Of a stretch of 64,000 bases of DNA, positions 1 through 64,000 are shown piece by piece. The position numbers were made by a program, and so were the translations under genes. The stretch is from Acidobacteriota bacterium (GTDB lineage: Bacteria > Acidobacteriota > Terriglobia > Terriglobales > SCQP01), in contig DAIDIE010000037.1 in the NCBI GenBank assembly GCA_027459505.1, forward strand, positions 1 through 64,000. The letters are read 5' to 3'. The stretch's first letter is position 1; each line of letters begins with the position of its first letter. Below the pieces are notes generated by a model, which was not told the DNA's origin, ran no database searches, and worked only from the letters and a program-made list of their open reading frames with translations.

Positions 1-64
1 AAAGTGGAGCGCCTGTTTGCTTGGCTTCACAACTTCCGCCGACTTGTCACAAGGTGGGAGTACC

Positions 65-508
65 ATGTGGAGAATTTCCTCGGCTTTGTCCGCCTCGGCT
101 GCCTCCTGTTGCTCTTGCGACGTTTATGAGACTGGTTCTAGTTTCAAGCTCACACCAGGTGAAGTGCTCCCGGCTGAGAGTTCGATACGCCCCACCAGTT
201 TGGAAGCGCTACTTTCAGGTCGCTTGAATCATATCCAGGTTCGCACGGCGGGCTACGTTGGAATCACACGGGAGGGGGCGGTTCTTTACACCAGCAAGGA
301 AGCGTTTAAATATCGAGAGGTTGAGAACGGTGTCGCGCTGGAGCTGAGTGCAAGCCAGCGCGCCGCGCTGCAGAAGAGCAATCGTCGCGTTATCCGCCTG
401 GAGGGCACCTTTGTCTTGAATACTCCGATGTGGGGCAGTGAATGCGCTGGCACGCTGAAAAGGATTTCAGGAATTACGCCGCTTGTGCGCGGGGGGACTG
501 CCGAGTAG
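65..508 (+). CDS. Hypothetical small protein, possibly exported
   Basis: The product is 147 residues and I cannot assign a function. An N-terminal stretch rich in Ala, Ser and Cys (residues 4-18) could be a short signal peptide or a poor lipobox (AASC), but neither is convincing. The core from about residue 58 to 140 reads like a small beta-barrel: an IQVRTAGY strand, then ALYTSKE-like and ALEL segments, then a VIRLEGTF strand and a closing [10 protein letters not shown] recall this order from uncharacterised bacterial proteins with a VRGY...LYPS...LWL...VEGTF pattern, but have not checked it by search. The start at 65 is chosen because AAGGTGGGAG lies just upstream; an alternative start at 17 has no ribosome site. 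It is the first of three unusual small-protein genes before the ferredoxin gene. Confidence 0.6.
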
Positions 509-729
509 TGTCCCGCCAAGTAGGGACACAAAGAGGAGTATTACCTTTGTTAGACGTCAGGTACGAGAGGGAACTACGAGGCGGCAGTCATCACGCCATC
601 AAGGAGCGTCGAGAAATGATGAACAGGGCGGTAGCGGCGTCTTGACTTCGATCCAGTTGTGGGCTACTCCCCGGAAGAGTAAAACCGTGGGCCTGGTGGC
701 ACTCCAATTAAGCGGCGCAGAATGCCTAT
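509..729. other. Intergenic, no gene seen
   Basis: No reading frame here has a convincing start or composition. The stretch leads directly into repeat A copy 1. Antisense frames crossing it are rich in Arg, Pro and Ser and are best read as non-coding. Confidence 0.5.
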
Positions 730-967
730 AGGAGCGAGCCACCGAGTTGTTTCTGAGGGAGAGATCGCCGGAGGAGATCGCCAGTGGAGGGCCGTGATAC
801 TCTTCCCGGGTGTCTCCAGCCGAAGCCCCGTTGGCATCGCAGGTCTGGCCTTGTTGTGTGGCTCGCGCGGGAGAGAGGCCCGGCATGGCAGCTTCATGGT
901 ATCACTGGAGAACGTGCCAGCGGAGACCAATGCCGGCGGGCGACTCAGGAGACGAAGCCGTGCCTCG
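730..967 (+). repeat. Dispersed repeat family A, copy 1
   Basis: This segment starts at AGGAGCGAGCCACCGAG and ends at GACGAAGCCGTGCCTC. It matches intergenic segments at 30257-30560 and 47114-47315 over most of its length, and 37754-37880 and 56366-56432 in part. It contains the conserved CCAGTG (781-786) and CACTGG (903-908), which could pair around a variable middle of about 117 nt. Indels between copies break every reading frame, so it is not coding. It lies upstream of the gene at 1123. Confidence 0.85.
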
Positions 968-1122
968 GTGCTGGAAAGCGGCGCGGACGTCCGCTTCACC
1001 CAACAAATGTTCGCCACGCAAAACTGGAGGCCGCGGAAATGTGCCTGCACGTCCGCAATTCATCGCCGGTGTGGGCGCTGTTGTGCGATATCGCCGGTAC
1101 GTGGGCGACGGAGGTTCGCAAA

Positions 1123-1845
1123 ATGACAAAAAGACTCGCACCAGCGCTACTACTCTTGCTGGTTTCCGCATGGGCCGGCTGGTCGCAAAAGAACGGCGCC
1201 ACCGATCAGAGGCCGTTGAGCCTAGACCCGGTAATCTTAAGAATTGCCAGGGCACAATCTGGAGCGCGATACACTCTAAACGGAAGAGTACTGCCCCAGC
1301 CCTCCTTACGCGCTCTCGATCAGGGCTTGGGCACGGGAGCTGAGTCAAGAGGCCTCATCATATATCTCGACGCTGCCACGACCAGGAAAGACCTGGACGA
1401 CGTGCGTTTTGCCATCTCCAAGGCCCAGCCGGCGTTTGTCCGCGTTTACAAGGTCACAGGCGGCCACCTCCGAAGGGTCTACATCGAGAGCGTGGCGGCC
1501 CCTCCACCCTCCGGCACAAGCGACCACCTATGTGGCCCAGTGGCGCTGTCGGTTTTTCGGGAAAGGGGAGTGCCTCGGTACGAGCTAAACGCAGTCGCGG
1601 TGCAACGTTTGTCCCGTAGGTGTTTGATCCGCGCTGTCCATCGGGGCTGTAAGCCGGCACGGGGAATCATCGCGTTGTTCGGCGAGGGCACTACTCAGGC
1701 GGATGTCGCTCTAGTATTATCACTGGCCGAAAAAGCGAACGCTAGCTATTTGCGTGCGGTTGAAAGCAAAGCGGGGGGCCTGCGCAGCCTGAACTTGCCG
1801 CCGCTTGTGAGCCAAGCCTCTAACCAAAGCGCTCGGGGGCACTGA
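1123..1845 (+). CDS. Exported protein with two tandem ExbD/TolR-like domains (inferred)
   Basis: The product is 240 residues. A signal peptide covers about residues 1-21 (Lys-Arg, a run of Leu, then AWAGWSQ). Two segments, about 48-112 and 150-213, share the pattern YxLNG/YxLNA - helix - RGxI - acidic/Thr turn - DV/DD - helix - AxxxxxRV/A. This order (substrate strand, helix, hydrophobic strand, helix, strand) matches the periplasmic domain of ExbD/TolR, which normally follows a single membrane anchor next to an ExbB/TolQ proton channel. Here the domain appears twice, without an anchor beyond the signal, and no exbB lies in the window. The start at 1123 follows GGAGGT at 1110-1115; longer forms run into repeat A. 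The domain call comes from pattern reading and is an inference. Confidence 0.6.
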   Translation: MTKRLAPALLLLLVSAWAGWSQKNGATDQRPLSLDPVILRIARAQSGARYTLNGRVLPQPSLRALDQGLGTGAESRGLIIYLDAATTRKDLDDVRFAISKAQPAFVRVYKVTGGHLRRVYIESVAAPPPSGTSDHLCGPVALSVFRERGVPRYELNAVAVQRLSRRCLIRAVHRGCKPARGIIALFGEGTTQADVALVLSLAEKANASYLRAVESKAGGLRSLNLPPLVSQASNQSARGH

Positions 1846-1931
1846 GCCACGTTCCCCGCACCGCCATTCGAGGGCGGAGTGAGTGCGTACCCGTTCGCGG
1901 GGCCCCCGCCTCAGGGGAGTAAGCAACCAGT

Positions 1932-2684
1932 ATGATAAGAATGAAAACCTGTTGTGTTCAGGGCTTCCTGCTTGTTGTCATCATGATGCCGCTGTTGGCC
2001 CAAAGGTACCGCCGCTGTGGGGCCATCAAGCAGTTCCATCGGCTCGGCGAAAGCAGCCTGAAACAGCACCACTATCAGCGGGCAATCAGCGCGTTCACCC
2101 GTGAGGAACAGTACGCTGAGGACAACGGCGACATCACTGCAGTCTCTGCCGCATGTGCCAAACTGGCGACAGCCTATTTTCTTGCTAAGCAGTATCCTCA
2201 ATCCATCGCGTGGGTTCGGCTAGCCTTGGCGCGCGACCCGGACGCGACCGACCTAAAGGCCGTTTTGATGCGCGATTACCGGGCACTTCGATCCAGCACC
2301 TGGAGGAAACACGGAGGGATGTACGCACAATATGCAGGCCGGGGTTTCTGGAATATACTTCGCGTCCGGCCCGGGCCGCGAGGGAGCACATTCTCACTGA
2401 GCCTTTATCGCATTTTGCCAGGCTGGAGGAAGTTTGGCCCTTCGGCGATAGGGGATATCTCTTCCCGGGCACAAATTCACGGCGACAAGGCCATAATTCA
2501 TGGTGACGCCGAGTTTCCGGGGTGCACAATCGTCGTTCGTTTCGCGCATCGGGGCGCCAAGCTGGCGCAGAGCGGCAACTGTGGCTTTGGGTACGGAGTA
2601 GCGGCTCGGGGTGACTTCTGGCGACTGCTTCCTACCACCTCACAATGGGCGGCAATTCAACGCTTCGCTGTGCCTCGTGACTAG
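1932..2684 (+). CDS. Exported TPR-like hypothetical protein
   Basis: The product is 250 residues. A hydrophobic segment at about 9-22 (GFLLVVIMMPLLA) is a likely signal peptide. Residues 38-105 contain two helix pairs of tetratricopeptide type (LGESSLKQHHYQRAISAF, then AKLATAYFLAKQYPQSIAWV and RLALARDPDA). The C-terminal half from about 120 is not recognised; it is basic, rich in aromatic and Gly residues, and may be a beta domain. AGGGGAGT lies about 12 nt before the ATG. A second ATG at 1941 is possible. It follows the ExbD-like gene by 87 nt on the same strand and may be co-transcribed. The Arg-rich C-terminus raises a small possibility of a frameshift after about residue 115. Confidence 0.5.
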   Translation: MIRMKTCCVQGFLLVVIMMPLLAQRYRRCGAIKQFHRLGESSLKQHHYQRAISAFTREEQYAEDNGDITAVSAACAKLATAYFLAKQYPQSIAWVRLALARDPDATDLKAVLMRDYRALRSSTWRKHGGMYAQYAGRGFWNILRVRPGPRGSTFSLSLYRILPGWRKFGPSAIGDISSRAQIHGDKAIIHGDAEFPGCTIVVRFAHRGAKLAQSGNCGFGYGVAARGDFWRLLPTTSQWAAIQRFAVPRD

Positions 2685-3010
2685 AGACAGTCTCGACGCC
2701 ATGCCCAGCCCGCCGTTGTGTCCGCCCATCGCTGGGCACACCAAAAAGAGAATGACGAAAGCGCCCTGCTCGATGTTCACAACTTGGGGCGGAAGACCCA
2801 CACCGAGTCGTTTAGGCTGATGAAACCGTTTCGATCTACTTTCAGCATGCGCGCGTAACGGCAATCGAGGCCACAAGACCACCAAGAGTGCCCCTGCCCA
2901 CTGGCAACGTTAAGGTTGGATACATCGCCAAAGCCGCGCGGTGTGCGCTGGACTTTTGTCACATCCGCCTTGGTTGGCGATGCGTATGCTTGCAGTCAGG
3001 AGGTGGCTTC
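2685..3010. other. Intergenic, no gene seen
   Basis: About 326 nt without a credible gene. The last part supplies the ribosome site AGGAGG at 2998-3003 for the ferredoxin gene. Nothing else is recognised. Confidence 0.5.
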
Positions 3011-3268
3011 ATGGCATACGTGATTGCCGAACCCTGCATTGGGACCAAGGACACCGCTTGTGTGGACGCCTGTCCGGTGGATTGCATTCATCCCAAGAAA
3101 GATGAAGCGGACTTCGCCGGCGCGCCGCAACTGTATATCAATCCCGCCGAGTGTATCGATTGCGGCGCCTGCGTTCCCGTGTGTCCGGTTTCGGCTATTT
3201 TTGCCGCCGACGACCTCCCGGACAAGTGGCAGCATTACGCCGAGGTCAATGCCAACCATTACAAGTAG
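3011..3268 (+). CDS. Ferredoxin (two-cluster, 7Fe/8Fe type)
   Basis: The product is 85 residues and carries low-potential electrons for soluble redox enzymes in the cytoplasm. It has two cysteine motifs. The first is degenerate in spacing: CIGTKDTACVDACPVDCI, as in 7Fe ferredoxins where one Cys is displaced. The second is a full CIDCGACVPVCP motif. The C-terminal tail (WQHYAEVNANHYK) is also typical of this family. The start at 3011 follows AGGAGG by 7 nt; the longer upstream frame has no ribosome site. The gene stands about 90 nt before a hemerythrin gene on the same strand, so the two may share a transcript in oxygen or redox handling. Confidence 0.93.
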   Translation: MAYVIAEPCIGTKDTACVDACPVDCIHPKKDEADFAGAPQLYINPAECIDCGACVPVCPVSAIFAADDLPDKWQHYAEVNANHYK

Positions 3269-3360
3269 GCTGTCGAGGCGCCGCCATCCGCAGCGGCGCA
3301 GCGTGGAATTACCGGTCGCCAATACCGATCGCGAGACGACCTCGCATTCAAGGAGAGGAT

Positions 3361-3864
3361 ATGCTGGCCGACGAGTTCACAAAGATCTTTCGTGAAGAAC
3401 ATCGCGAGATTCGCGATGCTTTGCTTGGCTTGAATGCCGCCTTCCAACAGCGCGACATGGTCGAGGTGCGGCGCCTGCTGGGAAAGACCGCACGGCTGAG
3501 CGGGCCGCATTTCCGCTATGAGGAAGAGGTGATGTACCCCGCCCTGGTGCAGGTGTTTGGGGAGGAATACGTGGCCTCGCTGTACAAGGCGCATGATGGC
3601 GTCATTTCCGCTTCGCGCCGGCTGGTGCAGTTGGGTGGCAAGAGCAAGCTGAGTGACGCGGACGTGGCGGAGGCGCAGAAGCTGATTCGCGCCGTGTTGC
3701 CTCACGTCAGCGACTGCGATGGCCTGTCGATCATGGTCGAAACCTTCCCCGCGGAGGAAGTGGCGCAAATCCTGGCCGCGCGCACGAGCAGTCTGGGTGA
3801 GGGATTGGACCTGCTGACATGGGCCGATCAGGTGCGCTCGGGAAATTTGACAGCACACAGTTGA
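3361..3864 (+). CDS. Hemerythrin HHE domain protein
   Basis: The product is 167 residues, all helical. His and acidic residues suited to a non-haem di-iron site occur in HREIRD (near residue 15), HFRYEEE (near 55), KAHD (near 78) and LPHV (near 117). This fits the HHE cation-binding family, which binds O2, NO or iron and often protects iron-sulfur proteins. The start at 3361 follows AAGGAGAGG. The preceding ferredoxin supports a role in oxygen or nitrosative stress, but the direct partner is unknown. Cytoplasmic; no signal peptide seen. Confidence 0.85.
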   Translation: MLADEFTKIFREEHREIRDALLGLNAAFQQRDMVEVRRLLGKTARLSGPHFRYEEEVMYPALVQVFGEEYVASLYKAHDGVISASRRLVQLGGKSKLSDADVAEAQKLIRAVLPHVSDCDGLSIMVETFPAEEVAQILAARTSSLGEGLDLLTWADQVRSGNLTAHS

Positions 3865-4042
3865 CAGTGAGTCCGTGGGGCGTTGCTCTTGCTTTTGGAG
3901 TTGCGCATGGCGGATGTTGCTGGCCGCCAGATGCGGCGGGGCGGGCGATTCGGTCACCCCGCGGGCGGCGCTGGGAATGGCCGGCCGTCATGCGCGGTGC
4001 GCAGCCGTTTGGTGTCTCTGTGAGCTGTGAACCGCGAATGGC

Positions 4043-4771
4043 TCACGGTCGCAGGACCACAAAGTGAGCGATCGAGTAGCCCAGGGCGCCTCCGGCGAAC
4101 ACGTCCGAGGGGAAGTGCGCTTGCACTGGCACGCGCGAGCCGCCAATCAAAGAAGCGAGTCCATACGCCAGCCAAGGCACCCAGCGGTGATGGGAATAGC
4201 GGGCGGAGATCACCGCCGCAATGGCAAAGGCGCCGATGGCATGGCCCGAAGGGAAGCTACCATCAGCGGGAAAGCCGCTCTGCTTGAACCAGGTATGAGT
4301 GAAGTCGCCGTAGGGCGGAATCTGCCGCGGCCGCTCGCGACGATCGATGTTTTTCAACACCTCTGCCACCAGTTCGCTGTCAATGAATGCTTCTCCGGCG
4401 AGCACCGCGCTGCGCTCGGAATAGGAGCTGTGCCGCTCCAGGCCGCTCAGGTACAGGCCCACAGGGAAAAGACTTTCCGCCACAGCGGTGTTGATGGAGC
4501 TGAAGTCCTCGTTGAATTCGTGAAAGCGGGTAGTACGGCGGAACCAGGGCGTGTCGTGTGGGTCGAGTGCAATCAGGGTAGCGGTTGTGACGGCCAGGGG
4601 CAGTACCGCCTTCCAGTGCTTGCCCGCGTGCAGGGGAAACAGCCAGATTGGCTTCTGGTCGTGGATGAACCCGCGGAGAAGGACACTGGGAACCTGGGCG
4701 GGGCTGGTCTGGGCTCCGGCAAGCGGGCTGGGGGCGGCGAGCAACAGAAAGAGCGCGCAGTGCCGGATCAT
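4043..4771 (-). CDS. PAP2 family phosphatase, exported or membrane-bound
   Basis: The product is 242 residues. An N-terminal hydrophobic segment (CALFLLLAAPSPLAGAQ) is a signal peptide or anchor. The three phosphatase motifs of the PAP2 superfamily are present: KNIDRRERP (KX6RP), PSGHA, and SRVPVQAHFPSD (SRX5HX3D). The family dephosphorylates lipid phosphates such as undecaprenyl diphosphate or phosphatidic acid, or acts as a periplasmic acid phosphatase. Which substrate is used here cannot be read. I chose the inner ATG at 4771 because it starts right at the signal peptide; no strong ribosome site is visible for it. It lies 218 nt downstream of the esterase gene on the same strand. Confidence 0.87.
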   Translation of the reverse strand: MIRHCALFLLLAAPSPLAGAQTSPAQVPSVLLRGFIHDQKPIWLFPLHAGKHWKAVLPLAVTTATLIALDPHDTPWFRRTTRFHEFNEDFSSINTAVAESLFPVGLYLSGLERHSSYSERSAVLAGEAFIDSELVAEVLKNIDRRERPRQIPPYGDFTHTWFKQSGFPADGSFPSGHAIGAFAIAAVISARYSHHRWVPWLAYGLASLIGGSRVPVQAHFPSDVFAGGALGYSIAHFVVLRP

Positions 4772-4989
4772 TTGATCGGAGAGATGATGATGGCGCGCGT
4801 TGGGTTGTTGGCGCGGCGGTGAGGGGGTTGGGTTACGGGAAGAGCCAGGCAGGAGCAGGCCGCGATGAAGATCCGTTCCCGGCGCTGCCCAGCTCAATCA
4901 AAGGCGTAGACTAGGGCGGTCCGGCCGCGCCCAAGGCCGCCCGGGCAGACCCCTTAAAACGTTGCGGGGCGCCCTGGCGCGTCTCGTTT

Positions 4990-5967
4990 TCACTTGTGCT
5001 GGGCGGATGCCGCGGCCGGAGGTGTGAGCAGGCCTTGCACCCGCATCCAGTGTTCCAGCAACCTTGGCCAGACATCGAGGAGGGGATCGCCTTTGCCCAG
5101 GCCGCTGCCGTGCCCGCCTCGGAGGAACAGGTGCATTTCCGCCGGCACGCCCGCTGCCACCAGCTTTTCGTAATAGCGCACACTCGCCATGACCGGAACG
5201 GTGTCGTCGTTGGTCGTCGAGTAAATGAACGTGGGTGGCGTTTTGGATGTGACCAGCGCGGTGGGATTGTACTTGGCGTACTTGCCACATTCGCTGGCGG
5301 AAAGCTTCAACATCGAGCAATAGGTAATGACCTTTGTCTGTCCCAGATCCATGGCGTTCAGCCAGGGGTAGCCCAGGACGACAAAGTCAGGGCGGCTGCT
5401 GAGGCGGTCGATGGGATCGGCGGCGGAGGGATTGCCGTTGTCGAACATAGTGGCGGTGGAGGCGGCCAGATGTCCACCGGCGGAAAAACCCACGAAGCCG
5501 ATGCGGTTGGGCGAGTAGCCCAGTTCACGCGCCTTGAAACGGACCAGGCGAATGGCGCGCTGGGCATCAAGCAGCGGGATGGGGTACAGATATTTCCTGC
5601 CCAGGCGGTAGTGCAGCACGAACGCGGTCACGCCGTGGGCGGCAAACCAATCCGCCACCTGGCGGCCTTCCAGGTTGCTGGCCTCCCAGACATAGGCGCC
5701 GCCGGGAGCAATGATCACCGCGGTCCCATTGCCATCGTGCGGCGAGGGCGCCATCAGGGTGATGGTGGGAATATCGCTCGCGGTGTTGCCCTGCTGTCCG
5801 GGCGCATTGCCATCCCACAAACGGTAGGTGGTGAGGTTCAGCATTTTCGCCTGGCGCCGCAACGCGGTGGGCGAGGTCTGAGCACTCTGGGCAACGGCTG
5901 CGGTGGACAGCAGTGCGAGCAACACCGGGGCGAGGATCGAGCGAGGAGCGAGATGCCGTAGGTTCAT
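4990..5967 (-). CDS. Secreted alpha/beta-hydrolase, acetyl-xylan-esterase-like
   Basis: The product is 325 residues with a signal peptide (about 1-30, ending AAVAQ). It has an oxyanion strand IAPGGAYV, the nucleophile elbow GFSAGG, an acid in TNDDTVP and a His in GGHGSG, i.e. a complete Ser-Asp-His triad. The overall order (LWDGNAP, ITLMAPSP, triad) matches lipase/esterase proteins annotated as xylan or polysaccharide acetylesterases. The neighbouring GH51 arabinofuranosidase on the same strand supports removal of acetyl or other ester groups from arabinoxylan outside the cytoplasm. The start at 5967 is the ATG at the signal peptide; the longer frame upstream reads through repeat B and is not real. 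Confidence 0.85.
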   Translation of the reverse strand: MNLRHLAPRSILAPVLLALLSTAAVAQSAQTSPTALRRQAKMLNLTTYRLWDGNAPGQQGNTASDIPTITLMAPSPHDGNGTAVIIAPGGAYVWEASNLEGRQVADWFAAHGVTAFVLHYRLGRKYLYPIPLLDAQRAIRLVRFKARELGYSPNRIGFVGFSAGGHLAASTATMFDNGNPSAADPIDRLSSRPDFVVLGYPWLNAMDLGQTKVITYCSMLKLSASECGKYAKYNPTALVTSKTPPTFIYSTTNDDTVPVMASVRYYEKLVAAGVPAEMHLFLRGGHGSGLGKGDPLLDVWPRLLEHWMRVQGLLTPPAAASAQHK

Positions 5968-5996
5968 AGCGTGTTGTTCTTCCGTTCGCGTCCCAA

Positions 5997-6096
5997 CGAG
6001 CCAGGGCCGAGTCGAACTGCTTTCGAGCTCGAAAGCGCAGGCCGAAGTGACAGCCAAAGTCCGGGGTCGCCGTTTAGGTACCGCACCGCTGGCGAC
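5997..6096 (+). repeat. Dispersed repeat family B, copy 1
   Basis: Begins CGAGCCAGGGCCGAGTCGA and ends near CCGCACCGCTGGCGAC. It matches 42099-42190 and 61828-61926, in the same orientation. This copy holds a perfect 16-nt palindrome CTTTCGAGCTCGAAAG, which is less perfect in the other copies. It is followed after 7 nt by repeat C copy 1. Confidence 0.85.
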
Positions 6097-6103
6097 TATT
6101 AAC

Positions 6104-6206
6104 GCGCGGCCACCATCCGTGAGCTTCGGCCCCACCCCACGCCGCGCCGCGCGGCGTGGGGTGGGGCCGGGACACCGAAGCGGGTGGAATAAAATCGGCC
6201 CGTCCC
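6104..6206 (+). repeat. Dispersed palindromic repeat family C, copy 1
   Basis: Shares the edges CCATCCGTGAGCTTCGGC and CCGAAGC-GGTGGAATAAAA with 62049-62148 and, in short form, 57106-57151. In the middle is a perfect 19-bp stem (6128-6146 with 6150-6168, 3-nt loop). It stands directly after the stop codon of the GH51 gene as read on the minus strand, where a TTTTATTCC tract precedes the stem, so it may end or protect that transcript. Confidence 0.85.
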
Positions 6207-6213
6207 GCCGCCC

Positions 6214-8151
6214 CTATTTGGAATAGAGGCGCAGGACGGTGATGGAGTCAGCCGGCAAGGTATAGGTGAATTGCGGCTTTACGCCGGTTACCCGGCTGGT
6301 TTTTGGCACGACGTTGGTGCGCTCGGTAATCGAGTTGGTAGCGTCGGGGGCGGCGGCCATGGTGATGGCTTCGCCATCCCGGCGCAAATGCAGCGCGCCC
6401 GTGAGACGCAGTTGCACGGATTCGGCCTGTGCCTGAGGGTTAACGATCTTTACGAAGATCGTGCCCGTCCGGCTGTCACGGGTCACCGAGGCGTGCAGAT
6501 CAGGGTTGTTCAGTTGGGTCCCGAGTAACTGGTTCCCGAAGTTGGTGCTGAACATCTTGATCGCGTAATAACTGGGCGAGCCGAAAACATGCAGGGCGTC
6601 GTAGCCGATCAGGTTGGGGCGCCATTGCCGCCCGCCGGGGTTCACGTTGACCAGCAGAGGCGCGTAGGCATTCATCTTCACCAGATCGGAGTTGCGCTCC
6701 ATCCCGGTCATCCAGGAGGCGTCGGCGAGAGCCGCCTTCATGTCGGGAGTGGGCGGCTGCTTGCGGGAACGCTTGTCCCAGGGCGGGTACGAAGTTTCAT
6801 AGGCGGCCCATTCACCGACGAAGATCTTCGGGCCCTTGCGATCGTAGTGATCGAAGTGCGCGGTATCGCTGAGAAACTTCGATGACGCTTCGTAGTAATG
6901 CTCGTCGGTCATGGCGGGGCGGATGCCCGCCGGAAACTTTCCGTGCTGATCGGTCCAGATACAGATCAGGGAAGGATAGCGGGCCTTGATGGCGCGATAG
7001 AACTGGGTGAAACGGCCCGGATAGCTGCCGGAGTGATCAAACTCGTCTTCATTGCCGATTTCGACGTAATGCAGCGGGAACGGCCGCGGGTGCCCATCTT
7101 TGGCGCGCTGCGCGCCCCATTTACTGGTGACGGGACCAGTGACGTACTCGATTTCATCCAGCGCATCCTGCACGTAGGGTTGCAGGGCCGGACCAGCGGA
7201 GACGTGTTCGCCGCCCAGTGAGTATCCGGCGTAGACGGCCAGGACCGGCTCGGCATGCATGTTTTCACACCATTGCAGATATTCCAGCAGTCCCAGTCCA
7301 TCGCTGGAGCGATAGCCCCAGGGGCCCTGGTGGCCGGGGCGGTCGATCAGGGGGCCGATCGTCTTCTTCCATTCGAAGCGCGTGGCGATGGTGTTGCCCT
7401 CGAGGTAGTTGCCGCCCGGCAGACGCAGGAACTTGGGATGCATGTCCACCAGCATCTGCATCAGATCGGGGCGGAAGCCGTTGGGCTGGTTATGCCAGGT
7501 GGGAGGGAACAGGGAGACCAGTCCGAACCAGACCTTGCCTGGTTTGGAGAGCGCTAGCACGTAGCGGGCGTGGGCGGTTTCCTGCACGTCGCCGGTCTTT
7601 AAAACCAGGTGATATTGCTTCCAATGGGAGGTCAGGCCGGCAACCTTACCAGAGGCGTACACCTTGCCGTCGTCCCCTTGAATGGAGACCAGCACCGGTC
7701 CTTGGAAACCGGCGGCGGCCTTGGCGTAAAACGAGGCGCGATATTGGGTATGCGGATATACGGGAATGCCCCAGTAGCCATCGTTGGCGACGCCTGCGGG
7801 ATGCGCCGCGGAGGCCTGCGAAACCTCCAGCCGCAAGCTGGTCGGCAGCGCTTTGCTCAGGGGCTGTGCCGGGTCGAGATTCATTTGCGCGCTGGCGCCA
7901 GCGGGCTGCAGCAGCGACCAATGGACGGGGCTGCTGGCGTTATCCAGGAAGGCGCGGTTCTGCACCAGCTCGGCGTAAAGGCCGCCATCGTAGCTGTGGT
8001 TAATCTCCTCCGTCATCAAGCCGTAGAGAATGGGGCTGGCTTGCCCGGTGGCTTTGCCGGCGTTGATGGTGAGGACCGCGGGGGAGGATTGGGCGAGAAG
8101 CGCCGCGGAGAAGACAAGCAAGCAAGCGGTGCAACGAAGCAGAGGTTTCAT
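6214..8151 (-). CDS. Secreted alpha-L-arabinofuranosidase, GH51
   Basis: The product is 645 residues and releases arabinose from arabinoxylan or arabinan. A signal peptide covers about 1-20 (ending LLAQSS). Residues about 100-225 form a jelly-roll like a carbohydrate-binding module (YRASFYAKA, WKQYHLVLKT). The (beta/alpha)8 catalytic domain follows, with the acid/base in YVEIGNEDEF (Glu368) and the nucleophile in VGEWAA (Glu447), both intact. A C-terminal beta domain ends at TYTLPADSITVLRLYSK, as usual in GH51. The esterase downstream on the same strand and the GH10 xylanase elsewhere fit an arabinoxylan toolkit. The gap to the esterase is filled by repeats B and C. Confidence 0.93.
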   Translation of the reverse strand: MKPLLRCTACLLVFSAALLAQSSPAVLTINAGKATGQASPILYGLMTEEINHSYDGGLYAELVQNRAFLDNASSPVHWSLLQPAGASAQMNLDPAQPLSKALPTSLRLEVSQASAAHPAGVANDGYWGIPVYPHTQYRASFYAKAAAGFQGPVLVSIQGDDGKVYASGKVAGLTSHWKQYHLVLKTGDVQETAHARYVLALSKPGKVWFGLVSLFPPTWHNQPNGFRPDLMQMLVDMHPKFLRLPGGNYLEGNTIATRFEWKKTIGPLIDRPGHQGPWGYRSSDGLGLLEYLQWCENMHAEPVLAVYAGYSLGGEHVSAGPALQPYVQDALDEIEYVTGPVTSKWGAQRAKDGHPRPFPLHYVEIGNEDEFDHSGSYPGRFTQFYRAIKARYPSLICIWTDQHGKFPAGIRPAMTDEHYYEASSKFLSDTAHFDHYDRKGPKIFVGEWAAYETSYPPWDKRSRKQPPTPDMKAALADASWMTGMERNSDLVKMNAYAPLLVNVNPGGRQWRPNLIGYDALHVFGSPSYYAIKMFSTNFGNQLLGTQLNNPDLHASVTRDSRTGTIFVKIVNPQAQAESVQLRLTGALHLRRDGEAITMAAAPDATNSITERTNVVPKTSRVTGVKPQFTYTLPADSITVLRLYSK

Positions 8152-8466
8152 AGCGAGAACCGCGCCTTATATGGGGTTGGGAGTGCTGCCTGAAAAACGT
8201 GTGCTCCCGGTGAGTATGAGCCAGGCAGAGTACCGGCGGCAAGTGTGCGCAAACGCCGGCGCCCATCGACTTGGGAGCCGTTGCACGGTGGAAGAGTTGT
8301 CAGTTGCCGTCTGGAGGGCGTTACGGTCAGGGTCGCGCGGGGCGGAGCCGCCAGCAAACTGGCGCGGAGCTGGTTCGTATGGCAAAATGAACAGAATGCT
8401 CTTGCGGTACGGCTGGCCGCCGTGCTTGGCCTGCATGGCCGTAAGGCATTCAAAGCAAAGGCGTTC
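8152..8466. other. Intergenic between GH51 gene and tRNA-Lys
   Basis: About 315 nt. It must hold the minus-strand promoter of the GH51 gene and the promoter of the tRNA, but no clear -35/-10 pair stands out. Short frames here, on both strands, run into the tRNA and are rejected. Confidence 0.5.
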
Positions 8467-8541
8467 GAGGTGGTAGCTCAATGGTAGAGCATTGCCCTTT
8501 TAAGGCAAGGGTTCTGGGTTCGAGTCCCAGCCGCCTCACCA
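8467..8541 (+). tRNA. tRNA-Lys (anticodon TTT)
   Basis: A full cloverleaf can be drawn. The acceptor GAGGTGG pairs with CCGCCTC (one G-T pair). The D arm is GCTC...GAGC. The anticodon stem TTGCC/GGCAA closes the loop CTTTTAA with anticodon TTT. The T arm is CTGGG-TTCGAGT-CCCAG. The discriminator is A and the CCA end is encoded at 8539-8541. Confidence 0.97.
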
Positions 8542-8670
8542 CTCATCTGCCAGTTCTTTTTTCTCCGCTTAAGCCAGCAACCTTGAACATTCGCGCTGCT
8601 GTTCCAGCCCGAGCGACACCTTTCCGGCCGTCCGCCGCTTCCGCAGGCGTTTGCCTGTTGTGTGCGTGAT

Positions 8671-9267
8671 ATGACTGCCGGAGGAACCGTCCACGGCTGT
8701 CTGCTGGCTGGCGGACGCAGTACGCGCATGGGGCGCGACAAAGCGCTTCTGCCATGGCGCGGGCGGCCGCTCCTCGTGCACATGGTTGAACTGCTGCAAG
8801 CCGCCGGCGTGGAGAAGGTGTGGGTCTCGGCGCCCGCGCAACAATATTGCGATCTCGGCTTGGACTCTGTGGCTGACGAGTTCCCCGGATGCGGTCCGCT
8901 GGGCGGCATCTATAGCGTCCTACATGCCAGCGGCGCGGATCGCCTTTTGGTGACGGCCTGTGACCTGCCCGCGCTTCCTTTGGCGCTGCTGCAACTCCTG
9001 TTGCGGCGCTCTGACGTGTCGCATTGGGTCGTTGCAGAGAGCGCGCCGGGCGTTACCGAACCCCTCTGCTCCGTTTACGGACGAGACCTGTTGCCGGAAT
9101 TGGAGGCGGCGCTGCGCCTGGGGCGCTTGCGCGTCGCAGCCGCGGTTGCGGCGGAGCGGAAGGTAGTGATTGACGCCCGGGAGTTGCGGGCCCTCGGAAT
9201 CGGCCGCGAAGCGTTTGCCAACCTGAATTCCCCGCGGGACTTTGAGGAGTTAGCCGTCGATGCTTAA
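8671..9267 (+). CDS. mobA: Molybdenum cofactor guanylyltransferase MobA
   Basis: The product is 198 residues. It would transfer GMP from GTP to molybdopterin to form the bis-MGD cofactor of DMSO-reductase-type enzymes. The nucleotide-binding start LLAGGRSTRMGRDKALLPW matches the NTP-transferase signature, CGPLGGIYS follows, and VTACDLPAL holds the metal-binding Asp. The length fits MobA (about 190-200). I chose the ATG at 8671; another start lies 9 nt upstream, and neither has a clear ribosome site. It follows tRNA-Lys by about 130 nt. No other molybdenum cofactor genes are in the window, so a CTP- or related transferase of the same fold remains a minor alternative. Confidence 0.85.
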   Translation: MTAGGTVHGCLLAGGRSTRMGRDKALLPWRGRPLLVHMVELLQAAGVEKVWVSAPAQQYCDLGLDSVADEFPGCGPLGGIYSVLHASGADRLLVTACDLPALPLALLQLLLRRSDVSHWVVAESAPGVTEPLCSVYGRDLLPELEAALRLGRLRVAAAVAAERKVVIDARELRALGIGREAFANLNSPRDFEELAVDA

Positions 9268-9336
9268 CGGTTCACGTTGAGGCGTTGCGTTGGTGGTTGC
9301 GCGTGGCGCTTACCTCCTGGGTTTTTAATGGGGCTG

Positions 9337-9492
9337 TTATTTGGGGCTGTGCTCGCCTGCTTGCGTTTCCCCTGCGCCCGTATCGAGCTTCTCGCCGTAA
9401 AAGCGCGCCAGCAGCACCTGGGCGACGTAGTATACGCCAGCGATGAGCAGGACGGCGGCGGTCGCGTATTCAATGGTTGACAGCAGGTTCAT
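9337..9492 (-). CDS. Small single-span membrane protein
   Basis: The product is 51 residues. One membrane span (about residues 7-25, TAAVLLIAGVYYVAQVLLA) is followed by a polar tail. GGAG lies 5 nt before the ATG at 9492, which decides this start over an upstream one at 9525. It lies 57 nt downstream of metF on the same strand. Function unknown. The ribosome site and clean membrane span argue that it is real, but its shortness keeps confidence moderate. Confidence 0.5.
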   Translation of the reverse strand: MNLLSTIEYATAAVLLIAGVYYVAQVLLARFYGEKLDTGAGETQAGEHSPK

Positions 9493-9549
9493 TGCACTCC
9501 GCATTAGCCTGACGCTTCCGGACACGCGCCCCGGAAGCGGTTCGGCCGG

Positions 9550-10458
9550 CTACACCGTAACGCTGGCCGGTTTTGATAAACCGAGGTTTGCCAGGACACG
9601 CAACGTCGAATACGACTTGTTGAGGGTGTAGAAGTGAATGCCGGGCGCGCCATTACGCAGCAACTCGCGACACTGCCGGGTGGCGTATTCGATGCCGAAC
9701 TCGGTCATCGCGTCGTCGTCTCCGCTCAGCTCTTCGAACCTCGCGGCCAGGTCCGCCGGAATGCGGGCGCCGCATAACGAAGTAATGCGTTTCATCTGAG
9801 CGGCGCTGACAACGGGCATAATGCCGGGAACCAGCGGCACTTCAACCCCATGAACACGCACCATGGTGTCGCGAAACTCAAAGAAGTCGGCATTATCAAA
9901 AAACAATTGGGTCAAAACGTAGTCGGCGCCGGCGTCGATTTTGGCCTTCAAATGCGTCCAGTCGACGTGTTTGCCGTCTTGGCAGGCGATATGCCCTTCC
10001 GGAAAGCCGGCCACACCAATGCTGAAGCCGTCCAGGCCGCGGATGAACCTGACCAACTCGCTGGAGTATTTAAAGCCTCCGGGAGTGGGCTGAAAGGGGC
10101 CTCCGCCGGGCGGATCGCCGCGCAAGGCCAGCACGTTGCGCACACCGAGGGCGCCAATCCGATCCAGCAGCGCTGCCACTTCTTCCCTGGTTGCGGAAAC
10201 GCAGGTCAAGTGCGCCACCGCGGTAAGACCATGCTGGCGCTGAATGTGATCAACAATGCCGAGGGTCTTGTCGCGTGTGCCGCCGCCCGCGCCATAGGTG
10301 ACGGAACAGTAGGAGGGCTGGCCGCTCAGGAGTTCAGGGATGACGCGTTCCTGAAGCAGCCGGTCACCTTCGGGAGTTTTCGGAGGAAAAAACTCGAACG
10401 AGATCACTGGGCGCCCACTGGCCCTGCCCTCGGCATAAATGTCGCGCACCAAATGCAT
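9550..10458 (-). CDS. metF: Methylenetetrahydrofolate reductase
   Basis: The product is 302 residues. It reduces 5,10-methylene-THF to 5-methyl-THF with FAD, giving the methyl group for methionine. Recognised features are the N-terminal SFEFFPPKT strand, YCSVTYGAGG, HLTCVS, NVLALRGDPP (FAD and folate site), GGFKYSSELV, FSIGVAGFPEGH and DYVLTQLFFDN. Length and order match bacterial MetF. The start is the ATG at 10458, just before the conserved part; the longer frame on this strand is antisense to xseB. A 9-bp hairpin lies in the short gap to xseB (10504-10542) and would be in the metF leader. Confidence 0.95.
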   Translation of the reverse strand: MHLVRDIYAEGRASGRPVISFEFFPPKTPEGDRLLQERVIPELLSGQPSYCSVTYGAGGGTRDKTLGIVDHIQRQHGLTAVAHLTCVSATREEVAALLDRIGALGVRNVLALRGDPPGGGPFQPTPGGFKYSSELVRFIRGLDGFSIGVAGFPEGHIACQDGKHVDWTHLKAKIDAGADYVLTQLFFDNADFFEFRDTMVRVHGVEVPLVPGIMPVVSAAQMKRITSLCGARIPADLAARFEELSGDDDAMTEFGIEYATRQCRELLRNGAPGIHFYTLNKSYSTLRVLANLGLSKPASVTV

Positions 10459-10503
10459 GAGGCATGAATTATGACCGAATGCGGGGCAAAGCAAAAGGGC
10501 CTG

Positions 10504-10542
10504 CCGCATTGGACTGCCCCTCAGGAGAGTCCCCCAATGCGG
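10504..10542. promoter_or_regulatory. Perfect 9-bp hairpin between divergent metF and xseB
   Basis: CCGCATTGG (10504-10512) pairs perfectly with CCAATGCGG (10534-10542), with a further GACT/AGTC inside. It lies in the 105-nt gap between divergent genes and could be in the leader of either. No known riboswitch is recognised. Confidence 0.5.
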
Positions 10543-10563
10543 GGGCTCTGCTATGCTGGGCGC

Positions 10564-10824
10564 ATGAGCGCTCCGGAACGCCCGGTCCCCAGTTTTGAAG
10601 AATGCCTGAAACGCCTGGAGACGATTGTCGCCCAGTTGGAACGCTCCGACTTGCCGCTGGAGGAATCCATACAGCTCTTCGAGGAGGGTATGCGCATTTC
10701 GGAAAGCTGCCGCAAGCAATTGGACGAGGCGGAAGGCAAGATTGAAATGCTGGTCAAAAAGGGCGGCAAGACCACTACCGAACCCTTTGAGTTGGCGGAA
10801 AACGGGCGCCGCGAAGGCGAATGA
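10564..10824 (+). CDS. xseB: Exodeoxyribonuclease VII small subunit
   Basis: The product is 86 residues. XseB binds XseA to form the nuclease that trims single-stranded DNA into oligonucleotides. The helical hairpin FEECLKRLETIVAQLE ... LPLEESIQLFEEGM ... CRKQLDEAEGKIEML is diagnostic. The length is normal (70-90). The start at 10564 gives MSAPERPVPSFEE. xseA is not adjacent; the gene stands alone between metF and a GGDEF gene. Confidence 0.93.
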   Translation: MSAPERPVPSFEECLKRLETIVAQLERSDLPLEESIQLFEEGMRISESCRKQLDEAEGKIEMLVKKGGKTTTEPFELAENGRREGE

Positions 10825-10928
10825 ACCGCATCCTCCCTGCAAGACTTTGCTCGCCTGCTACTGCGGCCTTGTCGCTTTGATGCTTACTGCATTCGAAGCT
10901 TGAGCCGCCCCACCCGGGCGCACTGGCT

Positions 10929-12041
10929 TTACGAGGCGCCGCGCATCTGCTGGCTGAAGTAGAGGCGGTTTTTGCCTTCCCGTTTCGCGCGGTAGAGGGC
11001 CAGATCGGCGGCACGCAGCAATTGATGCGGATCGGATTCGTCCTGCGGGCAGAGCGCCGCCCCAATACTCACATTCAAACGGAGCGGCGCCGGCAGGTCG
11101 GGAACATTGAACTGCGCGTTGCGTACCGCTTCCCGCACGCGCGAGGCGACAAACAGCGCGGTCTCCTGATCGGAATCGGGCAGGATGACGGAGAATTCGT
11201 CCCCGCCAAAGCGGGAAACGGTATCGATCTCGCGCATATCGCGGGAAAGGATGCGGGAAAACTGTCGCAGGATTTCATCCCCAACATGGTGGCCCCAGCG
11301 GTCGTTGACCTGTTTGAAATCGTCGAGGTCGAGCAGCAGGACGGCACAGGAGCTTTGGTTGCGCAGCGTGCGCTTGATTTCGTAGCTCAGCGCCTGTTCG
11401 AAAAAGCCGCGTGTCTTCAACCCGGTGAGGTAATCGGTGAAGGCCATGCGCAGCAGATTCTGGATGGCGCCCGTGCGGGCCATCTGGTTTTCCGCCAGCA
11501 GGCTCAGAATCCAGAGCAACTGGGCGTCGGCCGCCTCGAAGGCGGCGCCATGTTCGCGAAAAAGCTGCAGCGACCCGGCGACTCCATGTTCCAAAAACAG
11601 CGGAACGGCGAGAGCATGACGGGCCTGCACCTTGGCCAGGAACGCATCCATGGGTTCGTTTCCGCAGGAGTCGTCGTACTTGTTTCTGTCGCTTTTGCTG
11701 ACGATGATGGGCTTGGCCGTCTGCACCGTCCATTGATTGATCAAGTTCGCGCTGGCGTCCGGCAGGGCGCCGGTGAAATGCCGGGAGACTTGCATGCGCG
11801 GTTCACGGCTGCTTTCGCTGCTCATGACAACGAGTTGGCGCTCGGACGCAACCACGTCGTTACACAGGTCCAGGATGAGATGCAGCGTGGTGGGCAGGGC
11901 CATTTCCATGCCGCCCAGCAGGGCCATCCGCAGCAGCGCCACCAGCGAGGGCAGGCGTTGGGCAAACAGCTCCGGGGTGGGCTCGGAAAACACCTCGACG
12001 GTGCAGCGCGCGGGTATCCCAGTGGAAGCTTCCAGGGTCAT
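10929..12041 (-). CDS. GGDEF diguanylate cyclase with GAF-like sensor
   Basis: The product is about 370 residues from this start. The C-terminal half is a GGDEF domain with intact RFGGDEFSVILP, DLDDFKQVNDRWGHHVGD and the closing ALYRAKREGKNRLYF, so it should make c-di-GMP from GTP. The N-terminal half is a GAF-like sensor (about residues 40-195: ILDLCNDVVASERQLVVM, VPLFLEHGVAGSLQLF), with ligand unknown. No EAL domain. The RXXD inhibitory site is absent where it would normally precede GGDEF (RDMREIDTVSRFGGDEF). The start is uncertain; TTG at 12152 and ATG at 12077 are alternatives without ribosome sites. It diverges from the sigma-54 activator at 12255. Confidence 0.9.
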   Translation of the reverse strand: MTLEASTGIPARCTVEVFSEPTPELFAQRLPSLVALLRMALLGGMEMALPTTLHLILDLCNDVVASERQLVVMSSESSREPRMQVSRHFTGALPDASANLINQWTVQTAKPIIVSKSDRNKYDDSCGNEPMDAFLAKVQARHALAVPLFLEHGVAGSLQLFREHGAAFEAADAQLLWILSLLAENQMARTGAIQNLLRMAFTDYLTGLKTRGFFEQALSYEIKRTLRNQSSCAVLLLDLDDFKQVNDRWGHHVGDEILRQFSRILSRDMREIDTVSRFGGDEFSVILPDSDQETALFVASRVREAVRNAQFNVPDLPAPLRLNVSIGAALCPQDESDPHQLLRAADLALYRAKREGKNRLYFSQQMRGAS

Positions 12042-12254
12042 AAGGCCAACGGGGCACACACCGCATCTTGATTGCATGCAAGCAGCGTGGCAGGTGCTCT
12101 TGTGTGAGATGACAAAACCGGCAAAAGCGTGGTTCGCGCCAGAGACTTTCAATCGAGCTTGCCCGCAAGTGCATTGCTGCTCCTGTCCTCAGGTGCAGCC
12201 CCCCTCACTTGGGGGGAAGTAATTTGCCGCCGGATTGGCTATGGTAGCCACACC

Positions 12255-13364
12255 ATGGCGGTTTCATTGGCGCTAGCAAATTCCCATCACATTCCCGCCG
12301 CACCGGGACTGGCGGAACCGGCGCTGCTGTTGGGCAGCTCGCCGGCCATTGAGGTGATCCGGGCCACCATCAAACAGGTCGCCGCAACCGACATCCCGGT
12401 GCTTTTGCGCGGCGAGAGTGGCACCGGCAAAGAGGTGGTGGCGCGCTTGCTGGCGCAGTCCTCAGAGCGCGCCCAACAGCCATGGGTCAAAGTGAACTGC
12501 GCCGCGATCCCGCACGAGCTGCTGGAAAGTGAGCTGTTTGGCTATGAGGCCGGCGCCTTTACCGGTGCGGTGCGGGCCAACGGTGGTAAATTCGAGCGGG
12601 CGCATCGCGGCACGTTATTCCTCGACGAAATTGGAGAGATGCCTCCAGCCCTGCAGTGCAAGTTGTTGCACGTTCTGCAGGATGGCGAGTTCTCCCGGCT
12701 GGGCGGACAGAACGCCTTGCGCGTCGATGTCCGCATTCTGGCCGCCTCCAACGCTCCCTTGGAAGAACTGATCGCAGCCGGACGCTTTCGTTTGGATCTC
12801 TATTACCGGCTGAACGTTGTGGAGCTAGTTTTGCCGCCGTTGCGGGAACGGTGCGAGGATGTTCCCCTGCTTTTGGAGCATTACGGCCGTCGCTTCGCGG
12901 AACAATATCGACATCCCTTCCCATCGTTTTGCACGGAACTGCAGCAACAGTTGCTTCACCACCCCTGGCCCGGGAACGTGCGCGAATTGGAAAGTTTTGT
13001 CCGCCGTTTCGTGCTGCTGGGAGAGCAGGCGGCAAGACGTTCACTGGCGACGCGGGCTGGGCAAGGCGAGCTCATGAGAAGGGAAGTCGTGCAAGCCCTT
13101 CCGGGTGCCCCGGTTACGCCGCACAAGGTGCGTACCAAGGTCGATCTCGCAGCGACCGGAGAGAAAAAAATGACGCTGGTCGAAATCAGCCGCCAGGCGG
13201 CCCTGGTGGCTGAGCAGGAGGCCATTGAGGAGGCGCTGCAAATGACCAATTGGAACCGGCGCCAGGCGGCGCGCCTTTTAGGCATCAGTTACAAGGGACT
13301 GCACAACAAGTTGCGGCGTTTGAATTTGGGAGCGCGCAAGCCCGATCGCGACCAGCTGGTCTAA
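12255..13364 (+). CDS. Sigma-54-dependent transcriptional activator without receiver domain
   Basis: The product is 369 residues. The AAA+ domain has Walker A GESGTGKE, the sigma-54 contact loop GAFTGA, Walker B GTLFLDEIGEM, and RLDLYYRLNV and HPWPGNVRELE. A linker and a Fis-type helix-turn-helix follow (EALQMTNWNRRQAARLLGIS). Only about 25 residues precede the AAA+ domain, so there is no receiver, GAF or PAS input as in NtrC-type proteins. Such forms act constitutively or are controlled by a partner (as PspF is). The start is the ATG at 12255. Upstream GGGGAAGTAATTTGC resembles a weak -24/-12 promoter. It diverges from the GGDEF gene. Confidence 0.92.
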   Translation: MAVSLALANSHHIPAAPGLAEPALLLGSSPAIEVIRATIKQVAATDIPVLLRGESGTGKEVVARLLAQSSERAQQPWVKVNCAAIPHELLESELFGYEAGAFTGAVRANGGKFERAHRGTLFLDEIGEMPPALQCKLLHVLQDGEFSRLGGQNALRVDVRILAASNAPLEELIAAGRFRLDLYYRLNVVELVLPPLRERCEDVPLLLEHYGRRFAEQYRHPFPSFCTELQQQLLHHPWPGNVRELESFVRRFVLLGEQAARRSLATRAGQGELMRREVVQALPGAPVTPHKVRTKVDLAATGEKKMTLVEISRQAALVAEQEAIEEALQMTNWNRRQAARLLGISYKGLHNKLRRLNLGARKPDRDQLV

Positions 13365-13754
13365 AGCCGCTTGGCGACGAATGAAAAGGGGTCCGGATTT
13401 TCCGGACCCCGGAGAGGAGGTTTCAGAGGAGCAGGTGAAGAAGGATTCAGGAGGGGCTCAGGCGGAAAAATGTGGAAATTGCGAGCCTGACGGCTCAGGG
13501 GGACTCCTCTCACAACTTCTGTCCTTGATACTTGCAATCGCCGCGCCACCAAGGGCGTAGGGCTAACCCCTTTGTTTTCAGCGGCAATCTAGGTGGCCGA
13601 GTCGCCCGACACGGAAATTCCACCCCCAAACACTGCAAAACTTTGCACACTCCGAGTCCACGTGAGGCAACGTGTTACTTTGGAACTGGTGCCAGTGACA
13701 TCCCTATTGGAAGCGCCCTTTTCGCTTCAGCCTGCCGACCCGCAGGAGGAGGCG
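13365..13754. other. Intergenic, about 390 nt, with several hairpins
   Basis: No gene is supported on either strand. It holds the perfect hairpin at 13388-13410 and a second small one, GAGCC-TGAC-GGCTC, near 13483-13496. The end carries the ribosome site AGGAGGAGG for uppS. Annotating uppS from an upstream GTG (13593) would extend into it, but that part looks non-coding. Confidence 0.5.
13388..13410 (-). terminator. Perfect 10-bp hairpin; U-tract on the minus strand
   Basis: GGGGTCCGGA pairs with TCCGGACCCC around TTT. On the minus strand it is followed by TTTTCATT; on the plus strand there is no T-run. It lies just after the sigma-54 activator stop, so it may serve that gene, but the T-tract fits better a minus-strand transcript from the gap before uppS. 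Confidence 0.6.
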
Positions 13755-14495
13755 ATGTTGCGTCAAATCGACGCTGCGCGCTTGCCCCGGCACGTGGCCA
13801 TTATCATGGACGGCAATGGCCGCTGGGCGCGCAACCGCCACCTGCCCCGGGTCGCTGGACATCGCGCCGGCATTAGTTCGGTACGCGCCGCTGTGGAAAC
13901 AGCGGCGCGGCTGCATTTACCGGCGCTGACCCTCTATGCCTTTTCCACCGAAAATTGGAAACGGCCGGAAAGCGAAACCAGCTTTCTTATGCGTTTGCTG
14001 CGCCGCTATTTGCGCGACGAACTCAGCGAGTTGCAGGAGAACAATATCCGTCTGCAGGCCATTGGCCGGATTTCGGAGTTGCCGGAGGCGGTGCGCGACG
14101 AGCTGAGGAGCACTTGCCAAGCCACCGCGTCCAACACGGGAACGGTTTTGTCGCTGGCGCTCAACTACAGTGGGCGAACCGAGTTGGTCGACACCTTCCG
14201 CCTTTTGGCCGAACGCGTCCGTCGCGGTGAACTGGCGCCGGAGGCCATTGACGAGCAACTGATCGGCGCCGGACTGTTCACACGCGGTTTGCCTGACCCC
14301 GACCTGCTGATCCGGACCAGCGGTGAATTACGGCTCAGCAACTTTCTCTTGTGGCAAATTGCTTACGCCGAGTTGTGGGTCACCAACACCTTGTGGCCCG
14401 ATTTCCGGGCCAAACACTTTTATCAGGCCATTCTGGACTTCCAGAGCCGCGACCGGCGCTTTGGTGGCCTGAGTGACGAGCCGCACGCCGAATGA
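13755..14495 (+). CDS. uppS: Isoprenyl (undecaprenyl) diphosphate synthase
   Basis: The product is 246 residues. It adds cis-isoprene units from IPP to make the C55 lipid carrier of cell-wall synthesis. Typical motifs are HVAIIMDGNGRWA (Asp binding Mg), GHRAG, LTLYAFSTENWKRP, LALNYSGR and DLLIRTSGELRLSNFLLWQ, then ELWVTNTLWPDF. I chose ATG 13755 because GCAGGAGGAGGCG precedes it and the length fits; an upstream GTG at 13593 would add 54 residues of poor character. The stop overlaps cdsA by 4 nt, so the pair is translationally coupled. Confidence 0.95.
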   Translation: MLRQIDAARLPRHVAIIMDGNGRWARNRHLPRVAGHRAGISSVRAAVETAARLHLPALTLYAFSTENWKRPESETSFLMRLLRRYLRDELSELQENNIRLQAIGRISELPEAVRDELRSTCQATASNTGTVLSLALNYSGRTELVDTFRLLAERVRRGELAPEAIDEQLIGAGLFTRGLPDPDLLIRTSGELRLSNFLLWQIAYAELWVTNTLWPDFRAKHFYQAILDFQSRDRRFGGLSDEPHAE

Positions 14496-15349
14496 AACGC
14501 ATCGCGACCGCCCTGGTGCTGATCCCCTTGGCCGTACTGGCCGTACTGCGCGCCCAGCCGCTGCTGTTTGCGGCACTCGTGGCTGTCGTTGCGGTGGCAG
14601 CGGCCTGGGAGCTGTATGGGCTGGCTAAAGCATTTGCTGTGGAACCCTATCGCGGCGTCGGCTTGGTCGCCGCCTTTCTGCTGGTGATCAGTCTGCAGCT
14701 TGGCGGCGCGCCGCCGGGCGCGTCCTGGCCGTTACTGGTCGTCGTGGCCACGGTTTTGGCTCTCTTGCTGCGCGCCCTGAGCGCTCCGGCGCGAATGAAC
14801 CGCTCCCTGCCGGATGTGGCGATTACCCTTTTCGGCCTGCTCTACCCCGCACTGTTTCTGGGTTTGTTGGTCCCCATCCGCGGCCGCCCTGCGGGACCAT
14901 GGTGGATTCTCTTCCTGTTTATCGTCGTATGGGGAGGAGACACGGCCGCCTATTATGTGGGCCGTTCGTTGGGCAAGCATCGCCTGGCGCCGCGGGTGAG
15001 CCCGAAGAAGACCTGGGAGGGTGCAATCGCATCAGCACTGTTTGCGGGAGTGTTGGGTGCGGCCATGGCGCATTGGGCGCCGGCCTTGAGCTACGCGGCC
15101 TTTAAGTTGCATATCAGCGGAGAGTATTTGCTGGCGCCCTACGCGGCGGGGGATGGATTCCTGCTGGCTCTGCTGTTGAATGTCGTGGCCCAGGCCGGCG
15201 ATTTGGTCGAATCGGTGCTCAAGCGCGGAGCCGGGGTAAAAGACAGTGGAACGCTATTGCCCGGACACGGGGGCGTGCTGGATCGTGTCGACGCGCTCCT
15301 GCTGGCGACTCCCGTGCTGTGGTATTATTTGCTGTACCGTTCTTCGTAG
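14492..15349 (+). CDS. cdsA: Phosphatidate cytidylyltransferase
   Basis: The product is 285 residues. It makes CDP-diacylglycerol from CTP and phosphatidic acid in the inner membrane. About seven or eight hydrophobic spans are visible. The family signature lies near the C-terminus: GDLVESVLKRGAGVKDSGTL followed by LPGHGGVLDRVD, with the catalytic Asp residues intact, and SPKKTWEGA upstream. It overlaps uppS by 4 nt (ATGA) and is followed after 18 nt by dxr, as in many bacteria. Confidence 0.95.
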   Translation: MKRIATALVLIPLAVLAVLRAQPLLFAALVAVVAVAAAWELYGLAKAFAVEPYRGVGLVAAFLLVISLQLGGAPPGASWPLLVVVATVLALLLRALSAPARMNRSLPDVAITLFGLLYPALFLGLLVPIRGRPAGPWWILFLFIVVWGGDTAAYYVGRSLGKHRLAPRVSPKKTWEGAIASALFAGVLGAAMAHWAPALSYAAFKLHISGEYLLAPYAAGDGFLLALLLNVVAQAGDLVESVLKRGAGVKDSGTLLPGHGGVLDRVDALLLATPVLWYYLLYRSS

Positions 15350-15367
15350 CCGCTCTTCAAACCGCGT

Positions 15368-16591
15368 GTGAAAGAAGTCTCTCCCGAGATCGTAGCGTCC
15401 TTGCCTCCTGATTCCATTGCTGAACGTCCACAAAGGCTAGCCATTCTCGGCTGCACGGGCTCCATCGGACAAAACGTTTTAAATGTGGTTCGGCAAATGC
15501 CCGGCCGCTTCGAGGTCCATGCCCTTTCGGCTGGGCGGAACGTTTCACTACTGGCGGAGCAAATTCGGGAGTTCCATCCAGCCCTGGTGTCAGTGGCGCA
15601 GCAGCCTGCGGCGGACAAGCTGAAAAGGCTGCTCGGCGGTGCCACGAAGACCCAAATCGAAGTGGGGGATACAGGGCTGCGGCTGGTCGCCACGGCCGGG
15701 GAGCCCGACGTCGTTGTGGCGGCGACGGTGGGCGTAGCGGCCCTGGAAGCGGTTTATGCCGCCGTGCAGAGCGGCGCCCGCATTGCCTTGGCCAACAAAG
15801 AAACCCTGGTGGCGGCCGGACATCTGATTCGGGCTGCCGCACAGCTGAGCGGAGCGGTCATCCTGCCGGTGGATAGTGAGCACAACGCCATTCACCAATG
15901 TTTGCGGGCGGGCACACCCCGTGAGGTGCGCCGCTTGATCCTGACCGCCTCTGGGGGGCCGTTCCGGGGCTGGAGCGCGCGTCAGCTCCTGAGCGTGACG
16001 CCGGAGGCCGCTCTCAAACATCCAACCTGGAGTATGGGACAGCGCATTACCATCGATTCAGCGACGCTGATGAACAAGGGTTTTGAGGTCATTGAAGCCT
16101 GCCATTTGTTCGGACTGCCGCAGGAGCGGGTTGATGTCGTGGTGCATCCTCAATCGCTCGTGCATTCGCTGGTCGAGTTTGTGGACGGCAGTGTCCTGGC
16201 GCAACTGGGCCCGGCGGACATGCAGTTCCCCATTCAGTACGCCTTGACCTACCCGCAACGCAGCCCAAATCAGAGAGCGCCATTGGATCTGGCCGCAGCC
16301 GGCCAACTGACCTTTGAAGCCCCTGATCTGGCCAACTTCCCTTGCTTACGCCTGGCGCGTGAGGCGCTGCAGGCGGGCGGCGCCGCTGGTGCGGTGCTGA
16401 ATGCCGCCGATGAAGTAGCCGTGGAAGCGTTTTGTTCCGGGCAGATTCCGTTTACCGCCATTCCGGCCGTTGTGGAGGAGGTGCTGCAACAGTCCGGCAC
16501 CCTGCCAGCGGGTAAAATGGAAGAAATTATCGACGCCGATCAGAATGCGAGACAGCAGGCCCGGGCTGTGCTCAGCAAGGTTCCAGCATGA
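15368..16591 (+). CDS. dxr: 1-deoxy-D-xylulose-5-phosphate reductoisomerase
   Basis: The product is 407 residues with a GTG start. It converts DXP to MEP with NADPH and Mn/Mg in the non-mevalonate isoprenoid pathway, feeding UppS upstream. Recognised: Rossmann start LAILGCTGSIGQNVLNVV, LANKETLVAAG, the metal site PVDSEHNAI, LTASGGPFRGW, and KHPTWSMGQRITIDSATLMNKGFEVIEA. Length is typical (about 390-400). The stop overlaps rseP by 4 nt. Confidence 0.97.
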   Translation: MKEVSPEIVASLPPDSIAERPQRLAILGCTGSIGQNVLNVVRQMPGRFEVHALSAGRNVSLLAEQIREFHPALVSVAQQPAADKLKRLLGGATKTQIEVGDTGLRLVATAGEPDVVVAATVGVAALEAVYAAVQSGARIALANKETLVAAGHLIRAAAQLSGAVILPVDSEHNAIHQCLRAGTPREVRRLILTASGGPFRGWSARQLLSVTPEAALKHPTWSMGQRITIDSATLMNKGFEVIEACHLFGLPQERVDVVVHPQSLVHSLVEFVDGSVLAQLGPADMQFPIQYALTYPQRSPNQRAPLDLAAAGQLTFEAPDLANFPCLRLAREALQAGGAAGAVLNAADEVAVEAFCSGQIPFTAIPAVVEEVLQQSGTLPAGKMEEIIDADQNARQQARAVLSKVPA

Positions 16592-17931
16592 GTCATATTG
16601 TCGTTAACACCGTTGCGGTCGCCGTAGTGCTCGGCGTGATTGTGTTTCTGCACGAATTGGGACACTTCCTGGTGGCCAAATTCTTCAAGGTCCGGGTACA
16701 CACCTTTTCGCTGGGTTTTGGACGGCGCATCTGGGGCTTTAAGCGTGGCGAAACCGATTATCGTTTGAGCCTGCTGCCGCTGGGTGGCTACGTCAAAATG
16801 GCGGGGGAGACTCCGGACGAAATCGTTGAGGGCCGGGCGCCCGAACCGGGAGATCTCAATTCCAAGCCGCGTTGGCAGCGCTTTCTGATTGTACTGGCCG
16901 GACCGGTGGCCAATTTCGTGTTGGCCATCTTCATCCTGGTGCCGGTGTACATGTGGCAGTTTCCGCGCAATACCTATCTGGACAAGGCGGCGCGGGTGGC
17001 GGCGGTGGATGTTGGATCACCGGCGCAGAAGGCGGGCGTGCAGCCGTTCGACCGCATTGTACGTTTTGATGGGGTAGTGAACCCCACCTGGGAGCAGGTG
17101 GAAACGCGCAGCGCCATCTCTGCCGGCCATTCCGTTGCTTTGACCGTGGAACGGGCCGGACAGCAAGTGCCGTTGACGGTGATCCCGCAGGATGGCAGCA
17201 ATGGCGATCCGCTGGGCGCCGAGCCGGTGGAAGAAGTTGTAGTCGAGGGCGTCAGCCCCGGCTCGCCTGCGGACAAGGCGGGTTTGCAGGCGGGGGACCG
17301 TATTCTTGCGGCCGCCAACAAACCGGTGCTGCAGAGTGCGGCTCTGGTGCAGCAATTGCGCAACTCCGATGGCAAAGCGGTAACCCTCACCCTGCTGCGC
17401 CACAACACCAAAGCGGACGTGGTGGTGCACCCCAAGTTGCTGAACCTCGATGGACGCGGACAGCGCTGGATGATCGGTGCCAACCTGGGTTCGGGAACGG
17501 TTTTCGTGCATTTGCCGCTGGGAGCTGCGTTCCGGCAGTCGATCATCGAAAACAAGCGCGAGTCGATGCTGATCCTGCTGCTCGTCGGGCGGCTGCTTTC
17601 ACATCGCGCCTCGCTGTCATCCTTGCAGGGGCCGGTGGGGATTGCCTCGCTGGCGGGTCAGGCCGCGCGGCAGCCGACCCTATTCCCGCTGTTCGGGTTG
17701 ATTTCCATGATCAGCCTGAATTTGGGGATTTTGAACTTGCTCCCGATTCCCGTCCTGGACGGGGGCATGATCCTGTTTCTCCTGATCGAGAGCACCATGC
17801 GGCGCGACCTCAGCCGCCGGGTAAAAGAGCTGGTTTTCCAGGCCGGGTTTGTCTTCCTGGTCCTGCTCATGGGTTTCGTGCTCTATAACGACATTGTGCG
17901 CAGTCTGGCCCACCATCCGGCACTGCATTAG
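16588..17931 (+). CDS. rseP: Site-2 protease RseP
   Basis: The product is 447 residues, an inner-membrane zinc metalloprotease that cleaves anti-sigma factors within the membrane. HELGH (residues 22-26) in the first membrane span is the zinc site; the third ligand lies in the C-terminal NLLPIPVLDGG motif. Two PDZ domains stand between (about 125-200 and 215-285, the second with GSPADKAGLQAGDRI). The final gene of the uppS-cdsA-dxr block. No anti-sigma factor gene is in the window, so the substrate is not indicated. Confidence 0.95.
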   Translation: MSHIVVNTVAVAVVLGVIVFLHELGHFLVAKFFKVRVHTFSLGFGRRIWGFKRGETDYRLSLLPLGGYVKMAGETPDEIVEGRAPEPGDLNSKPRWQRFLIVLAGPVANFVLAIFILVPVYMWQFPRNTYLDKAARVAAVDVGSPAQKAGVQPFDRIVRFDGVVNPTWEQVETRSAISAGHSVALTVERAGQQVPLTVIPQDGSNGDPLGAEPVEEVVVEGVSPGSPADKAGLQAGDRILAAANKPVLQSAALVQQLRNSDGKAVTLTLLRHNTKADVVVHPKLLNLDGRGQRWMIGANLGSGTVFVHLPLGAAFRQSIIENKRESMLILLLVGRLLSHRASLSSLQGPVGIASLAGQAARQPTLFPLFGLISMISLNLGILNLLPIPVLDGGMILFLLIESTMRRDLSRRVKELVFQAGFVFLVLLMGFVLYNDIVRSLAHHPALH

Positions 17932-18043
17932 GCCGCGGCGGCCTTTGGCTTTTGGTACGGCGGTCGCTCCGGCGGGTGCCGGGCTGGGTTGATAAACTAA
18001 CGAAGGAATGGCGGCGACACCCGCCCCGTGTTTTTGAGGAAGT

Positions 18044-18925
18044 ATGGAAAAGACGAGCTTAAGGCTGAAGACTGGTTTGGCGGAGATGCTGAAGGGTGGC
18101 GTGATTATGGACGTCACCGATGCCGAGCAGGCGCGCATTGCCGAGAAGGCGGGCGCCGTGGCAGTGATGGCCCTGGAGCGGGTTCCTTCCGATATCCGCA
18201 AGGAGGGTGGCGTGGCGCGTATGGCCAGCATCCGCAAAATCCGCGAAATCATGGAAACCGTTTCCATTCCCGTGATGGCCAAGTGCCGCATTGGGCATTT
18301 TGTGGAGGCGCGGATTCTGGAAGCCTTGAGCGTGGACTACATTGATGAAAGTGAAGTGCTCACCCCCGCCGATGAGCAGCACCATGTGGACAAACACGCC
18401 TTCTCGGTGCCCTTTGTGTGCGGCGCGCGCAATCTGGGCGAAGCCCTGCGGCGCATTGCCGAAGGTGCGGCCATGATCCGGACCAAGGGCGAGGCGGGCA
18501 CGGGCGACGTGGTTCATGCCGTGCGCCACATTCGTGACATCCACCGCGAGATGCGCGAGCTGACCATTTTGGGCGAAGACGAACTGTATACCCGCGCTAA
18601 GGAACTGGCCGCACCTTACGAATTGGTGCGTATGGTCGCGCGCGACGGACGACTGCCGGTGCCGAATTTTTCCGCGGGCGGAATTGCGACCCCGGCCGAT
18701 GCTGCTTTGGTGATGCAGCTGGGCGCCGAGGCGGTATTTGTTGGTTCGGGCATTTTCAAGTCCGAGGACCCGGCGGCGCGAGCGGCTGCCATTGTGAAGG
18801 CGGCTACCCATTTCCGCGATCCAAAGGTGTTGCTGGAAGTCTGCGAGGATTTGGGAGAGCCGATGCGCGGAGTGAATGCGGCGGCGCTGCCGTTGGAAGC
18901 CCAGTTGCAAACGCGAGGCTGGTAG
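18044..18925 (+). CDS. pdxS: Pyridoxal 5'-phosphate synthase, PdxS subunit
   Basis: The product is 293 residues. PdxS makes PLP from ribose 5-phosphate, glyceraldehyde 3-phosphate and ammonia, with PdxT as glutaminase. Motifs: [45 protein letters not shown] with the Schiff-base Lys, [25 protein letters not shown], and [17 protein letters not shown]. The sequence is among the most conserved in the window. GAGGAAGT precedes the ATG. pdxT follows on the same strand but a terminator lies between. Confidence 0.98.
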
Positions 18926-18982
18926 GCGGCTCTCCGCGCGCTCCCAACCAAATCGGAGCCGCCCCTGTGTGGCCGGCTTTTC

Positions 18983-19016
18983 AAGGGCTCAGCATCACGG
19001 CTGAGCCCTTTTGTTT
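18983..19016 (+). terminator. Rho-independent terminator between pdxS and pdxT
   Basis: AAGGGCTCAG (18983-18992) pairs perfectly with CTGAGCCCTT (19001-19010) around an 8-nt loop, followed by TTGTTT. It stands only 20 nt before the pdxT start, so it should reduce pdxT relative to pdxS unless read-through or a separate promoter supplies it. Confidence 0.85.
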
Positions 19017-19035
19017 GAGTTCACGGGTGAAGCTT

Positions 19036-19698
19036 ATGGTAATCGGCATTCTGGCCATTCAGGGTGACTTCGCCGCGCATGGCGCTATGCTCACATCGCT
19101 GGGCCTGAAGCAGGCGGAGGCGGGCAGCGCACCCGGCGGCGAGGGCGATTTCTGGGTGTTGGTGCGGCATGCGCGGCAGCTGCGGGAATTGGACGGTTTG
19201 ATTCTTCCTGGGGGCGAGAGCACGGCCATGCTGCGGCTGATGGATGACGAGTTCTTTAACGAACTGCGCGAGTTCGGACGTCAAAAGCCCTGCTTTGGAA
19301 CCTGTGCCGGGGCGATTCTGATGGCCACCAAAGTCACCCATCCTGAGCAACGTTCGCTCGGACTGCTGCAGGCCGCCATTGTGCGAAATGCCTATGGGCG
19401 TCAGATCGACAGCTCGATTCGAAATACCGCTTTACGGCTACCCGGCAGCGCGGCCGGCGAGTCAGCCTTGGAAACCGTTTTCATCCGTGCCCCTCAGTTC
19501 CGTCAATTGGGCGATGCTGTGGAAGTACTGGCGCGCGACGGAGAGTTGCCCGTTCTGATCCGCCAGGGCCACCTGCTGGCGGCCACGTTTCATCCGGAAC
19601 TGACGTCCGATGCGCGCGTTCATCGGTTGTTTTTGGATTTGGTGCGGGAGCGGGCCGGAAAGGGTTTGTCAGGAACGGCAAACTCCGATCATACTTAG
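19036..19698 (+). CDS. pdxT: PLP synthase glutaminase subunit PdxT
   Basis: The product is 220 residues. It hydrolyses glutamine and passes ammonia to PdxS. Motifs: IGILAIQGDFAAH, LILPGGESTAML, the nucleophile in CFGTCAGAILMA, and the catalytic His-Glu in FHPELT. One oddity is an insertion of about 15 residues around 20-40 (GSAPGGEGDFWVLVRHARQL) where usual PdxT has a shorter VKxP segment. The start at 19036 has GGTGA 6 nt upstream; a GTG 9 nt earlier is possible. Confidence 0.96.
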   Translation: MVIGILAIQGDFAAHGAMLTSLGLKQAEAGSAPGGEGDFWVLVRHARQLRELDGLILPGGESTAMLRLMDDEFFNELREFGRQKPCFGTCAGAILMATKVTHPEQRSLGLLQAAIVRNAYGRQIDSSIRNTALRLPGSAAGESALETVFIRAPQFRQLGDAVEVLARDGELPVLIRQGHLLAATFHPELTSDARVHRLFLDLVRERAGKGLSGTANSDHT

Positions 19699-19739
19699 AT
19701 TTCGTCTGGATTTGGGACAGCGAAGCTGGAGGACGATTC

Positions 19740-21017
19740 ATGGCGGCAGCGCGTGGACGACATCGAGTCCTGGCAGTGGTTCTGGCGGGTGGTAAGGGCG
19801 AACGGCTTTATCCGCTGACCAAGTACCGCTCTAAGCCCTCCGTGCCCTTTGGCGGGCGCTATCGCATCATCGACTTCGTGCTGAGCAGTCTCGTCAATTC
19901 CGGTATTGACGCGATTTATGTCCTTACCCAGTACAAAGCGCAATCGCTGATCAGCCATATCCAGCGCGCTTGGTCATTTGTGAGCCAGTCGCGCGATGGC
20001 TTTGCCACCATTGTGCCGGCCCAGATGCAGATGGGCGATATCTGGTACCGCGGCACCGCCGACGCCATTTACCAGAACATCAACCTCATTGAGCAGTACG
20101 CCCCTGACGCGGTGGCGGTCTTTGGCGCCGATCACGTTTACAAGATGAACATTGGCCAGATGGTGGATTACCACTTCGAGCGCGGAGCGGCCGCCACGGT
20201 GGCCTGCTTGCCGGTCAACGCGCAGGAGGTGCGCGCATTCGGGGTCGCGGAGGTCGATCCAGTGCTGCGCATTCGCAAGTTCGTGGAGAAGCCCGATCCC
20301 AAGGACGCCCCGCGCGTTCCTGGCCAGCCGGATATGGCGCTCGTTTCGATGGGCAACTACATCTTCGATACCAATGTGCTGATTGATGTTCTGATTGAAG
20401 ACGCCGCTCAGGGCGGAGCGCACGATTTCGGCAAAAGTATTTTCCCCGCCATGGTGCAGCGCATGGATGTCTACGCCTACGATTTCTCCTCCAACCGCAT
20501 TCCCGTGCATCGCGGCCATGAAATCGAGAGGCCGTACTGGCGTGATGTGGGTACGCTGCAGAGTTATTACGACACCAGCATGGACCTGCGCAGCGTCAGC
20601 CCGGAGCTGAATCTTTACAATTGGGCCTGGCCGATTATCAGCGCCAATTACAACACGCCTCCGGTGAAATTCGTCTTCAACGAGTCGGAGCGCACCGGTA
20701 CCGCGCTGGAATCGCTGGTCACCGGAGGCTGCATTCTGGCCGGCGGCCGGGTGAGCGGTTCGGTGCTGAGCCGTAACGTCGCCGTCGACGAGCAGGCGGA
20801 AGTCATCGATTCCATTCTGATGGACAATGTCGTGATTGGCCGCGGAGCGCGCGTGCGGCGTGCCATCATCGACAAGAATGCGCACATTCCGCCTTACTCC
20901 GCGGTCGGCTTCGATCCCGATTCGGACCGCGCGCGAGGGTACCACGTTGACCCCTGCGGCATTACTGTTGTCGCGAAAGCGGCCGAGACTCCGGAAAGCC
21001 GGGCACGCTACCTGTAA
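19740..21017 (+). CDS. glgC: Glucose-1-phosphate adenylyltransferase
   Basis: The product is 425 residues. It makes ADP-glucose, the committed step of glycogen synthesis, and is usually under allosteric control. Motifs: VVLAGGKGERLYPLTKYRSKPSVPFGG, YRGTADAIYQN, VFGADHVYKM, FVEKP, and WRDVGTLQSYYDTSMDL, followed by a left-handed beta-helix (VTGGCILAGGRVSGSVL, IDKNAHIPP). CTGGAGGAC precedes the ATG. It follows pdxT by 41 nt. No glgA or glgB is in the window. Confidence 0.97.
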   Translation: MAAARGRHRVLAVVLAGGKGERLYPLTKYRSKPSVPFGGRYRIIDFVLSSLVNSGIDAIYVLTQYKAQSLISHIQRAWSFVSQSRDGFATIVPAQMQMGDIWYRGTADAIYQNINLIEQYAPDAVAVFGADHVYKMNIGQMVDYHFERGAAATVACLPVNAQEVRAFGVAEVDPVLRIRKFVEKPDPKDAPRVPGQPDMALVSMGNYIFDTNVLIDVLIEDAAQGGAHDFGKSIFPAMVQRMDVYAYDFSSNRIPVHRGHEIERPYWRDVGTLQSYYDTSMDLRSVSPELNLYNWAWPIISANYNTPPVKFVFNESERTGTALESLVTGGCILAGGRVSGSVLSRNVAVDEQAEVIDSILMDNVVIGRGARVRRAIIDKNAHIPPYSAVGFDPDSDRARGYHVDPCGITVVAKAAETPESRARYL

Positions 21018-21042
21018 AGTGTGCTGAGAAGGTGCCCCGCAA

Positions 21043-22827
21043 GTGAGTCACTCGCCTGTCCCGGCTTCCTCAACGCGCGCCTCCCGTGGCCTGGGCGACG
21101 CTGTGGCGCCTCTGGCTATTGTGATTCTCGCCGGGTTGCTGCTGGCGCTCGGCGCCGCCCTCGCCGGCTGGCGCGAGTTTGGCTGTTTCACCACTCTGCA
21201 TCATGGCGACGTGGTTCTCTACTTGCAGTTCTCCAGCCAATACTTTTTTCACGGACAAGGACTTGATCCGGTAACAGGTAAAGCGCTGACGCTCTACCCC
21301 AAGCTGGTCATGGGACTGCCGGCGTGGCTGGTGGCGCGCGTGGGCTGGTCTCCGTTCGCGGTGCTCGCGATCTGGAAGACCTGGGCGGCGCTGGGCTTGG
21401 CGACCGGATTCTACCTGGTATTTTGGCAAGGCTTGCGGCGGCGCTGGCCCTCCGCACTGAGCGCCATTGTGGTTTTGGCCTTCCCGGGCCTGGGCTGGGT
21501 GCGCTGGTTTTTGCATGCCGCCGCTTCCGGACGGGGTGGGCCTCTTCCCCCCTTACCACCGCTCTGGAGGATCGTTGATCCCGCGGTTTCACTTCCCCTG
21601 CTGCTGCTGGCGGTGCTCAGTGTGCAGCAGTTGCGCACTCGAGTGCCTGGAGAGGTTTCATGGCGTGACCTGTTCGCGGGGCGGCTCGGGACAACTGGGG
21701 TCGGGGGCTGGTTACTGCTGAGCGGTGCTGCGCTCGCGCTGTTGGTTTACACCTATTTTTATTACTGGACTGCGGCGCTCTTGGCTTTGTGCCTGGTGGC
21801 GGTGCTCGACCGCAAGGCACTCCCCTTGTATTTTGCTGCCGGAACGATTGCTTTGGCGGTTGGCATGCCCGGGTTGCTGCATGGGCTGTGGCTGCGGCAG
21901 CAGACCAATCCGGATGCCCTGCGTCGGCTCAACGTATTCATTTCCGTGCCCCATTGGAGTTGGAGGGTACGCCATTTGGGCAGTGCCGTCATCTGCCTGT
22001 TGTTGCTTCCCTGGGTACGGCGCCATCGCCCTCGGCTTGTCTACCTCTGGAGTGTGGCCTTTTCCGGATTCCTGCTCAGCGATAGCCAGATCGTCACAGG
22101 ACTGCAAATTCAAAACAACCATTGGTACCGGTTTCTTGTGAATCCGCTGGTGATGGTACTTGTGGTGTTGTTTATTGGCTGGTTGCTACTGGAGTCTGCG
22201 GTGACGGGGAAACGACGCCGGCACGGGTGGCGCGTGGCGGCCGGCCTCATCCTGGTGCTCCTGTTCGCCATGGCCGGGGAAGCCGAGTACCTGACCGCCG
22301 GGAGAACCTTGCGCTCCAGCTTGAACCGCAATTTGCGCAGTGTGCTGCTCGACTGGCCGGCGCACCCTCCTCGTGGGGGGACAATCGCTGGAGATCTTTG
22401 CTTGGCCGATGTTTTCAGCGTTGCGAGTGCGGTGCGACCGCTCAGCGGCTATGCCGCGCTGGCCAGTGCCCCCATGAGCGATCTCGAGTTCGAGCAGCGC
22501 TGGGCTCTGAACGAGTATCTGGTCGGGCGAAGCCGCGCGCAACTCGGCTCCGATTTATCGGAACTGCTCGGGAGCCTCTTTGGTTCAGTTACGCTGCGCA
22601 ACGATGATGGACCGGTGATGAGGCCCGCGGAATTGCAAGCGTTGACGCGGGGAAGCGCGCAGGTTTTCGACCAAATCAGCGCCAACCCCGGGCAGCTGCT
22701 CCGCCGTTTCGACGTGCGCTGGCTGGTGCTGAGCCCAGGGCAGCAGCCGTTAATGCATGTGGGTAAGCGTCTGCAGCGCATGGCGACCACGCCGGGCTGG
22801 ACGTTATTCCGCTTTGCACGTAATTAG
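21043..22827 (+). CDS. Large multi-pass membrane protein, unknown
   Basis: The product is 594 residues with a GTG start. About ten or eleven hydrophobic spans occupy residues 22-415 (for example PLAIVILAGLLLALGAALAGW and VVLAFPGLGWVRWFL). A soluble C-terminal part of about 165 residues follows. This layout, and acidic residues after the first span (LHHGDVVLYLQFSS), recall GT-C glycosyltransferase-like or dolichyl-mannosyltransferase-like proteins, but no decisive motif is seen. It follows glgC by 25 nt and ends overlapping the stop of the convergent histidine kinase by 4 nt. Confidence 0.8.
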   Translation: MSHSPVPASSTRASRGLGDAVAPLAIVILAGLLLALGAALAGWREFGCFTTLHHGDVVLYLQFSSQYFFHGQGLDPVTGKALTLYPKLVMGLPAWLVARVGWSPFAVLAIWKTWAALGLATGFYLVFWQGLRRRWPSALSAIVVLAFPGLGWVRWFLHAAASGRGGPLPPLPPLWRIVDPAVSLPLLLLAVLSVQQLRTRVPGEVSWRDLFAGRLGTTGVGGWLLLSGAALALLVYTYFYYWTAALLALCLVAVLDRKALPLYFAAGTIALAVGMPGLLHGLWLRQQTNPDALRRLNVFISVPHWSWRVRHLGSAVICLLLLPWVRRHRPRLVYLWSVAFSGFLLSDSQIVTGLQIQNNHWYRFLVNPLVMVLVVLFIGWLLLESAVTGKRRRHGWRVAAGLILVLLFAMAGEAEYLTAGRTLRSSLNRNLRSVLLDWPAHPPRGGTIAGDLCLADVFSVASAVRPLSGYAALASAPMSDLEFEQRWALNEYLVGRSRAQLGSDLSELLGSLFGSVTLRNDDGPVMRPAELQALTRGSAQVFDQISANPGQLLRRFDVRWLVLSPGQQPLMHVGKRLQRMATTPGWTLFRFARN

Positions 22828-25121
22828 AGGAGTTCTTGCCTGGCCCCCCCCCCACTGATTTCTCCCGGTGGCGCGCTTATAGCCGTCTCGCAGACAATCG
22901 GGAACTCCAGGATAAAGCGGGTTCCCATCGGCTCGTTATTTTCTACGCGGATGGAGCCGCCATGTTCCTGCATGATCTGCGCGACGATGGCCAGCCCCAG
23001 CCCCGTGCCGCGCTGTTTGGTGGAGTAATAGGGCAGAAAGAGACGTTCCTTGTCGTCGGCGGGAATGCCGGGGCCAGTGTCGGCGACCAGGACTTCGATA
23101 AGCCCATCGCTGGCAGCGGTCGCCAAAAGGATTTCGCGATAAGTGCAATCGTGCAGCGCCTCGGCGGCGTTGTCGATGAGATTGACCAGGACGCGTTTGA
23201 TCTCCTCGGGGTCCAGCGCCAGCGGAGGCACGGGCTGCAGAGCGGTGCGCACCTGAATGCCGTCCAGACGGCCTTCAAACACCCGTAGCGCGCGTTCAAT
23301 AATTTCGTTCATGTCCGCGGTAACTTTGCGCGCTGCCGGGAAGCGGGCGAAGGCGGTGAATTCACTCACCAGATGTTGTAGCGATTTGGCCTCGTGCTCG
23401 ATAGTGCCGGCGCATTCGGAGGCGAGATCCAGGGTTTGCCGCAATTCGGCGGAAGAGGTGTTCGGCAGCAAACGGGCAACACGCCGCTGGATGCGCTGCG
23501 CCGAGAGGGCAATTGGGGTGAGCGGATTCTTGATTTCATGGGCAATGCGCCGGGCCACTTCGCGCCAGGCGGCGAGCTTTTGAACACGCAGCACCTCGGT
23601 GAGGTCCTCAAAGACGAGTACATAGCCCAGTGGTCCACGCCGCGAAGGCCAGCCCGGCGAGGCCGGGCGTTGACCAATGGAGGCCACAGTGACGGCGGTG
23701 ACCTGCGGAACGGGCGTGGGCTCGGCGCCGCGTGAGCGGGGCAGTTCGATCTGCCCGGCGGCCACTCCCCAGCGCGCGGCTTTGCGGATCAGGTGGCGCA
23801 ATTCCCGCTGCGTGGCTTCGTTGAACAATTCATTCAGACGGGTGGCGCGAGCCGCTTCCCCGCCAAACATGCGCCAGACGGCGGGGTTGGTGCGCTCAAT
23901 GGCGCCGTCATGGCTGAGCGAAATCACGGCGGATGGGATGCTTTCCAGCAGCGTCTCCATATGCTGCTGGCGCAGTTCCAGCTCGGCGTTGGCCTCCTGC
24001 AGGTCGCTCCTGGAGCGCTCGATTTCCGCCCGGTTATGCTGCAGTTCCACGGCCATGCGATTAAATGATTCGACGAGGGTGCGCAGCTCGTCCTGCGCGG
24101 GGACCTCGACGCGATGGGCCAGATTGCCGCGTGAGATCTCTCCAGTGGCGGCGCCCAGAGCCTGAATCGGAACGGTCACCATTTTGGAAAGAAACAGCGC
24201 GCTCCAAGTGGCGGCAAAAAGAATAGCGAGCGTGAGCAGTAGCAGGTAAAAGGTGTAGAGCAGGCGCAGACGGTGGCGTTCGATCGCCAAGTCGCGGTAT
24301 GTGGCGTAATCGCGACGCAGGTTTTGCAGACGCGCCGTGAGGCGTTGCGGTACGGGCAGAGCCACAGCGATGTAATCGGAGCCGGAAGAGCCGCTGATAG
24401 GCTCGACAGCCACATCGTACGGCGTGCCGCTCAGAATCACGTTGGCGCGCCCGGCGGCCATAGGAATGCTGGTGAGGGAGCGCCAGTCGGCGGGTGCGTT
24501 GAAGGCGCGCCGCACCGCTCCGCCACGATTGAGAAGCAGGATAAAGCCGCCCTGCAGTTCGGGATGGTAGCGCTGGATGACGTCTGGCAGCCGCACCGGG
24601 CTGGATTGCAGAGCGCTGATGAGAGCCGGGTCTCGTGCCAGGGTTCGCGCTTCGGCGCGGGCATTTTGGCGGATATAGACTTCCAGTAGACGGGCCAGCT
24701 CACGCGTGTCGTCGCGAACTACTTCTACCGGGCGGCTGAACCACTTTTCCAGCGTGCGATTGATCAACCCATAGGTGAACGCAAACATGCAGACCACGGG
24801 GATCAAGCTCAGCCCAAGCGCCCCAACTACGAGTTTGGTTTTGAACTTGGACCCCAGAACATTTGCGCGGCGCTCAGCGTAGAGTTTCACCACCTGTCGT
24901 AGCAGCACCAGCGTCAGCACCAGAACGCCGAGAAAGCTCAATCCGGTGAGAAGAAATAGCAGCCAGGTGGTGTTGGGAGCCGGCGCAATGCGCTTAATAC
25001 TGAATGCCTGAGGGTAAAACAGGGCGGCAATAGCGAGCAGTAGCAGCAGAGAGAACACCACCACGCGGCGCTTACGGGCCGGGCTTCCGGTGGTGGGCGG
25101 GGTTGGGGGCAGGGCGCTCAT
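22824..25121 (-). CDS. NtrY-like sensor histidine kinase
   Basis: The product is 765 residues. At least three membrane spans lie in the first 120 residues and another near 300. An extracytoplasmic sensor region (about 130-290) is followed by HAMP (about 315-370), a coiled stretch, PAS (about 390-510), HisKA with RIAHEIKNPLTPIALSA (His528), and HATPase with NLIDNAAEAL, VADTGPGIP and KQRGTGLGLAI. This is the NtrY layout, which with NtrX governs nitrogen or envelope responses; no ntrX is adjacent. The last codons contain a run of 10 G (plus-strand C at 22844-22853). Confidence 0.9.
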   Translation of the reverse strand: MSALPPTPPTTGSPARKRRVVVFSLLLLLAIAALFYPQAFSIKRIAPAPNTTWLLFLLTGLSFLGVLVLTLVLLRQVVKLYAERRANVLGSKFKTKLVVGALGLSLIPVVCMFAFTYGLINRTLEKWFSRPVEVVRDDTRELARLLEVYIRQNARAEARTLARDPALISALQSSPVRLPDVIQRYHPELQGGFILLLNRGGAVRRAFNAPADWRSLTSIPMAAGRANVILSGTPYDVAVEPISGSSGSDYIAVALPVPQRLTARLQNLRRDYATYRDLAIERHRLRLLYTFYLLLLTLAILFAATWSALFLSKMVTVPIQALGAATGEISRGNLAHRVEVPAQDELRTLVESFNRMAVELQHNRAEIERSRSDLQEANAELELRQQHMETLLESIPSAVISLSHDGAIERTNPAVWRMFGGEAARATRLNELFNEATQRELRHLIRKAARWGVAAGQIELPRSRGAEPTPVPQVTAVTVASIGQRPASPGWPSRRGPLGYVLVFEDLTEVLRVQKLAAWREVARRIAHEIKNPLTPIALSAQRIQRRVARLLPNTSSAELRQTLDLASECAGTIEHEAKSLQHLVSEFTAFARFPAARKVTADMNEIIERALRVFEGRLDGIQVRTALQPVPPLALDPEEIKRVLVNLIDNAAEALHDCTYREILLATAASDGLIEVLVADTGPGIPADDKERLFLPYYSTKQRGTGLGLAIVAQIMQEHGGSIRVENNEPMGTRFILEFPIVCETAISAPPGEISGGGARQELL

Positions 25122-25176
25122 AGCTACTCAACTCAAAGCCAATGCGAGTGCAAGCATCCCCGGGATGCCCACAAAC

Positions 25177-25863
25177 TCAGATTGCAGCCGGTGGCCCACC
25201 TTCCGGCGGCAGCCACCCGCTCAAAGGACACGACGGGCAAGCAGGGTTCTGCTTCCAACAGTATCGCTTCCCGAGCTCTACCAGCAAGGCATGGAACTCG
25301 TTGAACAAAGCGGCTGAACGGGGGAGTTGTGCCTCCATCCAACTCCGCAGTTGCTCGTAGTTGAGCTGCATGGCGTCCCGGCCCGGGGGCAGAGCATGGC
25401 GGGCCAGCATGCGCCGCGTGTAAGCGTCAATGACAAAAACAGGATAGCCGGCGGCGTAAAGCAGGATGCAGTCGGCGGTCTCCGGCCCAATACCGCGGAT
25501 GCCCAGTAGCTCCTCGCGCAATTGTTTCAGCGGCTGGCGCAGCATGCGCTTAAGATCGCCTTGATGGTGCTGGAACAAGACATCTACAAATTGTTTCAGA
25601 CTGGCGGATTTGGCGCGCCAGTAACCTGAACTTCGGATCAGGTCGCCGAGCTCGGCCTGACTGAGGCGGTGCATCGCCGCCGGGGTCAGTGCACCGGCGG
25701 CCCGCAAACATTCCAGAGCTTTGCTGACATTCTGCCAGGAGGTGTTCTGGGTCAGAATGGCGCCGGTGATCACCTCGAAGCGGGTCTGAGCGGGCCACCA
25801 GTGTTGCGGGCCCCACGCCACCAGAAGGGCGCGGTACATCTCATCGAGGGGGGCCGCCGGCAT
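25177..25863 (-). CDS. Endonuclease III-fold DNA glycosylase, MagIII-like
   Basis: The product is 228 residues. It has the HhH-GPD fold: WWPAQTRFEVITGAILTQNTSW, then the hairpin LLGIRGIGPETADCILLYAAGY and the catalytic Asp in VIDAYTRR. The Lys that EndoIII uses for its lyase step is replaced by Glu (GPETAD), so only glycosylase action is expected, as in 3-methyladenine glycosylase III. The C-terminal cluster motif is CWKQNPACPSC with no fourth Cys at the usual place, so a 4Fe-4S cluster is doubtful. It lies 55 nt downstream of where the kinase gene begins, on the same strand and upstream of it. Confidence 0.85.
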   Translation of the reverse strand: MPAAPLDEMYRALLVAWGPQHWWPAQTRFEVITGAILTQNTSWQNVSKALECLRAAGALTPAAMHRLSQAELGDLIRSSGYWRAKSASLKQFVDVLFQHHQGDLKRMLRQPLKQLREELLGIRGIGPETADCILLYAAGYPVFVIDAYTRRMLARHALPPGRDAMQLNYEQLRSWMEAQLPRSAALFNEFHALLVELGKRYCWKQNPACPSCPLSGWLPPEGGPPAAI

Positions 25864-26052
25864 GGACTGAGCTTAGCATTCTGCACTCGGAAGCCTCGCA
25901 GGGCCGGCGGAGCATTTCATGGTCGCTCCCCCCCCGCCCTGACCCTTAGACAAAACTGATGATGAGAGGCGCTGAACTTTCCGCCAAATACGCCGAAGTA
26001 CAGGAAGGCGCCTAAGAATCGCTCCGGGCACCGCCCTGTGCGGAATGAGCGA

Positions 26053-26081
26053 TTGACAGAGTACGCGGCGCACTTTAGCAT
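26053..26081 (+). promoter_or_regulatory. Candidate sigma-70 promoter of pilB
   Basis: TTGACA (26053-26058), 17-nt spacer, TAGCAT (26076-26081; 4 of 6 to TATAAT). It sits 55 nt before the pilB start with nothing else in between. Confidence 0.55.
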
Positions 26082-26135
26082 TCAGCTACCTACCCCATGA
26101 GTTTTGGCTACTCACAAGCGCAGAAAGGCAATTTC

Positions 26136-27857
26136 ATGTCACAGCGCCTCGGCGATCTGTTGATCCGGGAAAGGATCATCACGCCGCAGCAGTTGGAGGA
26201 GGCGCTGGCCTTTCAACGGAAGAACGGCGGCCGTTTAGGCTCCTGCCTGGTCAAACTCAATTTTTGCTCGGAAGAAGAGGTTACCAACTTCCTGGCGCGT
26301 CAGTACGGCGTCGCTGCGCTCAACCTGCAAGGCTACGAAGTGGACAAGGCGGTCTTGAAACTGGTCCCGCAGGAGACCGCGGAACGCTACCTCGTCATGC
26401 CGTTGGCGCGTAACGGTTCTTCGCTGACGTTGGCCATGGTGGATCCCACCAACCTGCGCGCCCTGGATGATGTGAAATTCATGACCGGCCTCAACGTTGA
26501 GCCGGTGGTGGCCAGCGAAAGCGCCATTGTTGAGGCGATCGCCCGCAACTACAACGTTGAGGGGGAACAGGCCGACAGCCTCGAAAAAGTCATGAGCGAC
26601 CTGGAGTCGCAAGAGGCCGCCGACCTGGAATTGCAGGAGGAGGGGCCTGACCTCGACCTGCACGGTTTGGAAGCCGCCGCGGAAGAGGCGCCGGTTGTCA
26701 AGCTGGTCAACGTGATTCTGACCGAGTCGGTCAAGCGCGGCGCCAGCGACATCCACATTGAGCCTTACGAGAAGGAGTTCCGCGTCCGTTATCGTATTGA
26801 CGGCATTCTCCAGCCCATCATGTCGCCGCCCATCAAGTTGAAGGACGCGGTGACGAGCCGTCTCAAGATCATGGCGCGCTTGGATATCAGCGAGAAGCGC
26901 TTGCCACAGGATGGCCGCATCATGCTGAAGATGACGCGCGAGGGGCGCAAGAAAGTACTCGACCTGCGCGTCTCTATCCTGCCCACACTGTTTGGCGAGA
27001 AGATCGTCATGCGCCTTCTCGATAAAGAGAACCTGCGTTTGGACATGACCAAGCTGGGCTTCGAGCCGGAGTCACTGGCCCGCTTTCAGGACGCCATTCA
27101 CAAGCCCTATGGCATGGTCCTGGTCACCGGCCCCACCGGCAGCGGTAAAACCAATACCCTCTACAGTTCCATCGCGCAGCTCAACACGCCGGACATCAAC
27201 ATCATGACGGCGGAAGATCCGGTGGAATTCCAGTTGCCTGGTATTAACCAGGTACAGATGAAGGAGCAAATCGGACTGAACTTCGCCGCTGCGCTGCGCT
27301 CCTTTCTGCGCCAGGATCCCAATATCATCCTGGTCGGCGAGATTCGCGACTTTGAAACGGCTGAAATTGCCGTCAAGGCGGCCTTGACCGGTCACCTGGT
27401 CCTGTCCACGCTGCACACCAATGACGCCCCGTCCACCATCAGTCGTTTGATGAACATGGGCATTGAACCCTTTCTCGTCGCCACCAGTGTGCATCTGATC
27501 TGCGCCCAGCGCCTGGTGCGCCGCATCTGCAAGGATTGCATTCAGGAACAGACTCTGCCGCAGCGGGAACTGATTGACGTGGGTTTTACCGCGGAAGAGG
27601 CCAAAACCGCCAAAGTCTACAAAGGGGCGGGCTGCGCAACCTGCAACCACACCGGGTACAAGGGGCGCGTCGGCCTTTACGAGGTCATGTCCATTGACGA
27701 TGAACTGCGTGATTTGATTCTGGTGGGCGCCTCCGCCATTGAATTGAAAAAGAAGGCCATGGAGCGCGGCATGATTACCCTCCGCCGCAGCGGCCTGCGT
27801 AAGGTGCAGGAAGGCGCCACGACCATGGAAGAGGTGTTGCGCGAAACCGTACGCTAG
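26136..27857 (+). CDS. pilB: Type IV pilus assembly ATPase PilB
   Basis: The product is 573 residues, a cytoplasmic hexameric ATPase that drives pilus extension. The N-terminal MshEN-type domain is at about 1-150 (LGDLLIRERIITPQQLEEAL). The ATPase has GPTGSGKTNTLYSS (Walker A), TAEDPVEFQLPGINQVQ (Asp box), ILVGEIRDFETAEIAVKAAL (Walker B) and STLHTND. The zinc CXXC pairs are ICKDC and CATC. The start at 26136 follows AAAGG; an ATG at 26097 would add 13 residues. It heads the pilB-pilT-pilC run. Confidence 0.96.
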   Translation: MSQRLGDLLIRERIITPQQLEEALAFQRKNGGRLGSCLVKLNFCSEEEVTNFLARQYGVAALNLQGYEVDKAVLKLVPQETAERYLVMPLARNGSSLTLAMVDPTNLRALDDVKFMTGLNVEPVVASESAIVEAIARNYNVEGEQADSLEKVMSDLESQEAADLELQEEGPDLDLHGLEAAAEEAPVVKLVNVILTESVKRGASDIHIEPYEKEFRVRYRIDGILQPIMSPPIKLKDAVTSRLKIMARLDISEKRLPQDGRIMLKMTREGRKKVLDLRVSILPTLFGEKIVMRLLDKENLRLDMTKLGFEPESLARFQDAIHKPYGMVLVTGPTGSGKTNTLYSSIAQLNTPDINIMTAEDPVEFQLPGINQVQMKEQIGLNFAAALRSFLRQDPNIILVGEIRDFETAEIAVKAALTGHLVLSTLHTNDAPSTISRLMNMGIEPFLVATSVHLICAQRLVRRICKDCIQEQTLPQRELIDVGFTAEEAKTAKVYKGAGCATCNHTGYKGRVGLYEVMSIDDELRDLILVGASAIELKKKAMERGMITLRRSGLRKVQEGATTMEEVLRETVR

Positions 27858-27895
27858 GCGAAAATCCGGCAGAAAAGGCACAACGGTCCAGTCTT

Positions 27896-29002
27896 ATGAA
27901 TTATGGGTTGAGCGATCTTCTCAAGCGCTTGGTTGATCTTGAAGGCAGTGATTTGCACCTTGCCACCAATACCGCGCCCATGGTGCGTGTGCATGGTGAA
28001 CTCAAGCCGCTTGAATTGCCTCCACTGACCGCGGCCGATACCAAACAACTCGCCTACAGCGTGCTCACCGACGGTCAAAAGCACCGGTTGGAAGAGGACC
28101 TGGAACTGGATTTCTCCTTTGGCATGAAGGGATTGGCGCGCTTCCGCGGCAACATCTTTCACCAGAAGGGCGCCGTTGGGGCCGTCTTTCGCGTCATCCC
28201 CATGGATATCAGGGGCTTTGACCAGCTCAATTTGCCCGCCGTGGTGGCCAAACTCTGCGAAAAACCCCGTGGTCTCATCCTCGTGACCGGACCCACCGGC
28301 AGTGGCAAATCAACTACCCTGGCCGCCATGATCGATCGCATCAATACCACCGATCACGGCCATATCCTCACCATTGAAGATCCCATTGAATTTGTGCATC
28401 AGCACAAGACTTGCTTAGTGAATCAGCGGGAAGTGCTGGCGGACACCAAGGGCTTCCAGAACGCTTTGCGGTCCGCTTTGCGCCAGGATCCGGACGTGGT
28501 GCTGATCGGCGAAATGCGCGACCTGGAGACGATCGAATCGGCGCTGCGCATCGCCGAAACCGGCCACTTGACCTTTGGCACGTTGCACACCAATTCCGCC
28601 GCGAGCACCATCAACCGTGTCGTGGACGTTTTTCCGGCGCACCAGCAGGCCCAGATCCGGGCGCAGTTGTCGCTGGTTTTGGAAGGCATTCTCTGTCAGT
28701 CCTTGCTGCCCAAAGTCGGCGGCGGGCGCTGCATGGCGATGGAAATCCTGGTTCCCAATCCCGCCATCCGTAACTTGATCCGCGAAGACAAGATTCACCA
28801 GATTTATTCCAGCATGCAGACGGGGCAGGACAAGTACGGTATGCAGACCTTCAATCAGAGTTTGCTGAGTTTGTACTTGAATAAAAAAATCAGCCAGACG
28901 ACCGCCATGAACGCCTCTTCCATGCCGGAAGAGCTGACGGAAATGATCAACCGCGCTGAGGGAAGTAAGGCCGCCAGTACGGCGGCGTCTGTAAAGCGCT
29001 AG
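27896..29002 (+). CDS. pilT: Twitching motility ATPase PilT
   Basis: The product is 368 residues, the ATPase that retracts the pilus. Motifs: LVDLEGSDLHLATNTAPMVRVHGEL, VTGPTGSGKSTTLAAMIDRIN, ILTIEDPIEFVHQHKTCLVNQREV, VVLIGEMRDLETIESALRIAETGH, FGTLHTNSAASTINRVVDVFP, and the PilT-specific AIRNLIREDKIHQIYS (AIRNLIRE box). 38 nt after pilB and 20 nt before pilC; surely one operon. Confidence 0.97.
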   Translation: MNYGLSDLLKRLVDLEGSDLHLATNTAPMVRVHGELKPLELPPLTAADTKQLAYSVLTDGQKHRLEEDLELDFSFGMKGLARFRGNIFHQKGAVGAVFRVIPMDIRGFDQLNLPAVVAKLCEKPRGLILVTGPTGSGKSTTLAAMIDRINTTDHGHILTIEDPIEFVHQHKTCLVNQREVLADTKGFQNALRSALRQDPDVVLIGEMRDLETIESALRIAETGHLTFGTLHTNSAASTINRVVDVFPAHQQAQIRAQLSLVLEGILCQSLLPKVGGGRCMAMEILVPNPAIRNLIREDKIHQIYSSMQTGQDKYGMQTFNQSLLSLYLNKKISQTTAMNASSMPEELTEMINRAEGSKAASTAASVKR

Positions 29003-29022
29003 TAACGGGCAAGAGGTAAACA

Positions 29023-30228
29023 ATGCCGGTTTATACCTTTCAGGGAACCACGCAAAGTGGGCAGAAGATCACGGGCGAACGCACGGCGCCCAGCAAGCAG
29101 GCGCTGCAACTGGCGTTGCGGCGTGAGCGCATCGTGGCGACACGCGTTCAGGAGAAGGGGAAAGAGTTCTCCTTACCCATGGGGACAAAAAGGGTCAGCG
29201 GCAAGGACTTGGCGATTTTTTTTCGCCAGTTCTCGGTCATGATCGACGCCGGTCTGCCTCTGGTGCAGTGTCTGGAACTGATCTCCGCCAATCAGGAAAA
29301 CCCCACTTTCGTGCGCGTACTGGGTTCGATCCGCAGCACCGTCGAGGGCGGTTCGACGCTGGCCGCGGCCATGCGCCAACATCCCAAGGTATTTGACGAT
29401 CTCATCACGAACATGATTGAGGCGGGTGAAGCCGGCGGTATTCTCGACACTATCCTGCAGCGGCTTTCCACCCACGTGGAAAAAGCGGTCAAGTTGAAAG
29501 CCGCCGTCAAGGGCGCGCTGGTCTATCCCGTAACGGTTATCTCCTTTGCCGGTTTGGTGGTGTTCTTTCTGCTGTGGAAAATTGTCCCCATTTTCACTAA
29601 CCTGTTTGCCAGTTTGAATGCGCAACTGCCCTTGCCCACCCGTATCGTGATCGGGCTGAGCAGTTTTGTGGGACAGTTCTGGTACGTTTTGCTGGGCATG
29701 CCGATTCTGCTCGTCTTTGTCATGAAGCAAGTCGTCGCAACCCCCAACGGTCGTTACCAGGTCGACAAGATGGTGCTGAAGATCCCGCAGATCGGCCCCT
29801 TGCTGCGCAAGATCGCCATCGCGCGCTTCAGCCGTACTTTGGGCACTCTTATCAGCAGCGGTGTTCCTATTCTCGACGGGTTGGCTATTACCGCCAAGAC
29901 CTCCGGCAACGCGGTGATCGAACAGGCGTTGATGCGGGTCCGCACTGGCGTAGAAAGCGGCCGCACCATTCTCGATCCGCTGCGCGAGACGGAAATCTTC
30001 CCCAACATGGTGGTGCAGATGGTAGGCGCTGGCGAACAGACCGGCTCCATGGACGCCATGCTGCAGAAAATCGGCGACTTCTACGAGGAGGAAGCCGATA
30101 ACGGCATCAAGAATCTAATGGCCATGATGGAGCCCATGATGATCGTGCTCCTGGGCATCACCGTCGGTGGCATCATCATTTCCATGTACATGCCCATGTT
30201 CGGATTGTTGGCACAGCTTAACAAATAG
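29023..30228 (+). CDS. pilC: Type IV pilus inner-membrane protein PilC
   Basis: The product is 401 residues. PilC is the platform protein of the pilus machine. Two GspF-type domains occur: about 65-190 (LAIFFRQFSVMIDAGLPLVQCLELI, then a membrane span at about 165-190) and about 270-395 (FSRTLGTLISSGVPILDGLAI), with the final span TVGGIIISMYMPMFGLL. The N-terminal MPVYTFQGTTQSGQKITGE is typical. No pilin or pilMNOPQ genes lie nearby; repeat A copy 2 follows immediately. Confidence 0.96.
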   Translation: MPVYTFQGTTQSGQKITGERTAPSKQALQLALRRERIVATRVQEKGKEFSLPMGTKRVSGKDLAIFFRQFSVMIDAGLPLVQCLELISANQENPTFVRVLGSIRSTVEGGSTLAAAMRQHPKVFDDLITNMIEAGEAGGILDTILQRLSTHVEKAVKLKAAVKGALVYPVTVISFAGLVVFFLLWKIVPIFTNLFASLNAQLPLPTRIVIGLSSFVGQFWYVLLGMPILLVFVMKQVVATPNGRYQVDKMVLKIPQIGPLLRKIAIARFSRTLGTLISSGVPILDGLAITAKTSGNAVIEQALMRVRTGVESGRTILDPLRETEIFPNMVVQMVGAGEQTGSMDAMLQKIGDFYEEEADNGIKNLMAMMEPMMIVLLGITVGGIIISMYMPMFGLLAQLNK

Positions 30229-30256
30229 CATTGAGCTGGTCTTCGCGACGGACCTT

Positions 30257-30560
30257 AGGAGCGAGCCACCGAGTCCTCCCTGAGGGAGAAATCGCCGGAG
30301 GAGATCGCCAGTGGAGGGCCGCGAAATTCCCCCGGGGTCCCCATCTAAGCGCAGTTTGCTTTGTTGGGGTGGGAAGGGCGGCTCCCTCGCGCCGGGCCGG
30401 CCCCCGCGAAGCCCCGTTGGCATTGAATGTCTGGCTTCGTTGTGTCGCTCGTGCGGGAGAGGAGCCCGGCATCGGCGGCTTCACGGTCTCACTGGAGAAC
30501 GTGCCAGCGACCCAACGGAAGCAATGCCAGCGGGCGGCTCAGGAGACGAGGCCGTGCCTC
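30257..30560 (+). repeat. Dispersed repeat family A, copy 2 (longest)
   Basis: Starts TAGGAGCGAGCCACCGAGTCC, ends GACGAGGCCGTGCCTC. It contains CCAGTG at 30308-30313 and CACTGG at 30490-30495. The variable middle is about 177 nt, against 117 in copy 1 and 74 in copy 3. It lies between pilC and gap, within a 508-nt gene-free stretch. Confidence 0.87.
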
Positions 30561-31756
<1,196 letters not shown>

Positions 31757-31769
31757 AACGTACTGCAAC

Positions 31770-31793
31770 ACCGGGGCGCGCTCGCGCCCCGGT
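31770..31793 (+). terminator. Terminator candidate after gap
   Basis: ACCGGGGCGCG (31770-31780) pairs perfectly with CGCGCCCCGGT (31783-31793), then ATTGGTTT. The T-tract is weak, so it may reduce rather than stop reading into pgk. Confidence 0.6.
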
Positions 31794-32012
31794 ATTGGTT
31801 TGCCCTCTTCATGCTGGGGAGCAGCGCGGGCAACGCTTGCTCGCGGTTTTCGGCCGGCTCCGGTTATCCCCGGGAAACTTGTTCTGCTTCAAGCTCCGGG
31901 CGGCCGCTGATGTGTCACTCCTGCCGCGTCCGGCGCGGTGGCCTATTCGAGATAGCCGTCCCTCGCCAGACCACCCCCGGCCAGTGCAGATTCGCAGAGA
32001 ACGGTTTTCTTC

Positions 32013-33212
32013 ATGGAAAAACTCTCGGTTCGTGATCTTTCTCCTGCCGGTAAGCGTGTTCTCGTCCGCGTCGATTTCAATGTTCCCCTCGAAGGTGAAC
32101 GGGTCACCGACGATACTCGCATCCGGGAAACCCTGCCAACGCTGGAATACTTGCTGAACCAGAACGCCGCGGTGATTTTGTGCTCGCATCTGGGGCGGCC
32201 GAAGGGCAAGGTGGACCCGCGTTTTAGCCTGCGGCCCGCCGCCGAACGCCTCCAGCAACTCTTGCGCGAGCGCCTTACGCGCGAGGTGGTGGTGCGCTTC
32301 TCCCCGGTGACTGTCGGACCCGAAGCGGACAAGTTGGCCAAACAGTTGCGTCCTGGAGAAGTTCTGGTTCTGGAGAATCTGCGCTACCAGCCGGAGGAGG
32401 AGAAAAACGACGAGGGGTTTGCGCGGCAGCTGGCCGCCTTGGGTGAGTTGTTTGTCAATGATGCCTTTGGCAGCGCCCATCGCGCTCATGCCTCTACGGT
32501 GGGCGTTACGAAATTCCTGCATCCCGCCGCGGCCGGGCTGCTGATGGAAAAGGAGCTGAACTATTTAGGCCGCGCCCTGCACGCTCCGGAACACCCCTAC
32601 GTGGTCATCCTGGGCGGCGCGAAGATTGCCGATAAGATCCCGGTCATCCAGGCTCTCAGCAAGGCTGCCGACGTTTTCCTCATTGGCGGCGGAATGGCCT
32701 ATACCTTCCTGGCCGCGCAGGGACAGCCGATTGGCGATTCTTTGTTTGAACCCGATAAACTCGACCTGGCGCGCAGCATCCTCGCGCAGGCGGAGCGCGG
32801 CGACTTCCGCCTCTTGCTTCCGGTGGATCATGTGGTGGCTCAGAAGTTGGAAGCCAATGCGCCCTGTCAGGTCGTCGCCTCCATTCCTCAGGGGGCTAAG
32901 GCCTTTGACATTGGTCCGAAGACGCGCGAGCAGTACGCCGCCGAGATCCAGAAGGCGAGGATGGTCTTGTGGAACGGCCCCATGGGGGTCTTCGAGATTG
33001 CTCCCTTCGATCAGGGTACGTTCGCCATTGCGCGCGCCGCGGCCGGTTCACCGGCCACCACCATCGTTGGCGGAGGCGACTCGGTTGCCGCCATGCACGC
33101 CTCCGGCCAGGCCGATCGCATTGCCCACATCTCGACTGGGGGTGGCGCTTCGCTGGAATTTTTAGGTGGACAGGAATTGCCCGGCGTTGCCGCGCTCAGC
33201 CCCAGGCAATAG
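32013..33212 (+). CDS. pgk: Phosphoglycerate kinase
   Basis: The product is 399 residues. It transfers phosphate from 1,3-bisphosphoglycerate to ADP. Motifs: GKRVLVRVDFNVPLEGERVTDDTRI, LCSHLGRPKG, LENLRYQPEEEKND, FVNDAFGSAHRAHAS, ILGGAKIADKI, MVLWNGPMGVFE and the C-terminal VGGGDSVAA and HISTGGGASLEFL. Full length. It lies 256 nt after gap and 38 nt before tpiA. Confidence 0.98.
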   Translation: MEKLSVRDLSPAGKRVLVRVDFNVPLEGERVTDDTRIRETLPTLEYLLNQNAAVILCSHLGRPKGKVDPRFSLRPAAERLQQLLRERLTREVVVRFSPVTVGPEADKLAKQLRPGEVLVLENLRYQPEEEKNDEGFARQLAALGELFVNDAFGSAHRAHASTVGVTKFLHPAAAGLLMEKELNYLGRALHAPEHPYVVILGGAKIADKIPVIQALSKAADVFLIGGGMAYTFLAAQGQPIGDSLFEPDKLDLARSILAQAERGDFRLLLPVDHVVAQKLEANAPCQVVASIPQGAKAFDIGPKTREQYAAEIQKARMVLWNGPMGVFEIAPFDQGTFAIARAAAGSPATTIVGGGDSVAAMHASGQADRIAHISTGGGASLEFLGGQELPGVAALSPRQ

Positions 33213-33250
33213 TTGAATCCGCGAGCGTGGCACAAAGAAACGAGACACTG

Positions 33251-34021
33251 ATGAGCACAACTGAAAGTTCCCGCCGGCCGCTGATGGCCGCCAACTGGAA
33301 AATGCACAAAACCCCGGCGGAAAGCGCCGCCTTCATTGAGCAGCTCCGGCCCCAAGTGAACGATGCGGCATGCGACATCGTGGTGGCGCCGCCCTTCGTT
33401 TGTATTCCTGCGGCGGTGCATGCCGCCGGTGACAGTGTCATCGCCATTTCGGGCCAGAACCTGTTCTGGGAAACTTCCGGGGCTTATACCGGCGAGGTTT
33501 CCGGCGCGATGTTGCAGGCTGCCGGCTGTCGCTATGTCATCATCGGGCACTCGGAGCGGCGGCAATACTTTCAGGAGACTGACGAAACCGTCAATCGCCG
33601 TTTGCAGGCCGCGCTGAAGATGGCTCTCATCCCGATTGTTTGCGTTGGTGAAACGCTGCAGGAGCGGGAAGCCGGCCAGACGGAGGCCGTTCTCAGCCGG
33701 CAATTTGAGGGCGGATTGCGAGGCCTGAGCGCCGCTGAAATGCAAAACGTGGTGATTGCCTATGAGCCGGTCTGGGCAATTGGCACCGGGCGTACGGCCA
33801 GTCCGGAGATGGCGCAGGAAGCGCACGCCTTCCTCCGAGGCTGCATTGCCCGCCAGTTCGACACCAGGACCGCCGCCAAGGTACGCATTCTCTACGGGGG
33901 GAGTGTAAAGCCGGATAATGTCGCGGGACTCATGGCCCAGGCCGATATTGACGGTGGTCTCGTGGGTGGCGCCAGCCTGCAGGTGGACAGCTTTCTGGCA
34001 CTTGTGAAGGCGGCGCGCTAA
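33251..34021 (+). CDS. tpiA: Triosephosphate isomerase
   Basis: The product is 256 residues. It interconverts DHAP and GAP. Motifs: LMAANWKMHKT (Lys), VIIGHSERRQYF (His), AYEPVWAIGTGRTAS (catalytic Glu and loop 6), and RILYGGSVKPDN, GGLVGGASL (phosphate binding). The start at 33251 is the ATG of MSTTESSRRPL; the frame upstream is an overlap with pgk and has no ribosome site. Confidence 0.98.
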   Translation: MSTTESSRRPLMAANWKMHKTPAESAAFIEQLRPQVNDAACDIVVAPPFVCIPAAVHAAGDSVIAISGQNLFWETSGAYTGEVSGAMLQAAGCRYVIIGHSERRQYFQETDETVNRRLQAALKMALIPIVCVGETLQEREAGQTEAVLSRQFEGGLRGLSAAEMQNVVIAYEPVWAIGTGRTASPEMAQEAHAFLRGCIARQFDTRTAAKVRILYGGSVKPDNVAGLMAQADIDGGLVGGASLQVDSFLALVKAAR

Positions 34022-34107
34022 GGCCTGCCGCGCCAGCTCTAACCCATGGCCCGCCTTGCGCTTGCGCTATAATGAACAGGTCTGTCGGGCAGGTGCTTTT
34101 TGCTTGT

Positions 34108-34192
34108 GCGGAAGTGGTGAAATTGGCAGACACACCATCTTGAGGGGGTGGCGCCGCAAGGCATGCGGGTTCGAGTCCCGCCTTCCGCACCA
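34108..34192 (+). tRNA. tRNA-Leu (anticodon GAG)
   Basis: An 85-nt class II tRNA with a long variable arm. Acceptor GCGGAAG/CTTCCGC; anticodon stem CCATC/GGTGG around loop TTGAGGG; T arm GCGGG-TTCGAGT-CCCGC; discriminator A and encoded CCA at 34190-34192. It lies between tpiA and secG, a placement seen in many bacteria. Confidence 0.97.
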
Positions 34193-34219
34193 TTCAGCCC
34201 CCGAACTTGAGGTTTTTGC

Positions 34220-34522
34220 GTGCTGGTTTTTATTACCGTCCTTCACATCCTGATCTGTCTCTTCCTGATCGTGGTCATCCTGCTGCAAAGCGGCAAGGCG
34301 GGGGATATTGCCTCAGCCTTCGGCGGCTTGGGCAGCCAGACCGCGTTCGGGCCCCGCGGGGCGCAGACCGCACTTGGTAAGGCGACGATCGTGTGCACCG
34401 CGCTGTTCATGATCACCTGCATTGGTCTGGCCGTCCTGCAGGGGCGGGTGGCGCATACCGGCTCCTCCATCCTGGAGACCACGCCCGTTCAGACCAGTCA
34501 CCAGGCGCCTGCGCATAAGTAA
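34220..34522 (+). CDS. secG: Preprotein translocase subunit SecG
   Basis: The product is 100 residues with a GTG start. SecG is the small subunit of SecYEG. Two membrane spans (about 2-21 and 55-73) flank the family loop LLQSGKAGDIASAFGGLGSQTAFGPRGA. TGAGG lies 8 nt upstream of the start. Between tRNA-Leu and an MBL hydrolase gene. Confidence 0.95.
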   Translation: MLVFITVLHILICLFLIVVILLQSGKAGDIASAFGGLGSQTAFGPRGAQTALGKATIVCTALFMITCIGLAVLQGRVAHTGSSILETTPVQTSHQAPAHK

Positions 34523-34543
34523 AGCGCCAAGGTTCTATCCATG

Positions 34544-34567
34544 CGCCGCCCGCACTGCCGGGCGGCG
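34544..34567 (+). terminator. Hairpin after secG
   Basis: CGCCGCCCG (34544-34552) pairs perfectly with CGGGCGGCG (34559-34567), followed by TTGCTGTTT. It lies 21 nt after secG and 15 nt before the next start, so it also argues against starting that gene at 34541. Confidence 0.6.
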
Positions 34568-34582
34568 TTGCTGTTTCTGCCC

Positions 34583-35221
34583 ATGCGTTACCTCACTTTT
34601 CCTGTTGGTCCGCTCGCCTGCAATTGCAGCATCATTGCCGAGGAGTCCAGCAACCAAGCCGTCATCGTCGACCCCGGCGAAAACGTGGACGCCATTCTTC
34701 GCCTCCTCGACCAGCGTGGTTGGAAGCTCAAGGCCATTGTGATCACCCATGCCCACATTGACCACATTGGTGGAGCGGCCGCATTGAAAAAGGTGACTGG
34801 CGCGCCGGTGCTGATGAACTCGCGCGATCAGTTCCTCTACGACGCGCTGGACGCACAGGCGAGCTGGTTGGGCGTTGCCGTTCCGCCGCGGACGAGTGTG
34901 GATGGAGGGCTGGACGAAGGCTCGGCGCTGCATTTGTTGTCAACGCCGATACAGGTGATTGAGACGCCGGGGCACACCCCCGGCAGCATCTGCCTCTATC
35001 TGCCACAGGAACAACGCCTGTTTGCCGGCGACACCCTGTTCGCAGGCAGCATTGGGCGCACCGATCTGCCCGGTGGCGATACCGCCCAGATCCTGCGCAG
35101 TCTGCACGAAAAGATTCTTCCGCTACCGGATGACACGCTCGTCATTCCCGGACACGGCGCGGAAACGACCATTGGCGCCGAGCGCGTCTCCAATCCCTTT
35201 GTCGGCGAGCTCGGGCGCTAG
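34583..35221 (+). CDS. Metallo-beta-lactamase-fold hydrolase, glyoxalase II-like
   Basis: The product is 212 residues. It has the metal motifs ITHAHIDHIGG, TPGHTPGS, LFAGDTLFAGSIGRTDL and VIPGHG, the pattern of small YcbL/glyoxalase-II-like thioester or hydroxyacyl hydrolases. The opening FPVGPLACNCSII is characteristic. The substrate is not determined; it lacks the long C-terminal domain of true GloB. The start at 34583 is the ATG right before this opening, beyond the hairpin. Confidence 0.92.
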   Translation: MRYLTFPVGPLACNCSIIAEESSNQAVIVDPGENVDAILRLLDQRGWKLKAIVITHAHIDHIGGAAALKKVTGAPVLMNSRDQFLYDALDAQASWLGVAVPPRTSVDGGLDEGSALHLLSTPIQVIETPGHTPGSICLYLPQEQRLFAGDTLFAGSIGRTDLPGGDTAQILRSLHEKILPLPDDTLVIPGHGAETTIGAERVSNPFVGELGR

Positions 35222-35348
35222 CGACTGGGCCCGAAGGCATTGCATTCAAGATCCGAGTACTTGTGGAACGAGCCACCCTGTCCTCACTCTTGCCGGCCCT
35301 CGCACAACTGCGCTTTTGGGCTTAGGCATCTTTCAACACCGAGGAGTA

Positions 35349-35723
35349 ATGCACACGGCAATGAAGAAAGCGCTTTGTTGGGGAATCACGGGAATGCTGA
35401 CTGCCGCTGCCTTGGTGCTGTGGCGCCGTGGGGTGTTCACCAGCGTTAGCCGGGCCTGGACAGGGCGGCGGGGGCTTCACCTCCGGCGGCCCTTGGATCT
35501 AAACCATTGCAGTGCCGAAGAGTTGATCGCGCTTGGTCTGTTGCCGGAAAGCGCTGCGCGGGTTCTGGAGAACCGGCCATATCGCAACAAGTTCGAACTG
35601 TTGGAACGCATGATCGTATCCAGCCATGAGTTCGAGCTGGTTCGCGGCCGCGTCACGACCACGATCACTCTGGCGACCGGCCAGCCCCATCTGCTCAGCC
35701 CGGGTGCTACAGGCCTGGGTTAA
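35349..35723 (+). CDS. Membrane-anchored helix-hairpin-helix protein, ComEA-like
   Basis: The product is 124 residues. A hydrophobic segment at about 12-24 (GITGMLTAAALVLW) is a signal anchor. Residues about 48-100 form the short HhH domain LDLNHCSAEELIALGLLPESAARVLENR ... KFELLERM, as in ComEA and type II secretion T2SK-like proteins that bind DNA or other partners. The usual LNTAS is LNHCS here. GAGGAG lies just before the ATG at 35349; a start at 35361 is also possible. A DNA-uptake role together with the pilus genes is possible but unproven. Confidence 0.75.
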   Translation: MHTAMKKALCWGITGMLTAAALVLWRRGVFTSVSRAWTGRRGLHLRRPLDLNHCSAEELIALGLLPESAARVLENRPYRNKFELLERMIVSSHEFELVRGRVTTTITLATGQPHLLSPGATGLG

Positions 35724-35782
35724 ATACCGGTGGCGACGCGATGGCCGGATTTGAAAAGCCATTGTGGCAAGCGAAGGCGTGC

Positions 35783-36283
35783 TCAGCTTGCGCGCTGCCG
35801 CTGCCATGACCCCTCTGGCCAACTGACCACTTCAGACGTGGTGTTTGCCGCCAAGCTACTCCGCAGAGCCCGCACTCCCGCCGCCAACACCAGCGGACCC
35901 AGAGCGAAGATCCAAAGCCAGCGGGTTTGCAGGTTGTAGCCGTTTGGGCGAACCCACAGCATGAGAATCCCGCCTAGGAAATAGCAGCCTGGGATTGCCA
36001 TCAGCACCGCTCCCGCGCTCAGTGCCGATTCTGCCCAGCGTCTGCGTTCGCCGCCTAGCGCCCAAGCTCCCGCTGTCACCAAGAGTACGATTCCGGAAAC
36101 AATCCAGCACACATAAATGCACCAGCCCTGCCACCCCAACAAAAGACCGCTGCTCGCTGCGGCGCTGGCCAATGCGAAAAGCACCAGGTTGTAGACCCCG
36201 GCAATCGCCAATAGTACCGCTCCCAGTAGCCTTGTCAGCCACAACGGTGCGGGAGCGAAAGGTGCGGAGGGGGGCGGCGGCAT
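35783..36283 (-). CDS. Four-span membrane protein, unknown
   Basis: The product is 166 residues from the ATG at 36283. Four hydrophobic spans are seen at about 14-38, 44-66, 78-100 and 112-138, with a Pro-rich N-terminus and a charged C-terminus. No motif is recognised. An upstream TTG/GTG would add 27 residues of doubtful character. It stands alone, divergent from the beta-barrel gene at 36439. Confidence 0.65.
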   Translation of the reverse strand: MPPPPSAPFAPAPLWLTRLLGAVLLAIAGVYNLVLFALASAAASSGLLLGWQGWCIYVCWIVSGIVLLVTAGAWALGGERRRWAESALSAGAVLMAIPGCYFLGGILMLWVRPNGYNLQTRWLWIFALGPLVLAAGVRALRSSLAANTTSEVVSWPEGSWQRQRAS

Positions 36284-36438
36284 GCGGATCCGATTGTGGC
36301 TCACTACTGTTGGATGAAAAAGGCTGAGGCCGCGTCCGTGTGGACCGCAGATTTTCACCACCAATCTTGACTTTTTGGTATAGTTAATCTTCTCAATCTG
36401 TACTGCTTTGTCCGGTTTATTTCGGGGAGGAGCTTCTA

Positions 36439-37347
36439 TTGCGTCGCCGCACCCTTTCGCTTGCCGCGCGTCTGTTTTCAGCGCTATTCATGCTGCTCTA
36501 CTTGGGACTGCGAGCGCGCGCCCAGGAAGCGCCGTACTTTGTCACCTACGATCACCACTTGGAGGAGCCTAGCAGCCTGGAGATCGAGGCCTCCACGACG
36601 GCCGGTTCGCCCCACGGTGGGCAGCGCACGTTCTTTGCCCCCTACACGGAATTCGAGTACGGAGTCACTGGCTGGTGGACCAGCGAGTTGTACGTTGAGG
36701 GGCAAACCACCGCACAAGACAGCACCCTGTTCACAGGCTGGCGCTTGGAAAACCGCTTTGCCCTGTTGGCGCACGACCATGCCGTCAACCCGGTCTTGTA
36801 CTTTGAGTACGAAGACGTTAACGAGGCCAGCCGGATCACAACCGAGGTCACCGGCCATAACCAGCTTGGTCCGGACACGAATGCCACGGCGCGCCTGCAA
36901 CTCGACCGCGAGTTGGAGACGAAGTTGATCCTGTCCGGGGATCGCCACGGCTGGAACATCTCCTGGAACGGTATTGTGGAAAAGAATTTTACCCAAAATG
37001 AAGGCGTGGAATTCGGGTATGCCCTGGGGGTGGCTCATAGTCTGGCAGGCCTATCGAGTGGCGCTAACTGCGTTTTTTGCCGCAATGCCCTGGCTCTGGG
37101 GCTGGAAGCGTATGGCGGGTTGGGAAGCACACAGTCTTTGACTCTCCGTGACACCGCTCAGTACATTGCGCCGGTTCTAGCCTGGCAACTCTCCCCGAAC
37201 TCGACATTGCGCCTTTCCCCGGGAGTGGGGCTGACCCATGTGAGCGAGCCGCTATTGCTGCGTATTGGGTACAGCTATGAGTTTCCGGGTTTCGGCGAGG
37301 CGCTGGCCGGACTGCTGCACCATCGCGGCAAGAGTGGGCTCCAATGA
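36439..37347 (+). CDS. Outer-membrane beta-barrel-like protein
   Basis: The product is 302 residues with a TTG start after a strong GGGGAGGAG site. A signal peptide covers about 1-28 (LFSALFMLLYLGLRARAQ). The rest has alternating polar/hydrophobic strands (VTGWWTSELYVEGQT, WRLENRFALLAHD, ATARLQLDRELETKLILSGDRHG, LRLSPGVGLTHVSEP) and ends in an aromatic strand (LLRIGYSYEFPGF), as expected of a barrel, though followed by a short tail. A lone CVFC pair near residue 212 is odd for a barrel. The stop overlaps the cytochrome c start by 4 nt, so the two are translationally coupled. Confidence 0.75.
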   Translation: MRRRTLSLAARLFSALFMLLYLGLRARAQEAPYFVTYDHHLEEPSSLEIEASTTAGSPHGGQRTFFAPYTEFEYGVTGWWTSELYVEGQTTAQDSTLFTGWRLENRFALLAHDHAVNPVLYFEYEDVNEASRITTEVTGHNQLGPDTNATARLQLDRELETKLILSGDRHGWNISWNGIVEKNFTQNEGVEFGYALGVAHSLAGLSSGANCVFCRNALALGLEAYGGLGSTQSLTLRDTAQYIAPVLAWQLSPNSTLRLSPGVGLTHVSEPLLLRIGYSYEFPGFGEALAGLLHHRGKSGLQ

Positions 37348-37751
37348 AAACCGCTAAAACGTTTAGCCTGCTGAGTCTTTTCGTGTTGCTGGTTACGGCT
37401 TGGGCGCAGAATCCTGGTTATCGTGTGGACCCAGGATGGAAAGTGCCACCGAAGGCCGCGGTGAAGAAGAACCCGCTGCCGCCAACGCCCGCCGTCCTGG
37501 CCGGCGGGAAAGCGCTCTTTCGCGCCCATTGCGCCTCCTGCCATGGGCGGGATGGGCAGGGCGGCCGGCGCGCCGCTGATTTCCATCTCGCCGCGGTTCA
37601 GGCGCAAAGTGACGGAGCTCTTCTCTACAAAATGAGCCACGGCTATCGCCGCAAAGGGATGCCATCGTTCAGCCAGCTCCCTGAGGTGCAGCGCTGGCAG
37701 ATCATTCTGTACCTGCGCGAGCTAGGGAAAGAACGCGGACACCGGAAGTAG
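37344..37751 (+). CDS. Small exported c-type cytochrome
   Basis: The product is 135 residues. Signal peptide about 1-21 (LLSLFVLLVTAWAQ). A single haem site CASCH near residue 65, with a likely Met ligand in KGMPSF near 111. The C-terminal helix LPEVQRWQIILYLREL is typical of monohaem cytochrome c in the periplasm or as a subunit of a redox complex. The ATG overlaps the stop of the barrel gene, suggesting an equal, joint product. Confidence 0.9.
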   Translation: MKTAKTFSLLSLFVLLVTAWAQNPGYRVDPGWKVPPKAAVKKNPLPPTPAVLAGGKALFRAHCASCHGRDGQGGRRAADFHLAAVQAQSDGALLYKMSHGYRRKGMPSFSQLPEVQRWQIILYLRELGKERGHRK

Positions 37752-37753
37752 CA

Positions 37754-37880
37754 CTAGAGCGACGCAGCCTCTCGCCCGCGAGAGAATGATCGGCATCGGC
37801 GGCTTCACGTGGTCGCTGGAGAACGCGCCAGCGACCGTCCAGCAAGCTATTCCGGCGGAGGAGTCGGGAGCAAGGCGCGA
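37754..37880 (+). repeat. Dispersed repeat family A, copy 4 (degenerate)
   Basis: Matches the 3' half of family A: GGCATCGGCGGCTTCACG, then CGCTGGAGAACGCGCCAGCGACC. The 5' half, including CCAGTG, is missing and the 3' end has diverged. It lies directly after the cytochrome c gene. Confidence 0.7.
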
Positions 37881-37937
37881 CTCACGGGTCCACTGGTACA
37901 GGTTTTGAGCCCAAAACCGTGACAATGCCGTAACAAT

Positions 37938-37973
37938 TGAGTCATTGACTCAGAGACCAAACTCCCGTTAAAG
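37938..37973 (+). promoter_or_regulatory. Candidate promoter and palindromic operator of the DUF3857 genes
   Basis: TTGACT (37945-37950), 17-nt spacer, TTAAAG (37968-37973). TGAGTCA-T-TGACTCA (37938-37952), a perfect 7+1+7 palindrome, overlaps the -35 box. The start codon is 38 nt downstream. Confidence 0.55.
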
Positions 37974-38010
37974 TGTCGGGTCAGCGCTGCTTATAAGCGC
38001 GTCCACACTT

Positions 38011-39972
38011 ATGAAGCCCTTTCGGTTGCAGTTGGTCCTGTCGCTTGCCTTAATGTGTTTTCTTCTCGCCAGTGGGCGCGCCTGGGCATGGCCTCAGCTC
38101 ACGCCCGAGCAGCGCGCCTTCAAAGCGGTCCCCGGTATTCCCGATGCTCCGGCGGTGATCCTTTATCACGAGGTCACCTCCAACGATAATCACGGCTTTG
38201 AGGCGCATACGTTCCGGATCAAGATTCTGACCCAGGCCGGGAAAAAATACGGCGACATTTCCATTCCATACCGGAAAGGTCCTTTTTCGATCACCGGGAT
38301 TGCCGCGCGTACCATCCTTCCGGATGGGACCGTGGTTCCGTTCAAAGGCAAGGTGCTGGACCAGTTGGTAGCACAGAAAAATGGCGCGCGCGTGTACAAA
38401 AAAGTCTTCGCCATGCCGGACGTCGAGCCAGGTTGCATCATCGATTACACCTACGCCTATGCGTGGGACACGGACTGGCTGTATTCCACCTACTGGAACG
38501 TACAGAAGGATCTGTACACCGTTCATTCCTACTTTGATTACGTTCCCTACAGCGGCGATAGTGGGTTTCAGATTTACTGGGTCACTCATCAGCTTCCCAA
38601 AGGGCTCGCGCCAAAGCGGGTTCATGGCACCCACAAATACGAAATCCGCATGACTGCGGATAATATCGCTCCCTACATCACGGAAGATGATATGCCTCCC
38701 CTGCGCTCCTTGGTTGCGGGGGTCCATTTCTTCTACAGCGACAAAGTGGGTCTGACGAACGTTAAAGACTTCTGGAAGCGACAGGACAAGGCATGGTTGA
38801 AACAGGCCAACCGCTTTATCGGAAAAACCGACAAGCTGCGCGGACAGGCGGACAAAATTACAGCGGGCTCGACCAGTCAGCAAGACAAGCTCCACAAACT
38901 CTACGATTACGTCCAGTCGCTAAAAAACCTGAGCTATCCACCGCACGCCGACGCCATCACTGGTAAACCACCATTTCGCAATGGCAGCGCCAGCGATGCT
39001 CTTAGTCACGGCGGCGGAACCCGCAATGATTTGAACCTGCTGCTGGCGGGCTTGGCGCAGGCTGAGGACATACCGGTCACGTTGGCGCGCAGTTCCAGCC
39101 GCTACGATGATTTCTTCGCCACCACGGTTGCTGATCCCAAAGGTTTGGACGCCTACATCGACCTGGTGAGTGTGAATGGTCAGCAGCTAGCCTTCGATCC
39201 GGGCACGCCGGGATGTCCCTTCGGCCTGCTGCCTTGGTATCGCAGCGGGAGTCCGATGCTGGTGCTCGATAAGGATGGCGGGAAATTCGCCGTCAGTCCC
39301 CTGCCTCAGGACAACGAGACAGCCGTGCAGCGCGGAGGCAAACTGACCCTTGGTGAAGATGGTTCCTTGCAGGGAACCGTGAATGTGAAGCTGAGCGGCG
39401 AAGAAGCCTTCAATTGGCGCTTCGACACAAGAGATGACGACGCGGCCACCCGCCAGCGTGAGTTGCTCAAATGGGTGCGCCACTGGTTCCCCAATAATGC
39501 CGACGTTCAACTGAACGGCGCCGTCAATTGGAACGCGGTTGAACAGCCACTCGCCTTTGCGGTGAACATCAAGCTCCCCTATTTCGCTCAGAACGCCGGC
39601 TCTCACGTCTTGGTTCCGGTGGATCCGTTTGAGATGTTCGAAAAGGCCCGCTTGCAGAATCCTGCGCGCACCTACTCCTTCTACTTCGACTACCCCTCCG
39701 CCACCATTGACGACGTCGATTTCGTTCTACCCAGGGATTTCAACCTTACCGCCCTCCCCAAGGGCGCCACTCTACAGCAGCACTTCATTCAATACCAGTT
39801 GCGGACCTCGGCACAGGGCAACGTGATCCACGTGCACCGCATGGCGGGATCGAACTGCGAAATCATTCCCGCAAAATTTCATGATGTGTTCCGGCAGTAT
39901 TTCGGAATGGTCAAGCACAACGACCAGCAGCGCATTCTGCTGGCCCGAGCCGCGACCGTGGCGGCGAACTGA
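38011..39972 (+). CDS. DUF3857 / transglutaminase-like protein, degenerate active site
   Basis: The product is 653 residues with a signal peptide (about 1-27, ending AWA). The N-terminal half (about 30-250) is a DUF3857 domain (VILYHEVTSNDN, GITGIAARTILPDGTVVPFKGKV, PDVEPGCIIDYTYAY). A transglutaminase-like fold follows (about 285-400). Where active members have GDCKDKA, this one reads GTRNDLN with Arg338 in the Cys place, and the His is also absent, while the Asp strand (LAFDPGTPG) remains. So it is probably a binding rather than catalytic protein. The tail carries a beta-rich domain. It is 9 nt before a paralogue with an intact triad. Confidence 0.85.
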   Translation: MKPFRLQLVLSLALMCFLLASGRAWAWPQLTPEQRAFKAVPGIPDAPAVILYHEVTSNDNHGFEAHTFRIKILTQAGKKYGDISIPYRKGPFSITGIAARTILPDGTVVPFKGKVLDQLVAQKNGARVYKKVFAMPDVEPGCIIDYTYAYAWDTDWLYSTYWNVQKDLYTVHSYFDYVPYSGDSGFQIYWVTHQLPKGLAPKRVHGTHKYEIRMTADNIAPYITEDDMPPLRSLVAGVHFFYSDKVGLTNVKDFWKRQDKAWLKQANRFIGKTDKLRGQADKITAGSTSQQDKLHKLYDYVQSLKNLSYPPHADAITGKPPFRNGSASDALSHGGGTRNDLNLLLAGLAQAEDIPVTLARSSSRYDDFFATTVADPKGLDAYIDLVSVNGQQLAFDPGTPGCPFGLLPWYRSGSPMLVLDKDGGKFAVSPLPQDNETAVQRGGKLTLGEDGSLQGTVNVKLSGEEAFNWRFDTRDDDAATRQRELLKWVRHWFPNNADVQLNGAVNWNAVEQPLAFAVNIKLPYFAQNAGSHVLVPVDPFEMFEKARLQNPARTYSFYFDYPSATIDDVDFVLPRDFNLTALPKGATLQQHFIQYQLRTSAQGNVIHVHRMAGSNCEIIPAKFHDVFRQYFGMVKHNDQQRILLARAATVAAN

Positions 39973-39981
39973 GAGGCTAAC

Positions 39982-42045
39982 GTGAACAGCAAGCATTTGT
40001 GGCGGAAGTTTGCGGGGCTTGGGCTCTTGCTGGTGTTGGCGGCGGCCGCGCCGCGCTGCGAGGCGGAACGGGATAATGGCAAGGCCAAGGTCCCCGACTG
40101 GGTGCTGGAAGCCGCCAAGACCCCCACCCCAAACTACTCCTATCGCGTGAATGCTTACGTGCTGTTGGATTCGGAACAGGATCAGGTTCTTCCGAATGGA
40201 CGGATAGAAAAAGACCGGCGACTGGTCTACAAGCTTGTCACTTCCAAGGGAGCGGAGGAAGAGAGTTTCTTGGAAACTTCATCTGATCCAGGCTGGAAGA
40301 TCCCAGTTTTCAACGGTTGGACTATAACCGCGGACGGTAAGAAATATTCGCGCTCTCTCAAAGATGTCATCGTGCATGGCGATAATGCGGATGAAGACTT
40401 ATACGGAGACCGCCGCTCCGTCCGGCTGGAACTGCCTTGGGCCATTCCGGGCAACATTGTTGCTTACGAGTTTAAGCAAGAGGGATTGCCGCAGTTCTGG
40501 GAATTGGACTGGCAATTCCAGCGGCAAAATCCCATTGTCTCCGAGCAGTACCAACTCACGCTCCCGCCTGGCTGGGAATACCGCTCGTATTGGCTGAACC
40601 ACGCCAAGGTCGAGCCGGTGATTCAGGGCAACACCTCCACCTGGAGCTTGCAAGACGTCGCTCCTGTGCGCCCCGAGCCCCATTGTCCGGAATTTGGGGA
40701 ACTGGCGGGCGCACTGCGGCTGCATCTGTTTTCTGCCTCCAATCCCCTAGCGCAATTGAATACCTGGCCGGAGGTGTCGGCGTGGGCTTATAAGCTGGCG
40801 GCCAGCGGTTGGCTGGTTACGCCCGAAATTCAGCAAAAGGCGGCCACTCTGACCGCGGGCTGCGCCGACGTGACGTGTAAAGTGAACCGGCTGGCGCGTT
40901 TCGTGCAGAAGGATGTCCGTTACGTGGAAATTTCGTTGCTGGCCACCGGGTATACCCCACACCCGGCGCCGCAGGTGCTGCGTACCCAGTACGGCGATTG
41001 CAAGGATAAGGCCATCCTGTTGGCCAGTTTGCTCAAGGCGGAAGGCATCGCAAGCTATCCGTTGTTGGTCAACACGGTTCGAGGCGCAACCACCCCAGAC
41101 TTTGCCAGCCCGTTTTTCAATCACATGATCCTGGCGGTCAGCATTCCTGCTGGCGCGCAATCGCCCTCCTGGAGCGCGATTGTGAACGATCCGCAGTTGG
41201 GCCGCCTGCTCATCATCGATGGCACCCTGCGCGATCAGGCGCCGGGCGAGGTCCCCTTTTATCTGGCGAGCGAAGACGCCCTGGTGGTCCTCCCCTCGGG
41301 GGGCAAACTGATTCAAATTCCCACTGCAGCCCCCAGCTTCAACCGCCTCTTCCGGCAGGGAGATTTCGTCCTTCGTCCCGATGGCGCGCTGCTTGGCAAT
41401 GTCACGGAACTGCGCTGGGGACAGCCGGCTTGGATTGCGCGCCAAGTCTATGATGGCCCGGGAACCGACAACCAGCGAATCCTGGACAATTTTCTGCGGC
41501 CCTACCTCTCGGACTTCCAGGCCAAAATCGATTCTATTCAGCCAGGCAAGCGCGTCTTCCGGATGGACTACAGCGTGGCCGCACCATCCTATCTGCAGGA
41601 CGCCGGCGGCTACCTGATGCTACGCCCCTGCGTTTTGGGTTCGGTGACCTTCAGTACCCTCGATCCGGATCACGACGCCAGGCGCTATCCGGTGGTCTTC
41701 GACTCTCTGGAGGTACGCAGCGACATTTACAAAATTCGCATCCCCGCCGGTTATAGCCTGATGGACACCCCCCGGCCGGTCAAGCTGGACTACCCGTTTG
41801 CCAGCTATGAAAGCACCATTGATCCGCCCTCCGCGGCCAATAACTATACCTTGACCTACAAGCGAGTCTTCACCGTGAAAGAACTCGAGGTGCCTACCCC
41901 GGAAGTGAAGCAGTTGCAGCAGATGTTCTACCGCATCAACGGAGACGAGCAGAACCAGCTCTTGCTGCAGCGCGCCGCCAGCGCGCCCACCGCCGCCGCC
42001 CCCGCGGCCACGCCGGTCAGCCCGTCGCAAAACTCCGGGCGCTGA
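39982..42045 (+). CDS. DUF3857 / transglutaminase-like protein, intact triad
   Basis: The product is 687 residues with a GTG start and a signal peptide (about 1-30). DUF3857 domain at about 55-260, then a transglutaminase core with Cys340 in QYGDCKDKAILLASLLK, His381 in FFNHMIL and Asp413 in LLIIDGTL, all present. A C-terminal beta-rich domain and a Pro/Ala-rich end follow. Proteins of this layout are exported and abundant in Acidobacteriota and Bacteroidetes; their substrates are not known. It follows its degenerate paralogue by 9 nt, so the two are made together and may form a heteromer. Confidence 0.88.
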   Translation: MNSKHLWRKFAGLGLLLVLAAAAPRCEAERDNGKAKVPDWVLEAAKTPTPNYSYRVNAYVLLDSEQDQVLPNGRIEKDRRLVYKLVTSKGAEEESFLETSSDPGWKIPVFNGWTITADGKKYSRSLKDVIVHGDNADEDLYGDRRSVRLELPWAIPGNIVAYEFKQEGLPQFWELDWQFQRQNPIVSEQYQLTLPPGWEYRSYWLNHAKVEPVIQGNTSTWSLQDVAPVRPEPHCPEFGELAGALRLHLFSASNPLAQLNTWPEVSAWAYKLAASGWLVTPEIQQKAATLTAGCADVTCKVNRLARFVQKDVRYVEISLLATGYTPHPAPQVLRTQYGDCKDKAILLASLLKAEGIASYPLLVNTVRGATTPDFASPFFNHMILAVSIPAGAQSPSWSAIVNDPQLGRLLIIDGTLRDQAPGEVPFYLASEDALVVLPSGGKLIQIPTAAPSFNRLFRQGDFVLRPDGALLGNVTELRWGQPAWIARQVYDGPGTDNQRILDNFLRPYLSDFQAKIDSIQPGKRVFRMDYSVAAPSYLQDAGGYLMLRPCVLGSVTFSTLDPDHDARRYPVVFDSLEVRSDIYKIRIPAGYSLMDTPRPVKLDYPFASYESTIDPPSAANNYTLTYKRVFTVKELEVPTPEVKQLQQMFYRINGDEQNQLLLQRAASAPTAAAPAATPVSPSQNSGR

Positions 42046-42098
42046 GGAAGCGCAAGGAGTTGCGGGTTGGCCCGCATGGCTCGGGGAATTCCTCGCGA
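42046..42098. other. Short spacer before repeat B copy 2
   Basis: GGAAGCGCAAGGAGTTGCGGGTTGG-type spacer; nothing recognised. Together with 42191-42428 it belongs to a 383-nt gene-free stretch before the MFS gene. Confidence 0.3.
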
Positions 42099-42190
42099 TC
42101 CAGGGCCGAGTCGAACTGCTTTCGAGTTCGAGATCGCAGGCCGAAGTGATAGCTAAGGTCCGGGGTTGCCGTTGGGTCCCGCACCGCTCG
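42099..42190 (+). repeat. Dispersed repeat family B, copy 2 (without C)
   Basis: Begins TCCAGGGCCGAGTCGAACTG and ends GGTCCCGCACCGCTCG. It is nearly the same as copies at 5997 and 61828, but no C element follows. Copies 1 and 2 share TCGAACTGCTTTCGAG, while copies 2 and 3 share TTCGAGTTCGAGATCGCA. Confidence 0.85.
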
Positions 42191-42315
42191 TAAACTTCTG
42201 CGCCCGTTCCCACCATTCAGAGGCGGCTCGTGCGCGCCCCCCTGCGAACCGCGGCAAGCTCAACGCGTGAGCTCGACGCGGCTGGCAGCCTATGCCGCGA
42301 CAAGCTCAAGGACGC

Positions 42316-42329
42316 CTGTAACGCTACAG
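42316..42329 (+). promoter_or_regulatory. Weak palindrome, possible LacI-type operator
   Basis: CTGTAACGCTACAG is an imperfect palindrome with a central CG, about 100 nt before the MFS start. Its spacing is 2 nt shorter than the standard LacI-family site, so it is weaker than the one at 44902. Confidence 0.35.
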
Positions 42330-42428
42330 CCGTGCAGCGCCCGCCTTTGCCGATGACACTAGCAAGCCCTTCGTGTTAATGTTCCGTCGCCCCCTGTATT
42401 CAACCGGGCGTGGAAAGCGAAACCAACT

Positions 42429-43736
42429 ATGGCCAATGTCCCTGTCAGCAGCGGAACCACTTCCGCCTCCAGCGCGGTCAAAACCGACTACCGCGCCATG
42501 TCCATTTTGACCACGTTGTTCTTTTTGTGGGGTTTTTTGACTAGTTTGAACGACGTGCTCATTCCTCACCTGAAGGCCATTTTTAGCCTAAACTACGCCG
42601 AGGCAATGTTGGTGCAGTTTGCCTTCTTTTCCACCTACTTCTTCATTTCGCTTCCGGCCAGCGGTTTGATTGAAAAACTGGGCTACAAGCGGGCCATGGT
42701 CGGCGGTCTGCTGCTGATGAGTTTGGGTTGTTTTCTGTTCGTTCCCGCCGCCAGCGTCGCGGTCTTCGCTGTGTTTCTCGTGGCCTTGGTCTTGCTGGCC
42801 ACCGGCATCACCATCCTGCAGGTTTCCGCCAATCCTTACGTCTCCGTTATTGGCCCCCCGGAGACGGCCTCCAGCCGTTTGAATTTGACGCAGGCCTTCA
42901 ATTCCCTGGGAACAACGCTGGCGCCGCTTTTCGGCAGTGCTCTGATTTTGGCGGGCGCCCATGAGTTGTCGAATCCGAAAAATGCAACAGCCCTGCAACT
43001 GCAGGCCTATCGCGTCCAGCAGGCAAGCTTGGTGAAATTGCCCTACATCGAGTTGGCGGTAGTGTTGCTGCTGGTTGCGATTGGCTTGGGAATGTTGCAC
43101 CTGCCCAAGCTGAGCGGTATTGAGGATACGGCCCAGCCGGGCGGATATGGAGACCTGCTGCGGACGCCCCACGTCAGCCTGGGTGCGTTAGCGATTTTCA
43201 CCTACGTCGGCGCTGAGGTGTCCATTGGCAGCTTCCTCACCAATTACCTGCACCGGCCGGAGATCGCCAATATGACTTTGGCCGCAGCGGCCAACTACGT
43301 GGCCTATTACTGGGGCGGCGCTATGATCGGCCGTTTCATCGGTAGTGGACTGCTGCAGAAGGTAAAGACCTCGGTAGTCCTCGCGATCTCAGCGTTTCTC
43401 GCCACTGCCCTGGTGCTGGCTTCGATGTTGGCCCATGGTCCCGTCGCGATGTGGACCATTCTGGCGGTGGGCTTGTTCAACTCCACTATGTTCCCCAGTA
43501 TTTTCACCCTGGGCATTGCGCAATTGGGGCCGTTGACCAGCAAGGGTAGCGGATTGCTGATCATGGCCATTGTAGGCGGCGCCATTATTCCAGTGCTGCA
43601 GGGATTCATCGCCGACCGCGTCGGCATTCACCACGCCTTCCTGCTGCCGCTGCTTTGCTATGCTTACATCGCCTACTACGCCTTGAGCGGTTCGCGCGTG
43701 CGGCGGGGCTTTGTAACGCCCCCCGTGCAGGTCTAG
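42429..43736 (+). CDS. FucP-type MFS sugar:H+ symporter
   Basis: The product is 435 residues with about 12 membrane spans. The opening SILTTLFFLWGFLTSLNDVLIPHLKAIF is characteristic of the fucose/glucose-galactose permease branch of the MFS, with the acidic residue in the first helix and the later LQVSANPYVSVIGPPETASSRLNLTQAFNSLGT. The sugar cannot be told from sequence; fucose, galactose, glucose or arabinose are candidates. A hairpin terminator follows, then the ROK kinase gene. Confidence 0.93.
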   Translation: MANVPVSSGTTSASSAVKTDYRAMSILTTLFFLWGFLTSLNDVLIPHLKAIFSLNYAEAMLVQFAFFSTYFFISLPASGLIEKLGYKRAMVGGLLLMSLGCFLFVPAASVAVFAVFLVALVLLATGITILQVSANPYVSVIGPPETASSRLNLTQAFNSLGTTLAPLFGSALILAGAHELSNPKNATALQLQAYRVQQASLVKLPYIELAVVLLLVAIGLGMLHLPKLSGIEDTAQPGGYGDLLRTPHVSLGALAIFTYVGAEVSIGSFLTNYLHRPEIANMTLAAAANYVAYYWGGAMIGRFIGSGLLQKVKTSVVLAISAFLATALVLASMLAHGPVAMWTILAVGLFNSTMFPSIFTLGIAQLGPLTSKGSGLLIMAIVGGAIIPVLQGFIADRVGIHHAFLLPLLCYAYIAYYALSGSRVRRGFVTPPVQV

Positions 43737-43756
43737 CCGGCACCACCCTGGGGTTT

Positions 43757-43786
43757 GCGCCCGCCCCGCTACGGTGGGGCGGGCGC
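43757..43786 (+). terminator. Terminator between MFS and ROK genes
   Basis: GCGCCCGCCCC (43757-43767) pairs perfectly with GGGGCGGGCGC (43776-43786), then TTCTCTTT. It ends 12 nt before the ROK start codon and occupies the place of its ribosome site. Confidence 0.75.
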
Positions 43787-43798
43787 TTCTCTTTCACG

Positions 43799-44779
43799 AT
43801 GAGCTTCTACACGATTGGCATTGATTTTGGCGGCACCAACCTGCGGGTAGCCGCCTACGACCACAATCAGCGGCAGTTGGCCGCGCGCGCCCTGCCCAGC
43901 CGGGTGGCCTCGGGGCCGGCGGCGGTGCTTGACGCCATGGCCGCGGCCGTCAGAGAGGTGCAGGCGGCCGCCGCCGGGCTCAGTTTTCGCGGCCTCGCCA
44001 TTGGCAGCCCGGGCCCTTTGGAACTGCCCAACGGCCGTCTTTTGAATCCGCCCAACCTCCCGGGTTGGGATGGCGTGCAGCTCAAGCAGGAGTTGGAGCA
44101 GCGTCTGCAAATGCCGGTCATCGTCGAGTCCGACGCTAACGCGGCCGCGCTGGCTGAATGTGAAATGGGTGCCGGGCGCGAGTTCGGCGTGGCCTCGCTT
44201 TGCATGCTCACGCTGGGCACCGGGGTGGGCGGCGCCATCGTGCTGCAGCATCAGATTTTCCATGGCATGACCGGCATGGCTGGGGAGTTGGGACACGGCC
44301 CGCTAATTCCCGATGGCGCCTCCTGCGGCTGCGGCGCGGCAGGCTGTTTGGAGCAATATGCCTCGGCAACCGCCATCAAACGCCGTGCCCGGGAACTGGC
44401 CGAACTGGCCCCGGAACTGGAGGGCCTGACGCGCAGACAACATTTTGGCGCGGCTGAGGTGGCGCAGTTGGCGCAGCAGGGCAGCACCGCGGCGCAGGAG
44501 ATCTTTGCCGAGGCCGGCGAAGCCCTGGCGCGCGGCCTGGCCCAGGCGATCAACCTTTTGAACTTGCCGCTCTACGTGATCGGCGGAGGCGTGGCGGCCG
44601 CTTGGCCCTTGTTTGCGCCACGCATGTTCGACGCCCTGCAAGAGTTCAGCTACGTCTATCGTCTGACCAGGCCCGGAAACCGCGACACATTTGAGGTCAA
44701 CCGCACCAATGTGTTGCCGGCGCGCCTCGGTTCGGATGCGGGCCTGCTGGGCGCGGCTTTGGTTCCGCTGCATCAGTAG
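43799..44779 (+). CDS. ROK family sugar kinase (glucokinase-like)
   Basis: The product is 326 residues. Motifs: IGIDFGGTNLRVAAYD (ATP phosphate 1), GSPGPL, ESDANAAALAE (catalytic Asp), LGTGVGGAIV, GELGHGPL, and the zinc motif CGCGAAGCLEQYAS. These mark a ROK kinase, probably for glucose or a related hexose, cytoplasmic, acting after uptake by the MFS or SSS symporter. The start at 43799 opens the conserved region. No ribosome site is visible, because a terminator stem lies just upstream. Confidence 0.92.
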   Translation: MSFYTIGIDFGGTNLRVAAYDHNQRQLAARALPSRVASGPAAVLDAMAAAVREVQAAAAGLSFRGLAIGSPGPLELPNGRLLNPPNLPGWDGVQLKQELEQRLQMPVIVESDANAAALAECEMGAGREFGVASLCMLTLGTGVGGAIVLQHQIFHGMTGMAGELGHGPLIPDGASCGCGAAGCLEQYASATAIKRRARELAELAPELEGLTRRQHFGAAEVAQLAQQGSTAAQEIFAEAGEALARGLAQAINLLNLPLYVIGGGVAAAWPLFAPRMFDALQEFSYVYRLTRPGNRDTFEVNRTNVLPARLGSDAGLLGAALVPLHQ

Positions 44780-44864
44780 TGGCCGCGCTGGCGCAAGCCC
44801 GCCGGCGAACCCGGGTTTCGCGCAAAACCGCCCCTGCGTCCTCCCTGTCTGTAGCGTAATAGAT
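44780..44864. other. Spacer before the SSS promoter
   Basis: Part of a 326-nt gene-free stretch (44780-45105). The promoter and operator are listed separately. From 44916 to 45105 it is a leader of about 190 nt containing a short frame (44924-45106) of no clear conservation. Confidence 0.4.
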
Positions 44865-44915
44865 TTGACAAAAAGCCCACCTGCGTCTACCTTGAGACTG
44901 CTGTAAACGATTTCA
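44865..44915 (+). promoter_or_regulatory. Promoter with LacI/CcpA-type operator
   Basis: TTGACA (44865-44870), 17-nt spacer, TACCTT (44888-44893). Just after it is TGTAAACGATTTCA (44902-44915), which fits the LacI-family consensus TGWAANCGNTNWCA exactly, within the near-palindrome CTGTAAACGATTTCAG. It would sit on the transcription start of the SSS symporter gene; the LacI regulator at 47405 is the natural candidate ligand. Confidence 0.7.
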
Positions 44916-45105
44916 GGCTCTCCATGATGTTGCTGCTGGTTTTGGGCCAACACGATGCGGCGGTGCGTGTACCCGCGAGGGTATGGGGCGCCGTCTCCTC
45001 TATATCCCAGGTCTGCCTCCCGCCGGGACGCAGACCCGGCCGGTTGCGTCAAGGGCCGCGGCAGTTGACCTTGCCCGCCGGTGAGCTTACTCAGGAAAAC
45101 AATCT

Positions 45106-46809
45106 ATGAACTCCGTTCTGGCAATGGCGCTGGCGGGAAGTTTGGTCAAGCTCTCACCGGTCGACGTGGTGGTGATTGCCTTCTACTTCGTGCTGGTGCT
45201 GACGATCGGCTGGTACCTGAAGGGCATCTCCAATTCCAGCGAAGACTTCTTCCTGGCCGGCCGCGAGATGACCGCCTGGATCGCCGGCTTGAGCTTCCTC
45301 TCCGCCAACCTCGGCTCACTGGAATTAATGGGATGGGCGGGGGCCACCTACCAATACGGCATCCTGGCCACTCATTGGTACTGGATCGGCGCCATCCCGG
45401 CCATGCTGTTCCTCGGCCTGGTGATGATGCCCTTCTACTACATCTCCAAGACGCACTCGGTGCCGGGATATTTGAAACTGCGCTTCGGAGAGTCCAGCCG
45501 CGGTCTGGCGGCCATCTCCTTCGCCCTGATGACGGTGTTGATGAGTGGCGTCAACATGTACGCCATGGCGGAGGTCATGAAGGTGGTGCTGGGTTGGAAC
45601 ATCAACTTCAGCATCTGGGTGTCGTCGCTGACTGTGGCCGTTTACGTCGCTCTGGGCGGCCTGCGCTCCGCCATTTTCAACGAAGTCCTGCAGTTCATTC
45701 TGATCTGGGCGGGCGCGCTGCTGATCCCCATCATGGGCTTGATTGAATCCGGCGGCTGGGCCAATCTGCAGGCGCGCATCATTCACAACGCTTCGGCGGA
45801 ATACATTCACCTCTGGTCGACCCTGGGAAGCTTCCGCAACAATCCCATGGGCATCAACTGGATCGGCATCGTCTTTGGCCTGGGCTTTGTCATTTCCTTC
45901 GGCTACTGGACTACGGACTTCCTGGTCGTGCAGCGCGTACTCTCGGCCAAGGACCTGCGTTCCGCCAAAATGGCGCCAATCATCGGTGCGGCCTTCAAGA
46001 TGTTCGTGCCGCTGATCGTCATCGTCCCCGGCCTGCTCGCCCTCGGCGTGCTGCCCTTCCACCTCGTGCCGGAGAGCGTGGCGGCCACCACCGGCGCGCC
46101 CAGCTACAACGACGTTTTGCCTTTAATGTTGGCGCGCTATTGCGGCCCCGGTCTGCTCGGCTTGGGCATTACCGCCCTCATTGCCGGCTTCATGTCAGGC
46201 ATGGCGGGCAACGTCAGCGCCTTCACCACGGTGTGGACCTATGACATCTACGCCGCCCTGATCAACAAAAAGCCGTCTGAAGAGCAGTACGTGCGCATGG
46301 GCCGCTGGTGCACCATTCTGGGCGTCATTATTTCCATTGGTACCGCCTACTTCGTGATGCAGTTCGCCAGCATCATGGATTACGTCCAGGCCCTGTTCAG
46401 CTTCTTCATCGCGCCGCTGTTCGGTACGGTCGTGTTGGGCATGCTCTGGAAGCGGGCCACTGCCGCAGGTGGTTTCTGGGGCTTGCTGTGCGGCACCTGC
46501 GCGTCCATCGGAATGTATGTTTGGGTGGCGATCAAGCCCTCCGCTCTCGCCATCTTCGCCCTCTCGGCTGATGCCAAGCCCATGGCGGCGGATATGTTCC
46601 GCGCTCTGTGGTCGTGGATCATCTGCGTCCTTGTCACCGTCATTGTCAGCTACATGACCGCGCCCAAAACCGATGCCGAACTGGTCGGCCTGGTCATGGG
46701 CGTCACCCCGATGCCGCACGAAACCGATGTTCCGGTGTACCAGCGCCCTTGGTTCTGGGCGGTCATTGTGACGATCGTGTTCGTGGTCTTGAACCTGTTG
46801 TTCTGGTAG
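45106..46809 (+). CDS. Sodium:solute symporter (SSS family), sugar-type
   Basis: The product is 567 residues with about 14 membrane spans. LSPVDVVVIAFYFVLVLTIGWYLKG, FFLAGREMTAWIAGLSFLSANLGSLELMGWAGATYQYG and FVISFGYWTTDFLVVQRVLSAKD match the sugar-transport branch of SSS (SGLT-like), which uses Na+ to import galactose, glucose or related sugars. Regulated by the promoter/operator upstream. It is followed after 13 nt by a small membrane protein gene. Confidence 0.94.
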   Translation: MNSVLAMALAGSLVKLSPVDVVVIAFYFVLVLTIGWYLKGISNSSEDFFLAGREMTAWIAGLSFLSANLGSLELMGWAGATYQYGILATHWYWIGAIPAMLFLGLVMMPFYYISKTHSVPGYLKLRFGESSRGLAAISFALMTVLMSGVNMYAMAEVMKVVLGWNINFSIWVSSLTVAVYVALGGLRSAIFNEVLQFILIWAGALLIPIMGLIESGGWANLQARIIHNASAEYIHLWSTLGSFRNNPMGINWIGIVFGLGFVISFGYWTTDFLVVQRVLSAKDLRSAKMAPIIGAAFKMFVPLIVIVPGLLALGVLPFHLVPESVAATTGAPSYNDVLPLMLARYCGPGLLGLGITALIAGFMSGMAGNVSAFTTVWTYDIYAALINKKPSEEQYVRMGRWCTILGVIISIGTAYFVMQFASIMDYVQALFSFFIAPLFGTVVLGMLWKRATAAGGFWGLLCGTCASIGMYVWVAIKPSALAIFALSADAKPMAADMFRALWSWIICVLVTVIVSYMTAPKTDAELVGLVMGVTPMPHETDVPVYQRPWFWAVIVTIVFVVLNLLFW

Positions 46810-46822
46810 GAAGGAGCCAATT

Positions 46823-47035
46823 ATGCATGGGCATGCGATTTCGATCTGGTTCTTCGTGGGGCTCTCGCTGCTGGGCAACGGAGCTCTGATTCTGGGTAAC
46901 GGGCTGTGGGAGCTGGGGCATCCCCCCGCTCATCCCGTGGTGCTGTACAACCTGCACGCCAGCGTGTGGTGGGGCGCCGCCCTGCTGCTGCTGGGCTTGT
47001 TCTACATCCTCCGCCACCGGCCGGGCAAGGCCTAG
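46823..47035 (+). CDS. Small two-span membrane protein, possible SSS partner
   Basis: The product is 70 residues. Two spans: about 6-27 (ISIWFFVGLSLLGNGALILGN) and about 45-63 (WWGAALLLLGLFYIL), with a short HPPAHPVVLYNLHAS loop between. GGAAGGAG precedes the ATG. Co-transcribed with the SSS symporter and closed by a strong terminator. Other SSS carriers have small partner proteins (YhdT with PanF, DUF4212 proteins), so a subunit role is plausible; this protein is not recognisably of either family. Confidence 0.8.
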   Translation: MHGHAISIWFFVGLSLLGNGALILGNGLWELGHPPAHPVVLYNLHASVWWGAALLLLGLFYILRHRPGKA

Positions 47036-47060
47036 GCTGGTTTCGCCGAGCAGAGGCAAC

Positions 47061-47091
47061 AAAAAGAGGGGCGGCATGCCCCTCTTTTTTT
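47061..47091 (+). terminator. Strong terminator after the SSS operon
   Basis: AGAGGGGC (47065-47072) pairs with GCCCCTCT (47078-47085) around GGCAT, preceded by AAAA and followed by TTTTTT, so it could work in both directions. Repeat A copy 3 starts 23 nt later. Confidence 0.92.
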
Positions 47092-47113
47092 CTGGGCAGC
47101 CACCTGCGCTCCC

Positions 47114-47315
47114 TAGAAGCGAGCCACCGAGTCCTCCCTTGGGAGAGATCGCCGGAGGAGATCGCCAGTGGAGGGCCGCGAAATTCCGAAGGGGCGGCCC
47201 CCTCCCGCGGGAGAGGAGCCCGGCATCGGCGGCTTCACGTTCTCACTGGAGAACGTGCCAGCGACCCAACGGAAAGCAATGCCAGCGGGCGGCTCAGGAG
47301 ACGAGGCCGTGCCTC
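47114..47315 (+). repeat. Dispersed repeat family A, copy 3 (shortest full copy)
   Basis: Starts TAGAAGCGAGCCACCGAGTCC, ends GACGAGGCCGTGCCTC. CCAGTG at 47165-47170 and CACTGG at 47244-47249 are kept with only 74 nt between. It lies between a terminator and the lacI-type gene. Confidence 0.87.
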
Positions 47316-47404
47316 CGCCGCGGAGCAGTTGCGCCGTGGTCCTGTAGAATCAGCAGGGAGGAGTATGCGCGTGCCTGCTCCCCTTGGACCAGACGGCAAG
47401 CGGA

Positions 47405-48454
47405 ATGGATATTCATGAAGTAGCGCGCCGCGCCGGTGTCTCGATCGCCACCGTGTCGCGCACCATCAACCGGGTTCCCAGCGTCAGCCCCGCTTTGGCG
47501 CAGAAGGTATGGCAGGCCATCGAGGAGTTGGGCTATTACCCCAACACCCAGGCGCGAGCCTTGGTCTCAGGCAAGAGCCGCATCTTCGGCCTGGTAGTTT
47601 CCGATATCACCAATCCCTTTTTCCCAGGCATCGTCCACGCCTTTGAGGGCCTGGCGGTCGAGCACGGTTACGAGCTCCTGCTGACCTCAACTGTTCACGA
47701 TCCGCGGCGCATGCAGATCGCCGTACGCCGCATGATTGAGCGCTGTGTGGAAGGCGTAGCGGTGATGACGTTTGGCATGGAGGAGGCGCTGCTGGAAGAC
47801 TTGCGGCTGCGCCAGGTGCCGCTGGTCTTTGTCGATGTGGCCTCCCCTTCGCAACGCGTCACCAATATCGAAATCGATTACCACAGCGGCATGCGTGAGG
47901 CCTTTGCGCATTTGACCGCGCTGGGACACCGCGACATCGGTTTTATAGCCGGCCCGGCGGACCTGAAATCGGCCCAAAAGCGCGTGCGCGTCTTCAAGCA
48001 GACCATTGCCGCGGCGGGGCTGCGCTTGCGCCCCAAGTGGCTCCTCCCGGGTGACCACACGCTGGAGGGCGGCATGCGCGCGCTGACGCAATGGGCGGAA
48101 ATGCGCCAACGGCCCAGCGCCCTGTTGTGTTCCAACGACATGAGCGCCATCGGAGTGCTGCGCGAAGCCTTTGAGCGGCGTATCGCCGTCCCGGGCGACC
48201 TCTCGCTAGTAGGGCTGGACGACATCCGCCTGGCGCAATTCACCGCCCCGCCCCTGACAACTATCCAGATGTCTCAGAGCGAACTGGCGGAACTGGCCTT
48301 CCGCGCACTGCTGGATCAGGTCAGGAAGACGCCTGGGGGCGAGCGTGCCCCAGGGACAGGCCGCTACCGCCTGTCTACTCGGCTGGTAGTGCGGGCCTCG
48401 ACGGCCAGGCTGATCACAACCCGCTCTGCAAGCCGCGGATCTCAGAAAGTCTGA
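47405..48454 (+). CDS. LacI family transcriptional regulator
   Basis: The product is 349 residues. The helix-turn-helix is at the very start (IHEVARRAGVSIATVSRTIN), followed by the hinge helix (NTQARALVSGKS). The sugar-binding domain begins IFGLVVSDITNPFFPGIVHAFE, with LGHRDIGFIAGP, LLCSNDMSAIGVLREA and LSLVGLDDIRLAQFTAPPLTTI. The ligand is not known; the adjacent SSS symporter, with an operator-like site over its promoter, is the likely target. The start is the ATG at 47405; a TTG 21 nt upstream has no ribosome site. The last 30 residues extend beyond the usual end and are low in complexity. Confidence 0.95.
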   Translation: MDIHEVARRAGVSIATVSRTINRVPSVSPALAQKVWQAIEELGYYPNTQARALVSGKSRIFGLVVSDITNPFFPGIVHAFEGLAVEHGYELLLTSTVHDPRRMQIAVRRMIERCVEGVAVMTFGMEEALLEDLRLRQVPLVFVDVASPSQRVTNIEIDYHSGMREAFAHLTALGHRDIGFIAGPADLKSAQKRVRVFKQTIAAAGLRLRPKWLLPGDHTLEGGMRALTQWAEMRQRPSALLCSNDMSAIGVLREAFERRIAVPGDLSLVGLDDIRLAQFTAPPLTTIQMSQSELAELAFRALLDQVRKTPGGERAPGTGRYRLSTRLVVRASTARLITTRSASRGSQKV

Positions 48455-48787
48455 GGGCGGGCGACAGGCTCGCGCAAGCGTTTGCCCGGGGCGGCGCCGG
48501 GGCGGGGAAGCGCTTTCCGCCTGTCGCAGGCAGTTCTGATGGGTTGGATTACTTCTTTTGATTGGCAGCGGGGGGTCTCCCGCTGTAGGCTATTCGTTCA
48601 ATGGTGAGTTGCAGGCTGCCACCAGTCTCACAGATGGGCCACGACGCCAGCATCTGATTCCGGGCGCTCTTGCTCCGTGCGGCAAGGGCTTGCTACGCGG
48701 GCGCCGGTTGGCGAGATTGGCTTCGTGCCGCTCCAGCTCTGCCGTTGAACTCGAGTTCTGTGCACTTTAGCCACCCAGAGGAGATTC
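48455..48787. other. Intergenic before glnA, with inverted repeat
   Basis: About 333 nt. It has GCGACAGGC (from 48460) and GCCTGTCGC (to 48529) as distant inverted repeats, with GGAAGCGCTTTCC between them, a near-palindrome centred on GCGC. These could be a regulatory site for lacI (autoregulation) or for glnA. No gene is seen; AGAGGAG at the end serves glnA. Confidence 0.45.
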
Positions 48788-50215
48788 ATGAGCGACCTGC
48801 GGAATTTTTTGACGCTCTCATATGAAGAGCTGGAAGAGTTGAACCTGCAAGCCAAAGAGCAGCGCCGCAACCGCGTTGCTGCCGGCAAAATCCAGGAAGA
48901 ACGCCTCAAGTACCTCACCGACACCAAGGGCATTAAAGCGGTGACGGTGTTGTTCAGTGACCTGGAAGGCCGTCTTCACATGCTCGATTACGACAAGAAG
49001 TTTCTCGTAAAGAGCTACGACAACCTCACTTTCGACGGCTCCTCGATCCGCGGCTTTACCGCCCAGCGCGAGAGCGATCTGCGCCTGGGTATGGACTGGG
49101 GCGCCTTCTACTGGGCGCCGGCCGACGTCTTTGGCGAAGGCAAGGTGCTGGTCTTCGGGGAAGTCATCGATAAAAATGGCGAACCCTACGTCGGCGACAT
49201 GCGCGGCGTGCTGAAGACCTTCTCCCAGAACCTGCACAAGAAAGAGGACTACACCCTCAACGCCGCCAACGAAATCGAAGGCTTCCTCTTCCAGGGCGAA
49301 GATGCCGAGCGCCGCTTCCACGACACCGGCAAGTTCGAATACGTCAATACCGGCGGCTACTACCATTCCCTCCCTGGCGACCCGCTGCGCGAATTCATTG
49401 ACACCGTTGCCGAGGTGCAGCGCGCCATGGGCTTCCAGAACGAGAAGGATCACCCGGAAGTCGCCCCCTCGCAGTTTGAAATCAACTACGGCTATGGCGA
49501 AGTGGTGGCGGCCGCCGATCAGATTCAGCTCTACAAGCTGGTCTGCCGTCAGATTGCCACCCAGATGGGCATGAGCGCCTGCTTCCTTCCCAAGCCGGTG
49601 GTTGGGGTCAACGGCAGCGGCATGCACACCAATATTTCCATCAGCAAGGGCGGCAAGAACATCTTCTGGGATCCCAAAGGCGAGGAGAAGCTCAGCGGCT
49701 TCGCCTGGGAATTCGTCGATCGCATTCTCACCCATGCCAACGACATCTGTCTGGTGCTGAACTCCAGTGTCAACTCCTATCGCCGCCTCGATCCGCACTT
49801 CGAGGCGCCCAACCAGATCAAGGCTTCGGCGGTGGATCGTGGCTCGATGGTTCGCATTCCCATCGGCAACGAGAAGAGCTCGCGTGTCGAGGTGCGCTCG
49901 GTCGCGCCCGACGCCAATCCGTACATGACGCTCTACTCCATCTTCCGCAGCGGCTTGGAAGGCGAAACCGCCAAGATCGACAATCTGCGCCAGGCCGAGC
50001 GCTACCTGCCCGACAACATCTACACCGCCATCGACAACTTCCGCGGTTCCAAGTGGACCGGAAAGCTCTTTGGCGACGATGTGAAGGCGCGCTTCGCCGA
50101 CCTCAAACAGGCCTCCGCCGATCGTTGCCCGCGCTTGCTGGGCACCTTCGTCAAGACTCCCGAGGTGCAGTTCCATCACGAGGTCTATAACCAGTTCCTC
50201 TGGAACCAGTTCTAG
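48788..50215 (+). CDS. glnA: Glutamine synthetase, type I
   Basis: The product is 475 residues. It makes glutamine from glutamate, ammonia and ATP. Motifs: LTFDGSSIRGF, EIEGFLF (metal), QFEINYGYGEVVAAADQIQLYK, VNGSGMHTNISIS, and RVEVRSVAPDANPYMTLYSIF. The adenylylation-site motif NLYDLP of enteric GlnA is not seen where expected; the region reads KIDNLRQAERYLPDNIYTAI, so covalent control by GlnE may be absent. AGAGGAG precedes the ATG. Long antisense frames across this gene are by-products of its codon use. Confidence 0.96.
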   Translation: MSDLRNFLTLSYEELEELNLQAKEQRRNRVAAGKIQEERLKYLTDTKGIKAVTVLFSDLEGRLHMLDYDKKFLVKSYDNLTFDGSSIRGFTAQRESDLRLGMDWGAFYWAPADVFGEGKVLVFGEVIDKNGEPYVGDMRGVLKTFSQNLHKKEDYTLNAANEIEGFLFQGEDAERRFHDTGKFEYVNTGGYYHSLPGDPLREFIDTVAEVQRAMGFQNEKDHPEVAPSQFEINYGYGEVVAAADQIQLYKLVCRQIATQMGMSACFLPKPVVGVNGSGMHTNISISKGGKNIFWDPKGEEKLSGFAWEFVDRILTHANDICLVLNSSVNSYRRLDPHFEAPNQIKASAVDRGSMVRIPIGNEKSSRVEVRSVAPDANPYMTLYSIFRSGLEGETAKIDNLRQAERYLPDNIYTAIDNFRGSKWTGKLFGDDVKARFADLKQASADRCPRLLGTFVKTPEVQFHHEVYNQFLWNQF

Positions 50216-50282
50216 GTTTTCAGCGGATCAATTCGGGTTGCTCGACCAAGAAGGTTGATCAACCCTTCACCCAAAACGCCAC

Positions 50283-50322
50283 AGGCCCCGTCCGGGAATC
50301 CCCGGGCGGGGCCTGAGTCTTT
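50283..50322 (+). terminator. Terminator after glnA
   Basis: AGGCCCCG-T-CCGGG pairs with CCCGGGCGGGGCCT (to 50314), followed by GAGTCTTTT. It lies 68 nt after the glnA stop and just before the convergent thiS stop at 50345. Confidence 0.85.
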
Positions 50323-50344
50323 TGTGGACCGCGGTGGGGAGAGC

Positions 50345-50548
50345 TCAGCGGCCGCCTCCCACAAAGTGTACGATCTCGAAACGGTCACCCTCTTCGACGC
50401 GCACTTCGCCCCAGCGCTGCCGCGGAATGATGTCCAGGTTGCGTTCCACCGCGACACGCTGCTCACCCATCCCCAACTCGCGCAACATCTCCGCTACGCT
50501 GAGCCCCTCGCGAACCTCTCGCGGACTGCCGTTGATCAGGACACGCAT
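50345..50548 (-). CDS. thiS: Sulfur carrier protein ThiS with C-terminal GGGR
   Basis: The product is 67 residues. ThiS has a ubiquitin fold; its C-terminal Gly-Gly is adenylated and thiocarboxylated to give sulfur for the thiazole of thiamine. The order VLINGSPREV, LSVAEMLRELG, VAVERNLDIIPRQRW, EGDRFEIVHFVGGGR matches ThiS. It ends GGGR rather than GG: codons GGA GGC GGC CGC then TGA at 50345-50347. It needs trimming of Arg or it works differently. No thiG, thiF or thiE in the window. Confidence 0.9.
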   Translation of the reverse strand: MRVLINGSPREVREGLSVAEMLRELGMGEQRVAVERNLDIIPRQRWGEVRVEEGDRFEIVHFVGGGR

Positions 50549-50653
50549 GCCTCATATTCGCACGGCAGGGCGCTAGCGGCAGCATTCGCGCAAACCGAGG
50601 TGCCAGAGATGGCAACCGCGCAACAAAAGCCGCCTCTGCCGTAAAATGAGCCT

Positions 50654-51625
50654 GTGAAACGCATTGCACTGCTTTGTCTGCTGCTGCTGTTGGCCGCCAC
50701 TCCCGGTTTCCCGCAACAGGCCGCGCCCGCCCCGTCAGCTATCTCGCCGGCCAAGCGCGCCCTGATTGCGCAGCTGTTGTCGCTGGAGGGCCTGCATCAG
50801 CAGATTCAGAGCGCGCTGGAGGCCCAGGCCCGCGATGTGGCTGGCCCGCTGAGCACCGGGCTGACTCACCACGGGCTTACCCAGCAGCAGGCGCTGGCCT
50901 TCCGCCGCCGGTTTGTTCGCGAGTACCTCCGCGAGGCCAATGCGGCGCACCTCGAGCAGTCGCTCGACTCGCTGCTGAACCAACAGTTCACCTCTGCGGA
51001 ATTGAAGCAACTCATCGCTTTTTATCGCGGGCCGCTGGGCGCCAAGCTCGCTCAGGCACAGACGGCGCAGCGCGAGACCCTGCGCCGGGCGGCGTTGGCC
51101 TGGTCGCAGCCAGCCCTGCAGCGCGTCCTGCGCAACCTGGCCGCCAGCTATCCGCAATTGCAGAAGGATCCGGGCGCACACCGCCCGGGTGACCTGAAGG
51201 CGCCCGCGCAGGCCAGGGCGGCTATCTATCCCAGCCCCCGCCAGGCGGCGGCGGACCTGCGTAACGCTCAGGCGCGCGCTGCCCGCCTGCACAAAAACGT
51301 TCTGGTCGATTTCGGCGGTAACTGGTGCTATGACTGCCATGTCCTCGATGCGGCGCTGCGCCATTCCAGTCTCGCCTTGCTGGTGCGCCAGAACTACATC
51401 GTGGTCGACATCAATGTGGGCGACAGTGCGCCCATGCGGAATCAGAACCTCGCGCAGAAACTGGGTGTGAACCTTGCCAAGGGTGTACCCGCCCTGGCCG
51501 TTCTGGACCCTGCGGGGAAGGTGCTGGTCGCACAGAAAAACGGCGAGTTTGAAGACGCGCGCAACATGACTTACTCGACGCTGCGCGCCTTTCTCCTGCG
51601 CTGGCGCCCTGCTCCGGCCCACTGA
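50654..51625 (+). CDS. Exported DUF2059-like protein fused to a thioredoxin-fold domain
   Basis: The product is 323 residues with a GTG start and a signal peptide (about 1-20). Residues about 30-175 are helical and match a DUF2059-like domain (LLSLEGLHQQIQSALE, FTSAELKQLIAFYRGPLGAKLA). Residues about 195-320 are a thioredoxin fold with NWCYDCHVLD as its CXXC, then YIVVDINVGD and GVPALAVLDPAGKVL (cis-Pro). The domain pair suggests a periplasmic thiol-disulfide protein with a helical adaptor. The CYDC active site is unusual and would favour a reductase of low or special potential. Fusion is clean, without a stop or frameshift. Confidence 0.85.
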   Translation: MKRIALLCLLLLLAATPGFPQQAAPAPSAISPAKRALIAQLLSLEGLHQQIQSALEAQARDVAGPLSTGLTHHGLTQQQALAFRRRFVREYLREANAAHLEQSLDSLLNQQFTSAELKQLIAFYRGPLGAKLAQAQTAQRETLRRAALAWSQPALQRVLRNLAASYPQLQKDPGAHRPGDLKAPAQARAAIYPSPRQAAADLRNAQARAARLHKNVLVDFGGNWCYDCHVLDAALRHSSLALLVRQNYIVVDINVGDSAPMRNQNLAQKLGVNLAKGVPALAVLDPAGKVLVAQKNGEFEDARNMTYSTLRAFLLRWRPAPAH

Positions 51626-51758
51626 GCCGGGTTGCAGCAGCGGATGAATGGGGAGCGAGTGAACGGCGTTTCACCTCAATCCGGAGTGGATCAATGGAAG
51701 CAAGGCAACGGCTTGCTTTCAGCGCCGCCTCCCACTAAGTAGTAACGGGAGGTAGTGC

Positions 51759-52319
51759 ATGAATCGCATCAGCACCTGCTTGGGAATTTGTCTGTTGAGC
51801 GTGGGCCTGTCCATGGCGCAGACCAGTTCCAGTTCATCGCCGGCGGGCGCCAGCTCCGGAACTACATCAACCGCAACACAACCCGCCAATCAATCCAGTA
51901 GCGGCAGTTCCAATCCCAGCGGATTTCACGCCAGTGGCAGCGTGAGCGGCAGCGTTTCAGGCGCCACGCCGAGCTCGCCCAACAACGCTTCGGGATCAAT
52001 GTCGGGAACCCAGGCCACCTCCGGCAATGGCAGCGGCCAGCCCAATGGGACTAAATCTACCCAGTCCTATCAGAGCAATTCCAGCACCACGGTCACCCCG
52101 GGCCAGAACTCGGGTCAAGCGGCAGCGACCCAGACCGCCGGCATTCCCTGGGGATGGATTGCCTTGGGCGTGATCGTCCTGGTCATCATTATTGTCGCCT
52201 TTTCGGCGCGCGGCGGCGACCATACCACATATGTGGACCGTACCGTTGAGCGTGAGGTCCCGCCCGCATCGAACACCACCGTCATCGAGCATCGCGATGA
52301 CCAGCGCCGGGTAGGCTAG
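51759..52319 (+). CDS. Ser/Thr/Gly-rich exported protein with one membrane span
   Basis: The product is 186 residues. Signal peptide about 1-20 (CLGICLLSVGLSMAQ). Residues 21-125 are low in complexity (Ser, Thr, Gly, Ala, Asn). A span at about 128-147 (WGWIALGVIVLVIIIVAFSA) is followed by a charged tail with EREVPPASNTTVIEHRDDQRR. A flexible surface spacer seems likely; function unknown. GGGAGGTAGTGC precedes the ATG. A strong hairpin follows. Confidence 0.8.
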   Translation: MNRISTCLGICLLSVGLSMAQTSSSSSPAGASSGTTSTATQPANQSSSGSSNPSGFHASGSVSGSVSGATPSSPNNASGSMSGTQATSGNGSGQPNGTKSTQSYQSNSSTTVTPGQNSGQAAATQTAGIPWGWIALGVIVLVIIIVAFSARGGDHTTYVDRTVEREVPPASNTTVIEHRDDQRRVG

Positions 52320-52361
52320 CTTCCAGGCAAATCAATCTGCAAGCTGAGATTGGTCGCGTGC

Positions 52362-52391
52362 CCCACGTAACGCGCCTTGGCGTTACGTGGG
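52362..52391. terminator. Perfect 12-bp hairpin without T-tract
   Basis: CCCACGTAACGC (52362-52373) pairs perfectly with GCGTTACGTGGG (52380-52391) around GCCTTG. It lies 43 nt after the Ser-rich gene. Without a T-run it may be a Rho-linked terminator or protein-binding site. Confidence 0.55.
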
Positions 52392-52543
52392 CGGCGCTGA
52401 AAAGCGAGGGCCGAGTCGCGCATCCGATCGCGCGGCCGCCGTACGGGGCTATGCCCTGGGTAGCCGCCTCAAGGTTTACTAAACGTCTGTTTACTGTTAC
52501 GCTCCGGCATTGCGTTTCCGCATCAACGTGTGCCGGAGTGCTC

Positions 52544-53278
52544 ATGATCGCAGCCCAAGCCCTTACCAAAAAATATGGCGGCTTCCTGGCCTTGAATGCC
52601 CTGTCCTTTTCCCTGCATCCGGGAGAGGTGTTGGGCCTTATTGGCCCAAATGGCGCCGGAAAAACGACCACCTTGCGCTGCCTCGCCGGCATCATTCCTC
52701 CCTCAGATGGTAACGTGCGCATTTGTGGACAGGACCTGGCTTCCAATCCCATCGCGGCCAAGCGGCTGTTGGCCTTCTTTCCCGATGAACCGCGCCTGTT
52801 CGATTACCTCACCGTTGCGCAGCACCTCAATTTCATAGCGCGTCTGTATCAGGTGCACGGCTATGAGTCGCTCGCCGGTGAACTGCTTGAAGAATTGGAG
52901 CTGGCCGGCAAGCGCGACGCGTTGCCCTCGGAACTTTCGCGGGGAATGAAGCAGAAGGTGGCGATTGCCTGCGGTCTTCTCCATTCCCCCCGTGTGATCT
53001 ACTTCGATGAGCCGCTCACTGGATTGGATCCATTAGGCATGCGCCGCATGAAGGACTCGATCCTTAAGCGCGCGCAACAAGGCGCCGCGATCATTGTCAG
53101 TTCCCACCTGCTGCATCTCGTCGAGGAAATCTGTTCGCGGGTGTTGATCCTGAAAAGTGGCTGCAAAGTTGCCGACGGTACCATTGCCGCCATTCGCGAG
53201 CAGTTCAGTCAGCAGCCGGACGCCAACCTGGAAGCGGTCTTTTTCCGCGCCACCTCCCAGTCCGCGGTGGCGCCATGA
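52544..53278 (+). CDS. ABC transporter ATP-binding protein
   Basis: The product is 244 residues. Walker A GLIGPNGAGKTTTL, signature LSRGMKQKVAIACGLL, Walker B RVIYFDEPLTGLD, and the H-loop VSSHLLHLVEEI. Typical of ABC-2 exporters. GGAG lies before the ATG at 52544, chosen over the upstream frame, which would cross the spacer and repeat-like DNA. It overlaps the permease gene by 4 nt. Confidence 0.95.
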   Translation: MIAAQALTKKYGGFLALNALSFSLHPGEVLGLIGPNGAGKTTTLRCLAGIIPPSDGNVRICGQDLASNPIAAKRLLAFFPDEPRLFDYLTVAQHLNFIARLYQVHGYESLAGELLEELELAGKRDALPSELSRGMKQKVAIACGLLHSPRVIYFDEPLTGLDPLGMRRMKDSILKRAQQGAAIIVSSHLLHLVEEICSRVLILKSGCKVADGTIAAIREQFSQQPDANLEAVFFRATSQSAVAP

Positions 53279-54960
53279 ACGCGGCCCTGGTTTACTTGCG
53301 GTGGAATTCGTCTCGCAACCGCCTGCTCTCGAGTGTCAAGCGCCTGCGCAACCCCCGCTACCTGGTGGGCGCGGTGCTGGCCGCCTGGTATTTCGGCTGG
53401 GTGGTGCTGCGCGGCTTTTTTCTCCATGGCGCCATGCCCAGCCCCTCCAAGGTGCTGATATCCCCTTTGGTGGTAACCATCGGCGCTGTTCTTTTAAGCC
53501 TGTTCTCCCTTACTATGTGGATATTCCCCCAGGAGCGCAAGACTCTGGCCTTCAGTGAGGCGGAGGTTGGCTTTTTGTTTCCGGCGCCCCTGACGCGCCG
53601 CCGGCTCATTGACTACAAGCTCACCACCTCCGCGATTCGCATTCTTTTCAGCGCTCTCCTGTTCGCTTTTTTTACGAGCGGGCTGAGTGGCGGCTTTCTT
53701 GCCAGAACGCTTGCGCTATGGCTGCTCTTCTCTGTGTTGAGCCTGCATCAACTGGTAGCCTCGTTTGCACGCAGCCTGTTGCGAGGCAAGGAGAGCGGGT
53801 CGGGCGTCAAACTGTTGTCGATCCTTGCGGGCGTCCTGTTTGGGGCGCTAGTGGTGTACCGTGAACAGTTTGCGGGGCGGCGGCTGTCGCTGCCCGAACT
53901 CCACCATTGGGGCCAGCGCCTAGTGCTCCTGACGCTCTCCGGACCATTGCATTGGCTGCTGCTCCCCAGCCACTGGCTGCTGGCGCCGTTGTTGGCCCCT
54001 GACTGGGCCGCTCTTTCCTTGGCAATGCTGCCGGCCATTGCGCTGCTCGCATTGCATTATTACTGCGTAATACGCCTGGATGCCGTCTACCAGAAAAGGT
54101 TTATTGATCTGCCCGCCGGCTCGGATCGGGACTCCGCTGCGCTACGGGCCGCCAGCGACCAGCAGCGTTCGCGCCGCCCCCCCTTCATTCTGAAAGAATC
54201 CGGAGCCCCCTGGATCGCGCTGCTCTGGAAAAACCTGATCTCAAGTGCCTTCGCCAATGTGCGAATGTGGGCCGGGCTGCTTGGCATTGCAATGATTCTG
54301 GCGATTTTTTGTGCGCGTTCCAACGGCGGGGCTGTGCAGTTGATCATTGGCGTCCTGAGCGGCTTCGCGATTGTTTGGTCCGTCTTCGCCGGAGCTCAGA
54401 TTTGCCGCCAGGATTTCCGGCAGGATTTGCTGCGCGCGGATCTGCTCAAAACCTTCCCGCTGCGCAGTTGGCAGGTTGCCCTAGGAGAACTGCTGGCCCC
54501 CTGGTGCATTCTGACCTTCCTGCAATGGCTCTCTCTTCTTGTAGCCGCCGCTTGCCTGGCCCGGGTTGCGCCACCTCAACAGTTGGTGATGGGAGTGCTC
54601 GTGGCCGCGATTTTCCTGCCTTTGCTCGACATGCTGCTGCTCATGATCGCCAATGCCACTGCACTGCTGCTTCCCACTTGGGTGCTGCTCTCCGGCCGCG
54701 GGTTTGAAGTCTTCGGACAGCGCATGCTCCTCACTATTGGGCAGTTGCTCGCTCTTCTGCTGTGCCTTTTGCCCACCACCCTGGTCTTCGCTTTGGGGGT
54801 TGTGCTTTCGAAGCTCTTCTTCTCCCTGCAAATCGCACTCTTCGCCGGACTTCTGGCAACGACCCCCGTGTTGCTTCTGGAACTTTTCGCCGGGCTCAAT
54901 CTGGTGGGCAAGTGCTTTGAGCGCCTCGACCTGTCCACGGAATTGCTGCAGGTCGAATAG
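53275..54960 (+). CDS. ABC-2 type permease-like membrane protein
   Basis: The product is 561 residues with about 12 hydrophobic spans, in two halves separated by a hydrophilic loop (about 265-315, RLDAVYQKRFIDLPAGSDRDS). The layout fits a large ABC exporter permease like those coupled to the ATPase just upstream. The substrate is unknown. Coupled by a 4-nt overlap (ATGA). Confidence 0.85.
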   Translation: MNAALVYLRWNSSRNRLLSSVKRLRNPRYLVGAVLAAWYFGWVVLRGFFLHGAMPSPSKVLISPLVVTIGAVLLSLFSLTMWIFPQERKTLAFSEAEVGFLFPAPLTRRRLIDYKLTTSAIRILFSALLFAFFTSGLSGGFLARTLALWLLFSVLSLHQLVASFARSLLRGKESGSGVKLLSILAGVLFGALVVYREQFAGRRLSLPELHHWGQRLVLLTLSGPLHWLLLPSHWLLAPLLAPDWAALSLAMLPAIALLALHYYCVIRLDAVYQKRFIDLPAGSDRDSAALRAASDQQRSRRPPFILKESGAPWIALLWKNLISSAFANVRMWAGLLGIAMILAIFCARSNGGAVQLIIGVLSGFAIVWSVFAGAQICRQDFRQDLLRADLLKTFPLRSWQVALGELLAPWCILTFLQWLSLLVAAACLARVAPPQQLVMGVLVAAIFLPLLDMLLLMIANATALLLPTWVLLSGRGFEVFGQRMLLTIGQLLALLLCLLPTTLVFALGVVLSKLFFSLQIALFAGLLATTPVLLLELFAGLNLVGKCFERLDLSTELLQVE

Positions 54961-55144
54961 GGGCGCATGACCTTTTCCGAGCCATCCGCCGGGAGGAATT
55001 TCCAGGCGCTGAACAACTTTATAAACTTACTGAGGTTTCCGCCGATAGTCCCTATTTGCCCGTGCAGGGGTGGGAAGCTGGTCTGGATATAGCGGCCAGA
55101 CGCGGGCAGATGACAACTCGCTTCCAACCGTTTCAGGGGGATTC

Positions 55145-56365
55145 ATGCGTCTGCGATTCACGGCTTTATTGGCTGTACTTCTGGTTCCTGCATTGGGGTG
55201 GGCTGCCGCGCCGGCGAAGCCCTTGGCAAAAGCGCCCGTGGCTCTAAAAACCCTTTTCCCGCAAGGCAAACTCATTGGCGCCGCTGTTGGCAACGACGCC
55301 ATCATTACCCCTTCCAATGCCCATTACGATGCGGCTTACAACCGCACCCTGCTGCAAAATTTCAACACCATCGTGGCGGAAAACGCCTTCAAGGGCTGGA
55401 TCTGGAAAGGGCGCGCCTGCGGCGAGCGTGGCTGCCACAACGTCATCGACTTCAGCCATGCCGACCGGATTGCCGCCTTCGCCCGCGCCAACCATCTGCG
55501 CCTGCGGGGCCATGTCTTGGTCTATTACCATGTGGTCCCCGCGTGGCTGAGCCAGCAGACCAAATACGACGCGAAGCAGCGCACCTGGGTTTACGCGCCC
55601 ACCCATGAGCCTATTCGTGTCCTGCTGCGCGATTACGTGCGCGATGTAATGACCCACTTCAAAGGCCAGGTGTTTGAGTGGGACGTGGTCAATGAGGCTG
55701 TCAGTGACAAGGCGCCATTTGGCCCTTGGCCCGCCTGGAATCCGGAAACCTGTTCCGCCACTCAGCACTGCGACTTCTGGGAAACCACCATCGGGCCCAG
55801 CTATCCAGAGCGCGCCTTCGTCTGGGCGAATGCCGTCGACCAACAGACCGGCGCCGGCGCTCAGTTGTTCTACAACGACTACAACAATGATGCCTACAAC
55901 GGCATTGATGATCCCGGCTTCAGCCACCCCCTGACCAAAGCCGAGGCCGTCTCTGACTTGGCCTACAAGATTCAGCACACCCCTGGCGCGCACATCGATG
56001 GAGTCGGCCTCCAGGCCCATCTCAAAGCGGGCACGATCTGGGGAAAGCGGCAGCGCAATCTGGCCCGCCGCTATCAAAAACTCGGCCTTGATCTCATGGT
56101 CACGGAGCTGGATGCGCGCATTCCTCTGTACGGCAAGCGTCCTACCCGCAGGCAGCTACGCCAGCAGGCGCGAACCTATGCTTCGGTGACCCGTTTCGTG
56201 CTCGGCACACCGAACGTCCAGGGCATGCTGCTGTGGGGTTTTACCGACCGCTACTCCTGGATTCCGCGTTGGCAGCACGGCTGGGGCGCGGGACTGCCAT
56301 TTAACGCGCAGGAGCAGCCCAAGCCGGCTCTGTTCGCCATGGAAAAGGCGCTGCGAGCTCATTAG
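55145..56365 (+). CDS. Secreted endo-1,4-beta-xylanase, GH10
   Basis: The product is 406 residues with a signal peptide (about 1-21, ending GWAA). It cuts the xylan backbone. GH10 motifs: VAENAFKGW, LRGHVLVYYHVVPAWL, the acid/base in WDVVNEAV (Glu184), LFYNDYNND, VDGVGLQAHL-like IDGVGLQAHL, and the nucleophile in LMVTELDARI (Glu321), then LLWGFTDRYSWIP. Both Glu residues are present. CAGGGGGATTC precedes the ATG. A short fragment of repeat A follows the stop. Confidence 0.95.
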   Translation: MRLRFTALLAVLLVPALGWAAAPAKPLAKAPVALKTLFPQGKLIGAAVGNDAIITPSNAHYDAAYNRTLLQNFNTIVAENAFKGWIWKGRACGERGCHNVIDFSHADRIAAFARANHLRLRGHVLVYYHVVPAWLSQQTKYDAKQRTWVYAPTHEPIRVLLRDYVRDVMTHFKGQVFEWDVVNEAVSDKAPFGPWPAWNPETCSATQHCDFWETTIGPSYPERAFVWANAVDQQTGAGAQLFYNDYNNDAYNGIDDPGFSHPLTKAEAVSDLAYKIQHTPGAHIDGVGLQAHLKAGTIWGKRQRNLARRYQKLGLDLMVTELDARIPLYGKRPTRRQLRQQARTYASVTRFVLGTPNVQGMLLWGFTDRYSWIPRWQHGWGAGLPFNAQEQPKPALFAMEKALRAH

Positions 56366-56432
56366 GAGAGCGTGCCAGCCACCCGCCAGCAAGCAATGCC
56401 GGCGGGCGGCTCAGGAGACGAGGCCGTGCCTC
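56366..56432 (+). repeat. Dispersed repeat family A, copy 5 (3' fragment)
   Basis: GAGAGCGTGCCAGCC..., AATGCCGGCGGGCGGCTCAGG, then GACGAGGCCGTGCCTC. This equals the last about 70 nt of family A. It lies in the convergent gap between the xylanase and Nudix genes, so it cannot be a leader of either. Confidence 0.75.
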
Positions 56433-56471
56433 AACAGCATCCGCGCAAGGTGCGCTGCGCTGGGGCCGTGC

Positions 56472-57002
56472 CTAACGCCGCTTTTTCCGCACCAGCCACG
56501 CGCCCCAGGCGGCCAGCGTCTTGCCATCCTGAATCTTGCCACCGGCGATCATCTCCTCGAGCTGCCGCGCGCTGACGAACTCGGTGGCGATATGCTCGTC
56601 TTCTTCCGGAGAAGCGGTGCCTGGGCGCAGCCCCTGCGCCACAAAGACGTGCATCTCCTCGTCCAGAATGCCGGGGGAAGGGAAGAATCGCGCCAGCCGC
56701 TCCCAGGCGGTGGCTTCATAACCGGTTTCTTCCCGCAACTCGCGTTTGGCGCAGGCCAACGGCTTTTCCCCTTCATCGATGCCGCCGGCGGGAATCTCCC
56801 ATAGGGTCTTGCGCGCCGCATGACGGTACTGCCTTTCCAGCAGGATGCGGCCTTTGTCGTCAAGGGCGAGGATGACCGCGGACGGACCATGCACGATCAC
56901 CTCGCGGCGCAGGCTTTTTGCCGCTTTGGGTTCGCTGACCTCGTCGAGCGCCACATCGATCTTGTGGCCGCGGTAGACAATCCTGGAGGAGAGCACTTTC
57001 AT
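56472..57002 (-). CDS. Nudix hydrolase, ADP-ribose pyrophosphatase type
   Basis: The product is 176 residues. The Nudix box GGIDEGEKPLACAKRELREETGYE (G-x5-E-x7-REUxEE) is complete. The surroundings (VLERQYRHAARKTLWEIPAGG and a FFPSPGILDEEMHVFVA tail) match ADP-ribose pyrophosphatases that clear nucleoside diphosphate sugars. The start at 57002 opens the conserved strand; a longer frame reads into an intergenic hairpin. Confidence 0.92.
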   Translation of the reverse strand: MKVLSSRIVYRGHKIDVALDEVSEPKAAKSLRREVIVHGPSAVILALDDKGRILLERQYRHAARKTLWEIPAGGIDEGEKPLACAKRELREETGYEATAWERLARFFPSPGILDEEMHVFVAQGLRPGTASPEEDEHIATEFVSARQLEEMIAGGKIQDGKTLAAWGAWLVRKKRR

Positions 57003-57055
57003 GTTTCCATTGTGCCGGAAATAGAGAGTGAGAAGAGGCCTTCGGACTGGGTTTA

Positions 57056-57101
57056 TTAACAACAACGGCCGCGCCTTGCGGGGCGCGGCCGTTGTTGTTA
57101 A
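57056..57101. terminator. Perfect 20-bp hairpin after the TolC gene
   Basis: TTAACAACAACGGCCGCGCC (57056-57075) pairs perfectly with GGCGCGGCCGTTGTTGTTAA (57082-57101) around TTGCGG. The A/T-rich base and a GC-rich head make it a strong terminator on both strands. On the minus strand it separates the TolC gene from the Nudix gene. Confidence 0.88.
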
Positions 57102-57105
57102 CTGA

Positions 57106-57151
57106 CCGTGAGCTTCGGCGCCGAAGCCGGTGGAACAAAAAGCGGCCGTGG
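57106..57151 (+). repeat. Dispersed palindromic repeat family C, copy 2 (short form)
   Basis: CCGTGAGCTTCGGC joined directly to GCCGAAGC gives the perfect palindrome GCTTCGGCGCCGAAGC, then GGTGGAACAAAAAGCGGCCG. It keeps both edges of family C without the inner stem. It starts 3 nt after the stop of the TolC gene on the minus strand. Confidence 0.85.
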
Positions 57152-57154
57152 AGC

Positions 57155-59101
57155 CTATTGCGCTTGCGGCATGTGGGTAACCGCGCCGTTTTCCGCGTCG
57201 CGTATCGAGATGCGGTTGTGGGTCAGCGTGCGGCCCGTCAGCCGGTCCAGGTTGATCTTGGCCTCCTGATAGTTGGTCAGCGCCACCACCAGGTTGTTGC
57301 GCGCCTTGGCCAGGCCGTTCTGCGCGGTGATCACGTCGGTAATGGTGGCCGCGCCCAGGTGAAACTCTTTTTGAAACGCGTTGGAATTCTGCTGGTTGTA
57401 TTTCACTGCCTGTTGCGCGGCAAGCACGGCGGCGCGGTCCTGCTGCAGTGTGAACTGCGCGTTGCGCACTTCTAAAATGATCTGGTTCTGCTGTTGCTGT
57501 AACTGCAGCCGGTCTTGCCGCAGTTCCAGTTGGGAGCGCACCACGTCGGCTTGCGCGCTGCGGTTGAGAATCGGTATTTGCAGCGTGATCCCCGCCTGAT
57601 AGGTGGGGAAATTGCCCGCAAAGGCCTGATTAATGGCATGTCCCCAGCCGCCGGTAAAGGGCGCCAGCGCCGGTGTGTTGGGAGCGAATGGTGACTTGCT
57701 GTTGATGGGGGCGACCATACCCGCAATGCCGCCGGCATTGTAGTTGGCGAACAAATCCAGGCGTGGCATCAGCTCGTTGTGCACGGCCTTATAGGAAATC
57801 TCCTGGTTGCGGAGATTGATGCGTGACTGCGCCAACTCGGGACGGTACTCCAGCGCATCCCGGATGAGATCCTGAATGGGCCGTACCGGCTCATTCGCGG
57901 GAACCTGAACTTTATCGGTGGGAACGACATGCGCGCTGGCCAGCACGGGGTCGGCCATGTTCTTGGTGATCGCATTCTTCAGCAGCAGTTCCTGGTACTC
58001 CAGGTTGGTTTGCGCCTGAATCAACGCCTGTTGGTCGGTCGCAAGAACCGACGATTCCTGCGTGGCCGTGATGGGCGCCAGAGTCCCAATTTCAATCTGA
58101 CGCTTGTCCTCGGTCAGTACCCGTTGGTCCAGCTTTACCGTATCCTGGGCGACGGCGGCGGCATCGAAGGCGCTCACGTAATCCCAGTAAATGTCTTCCA
58201 CCTGACTCACCGTCGCCATGACCTGCTGGCGGAAGGCGATGTCGCTCACTTCGCGATTATTCTTGGCAATGGTGATGTTGCGTCCGTTGATCGAACTGCC
58301 AAAACCCTGCAGCAGCGGTTGGGTAACGCTGATCTGCAGCCCGGAGTTGAAGTACGGGGCCAAGGCGCTGGAGAAGATGTTGTTCGTGGTGGTCCGGCTA
58401 TTGTTGAATCCGACCGACAGCGAAGTGCCCGGCAGGAAGCCTTTGTTGAAGGAGAAGTCGCCCACCGTCGTATGGGTGATGGCCTGGTTGGTGCCGGTGG
58501 CGAAGGTGTTGGTTTGAGGCGTGACCGCGTCTTCAACGCTGAAGTCGGTGGTGAAGTTCGGGTCCAGCGCTGGCAATCCCGGGCCCGCGCCCAGGGTCGA
58601 GGTCACGATCCCGGACGTGCCCGCGCCCGCTCCTCCCGCCGCTTGGCTGGTGCCCCCCGCTCCGCCCCCGGTGGCGCCCGCCCCGCCGGTGGTCGGTCCG
58701 CCGCCGCCGGGAGTGCCGCTCACAATCCCCGTCGGAGTTCCCAGAATGCCTTGGCCGGCCCGGGCACGCAGAATATCCGTGTCCGCAATCTGCAGGTTAT
58801 AGCGTTGAATGGCGATGTCGAGGTTGTTTTCCAGCGCTAGCGCAATGGCGTCGTCGACCGACAGATAAAGCTTGCCGTTTCGTAACAATCCGTTGATGCG
58901 GCTGGAGTTGGCCAGATTCACCGGCGCCACTTGGATCGGTGCCTGCCCAAACAGCGTGCTGTACCAGGCTTTGCCCCTGCTGTAGTTGGTGCCCGAGGGG
59001 CTGTAATCGATGGGATGCTGCTGCGCCTCCACGCGCAGGCTGAAGCCGGCGCCGGCCAGTAAAATTGCCAATCCAGTTCGCAACAAGGCAGTTCGGTTCA
59101 T
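57155..59101 (-). CDS. TolC-family outer-membrane efflux protein
   Basis: The product is 648 residues with a signal peptide (about 1-25). Two repeats of the TolC type follow, with long helices (QVEDIYWDYVSAFDAAAVAQDTVKLDQRVL and QLELRQDRLQLQQQQNQIILEVRNAQFTLQQ). A Gly/Thr-rich insert of about 45 residues (around 120-165) occurs between them, beyond the usual length. It would be the outer-membrane channel of a tripartite pump. The HlyD/ABC genes at 62438-64000 could be its inner-membrane part, though on the other strand and 3.3 kb away. The start at 59101 is the signal-peptide ATG. Confidence 0.92.
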   Translation of the reverse strand: MNRTALLRTGLAILLAGAGFSLRVEAQQHPIDYSPSGTNYSRGKAWYSTLFGQAPIQVAPVNLANSSRINGLLRNGKLYLSVDDAIALALENNLDIAIQRYNLQIADTDILRARAGQGILGTPTGIVSGTPGGGGPTTGGAGATGGGAGGTSQAAGGAGAGTSGIVTSTLGAGPGLPALDPNFTTDFSVEDAVTPQTNTFATGTNQAITHTTVGDFSFNKGFLPGTSLSVGFNNSRTTTNNIFSSALAPYFNSGLQISVTQPLLQGFGSSINGRNITIAKNNREVSDIAFRQQVMATVSQVEDIYWDYVSAFDAAAVAQDTVKLDQRVLTEDKRQIEIGTLAPITATQESSVLATDQQALIQAQTNLEYQELLLKNAITKNMADPVLASAHVVPTDKVQVPANEPVRPIQDLIRDALEYRPELAQSRINLRNQEISYKAVHNELMPRLDLFANYNAGGIAGMVAPINSKSPFAPNTPALAPFTGGWGHAINQAFAGNFPTYQAGITLQIPILNRSAQADVVRSQLELRQDRLQLQQQQNQIILEVRNAQFTLQQDRAAVLAAQQAVKYNQQNSNAFQKEFHLGAATITDVITAQNGLAKARNNLVVALTNYQEAKINLDRLTGRTLTHNRISIRDAENGAVTHMPQAQ

Positions 59102-59376
59102 AAGGACTCTGTATGCAAGATGACGGCCGATGGGAGCAGCGCAGCCGGGCTGCGGCCTGACCATTTTCCCCATTACCCGGGTGCAAACCTCTACTACGCA
59201 GCGCGCACGGGAAAAGTTGCAACTTTCCGCCGCCGGGCCGGTCTCGCGGCGTGTGCCGCCGCACGTTTTTATGGAAACGCCGTTTGGCCCCGCGCGGCGA
59301 AGGCGCGCCCCACCACAACAGCGTCAGCCAAGGCTCTCAAGACGGGAACATGCCGTATTGTTCATAATATCAGCCG
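59102..59376. other. Intergenic between divergent TolC and truA genes
   Basis: About 275 nt. It holds the two divergent promoters, but no clear boxes are visible; an A/T-rich part (ATTGTTCATAATATCAG) precedes truA. Confidence 0.4.
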
Positions 59377-60222
59377 ATGAGCGACCCGGCAGAGTCAATC
59401 AATCACAGCTCCCAAGACACTGGCAACAGCCGCCCGGCACGCCGTTCTGTGCGTCTGCTGCTGAGCTACGACGGCAGCGGATTTCACGGTTGGCAGGTGC
59501 AGCCTGGCTTGCTCACCGTTCAAGGCTGCCTGACCGAAGCGCTTGCCCAAGTGACCGGCGAACGCGTGCTGCTGTACGGATCCGGACGTACCGACGCGGG
59601 AGTGCACGCTCTCGGACAGGTGGCCCATTTCCAGCTGAGCGGACGCCTGCCGGTGGAAAACCTGCAGCGCGCTCTCAACGCGGTGCTGCCCGCCACCGTT
59701 CGCGTCCTGCGGGCCGAAGACGTTCCGGCTGGCTTTCACGCTCGCGGCAGCGCCCGCTCCAAACTCTATCGCTACCGCCTGTACCGTGCCCCGGTCTGCT
59801 CGCCATTCCTGGCGCGCTACGTCTACCACTTTCCTTATCCGCTGCACTTGGAGTTGATGCGCCAGGCCGCCGCGGCTTTTCTCGGCGAACATGACTTCAA
59901 GTCCTTCGCCGCCGCCTCCGAACCCGACCGCCGTACGCGACTGCGGCAGGGCGGCGAAGAAGAGCGCTCCACCGTGCGGACCATTTTCCGTTCAGAGTGG
60001 CTGACCACTCCGGAAGAATGGATTTACGAAGTCAGCGGCAGCGGCTTTCTGCACCATATGGTGCGCAACCTGGTGGGCTTCATGATCGACGTCGGGCGCG
60101 GCCAGCGCCACCCGCGCGAGGTGCCGTTGGTGCTCGCCGCCCGGGACCGCCGCCGCGCGGGACGCACCGCCCCCGCGCGCGGCCTCTGCTTGGTCTCCGT
60201 CGATTATGGAGAAGAGGCCTAG
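59377..60222 (+). CDS. truA: tRNA pseudouridine synthase A
   Basis: The product is 281 residues. TruA isomerises U38-U40 in tRNA anticodon arms. The N-terminal strand LLLSYDGSGFHGWQVQPG, the catalytic Asp in GSGRTDAGVHALGQ (Asp73), AFLGEHDFKSFA and YEVSGSGFLHHMVRNLVGFMIDVGRG are standard. The first about 20 residues are polar and poorly conserved, so a slightly later start is possible. Confidence 0.96.
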   Translation: MSDPAESINHSSQDTGNSRPARRSVRLLLSYDGSGFHGWQVQPGLLTVQGCLTEALAQVTGERVLLYGSGRTDAGVHALGQVAHFQLSGRLPVENLQRALNAVLPATVRVLRAEDVPAGFHARGSARSKLYRYRLYRAPVCSPFLARYVYHFPYPLHLELMRQAAAAFLGEHDFKSFAAASEPDRRTRLRQGGEEERSTVRTIFRSEWLTTPEEWIYEVSGSGFLHHMVRNLVGFMIDVGRGQRHPREVPLVLAARDRRRAGRTAPARGLCLVSVDYGEEA

Positions 60223-60274
60223 GAATGCGGACTGCTTCTCGCCAGTGCCTCTCGATCCAGGGCCTAAAGCTACT

Positions 60275-60478
60275 ATGACCAGCCAGGCTAGCACCGAAGA
60301 TCCAACGACGGATCCCGGCCTATGCCACTGCTGCCGCCACCCGCGGCGCGTGCAGTCCGAGCGCGGTTCAGTCTTTTGTCTCTGTGAGCGGGGGTTGCGG
60401 GAACCAGCCTACCCCAAGTACCCCACCCTCCCGGTGTTACGTTGTGCCGGATTTGAAAGCGTTGAAGAACGTGAATGA
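60275..60478 (+). CDS. Small Cys-rich protein (zinc-ribbon-like)
   Basis: The product is 67 residues. Six Cys: LCHCCRHPRR, then FCLC, then LRC. With RGSVFCLCERGLREPAYPKYPTLPVLRCAGFE it resembles a small family I remember from several phyla, of unknown role. It probably binds zinc. The start is the ATG at 60275, 53 nt after truA; upstream frames are weaker. Confidence 0.75.
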   Translation: MTSQASTEDPTTDPGLCHCCRHPRRVQSERGSVFCLCERGLREPAYPKYPTLPVLRCAGFESVEERE

Positions 60479-60529
60479 CGCTAAGAAATTACCAAACGTG
60501 CTATGGTGACGCAGTGCTCGTGACAATCA

Positions 60530-61807
60530 ATGATCATGAAACGTTTTGCAGGATTTGTTCCATCGCTCCTCCTGGCGTTCGCTACCGTGCTTCCGCCTGC
60601 ATCTGCTCAGTTGCCAGTGCCCGAAGCCGTCCGCCAATCCGAACTTACGGCTCCCGGCGCCGCACCCTTTTATCTAAAAGCATCGGTGGCTGAAAGCTCT
60701 GGTCAGGATACCCGCTACAACGCAACGATCGAGGAGTACTGGTTTTCGGCGCAGATGTGGCGCCGCGTTGTTACATCTCCCGAGTTCAGTCAAACCGTGA
60801 TCGTGAATGGCGCCAACGTGTATGAAAAGGATTCGCGGGACTACTATCCCTGGTGGTTGCACGATCTCGTCGACGCGTTATTGAATCCAGAGCCTCAACT
60901 CGCTCCACTGATGAAGGCCACCGGAACGCTGGGCCCGAGCAGCCGTTACAAAGAGAGGTGCACGCGTTCGAGCTTTGCTGTCGGGAAGCAGCACAGAATC
61001 GATGTGTTTTCAGTGTACTGCTTTAACCGTCGCGGCCTGCTGGATTCCGCAACGACGCCTTGGTTTGATGCGGATTATAAGGATTTTGAGCCTTTCGCGG
61101 GTCGTGAGATCGCCCGCAAGATTGTTGGGGATTCCGAGTCGGGACCCGTCGTCGCCCGTATTACACAACTGTCGCGGTTGCGAGATGCCTCTCCTGACTT
61201 GTTCGGGTTGCCCAGTGACACCCCGCGGCAAGAGCGAATTTTGCGAGTGGTCCTGCCGTGGGATCAGGCGCTGGCGTTATTGCCTCTGGACAGCCAAATC
61301 CAGTGGCCGGCCGTTCGCGAAACCCCAACCTCCGGCATGACCAGCATATACATTTCCGTAGATCGTGCCGGGCAAGTTCGTGAAGCCCGGTCGCTCAATT
61401 CGGATAATCCGGAGGTGGACGACGCATTCCGGGCTCAAGTCAAGAAATGGCGCCTGAAGCCGTATCGCTTAAACGGCGTTCCAGCTCAGGTGGATACTAT
61501 AGTGGCGCTGCCTTTTGTTGCAATGAGCGAGCCTTATCCGGAGCTTTCCGATAAGCAGGCGCGCCGCTTGGCCCTGGTGACCCGCGATCCGGTCTTCGAT
61601 CCCGCCAGAGTAAGCCGTCATGGGGTGGTTACGGTCCAGGTATTGGTGGGGCGCGACGGAAAAGTGCACGAGATCAGGAATCCAGAAGGGCTCACCGACG
61701 AGTTCTTCCCAATAAACGTGGCTCTGCATTTTTGGCGTTTCCGCCCATATCTGGTCAACGGCAAACCACAGCGTTTCAGGGCTTTGCTGAAATTCCGCGC
61801 CCCTTAG
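60530..61807 (+). CDS. Exported protein with two TonB-like C-terminal domains
   Basis: The product is 425 residues (or 423 from the ATG at 60536). Signal peptide about 1-27 (ending ASAQ). Residues about 40-235 are a unique domain (YNATIEEYWFSAQMWRRVVTSPEFSQTVI) that resembles the outer-membrane lipoprotein carrier-like N-terminus seen in similar proteins. Two TonB-type domains follow: about 260-320 (MTSIYISVDRAGQVREARSLNSDNPEVDDAF, VKKWRLKPYRLNG) and about 350-420 (VVTVQVLVGRDGKVHEIRNPEG, ALHFWRFRPYLVNGKP). It lacks the Pro-rich linker and inner-membrane anchor of true TonB. Confidence 0.82.
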   Translation: MIMKRFAGFVPSLLLAFATVLPPASAQLPVPEAVRQSELTAPGAAPFYLKASVAESSGQDTRYNATIEEYWFSAQMWRRVVTSPEFSQTVIVNGANVYEKDSRDYYPWWLHDLVDALLNPEPQLAPLMKATGTLGPSSRYKERCTRSSFAVGKQHRIDVFSVYCFNRRGLLDSATTPWFDADYKDFEPFAGREIARKIVGDSESGPVVARITQLSRLRDASPDLFGLPSDTPRQERILRVVLPWDQALALLPLDSQIQWPAVRETPTSGMTSIYISVDRAGQVREARSLNSDNPEVDDAFRAQVKKWRLKPYRLNGVPAQVDTIVALPFVAMSEPYPELSDKQARRLALVTRDPVFDPARVSRHGVVTVQVLVGRDGKVHEIRNPEGLTDEFFPINVALHFWRFRPYLVNGKPQRFRALLKFRAP

Positions 61808-61827
61808 CGAGCTAAAGCCAAGTCCAG

Positions 61828-61926
61828 GCGAGCCAGGGCCGAGTCGATCTGATTTCGAGTTCGAGATCGCACGCCGAAGTCGTAGCCAAGGTCCGGGGTT
61901 GCCGTTAGATCCCGCACCGCTCGCGA
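61828..61926 (+). repeat. Dispersed repeat family B, copy 3
   Basis: Begins GCGAGCCAGGGCCGAGTCGAT and ends CCCGCACCGCTCGCGA. It matches copies 1 and 2. Its end is interrupted by the inverted-repeat element at 61931; copy 1 continues directly into repeat C at this point. Confidence 0.85.
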
Positions 61927-61930
61927 CGCC

Positions 61931-62038
61931 CGAGTTCGTCACCAGGCGGGTCGTTGAGACGGAGAAGAGTGCGGCTTTTCTCAACAGGCAAAGCCGCATG
62001 CCGCTAGATCGCAGAAGCGCTGTTGTGTGACGAACTCG
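61931..62038. mobile_element. MITE-like element with 12-nt terminal inverted repeats
   Basis: CGAGTTCGTCAC (61931-61942) and GTGACGAACTCG (62027-62038) are perfect inverted repeats. Inside, TGCGGCTTT and AAAGCCGCA form a second perfect 9-bp hairpin. It separates repeats B and C, which are adjacent in the copy at 5997-6206, so it looks like an insertion of 108 nt. It codes no protein. A clear target duplication is not seen. Confidence 0.65.
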
Positions 62039-62048
62039 CGCTAGTAAA

Positions 62049-62148
62049 GCGCGGCCACCATCCGTGAGCTTCGGCCGGGGCCCCAAGCCGCGCCGCGCGG
62101 CGGGGGCTGGGGCCGGACGCCGAAGCGGTGGAATAAAAGCGGCCGTGC
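62049..62148 (+). repeat. Dispersed palindromic repeat family C, copy 3
   Basis: GCGCGGCCACCATCCGTGAG, then CTTCGG..., a GC-rich inner stem less perfect than in copy 1, then GCCGAAGCGGTGGAATAAAA and GCGGCCGTGCCG. It lies between the double-TonB gene and the HlyD gene. Confidence 0.83.
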
Positions 62149-62437
62149 CGCATTCGTATCCCCTTCCGCAGCTCCTCCTCGCAACAGATATCCGTGAATT
62201 TAATTTCCGCCGTCTGCAACCTCGCCTGCCGCAATTTCGTATACTCGGCAGAGCCGTGGCGCTGAGAAATGGCTTCAGCAACTCGGACGTCAGTGGAAGC
62301 GCAGCTTGCGCCGGACACGGCAATTGGCCAAGCGTCACTGAAACTGCCCCCCGTGCCCGGACATACTAAAGCGTTAACCGCGTTGCCCCCTTTGCCATAG
62401 CCGGCTGCCGGAATAACTGGGTGGCGCAAAAACCACT
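62149..62437. other. Intergenic before HlyD
   Basis: About 289 nt without a credible gene. The promoter of the HlyD/ABC operon must lie here or upstream of it, but I find no clear box. Confidence 0.4.
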
Positions 62438-63658
62438 ATGATTGGAATGATGAAACCGGATCTGAGCGAGCTCCGCATTGACGCGCATAAACGCGGACGC
62501 AGCGGAACGGGGAAGCGCGTTGCCGTTATCTTTGCCGTGCTTGCCGTCCTCCTGATTCTGGGCGCGGGTTATTACGCATATTCGCATCGGGCGCCCACCG
62601 TGGAGGTGGCCAGCGTCGAGGCGCCGCAGTCGGGACCGCCGGCGCTGTTGAACGCCAGCGGATACGTCACGCCGCAGCGCCGCGCAACTGTTGCAGCCAA
62701 GATTACCGGGCGCGTTACTGGCGTGTACTTCACCGAAGGAATGCGGGTTCGGAAGGGCTTCATCCTGGCTCGTCTGGACGACTCCGACGCGCAGAAGCAA
62801 CTAGCTACCGCCATCGCCGACCGCAACGCCACCCAAGCCAGCATTCTGGATTTTCAGGTGCAGTTGAAAAATGCTGAAATCGAGCTGCATCGCGTTACCG
62901 CCCTGCGCGGCGCCGGCGTGGAATCGCAACAGGCGCTCGACAACGCCCGCATGGCGGCCAACAGCCTCAAGGCGAAGATCGATTACGCCCAATCGCAGGT
63001 GCTCGCCGGTGACGCCCGCATTCAGGAGGCGAAGCAGGCGGTGGAAAACTGTGTGATCCGCGCTCCCTTCGAGGGCATTGTGGTCTCCAAAGACGCGCAG
63101 GTCGGCGAAATGGTCTCGCCCATTTCCGCCGGCGGCGGCTTCACGCGCACCGGTATCGCCACCATCGTTGATATGAACTCCAATGAGATCGAGGTTGACG
63201 TCAACGAGAACTACATTGCCCGCGTGAAGCCGGATCAGGATGTGACCGCCGTGCTGGACGCCTACCCGGACTGGAAGATTCCCTGCCGCGTGCGGACCAT
63301 CATTCCCACCGCCGACCGCGAAAAGGCGACGGTGAAGGTGCGGATTGCCTTTGACCGCCTCGACCCGCGCATCCTGCCCGACATGGGCGTCAAGGTGACA
63401 TTCCTGGGCAAAGAGGCGGGAACCGCGTCGAAAGCGCCGGCCGGGGTGTTTGTCCCCAGCACCGCCATCCGCGACGAGGCTGGGCGGAAGGTGGTGTTTC
63501 TTGTGCGCGGCGATCAACTCGAGCGGCATGCGGTCAAGCTGGGAACCAGCAATGGCGATCGCACCCAGGTCCTGGCGGGATTGAGCCCTGGCGATCAGGT
63601 GGTGGTGGCGGGCCCGCCGCGGTTGCGCGATGGGGAAGCGGTGCGGATGAAGCATTAG
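62438..63658 (+). CDS. HlyD/MacA-type membrane fusion protein
   Basis: The product is 406 residues. A cytoplasmic N-terminus and one span (about 28-48, VAVIFAVLAVLLILGAGYYAY), then the biotinyl-lipoyl halves (SGYVTPQRRATVAAKITGRVTGVYF and CVIRAPFEGIVVSKDAQVGEMV) flanking a coiled-coil hairpin (about 125-200), then beta-barrel and membrane-proximal domains (VDVNENYIARVKPDQDV, VPSTAIRDEAGRKVVFLV). It bridges an inner-membrane transporter and TolC. ATG codons at 62447 and 62450 are alternative starts. The ABC ATPase gene follows after 54 nt. Confidence 0.93.
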   Translation: MIGMMKPDLSELRIDAHKRGRSGTGKRVAVIFAVLAVLLILGAGYYAYSHRAPTVEVASVEAPQSGPPALLNASGYVTPQRRATVAAKITGRVTGVYFTEGMRVRKGFILARLDDSDAQKQLATAIADRNATQASILDFQVQLKNAEIELHRVTALRGAGVESQQALDNARMAANSLKAKIDYAQSQVLAGDARIQEAKQAVENCVIRAPFEGIVVSKDAQVGEMVSPISAGGGFTRTGIATIVDMNSNEIEVDVNENYIARVKPDQDVTAVLDAYPDWKIPCRVRTIIPTADREKATVKVRIAFDRLDPRILPDMGVKVTFLGKEAGTASKAPAGVFVPSTAIRDEAGRKVVFLVRGDQLERHAVKLGTSNGDRTQVLAGLSPGDQVVVAGPPRLRDGEAVRMKH

Positions 63659-63712
63659 GGAGTGGAGCGCGCGGCGGCTGTTAGCAGTCGCGCGCGAGGA
63701 AGGAGCGATTTC

Positions 63713-64000
63713 ATGGTCAGCGTCGATGGCGGAAAAAGCGGCAGTCTTATCCAGGTGCGTGAACTCGATAAGACTTACCGCCGCGGCAACGAAGACATCC
63801 ACGTGCTGCAAGGGCTCAACCTGGATGTGGACCAGGGCGACTTCGTCGCCTTCATGGGGCCCAGCGGCTCCGGAAAAACCACAATGTTGAACCTGCTCGG
63901 CGGCTTGGATGTCCCCACCCGCGGCAGTGTGACCGTCGCGGGCGACGAAATCACGCACATGTCGCGCGGCAAGCTCACCGAATGGCGCGCCCGCCACGTG
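63713..64000 (+). CDS. ABC transporter ATP-binding protein, MacB/LolD type (cut by window end)
   Basis: 96 codons are in the window and the frame is open at the edge. Start IQVRELDKTYRRGNEDIHVLQGLNLDV and Walker A FMGPSGSGKTTMLNLLGGLD are typical of the MacB/LolD (FtsE-like) ATPase class. GAGGAAGGAG precedes the ATG. With the HlyD gene upstream and a probable permease beyond the window it should form a tripartite exporter. Confidence 0.93.
   Translation, partial: MVSVDGGKSGSLIQVRELDKTYRRGNEDIHVLQGLNLDVDQGDFVAFMGPSGSGKTTMLNLLGGLDVPTRGSVTVAGDEITHMSRGKLTEWRARHV

Follow-up and report, generated by a model that had tools for sequence, protein, structure and literature searches.

In the window (the whole 64,000-nt stretch of DNA that was analysed), two repeat parts, B and C, adjoin each other at 5997-6210 but at 61829-62151 have a further segment, M, between them, which raises the question of whether M was inserted into an existing repeat or is an old part of it that other copies have lost. 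The sequence-only reading had recognized the two arrangements and proposed a nested insertion of a 108-nt MITE-like element at GCGA/CTA (a slash marks a junction throughout), with the 5997 copy as its empty control. We queried the window's own genome (4.06 Mb in 45 contigs) with the 61829-62151 copy as a whole and then with its parts B, M and C separately, and found copies of one dispersed repeat on most contigs. Merging the DNA around the matches and mapping the modules gave at least 78 repeat clusters, a lower bound because each search scored the best 40 candidates; for B these were the best 40 of 182 loose candidates. Alignment of 55 well-covered copies showed that B and C form a core of ~175 nt, from (A)CGAGCCAGGGCCGAGTCGAAC to AAAAGCGGCCGTGCCGC, which carries two optional hairpin segments, M (114 nt) and H (~40 nt). 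The 'composite' B-C is a single element, and its parts in the window are as follows.

61829..62151, + strand: full composite copy (core, M and H) from one of the 78 or more clusters.
61829..61927, + strand: core 5' part, B (alignment of 55 copies).
61928..62041, + strand: M, inserted 114-nt segment (exact filled/empty comparison, 32 versus 23 copies).
61928..61942, + strand: left terminal inverted repeat of M, GCCCGAGTTCGTCAC.
61970..61999, + strand: central hairpin of M, TGCGGCTTTTC...GCAAAGCCGCA, the part kept in other genomes of the family.
62027..62041, + strand: right terminal inverted repeat of M, GTGACGAACTCGCGC (consensus GTGACGAACTCGGGC; one mismatch in this copy).
62042..62151, + strand: core 3' part, C, here bearing H (alignment of 55 copies).
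62073..62126, + strand: H, optional GC-rich palindrome, between GGCCGG direct repeats at 62073-62078 and 62121-62126.
62139..62151, - strand: terminator-like small hairpin at the core 3' end (GCGGC ACG GCCGC TTTTATT); 1 found versus 1.4 expected by chance.
5997..6210, + strand: M-free, H-bearing copy, with the empty M site between 6096 and 6097 (GGCGAC/TATT).
42096..42188, + strand: B-only copy, truncated at its 3' end.

All four combinations of the optional segments occurred among the 55 copies (both in 22, M without H in 10, H without M in 11 and neither in 12), and the presence of one did not predict that of the other (Fisher p 0.16). H resembles a slippage unit, being bordered by GGCCGG on either side and present in tandem in four copies. 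H-like palindromes (CCCCAAGCCGCG...CTTGGGG) were also seen free in sister genera, in G001 (L131 1420-1540, in tandem), G004, G006 and G009. No target duplication was seen in the flanks of the core. The 5' flanks share little apart from the six bases next to the core, which favour C-N-N-N-A-C (e.g. C8:34516 and C45:87275) and may reflect a target preference of the core. The 5997 copy sits just past the stop codon of a minus-strand ORF (6214-8151). At 115500-115575 of contig C1 (L028), two core 5' ends meet head to head in a REPIN-like, near-perfect 25-bp inverted repeat, AACGAGCCAGGGCCGAGTC...GACTCGGCCCTGGCTCGTT. Self-insertion was considered for a tandem pair of 5' ends in contig C34, an explanation dropped when their junctions misfitted a clean insertion.

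Comparison of the 32 filled with the 23 empty copies set the limits of M exactly: the segment is 114 nt long rather than 108 nt, and its site reads GGCGAC/TAGT rather than GCGA/CTA. Barring point changes, all 32 filled copies had the same junctions, GGCGAC/GCCC on the left and GGGC/TAGT on the right, and the site was intact in the 23 M-free copies, reading GGCGACTAGT in most of them and differing by point changes in the others. The terminal inverted repeats of the family consensus are 15 nt long (GCCCGAGTTCGTCAC and GTGACGAACTCGGGC); the perfect 12-nt ends first described are 12 perfect pairs in the window copy, which has one mismatch to the longer consensus. The central hairpin of M lies at 61970-61999. 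At least three copies contain a further 16-nt insert inside M. Since 0.42 perfect 12-nt inverted repeats spaced 80-130 nt apart are expected per 64 kb by chance (first-order Markov), the pair of ends alone is weak evidence; the recurrence of M at one junction in 32 copies is decisive evidence that the segment is real. With 15-nt ends on 114 nt, M has the build of a MITE (terminal inverted repeats of ~10-30 bp on 70-300 nt). The idea that its hairpin is a terminator was dropped, as the T-run lies within the 5' arm and a terminator scan found none in M.

How, then, did M come to lie in the core? We consider it probable that a MITE-like element with a TA target inserted into the core once, then spread with it and is now mainly its passenger. 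M would be a non-autonomous element of a small class in this bacterial family, placed by an inverted-repeat-recognizing, TA-targeting transposase at a TA in one pre-existing core copy. This M-bearing copy and its M-free relatives would then both have multiplied, and recombination between copies may have scattered M and H over the core lineages. M adjoins the TA of the empty site, and no direct repeat beyond one C flanks it; the left TA is missing in every copy, leaving the TA target readable from the right side alone. As all M copies share this junction without the left TA, one founding insertion is suggested. Alternatively, M could have inserted repeatedly at one core site, either a hot spot or a specifically recognized sequence. 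Every M does lie at one site, as does a variant of it, M', in another host repeat, and sublineages of M occur in differing core and H backgrounds. However, descent accounts for the common junction more easily than 32 separate, identical insertions would, and free copies in related genomes lie in varied sequence, making repeated insertion an improbable account.

The reverse history also has to be weighed, in which M would be an original stem-loop of the repeat, lost many times through replication slippage across the hairpin. A majority of copies bear M (32/55); with a divergence of 12.5% against 9.7%, M has changed no less than the core, so it is not a young segment; deletion can remove a hairpin entire when its base is fully paired; and the behaviour of H offers a precedent within the same repeat. 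The sequence-only reading had named as its refutation that all other B-C copies contain the segment, which is not the case, given that 23 of 55 are M-free. Against loss stand the homologues in sister genus g3: at least 40 near-full-length ones in G003, 184-188 nt long, have the same 3' end as the core and a similar 5' part, with neither M nor H, and full-length matches in G002 of the same genus are alike and have the same length. On this outgroup evidence, cores without M are ancestral, barring loss of M from every copy in the g3 lineage. The exactness of the empty sites, the single C as flanking direct repeat, and the M-like elements found outside the B-C repeat and in repeat D likewise speak against an ancestral M, which we judge unlikely. 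Among the copies in the window's own genome the core tree was nearly star-like; M changed state 24 times on it compared with 26.7 for shuffled labels, both M and H being about as scattered as such labels, and M divergence did not track core divergence (Mantel p 0.32). Since no branch of this tree was well supported, gain, loss and exchange are not orderable within the genome, and ordering M gain and loss by the core tree was given up for its low resolution.

It could also be argued that the repeat in its entirety forms a structured RNA or DNA unit, with M and H as optional functional helices rather than passengers. Paired core segments are kept between genera (TCGAAC/GTTCGA versus TCGGAC/GTCCGA, slashes here separating the arms), the 3' end of the core is terminator-like, and M and H each fold independently. 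Against this, a search of Rfam gave no match for the repeat, covariation inside M was weak (2 of 29 pairs), and the copy number and unrelated flanks resemble mobile DNA; we therefore find a structured unit very improbable. On the minus strand, the core 3' end GCGGC-NCG-GCCGC-TTTTA was seen in most copies and is conserved between genera, including in G003.

The sequence-only reading had suggested looking for the segment elsewhere in the genome. Many copies were found, all of them within host repeats: in the window's own genome M occurred only in the B-C repeat and M' only in repeat D. M', which has GCCCTGGGTTCGTCAC ends, sits in this unrelated repeat at GGCA/TAG in three arrays, which also contain D units without M'. 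Like M, it adjoins the TA of its empty site, and its target duplication is at most CA. Repeat D is large, CGGCGCCGGGCAAGACTAGCCCGGCATAGCG...TATGCCGGGT with a GGCGGGACGGGG segment, and its arrays are at L190, L256 and L240 (contigs C10, C2 and C9), where single units carry M'.

M-like elements share a central hairpin, TGCGGCTTTTC…GAAAAGCCGCA. A pattern built from this hairpin alone, GCGGCTTTTC(3-8)GAAAAGCCGC, matched 5 of the 14 genomes of the family, exact matching meaning that diverged M-like elements in relatives were missed; in a slightly longer form it was nearly absent outside the family, occurring twice in one of 284 other genomes of the order. M-like elements in G009, G010, G011 and G013 lie outside any B-C repeat, in varied sequence, so that the class, like MITEs, has several copies at unrelated sites. 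The relatives of M are ~104-124 nt long with ends of 12-19 nt, and many, including most of those that are intact, have TA at both ends, as read from filled sites alone. At 17 of 22 loci, which include two M' copies from the window's own genome, the hairpin had symmetrically placed inverted repeats on its two sides at 40-52 nt (mostly 42-50), compared with 0 of 80 random positions put through the same test. The terminal inverted repeats themselves were unrelated in sequence and fell into at least five sets, three of them within G010: TAGAGCA in G009, G010 and G013, CTAGAACCTGTCTCATAAT and TATTGAGTCTCGCAGA in G010, TAGTGTAGTGCGTCAG in G011, and GCCCGAGTTCGTCAC (M) and GCCCTGGGTTCGTCAC (M') in the window's own genome. 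Tentatively, M may belong to a class of miniature elements whose ends are exchangeable around a constant centre, in which a ~27-nt hairpin is fixed 42-50 nt from the termini; we regard this as possible but less likely than not. If it is true, selection would act on the centre. Should the ends suit different transposases, the centre would have changed its mover several times; an alternative to such switching is that template switching rewrites the two arms together. Text searches of open-licence papers gave no description of a class whose ends differ around a constant centre.

Taken together, these results partly support the sequence-only reading: a MITE-like nested insertion fits the filled and empty sites, the sister-genus homologues without M and the free relatives, but a single event at 61828 does not. 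Because M occupies the same site in 32 copies, its insertion would have taken place in an earlier ancestor of many of them, and the copies at 5997 and 61828 are not a before-and-after pair. The 5997 copy is indeed empty, but 23 copies share this state, so that it is no unique control, and many substitutions besides M separate it from the 61828 copy.

A transposase with matching ends, which had also been proposed as a check, was not found: the 45-contig assembly of this genome, searched with one mismatch allowed, contained no IS-sized pair of CCYGRGTTCGTCAC ends. M-like ends in this genome occurred only as M and M' pairs ~98 nt apart or as single remnants. M is called MITE-like, and is not filed under an IS family, because no IS-sized pair of matching ends was found. 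Its TA context may hint at an IS630-type (TA-target) origin, but is suggestive only. Two Y1 transposase genes are present, and no repeat copies were found near either of them. Around one, a REP-type gene at L231, lie inverted hairpins CCCACTCAAC...GTTGAGTGGG (1251-1278 and 2056-2083) and also AGTTGCCAGTTG-type tandem repeats. Movement of the repeat by the genome's own Y1/RAYT proteins was dropped as an explanation, as the Y1 flanks carry unrelated hairpins. GTAG or CGTC tags, as in REP/REPIN elements, were absent from the ends of M, H and the core. No match to the repeat 5' end or to the hairpin was found in viral contigs, nor to the composite or a G010 M-like element in plasmids. The only genome-collection match to the M ends, in Natrialba, was taken as chance, since it lies in apparent coding sequence and lacks the central hairpin.

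The locus offers a clear natural record of how small repeats grow, with a hairpin element settling in a bigger repeat and then riding along, and with filled and empty sites kept within one genome; through the relatives with a constant centre, how non-autonomous elements keep matching ends while changing them becomes testable. Among known systems, RUP of Streptococcus pneumoniae, a dispersed, non-coding MITE of ~107 nt with a TA target that is thought to be moved by IS630-Spn1 (PMC2229807), is like M in size, inverted-repeat ends, TA target, dispersal and lack of coding capacity. For M, however, no matching ends at IS distance were found in the 45-contig assembly, and we found no description for RUP of the constant centre and changing ends seen here. 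REP dimers lie inside long palindromes in A. variabilis (GTAG-15) and H. neapolitanus (CGTC-1) (PMC3733652), and M shares with them a conserved small hairpin in the middle of a palindrome, a palindrome within a palindrome; unlike in those, no GTAG or CGTC tag marks a hairpin base in M, and the outer arms of its class come in at least five unrelated sequences. The two Y1 genes, one of them flanked by hairpin inverted repeats, recall RAYT or TIR-associated tyrosine transposases, although the flanking CCCACTCAAC...GTTGAGTGGG bears no relation to B, M, C or H. In Neisseria, the NEMIS (Correia) elements are small non-coding repeats with two forms (107 and 155 bp) that differ by one internal segment (PMC2229807), as the core does with and without M; here, however, the internal segment is an element in its own right, with inverted-repeat ends and related copies elsewhere, and H, the other optional segment, comes and goes independently of M. 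BOX of S. pneumoniae (boxA-boxB-boxC) is modular, with optional middle modules that fold largely alone, and such repeats have been found nested within one another (PMC3049150). The present repeat is BOX-like in having fixed outer and optional inner modules, a likeness of build alone and not of homology, whereas boxB is a tandem-array module that is not described in PMC3049150 as having its own inverted-repeat ends. Composite repeats as such are thus already known from BOX and NEMIS, and the less usual part of the present system is the class whose ends vary around a constant centre.
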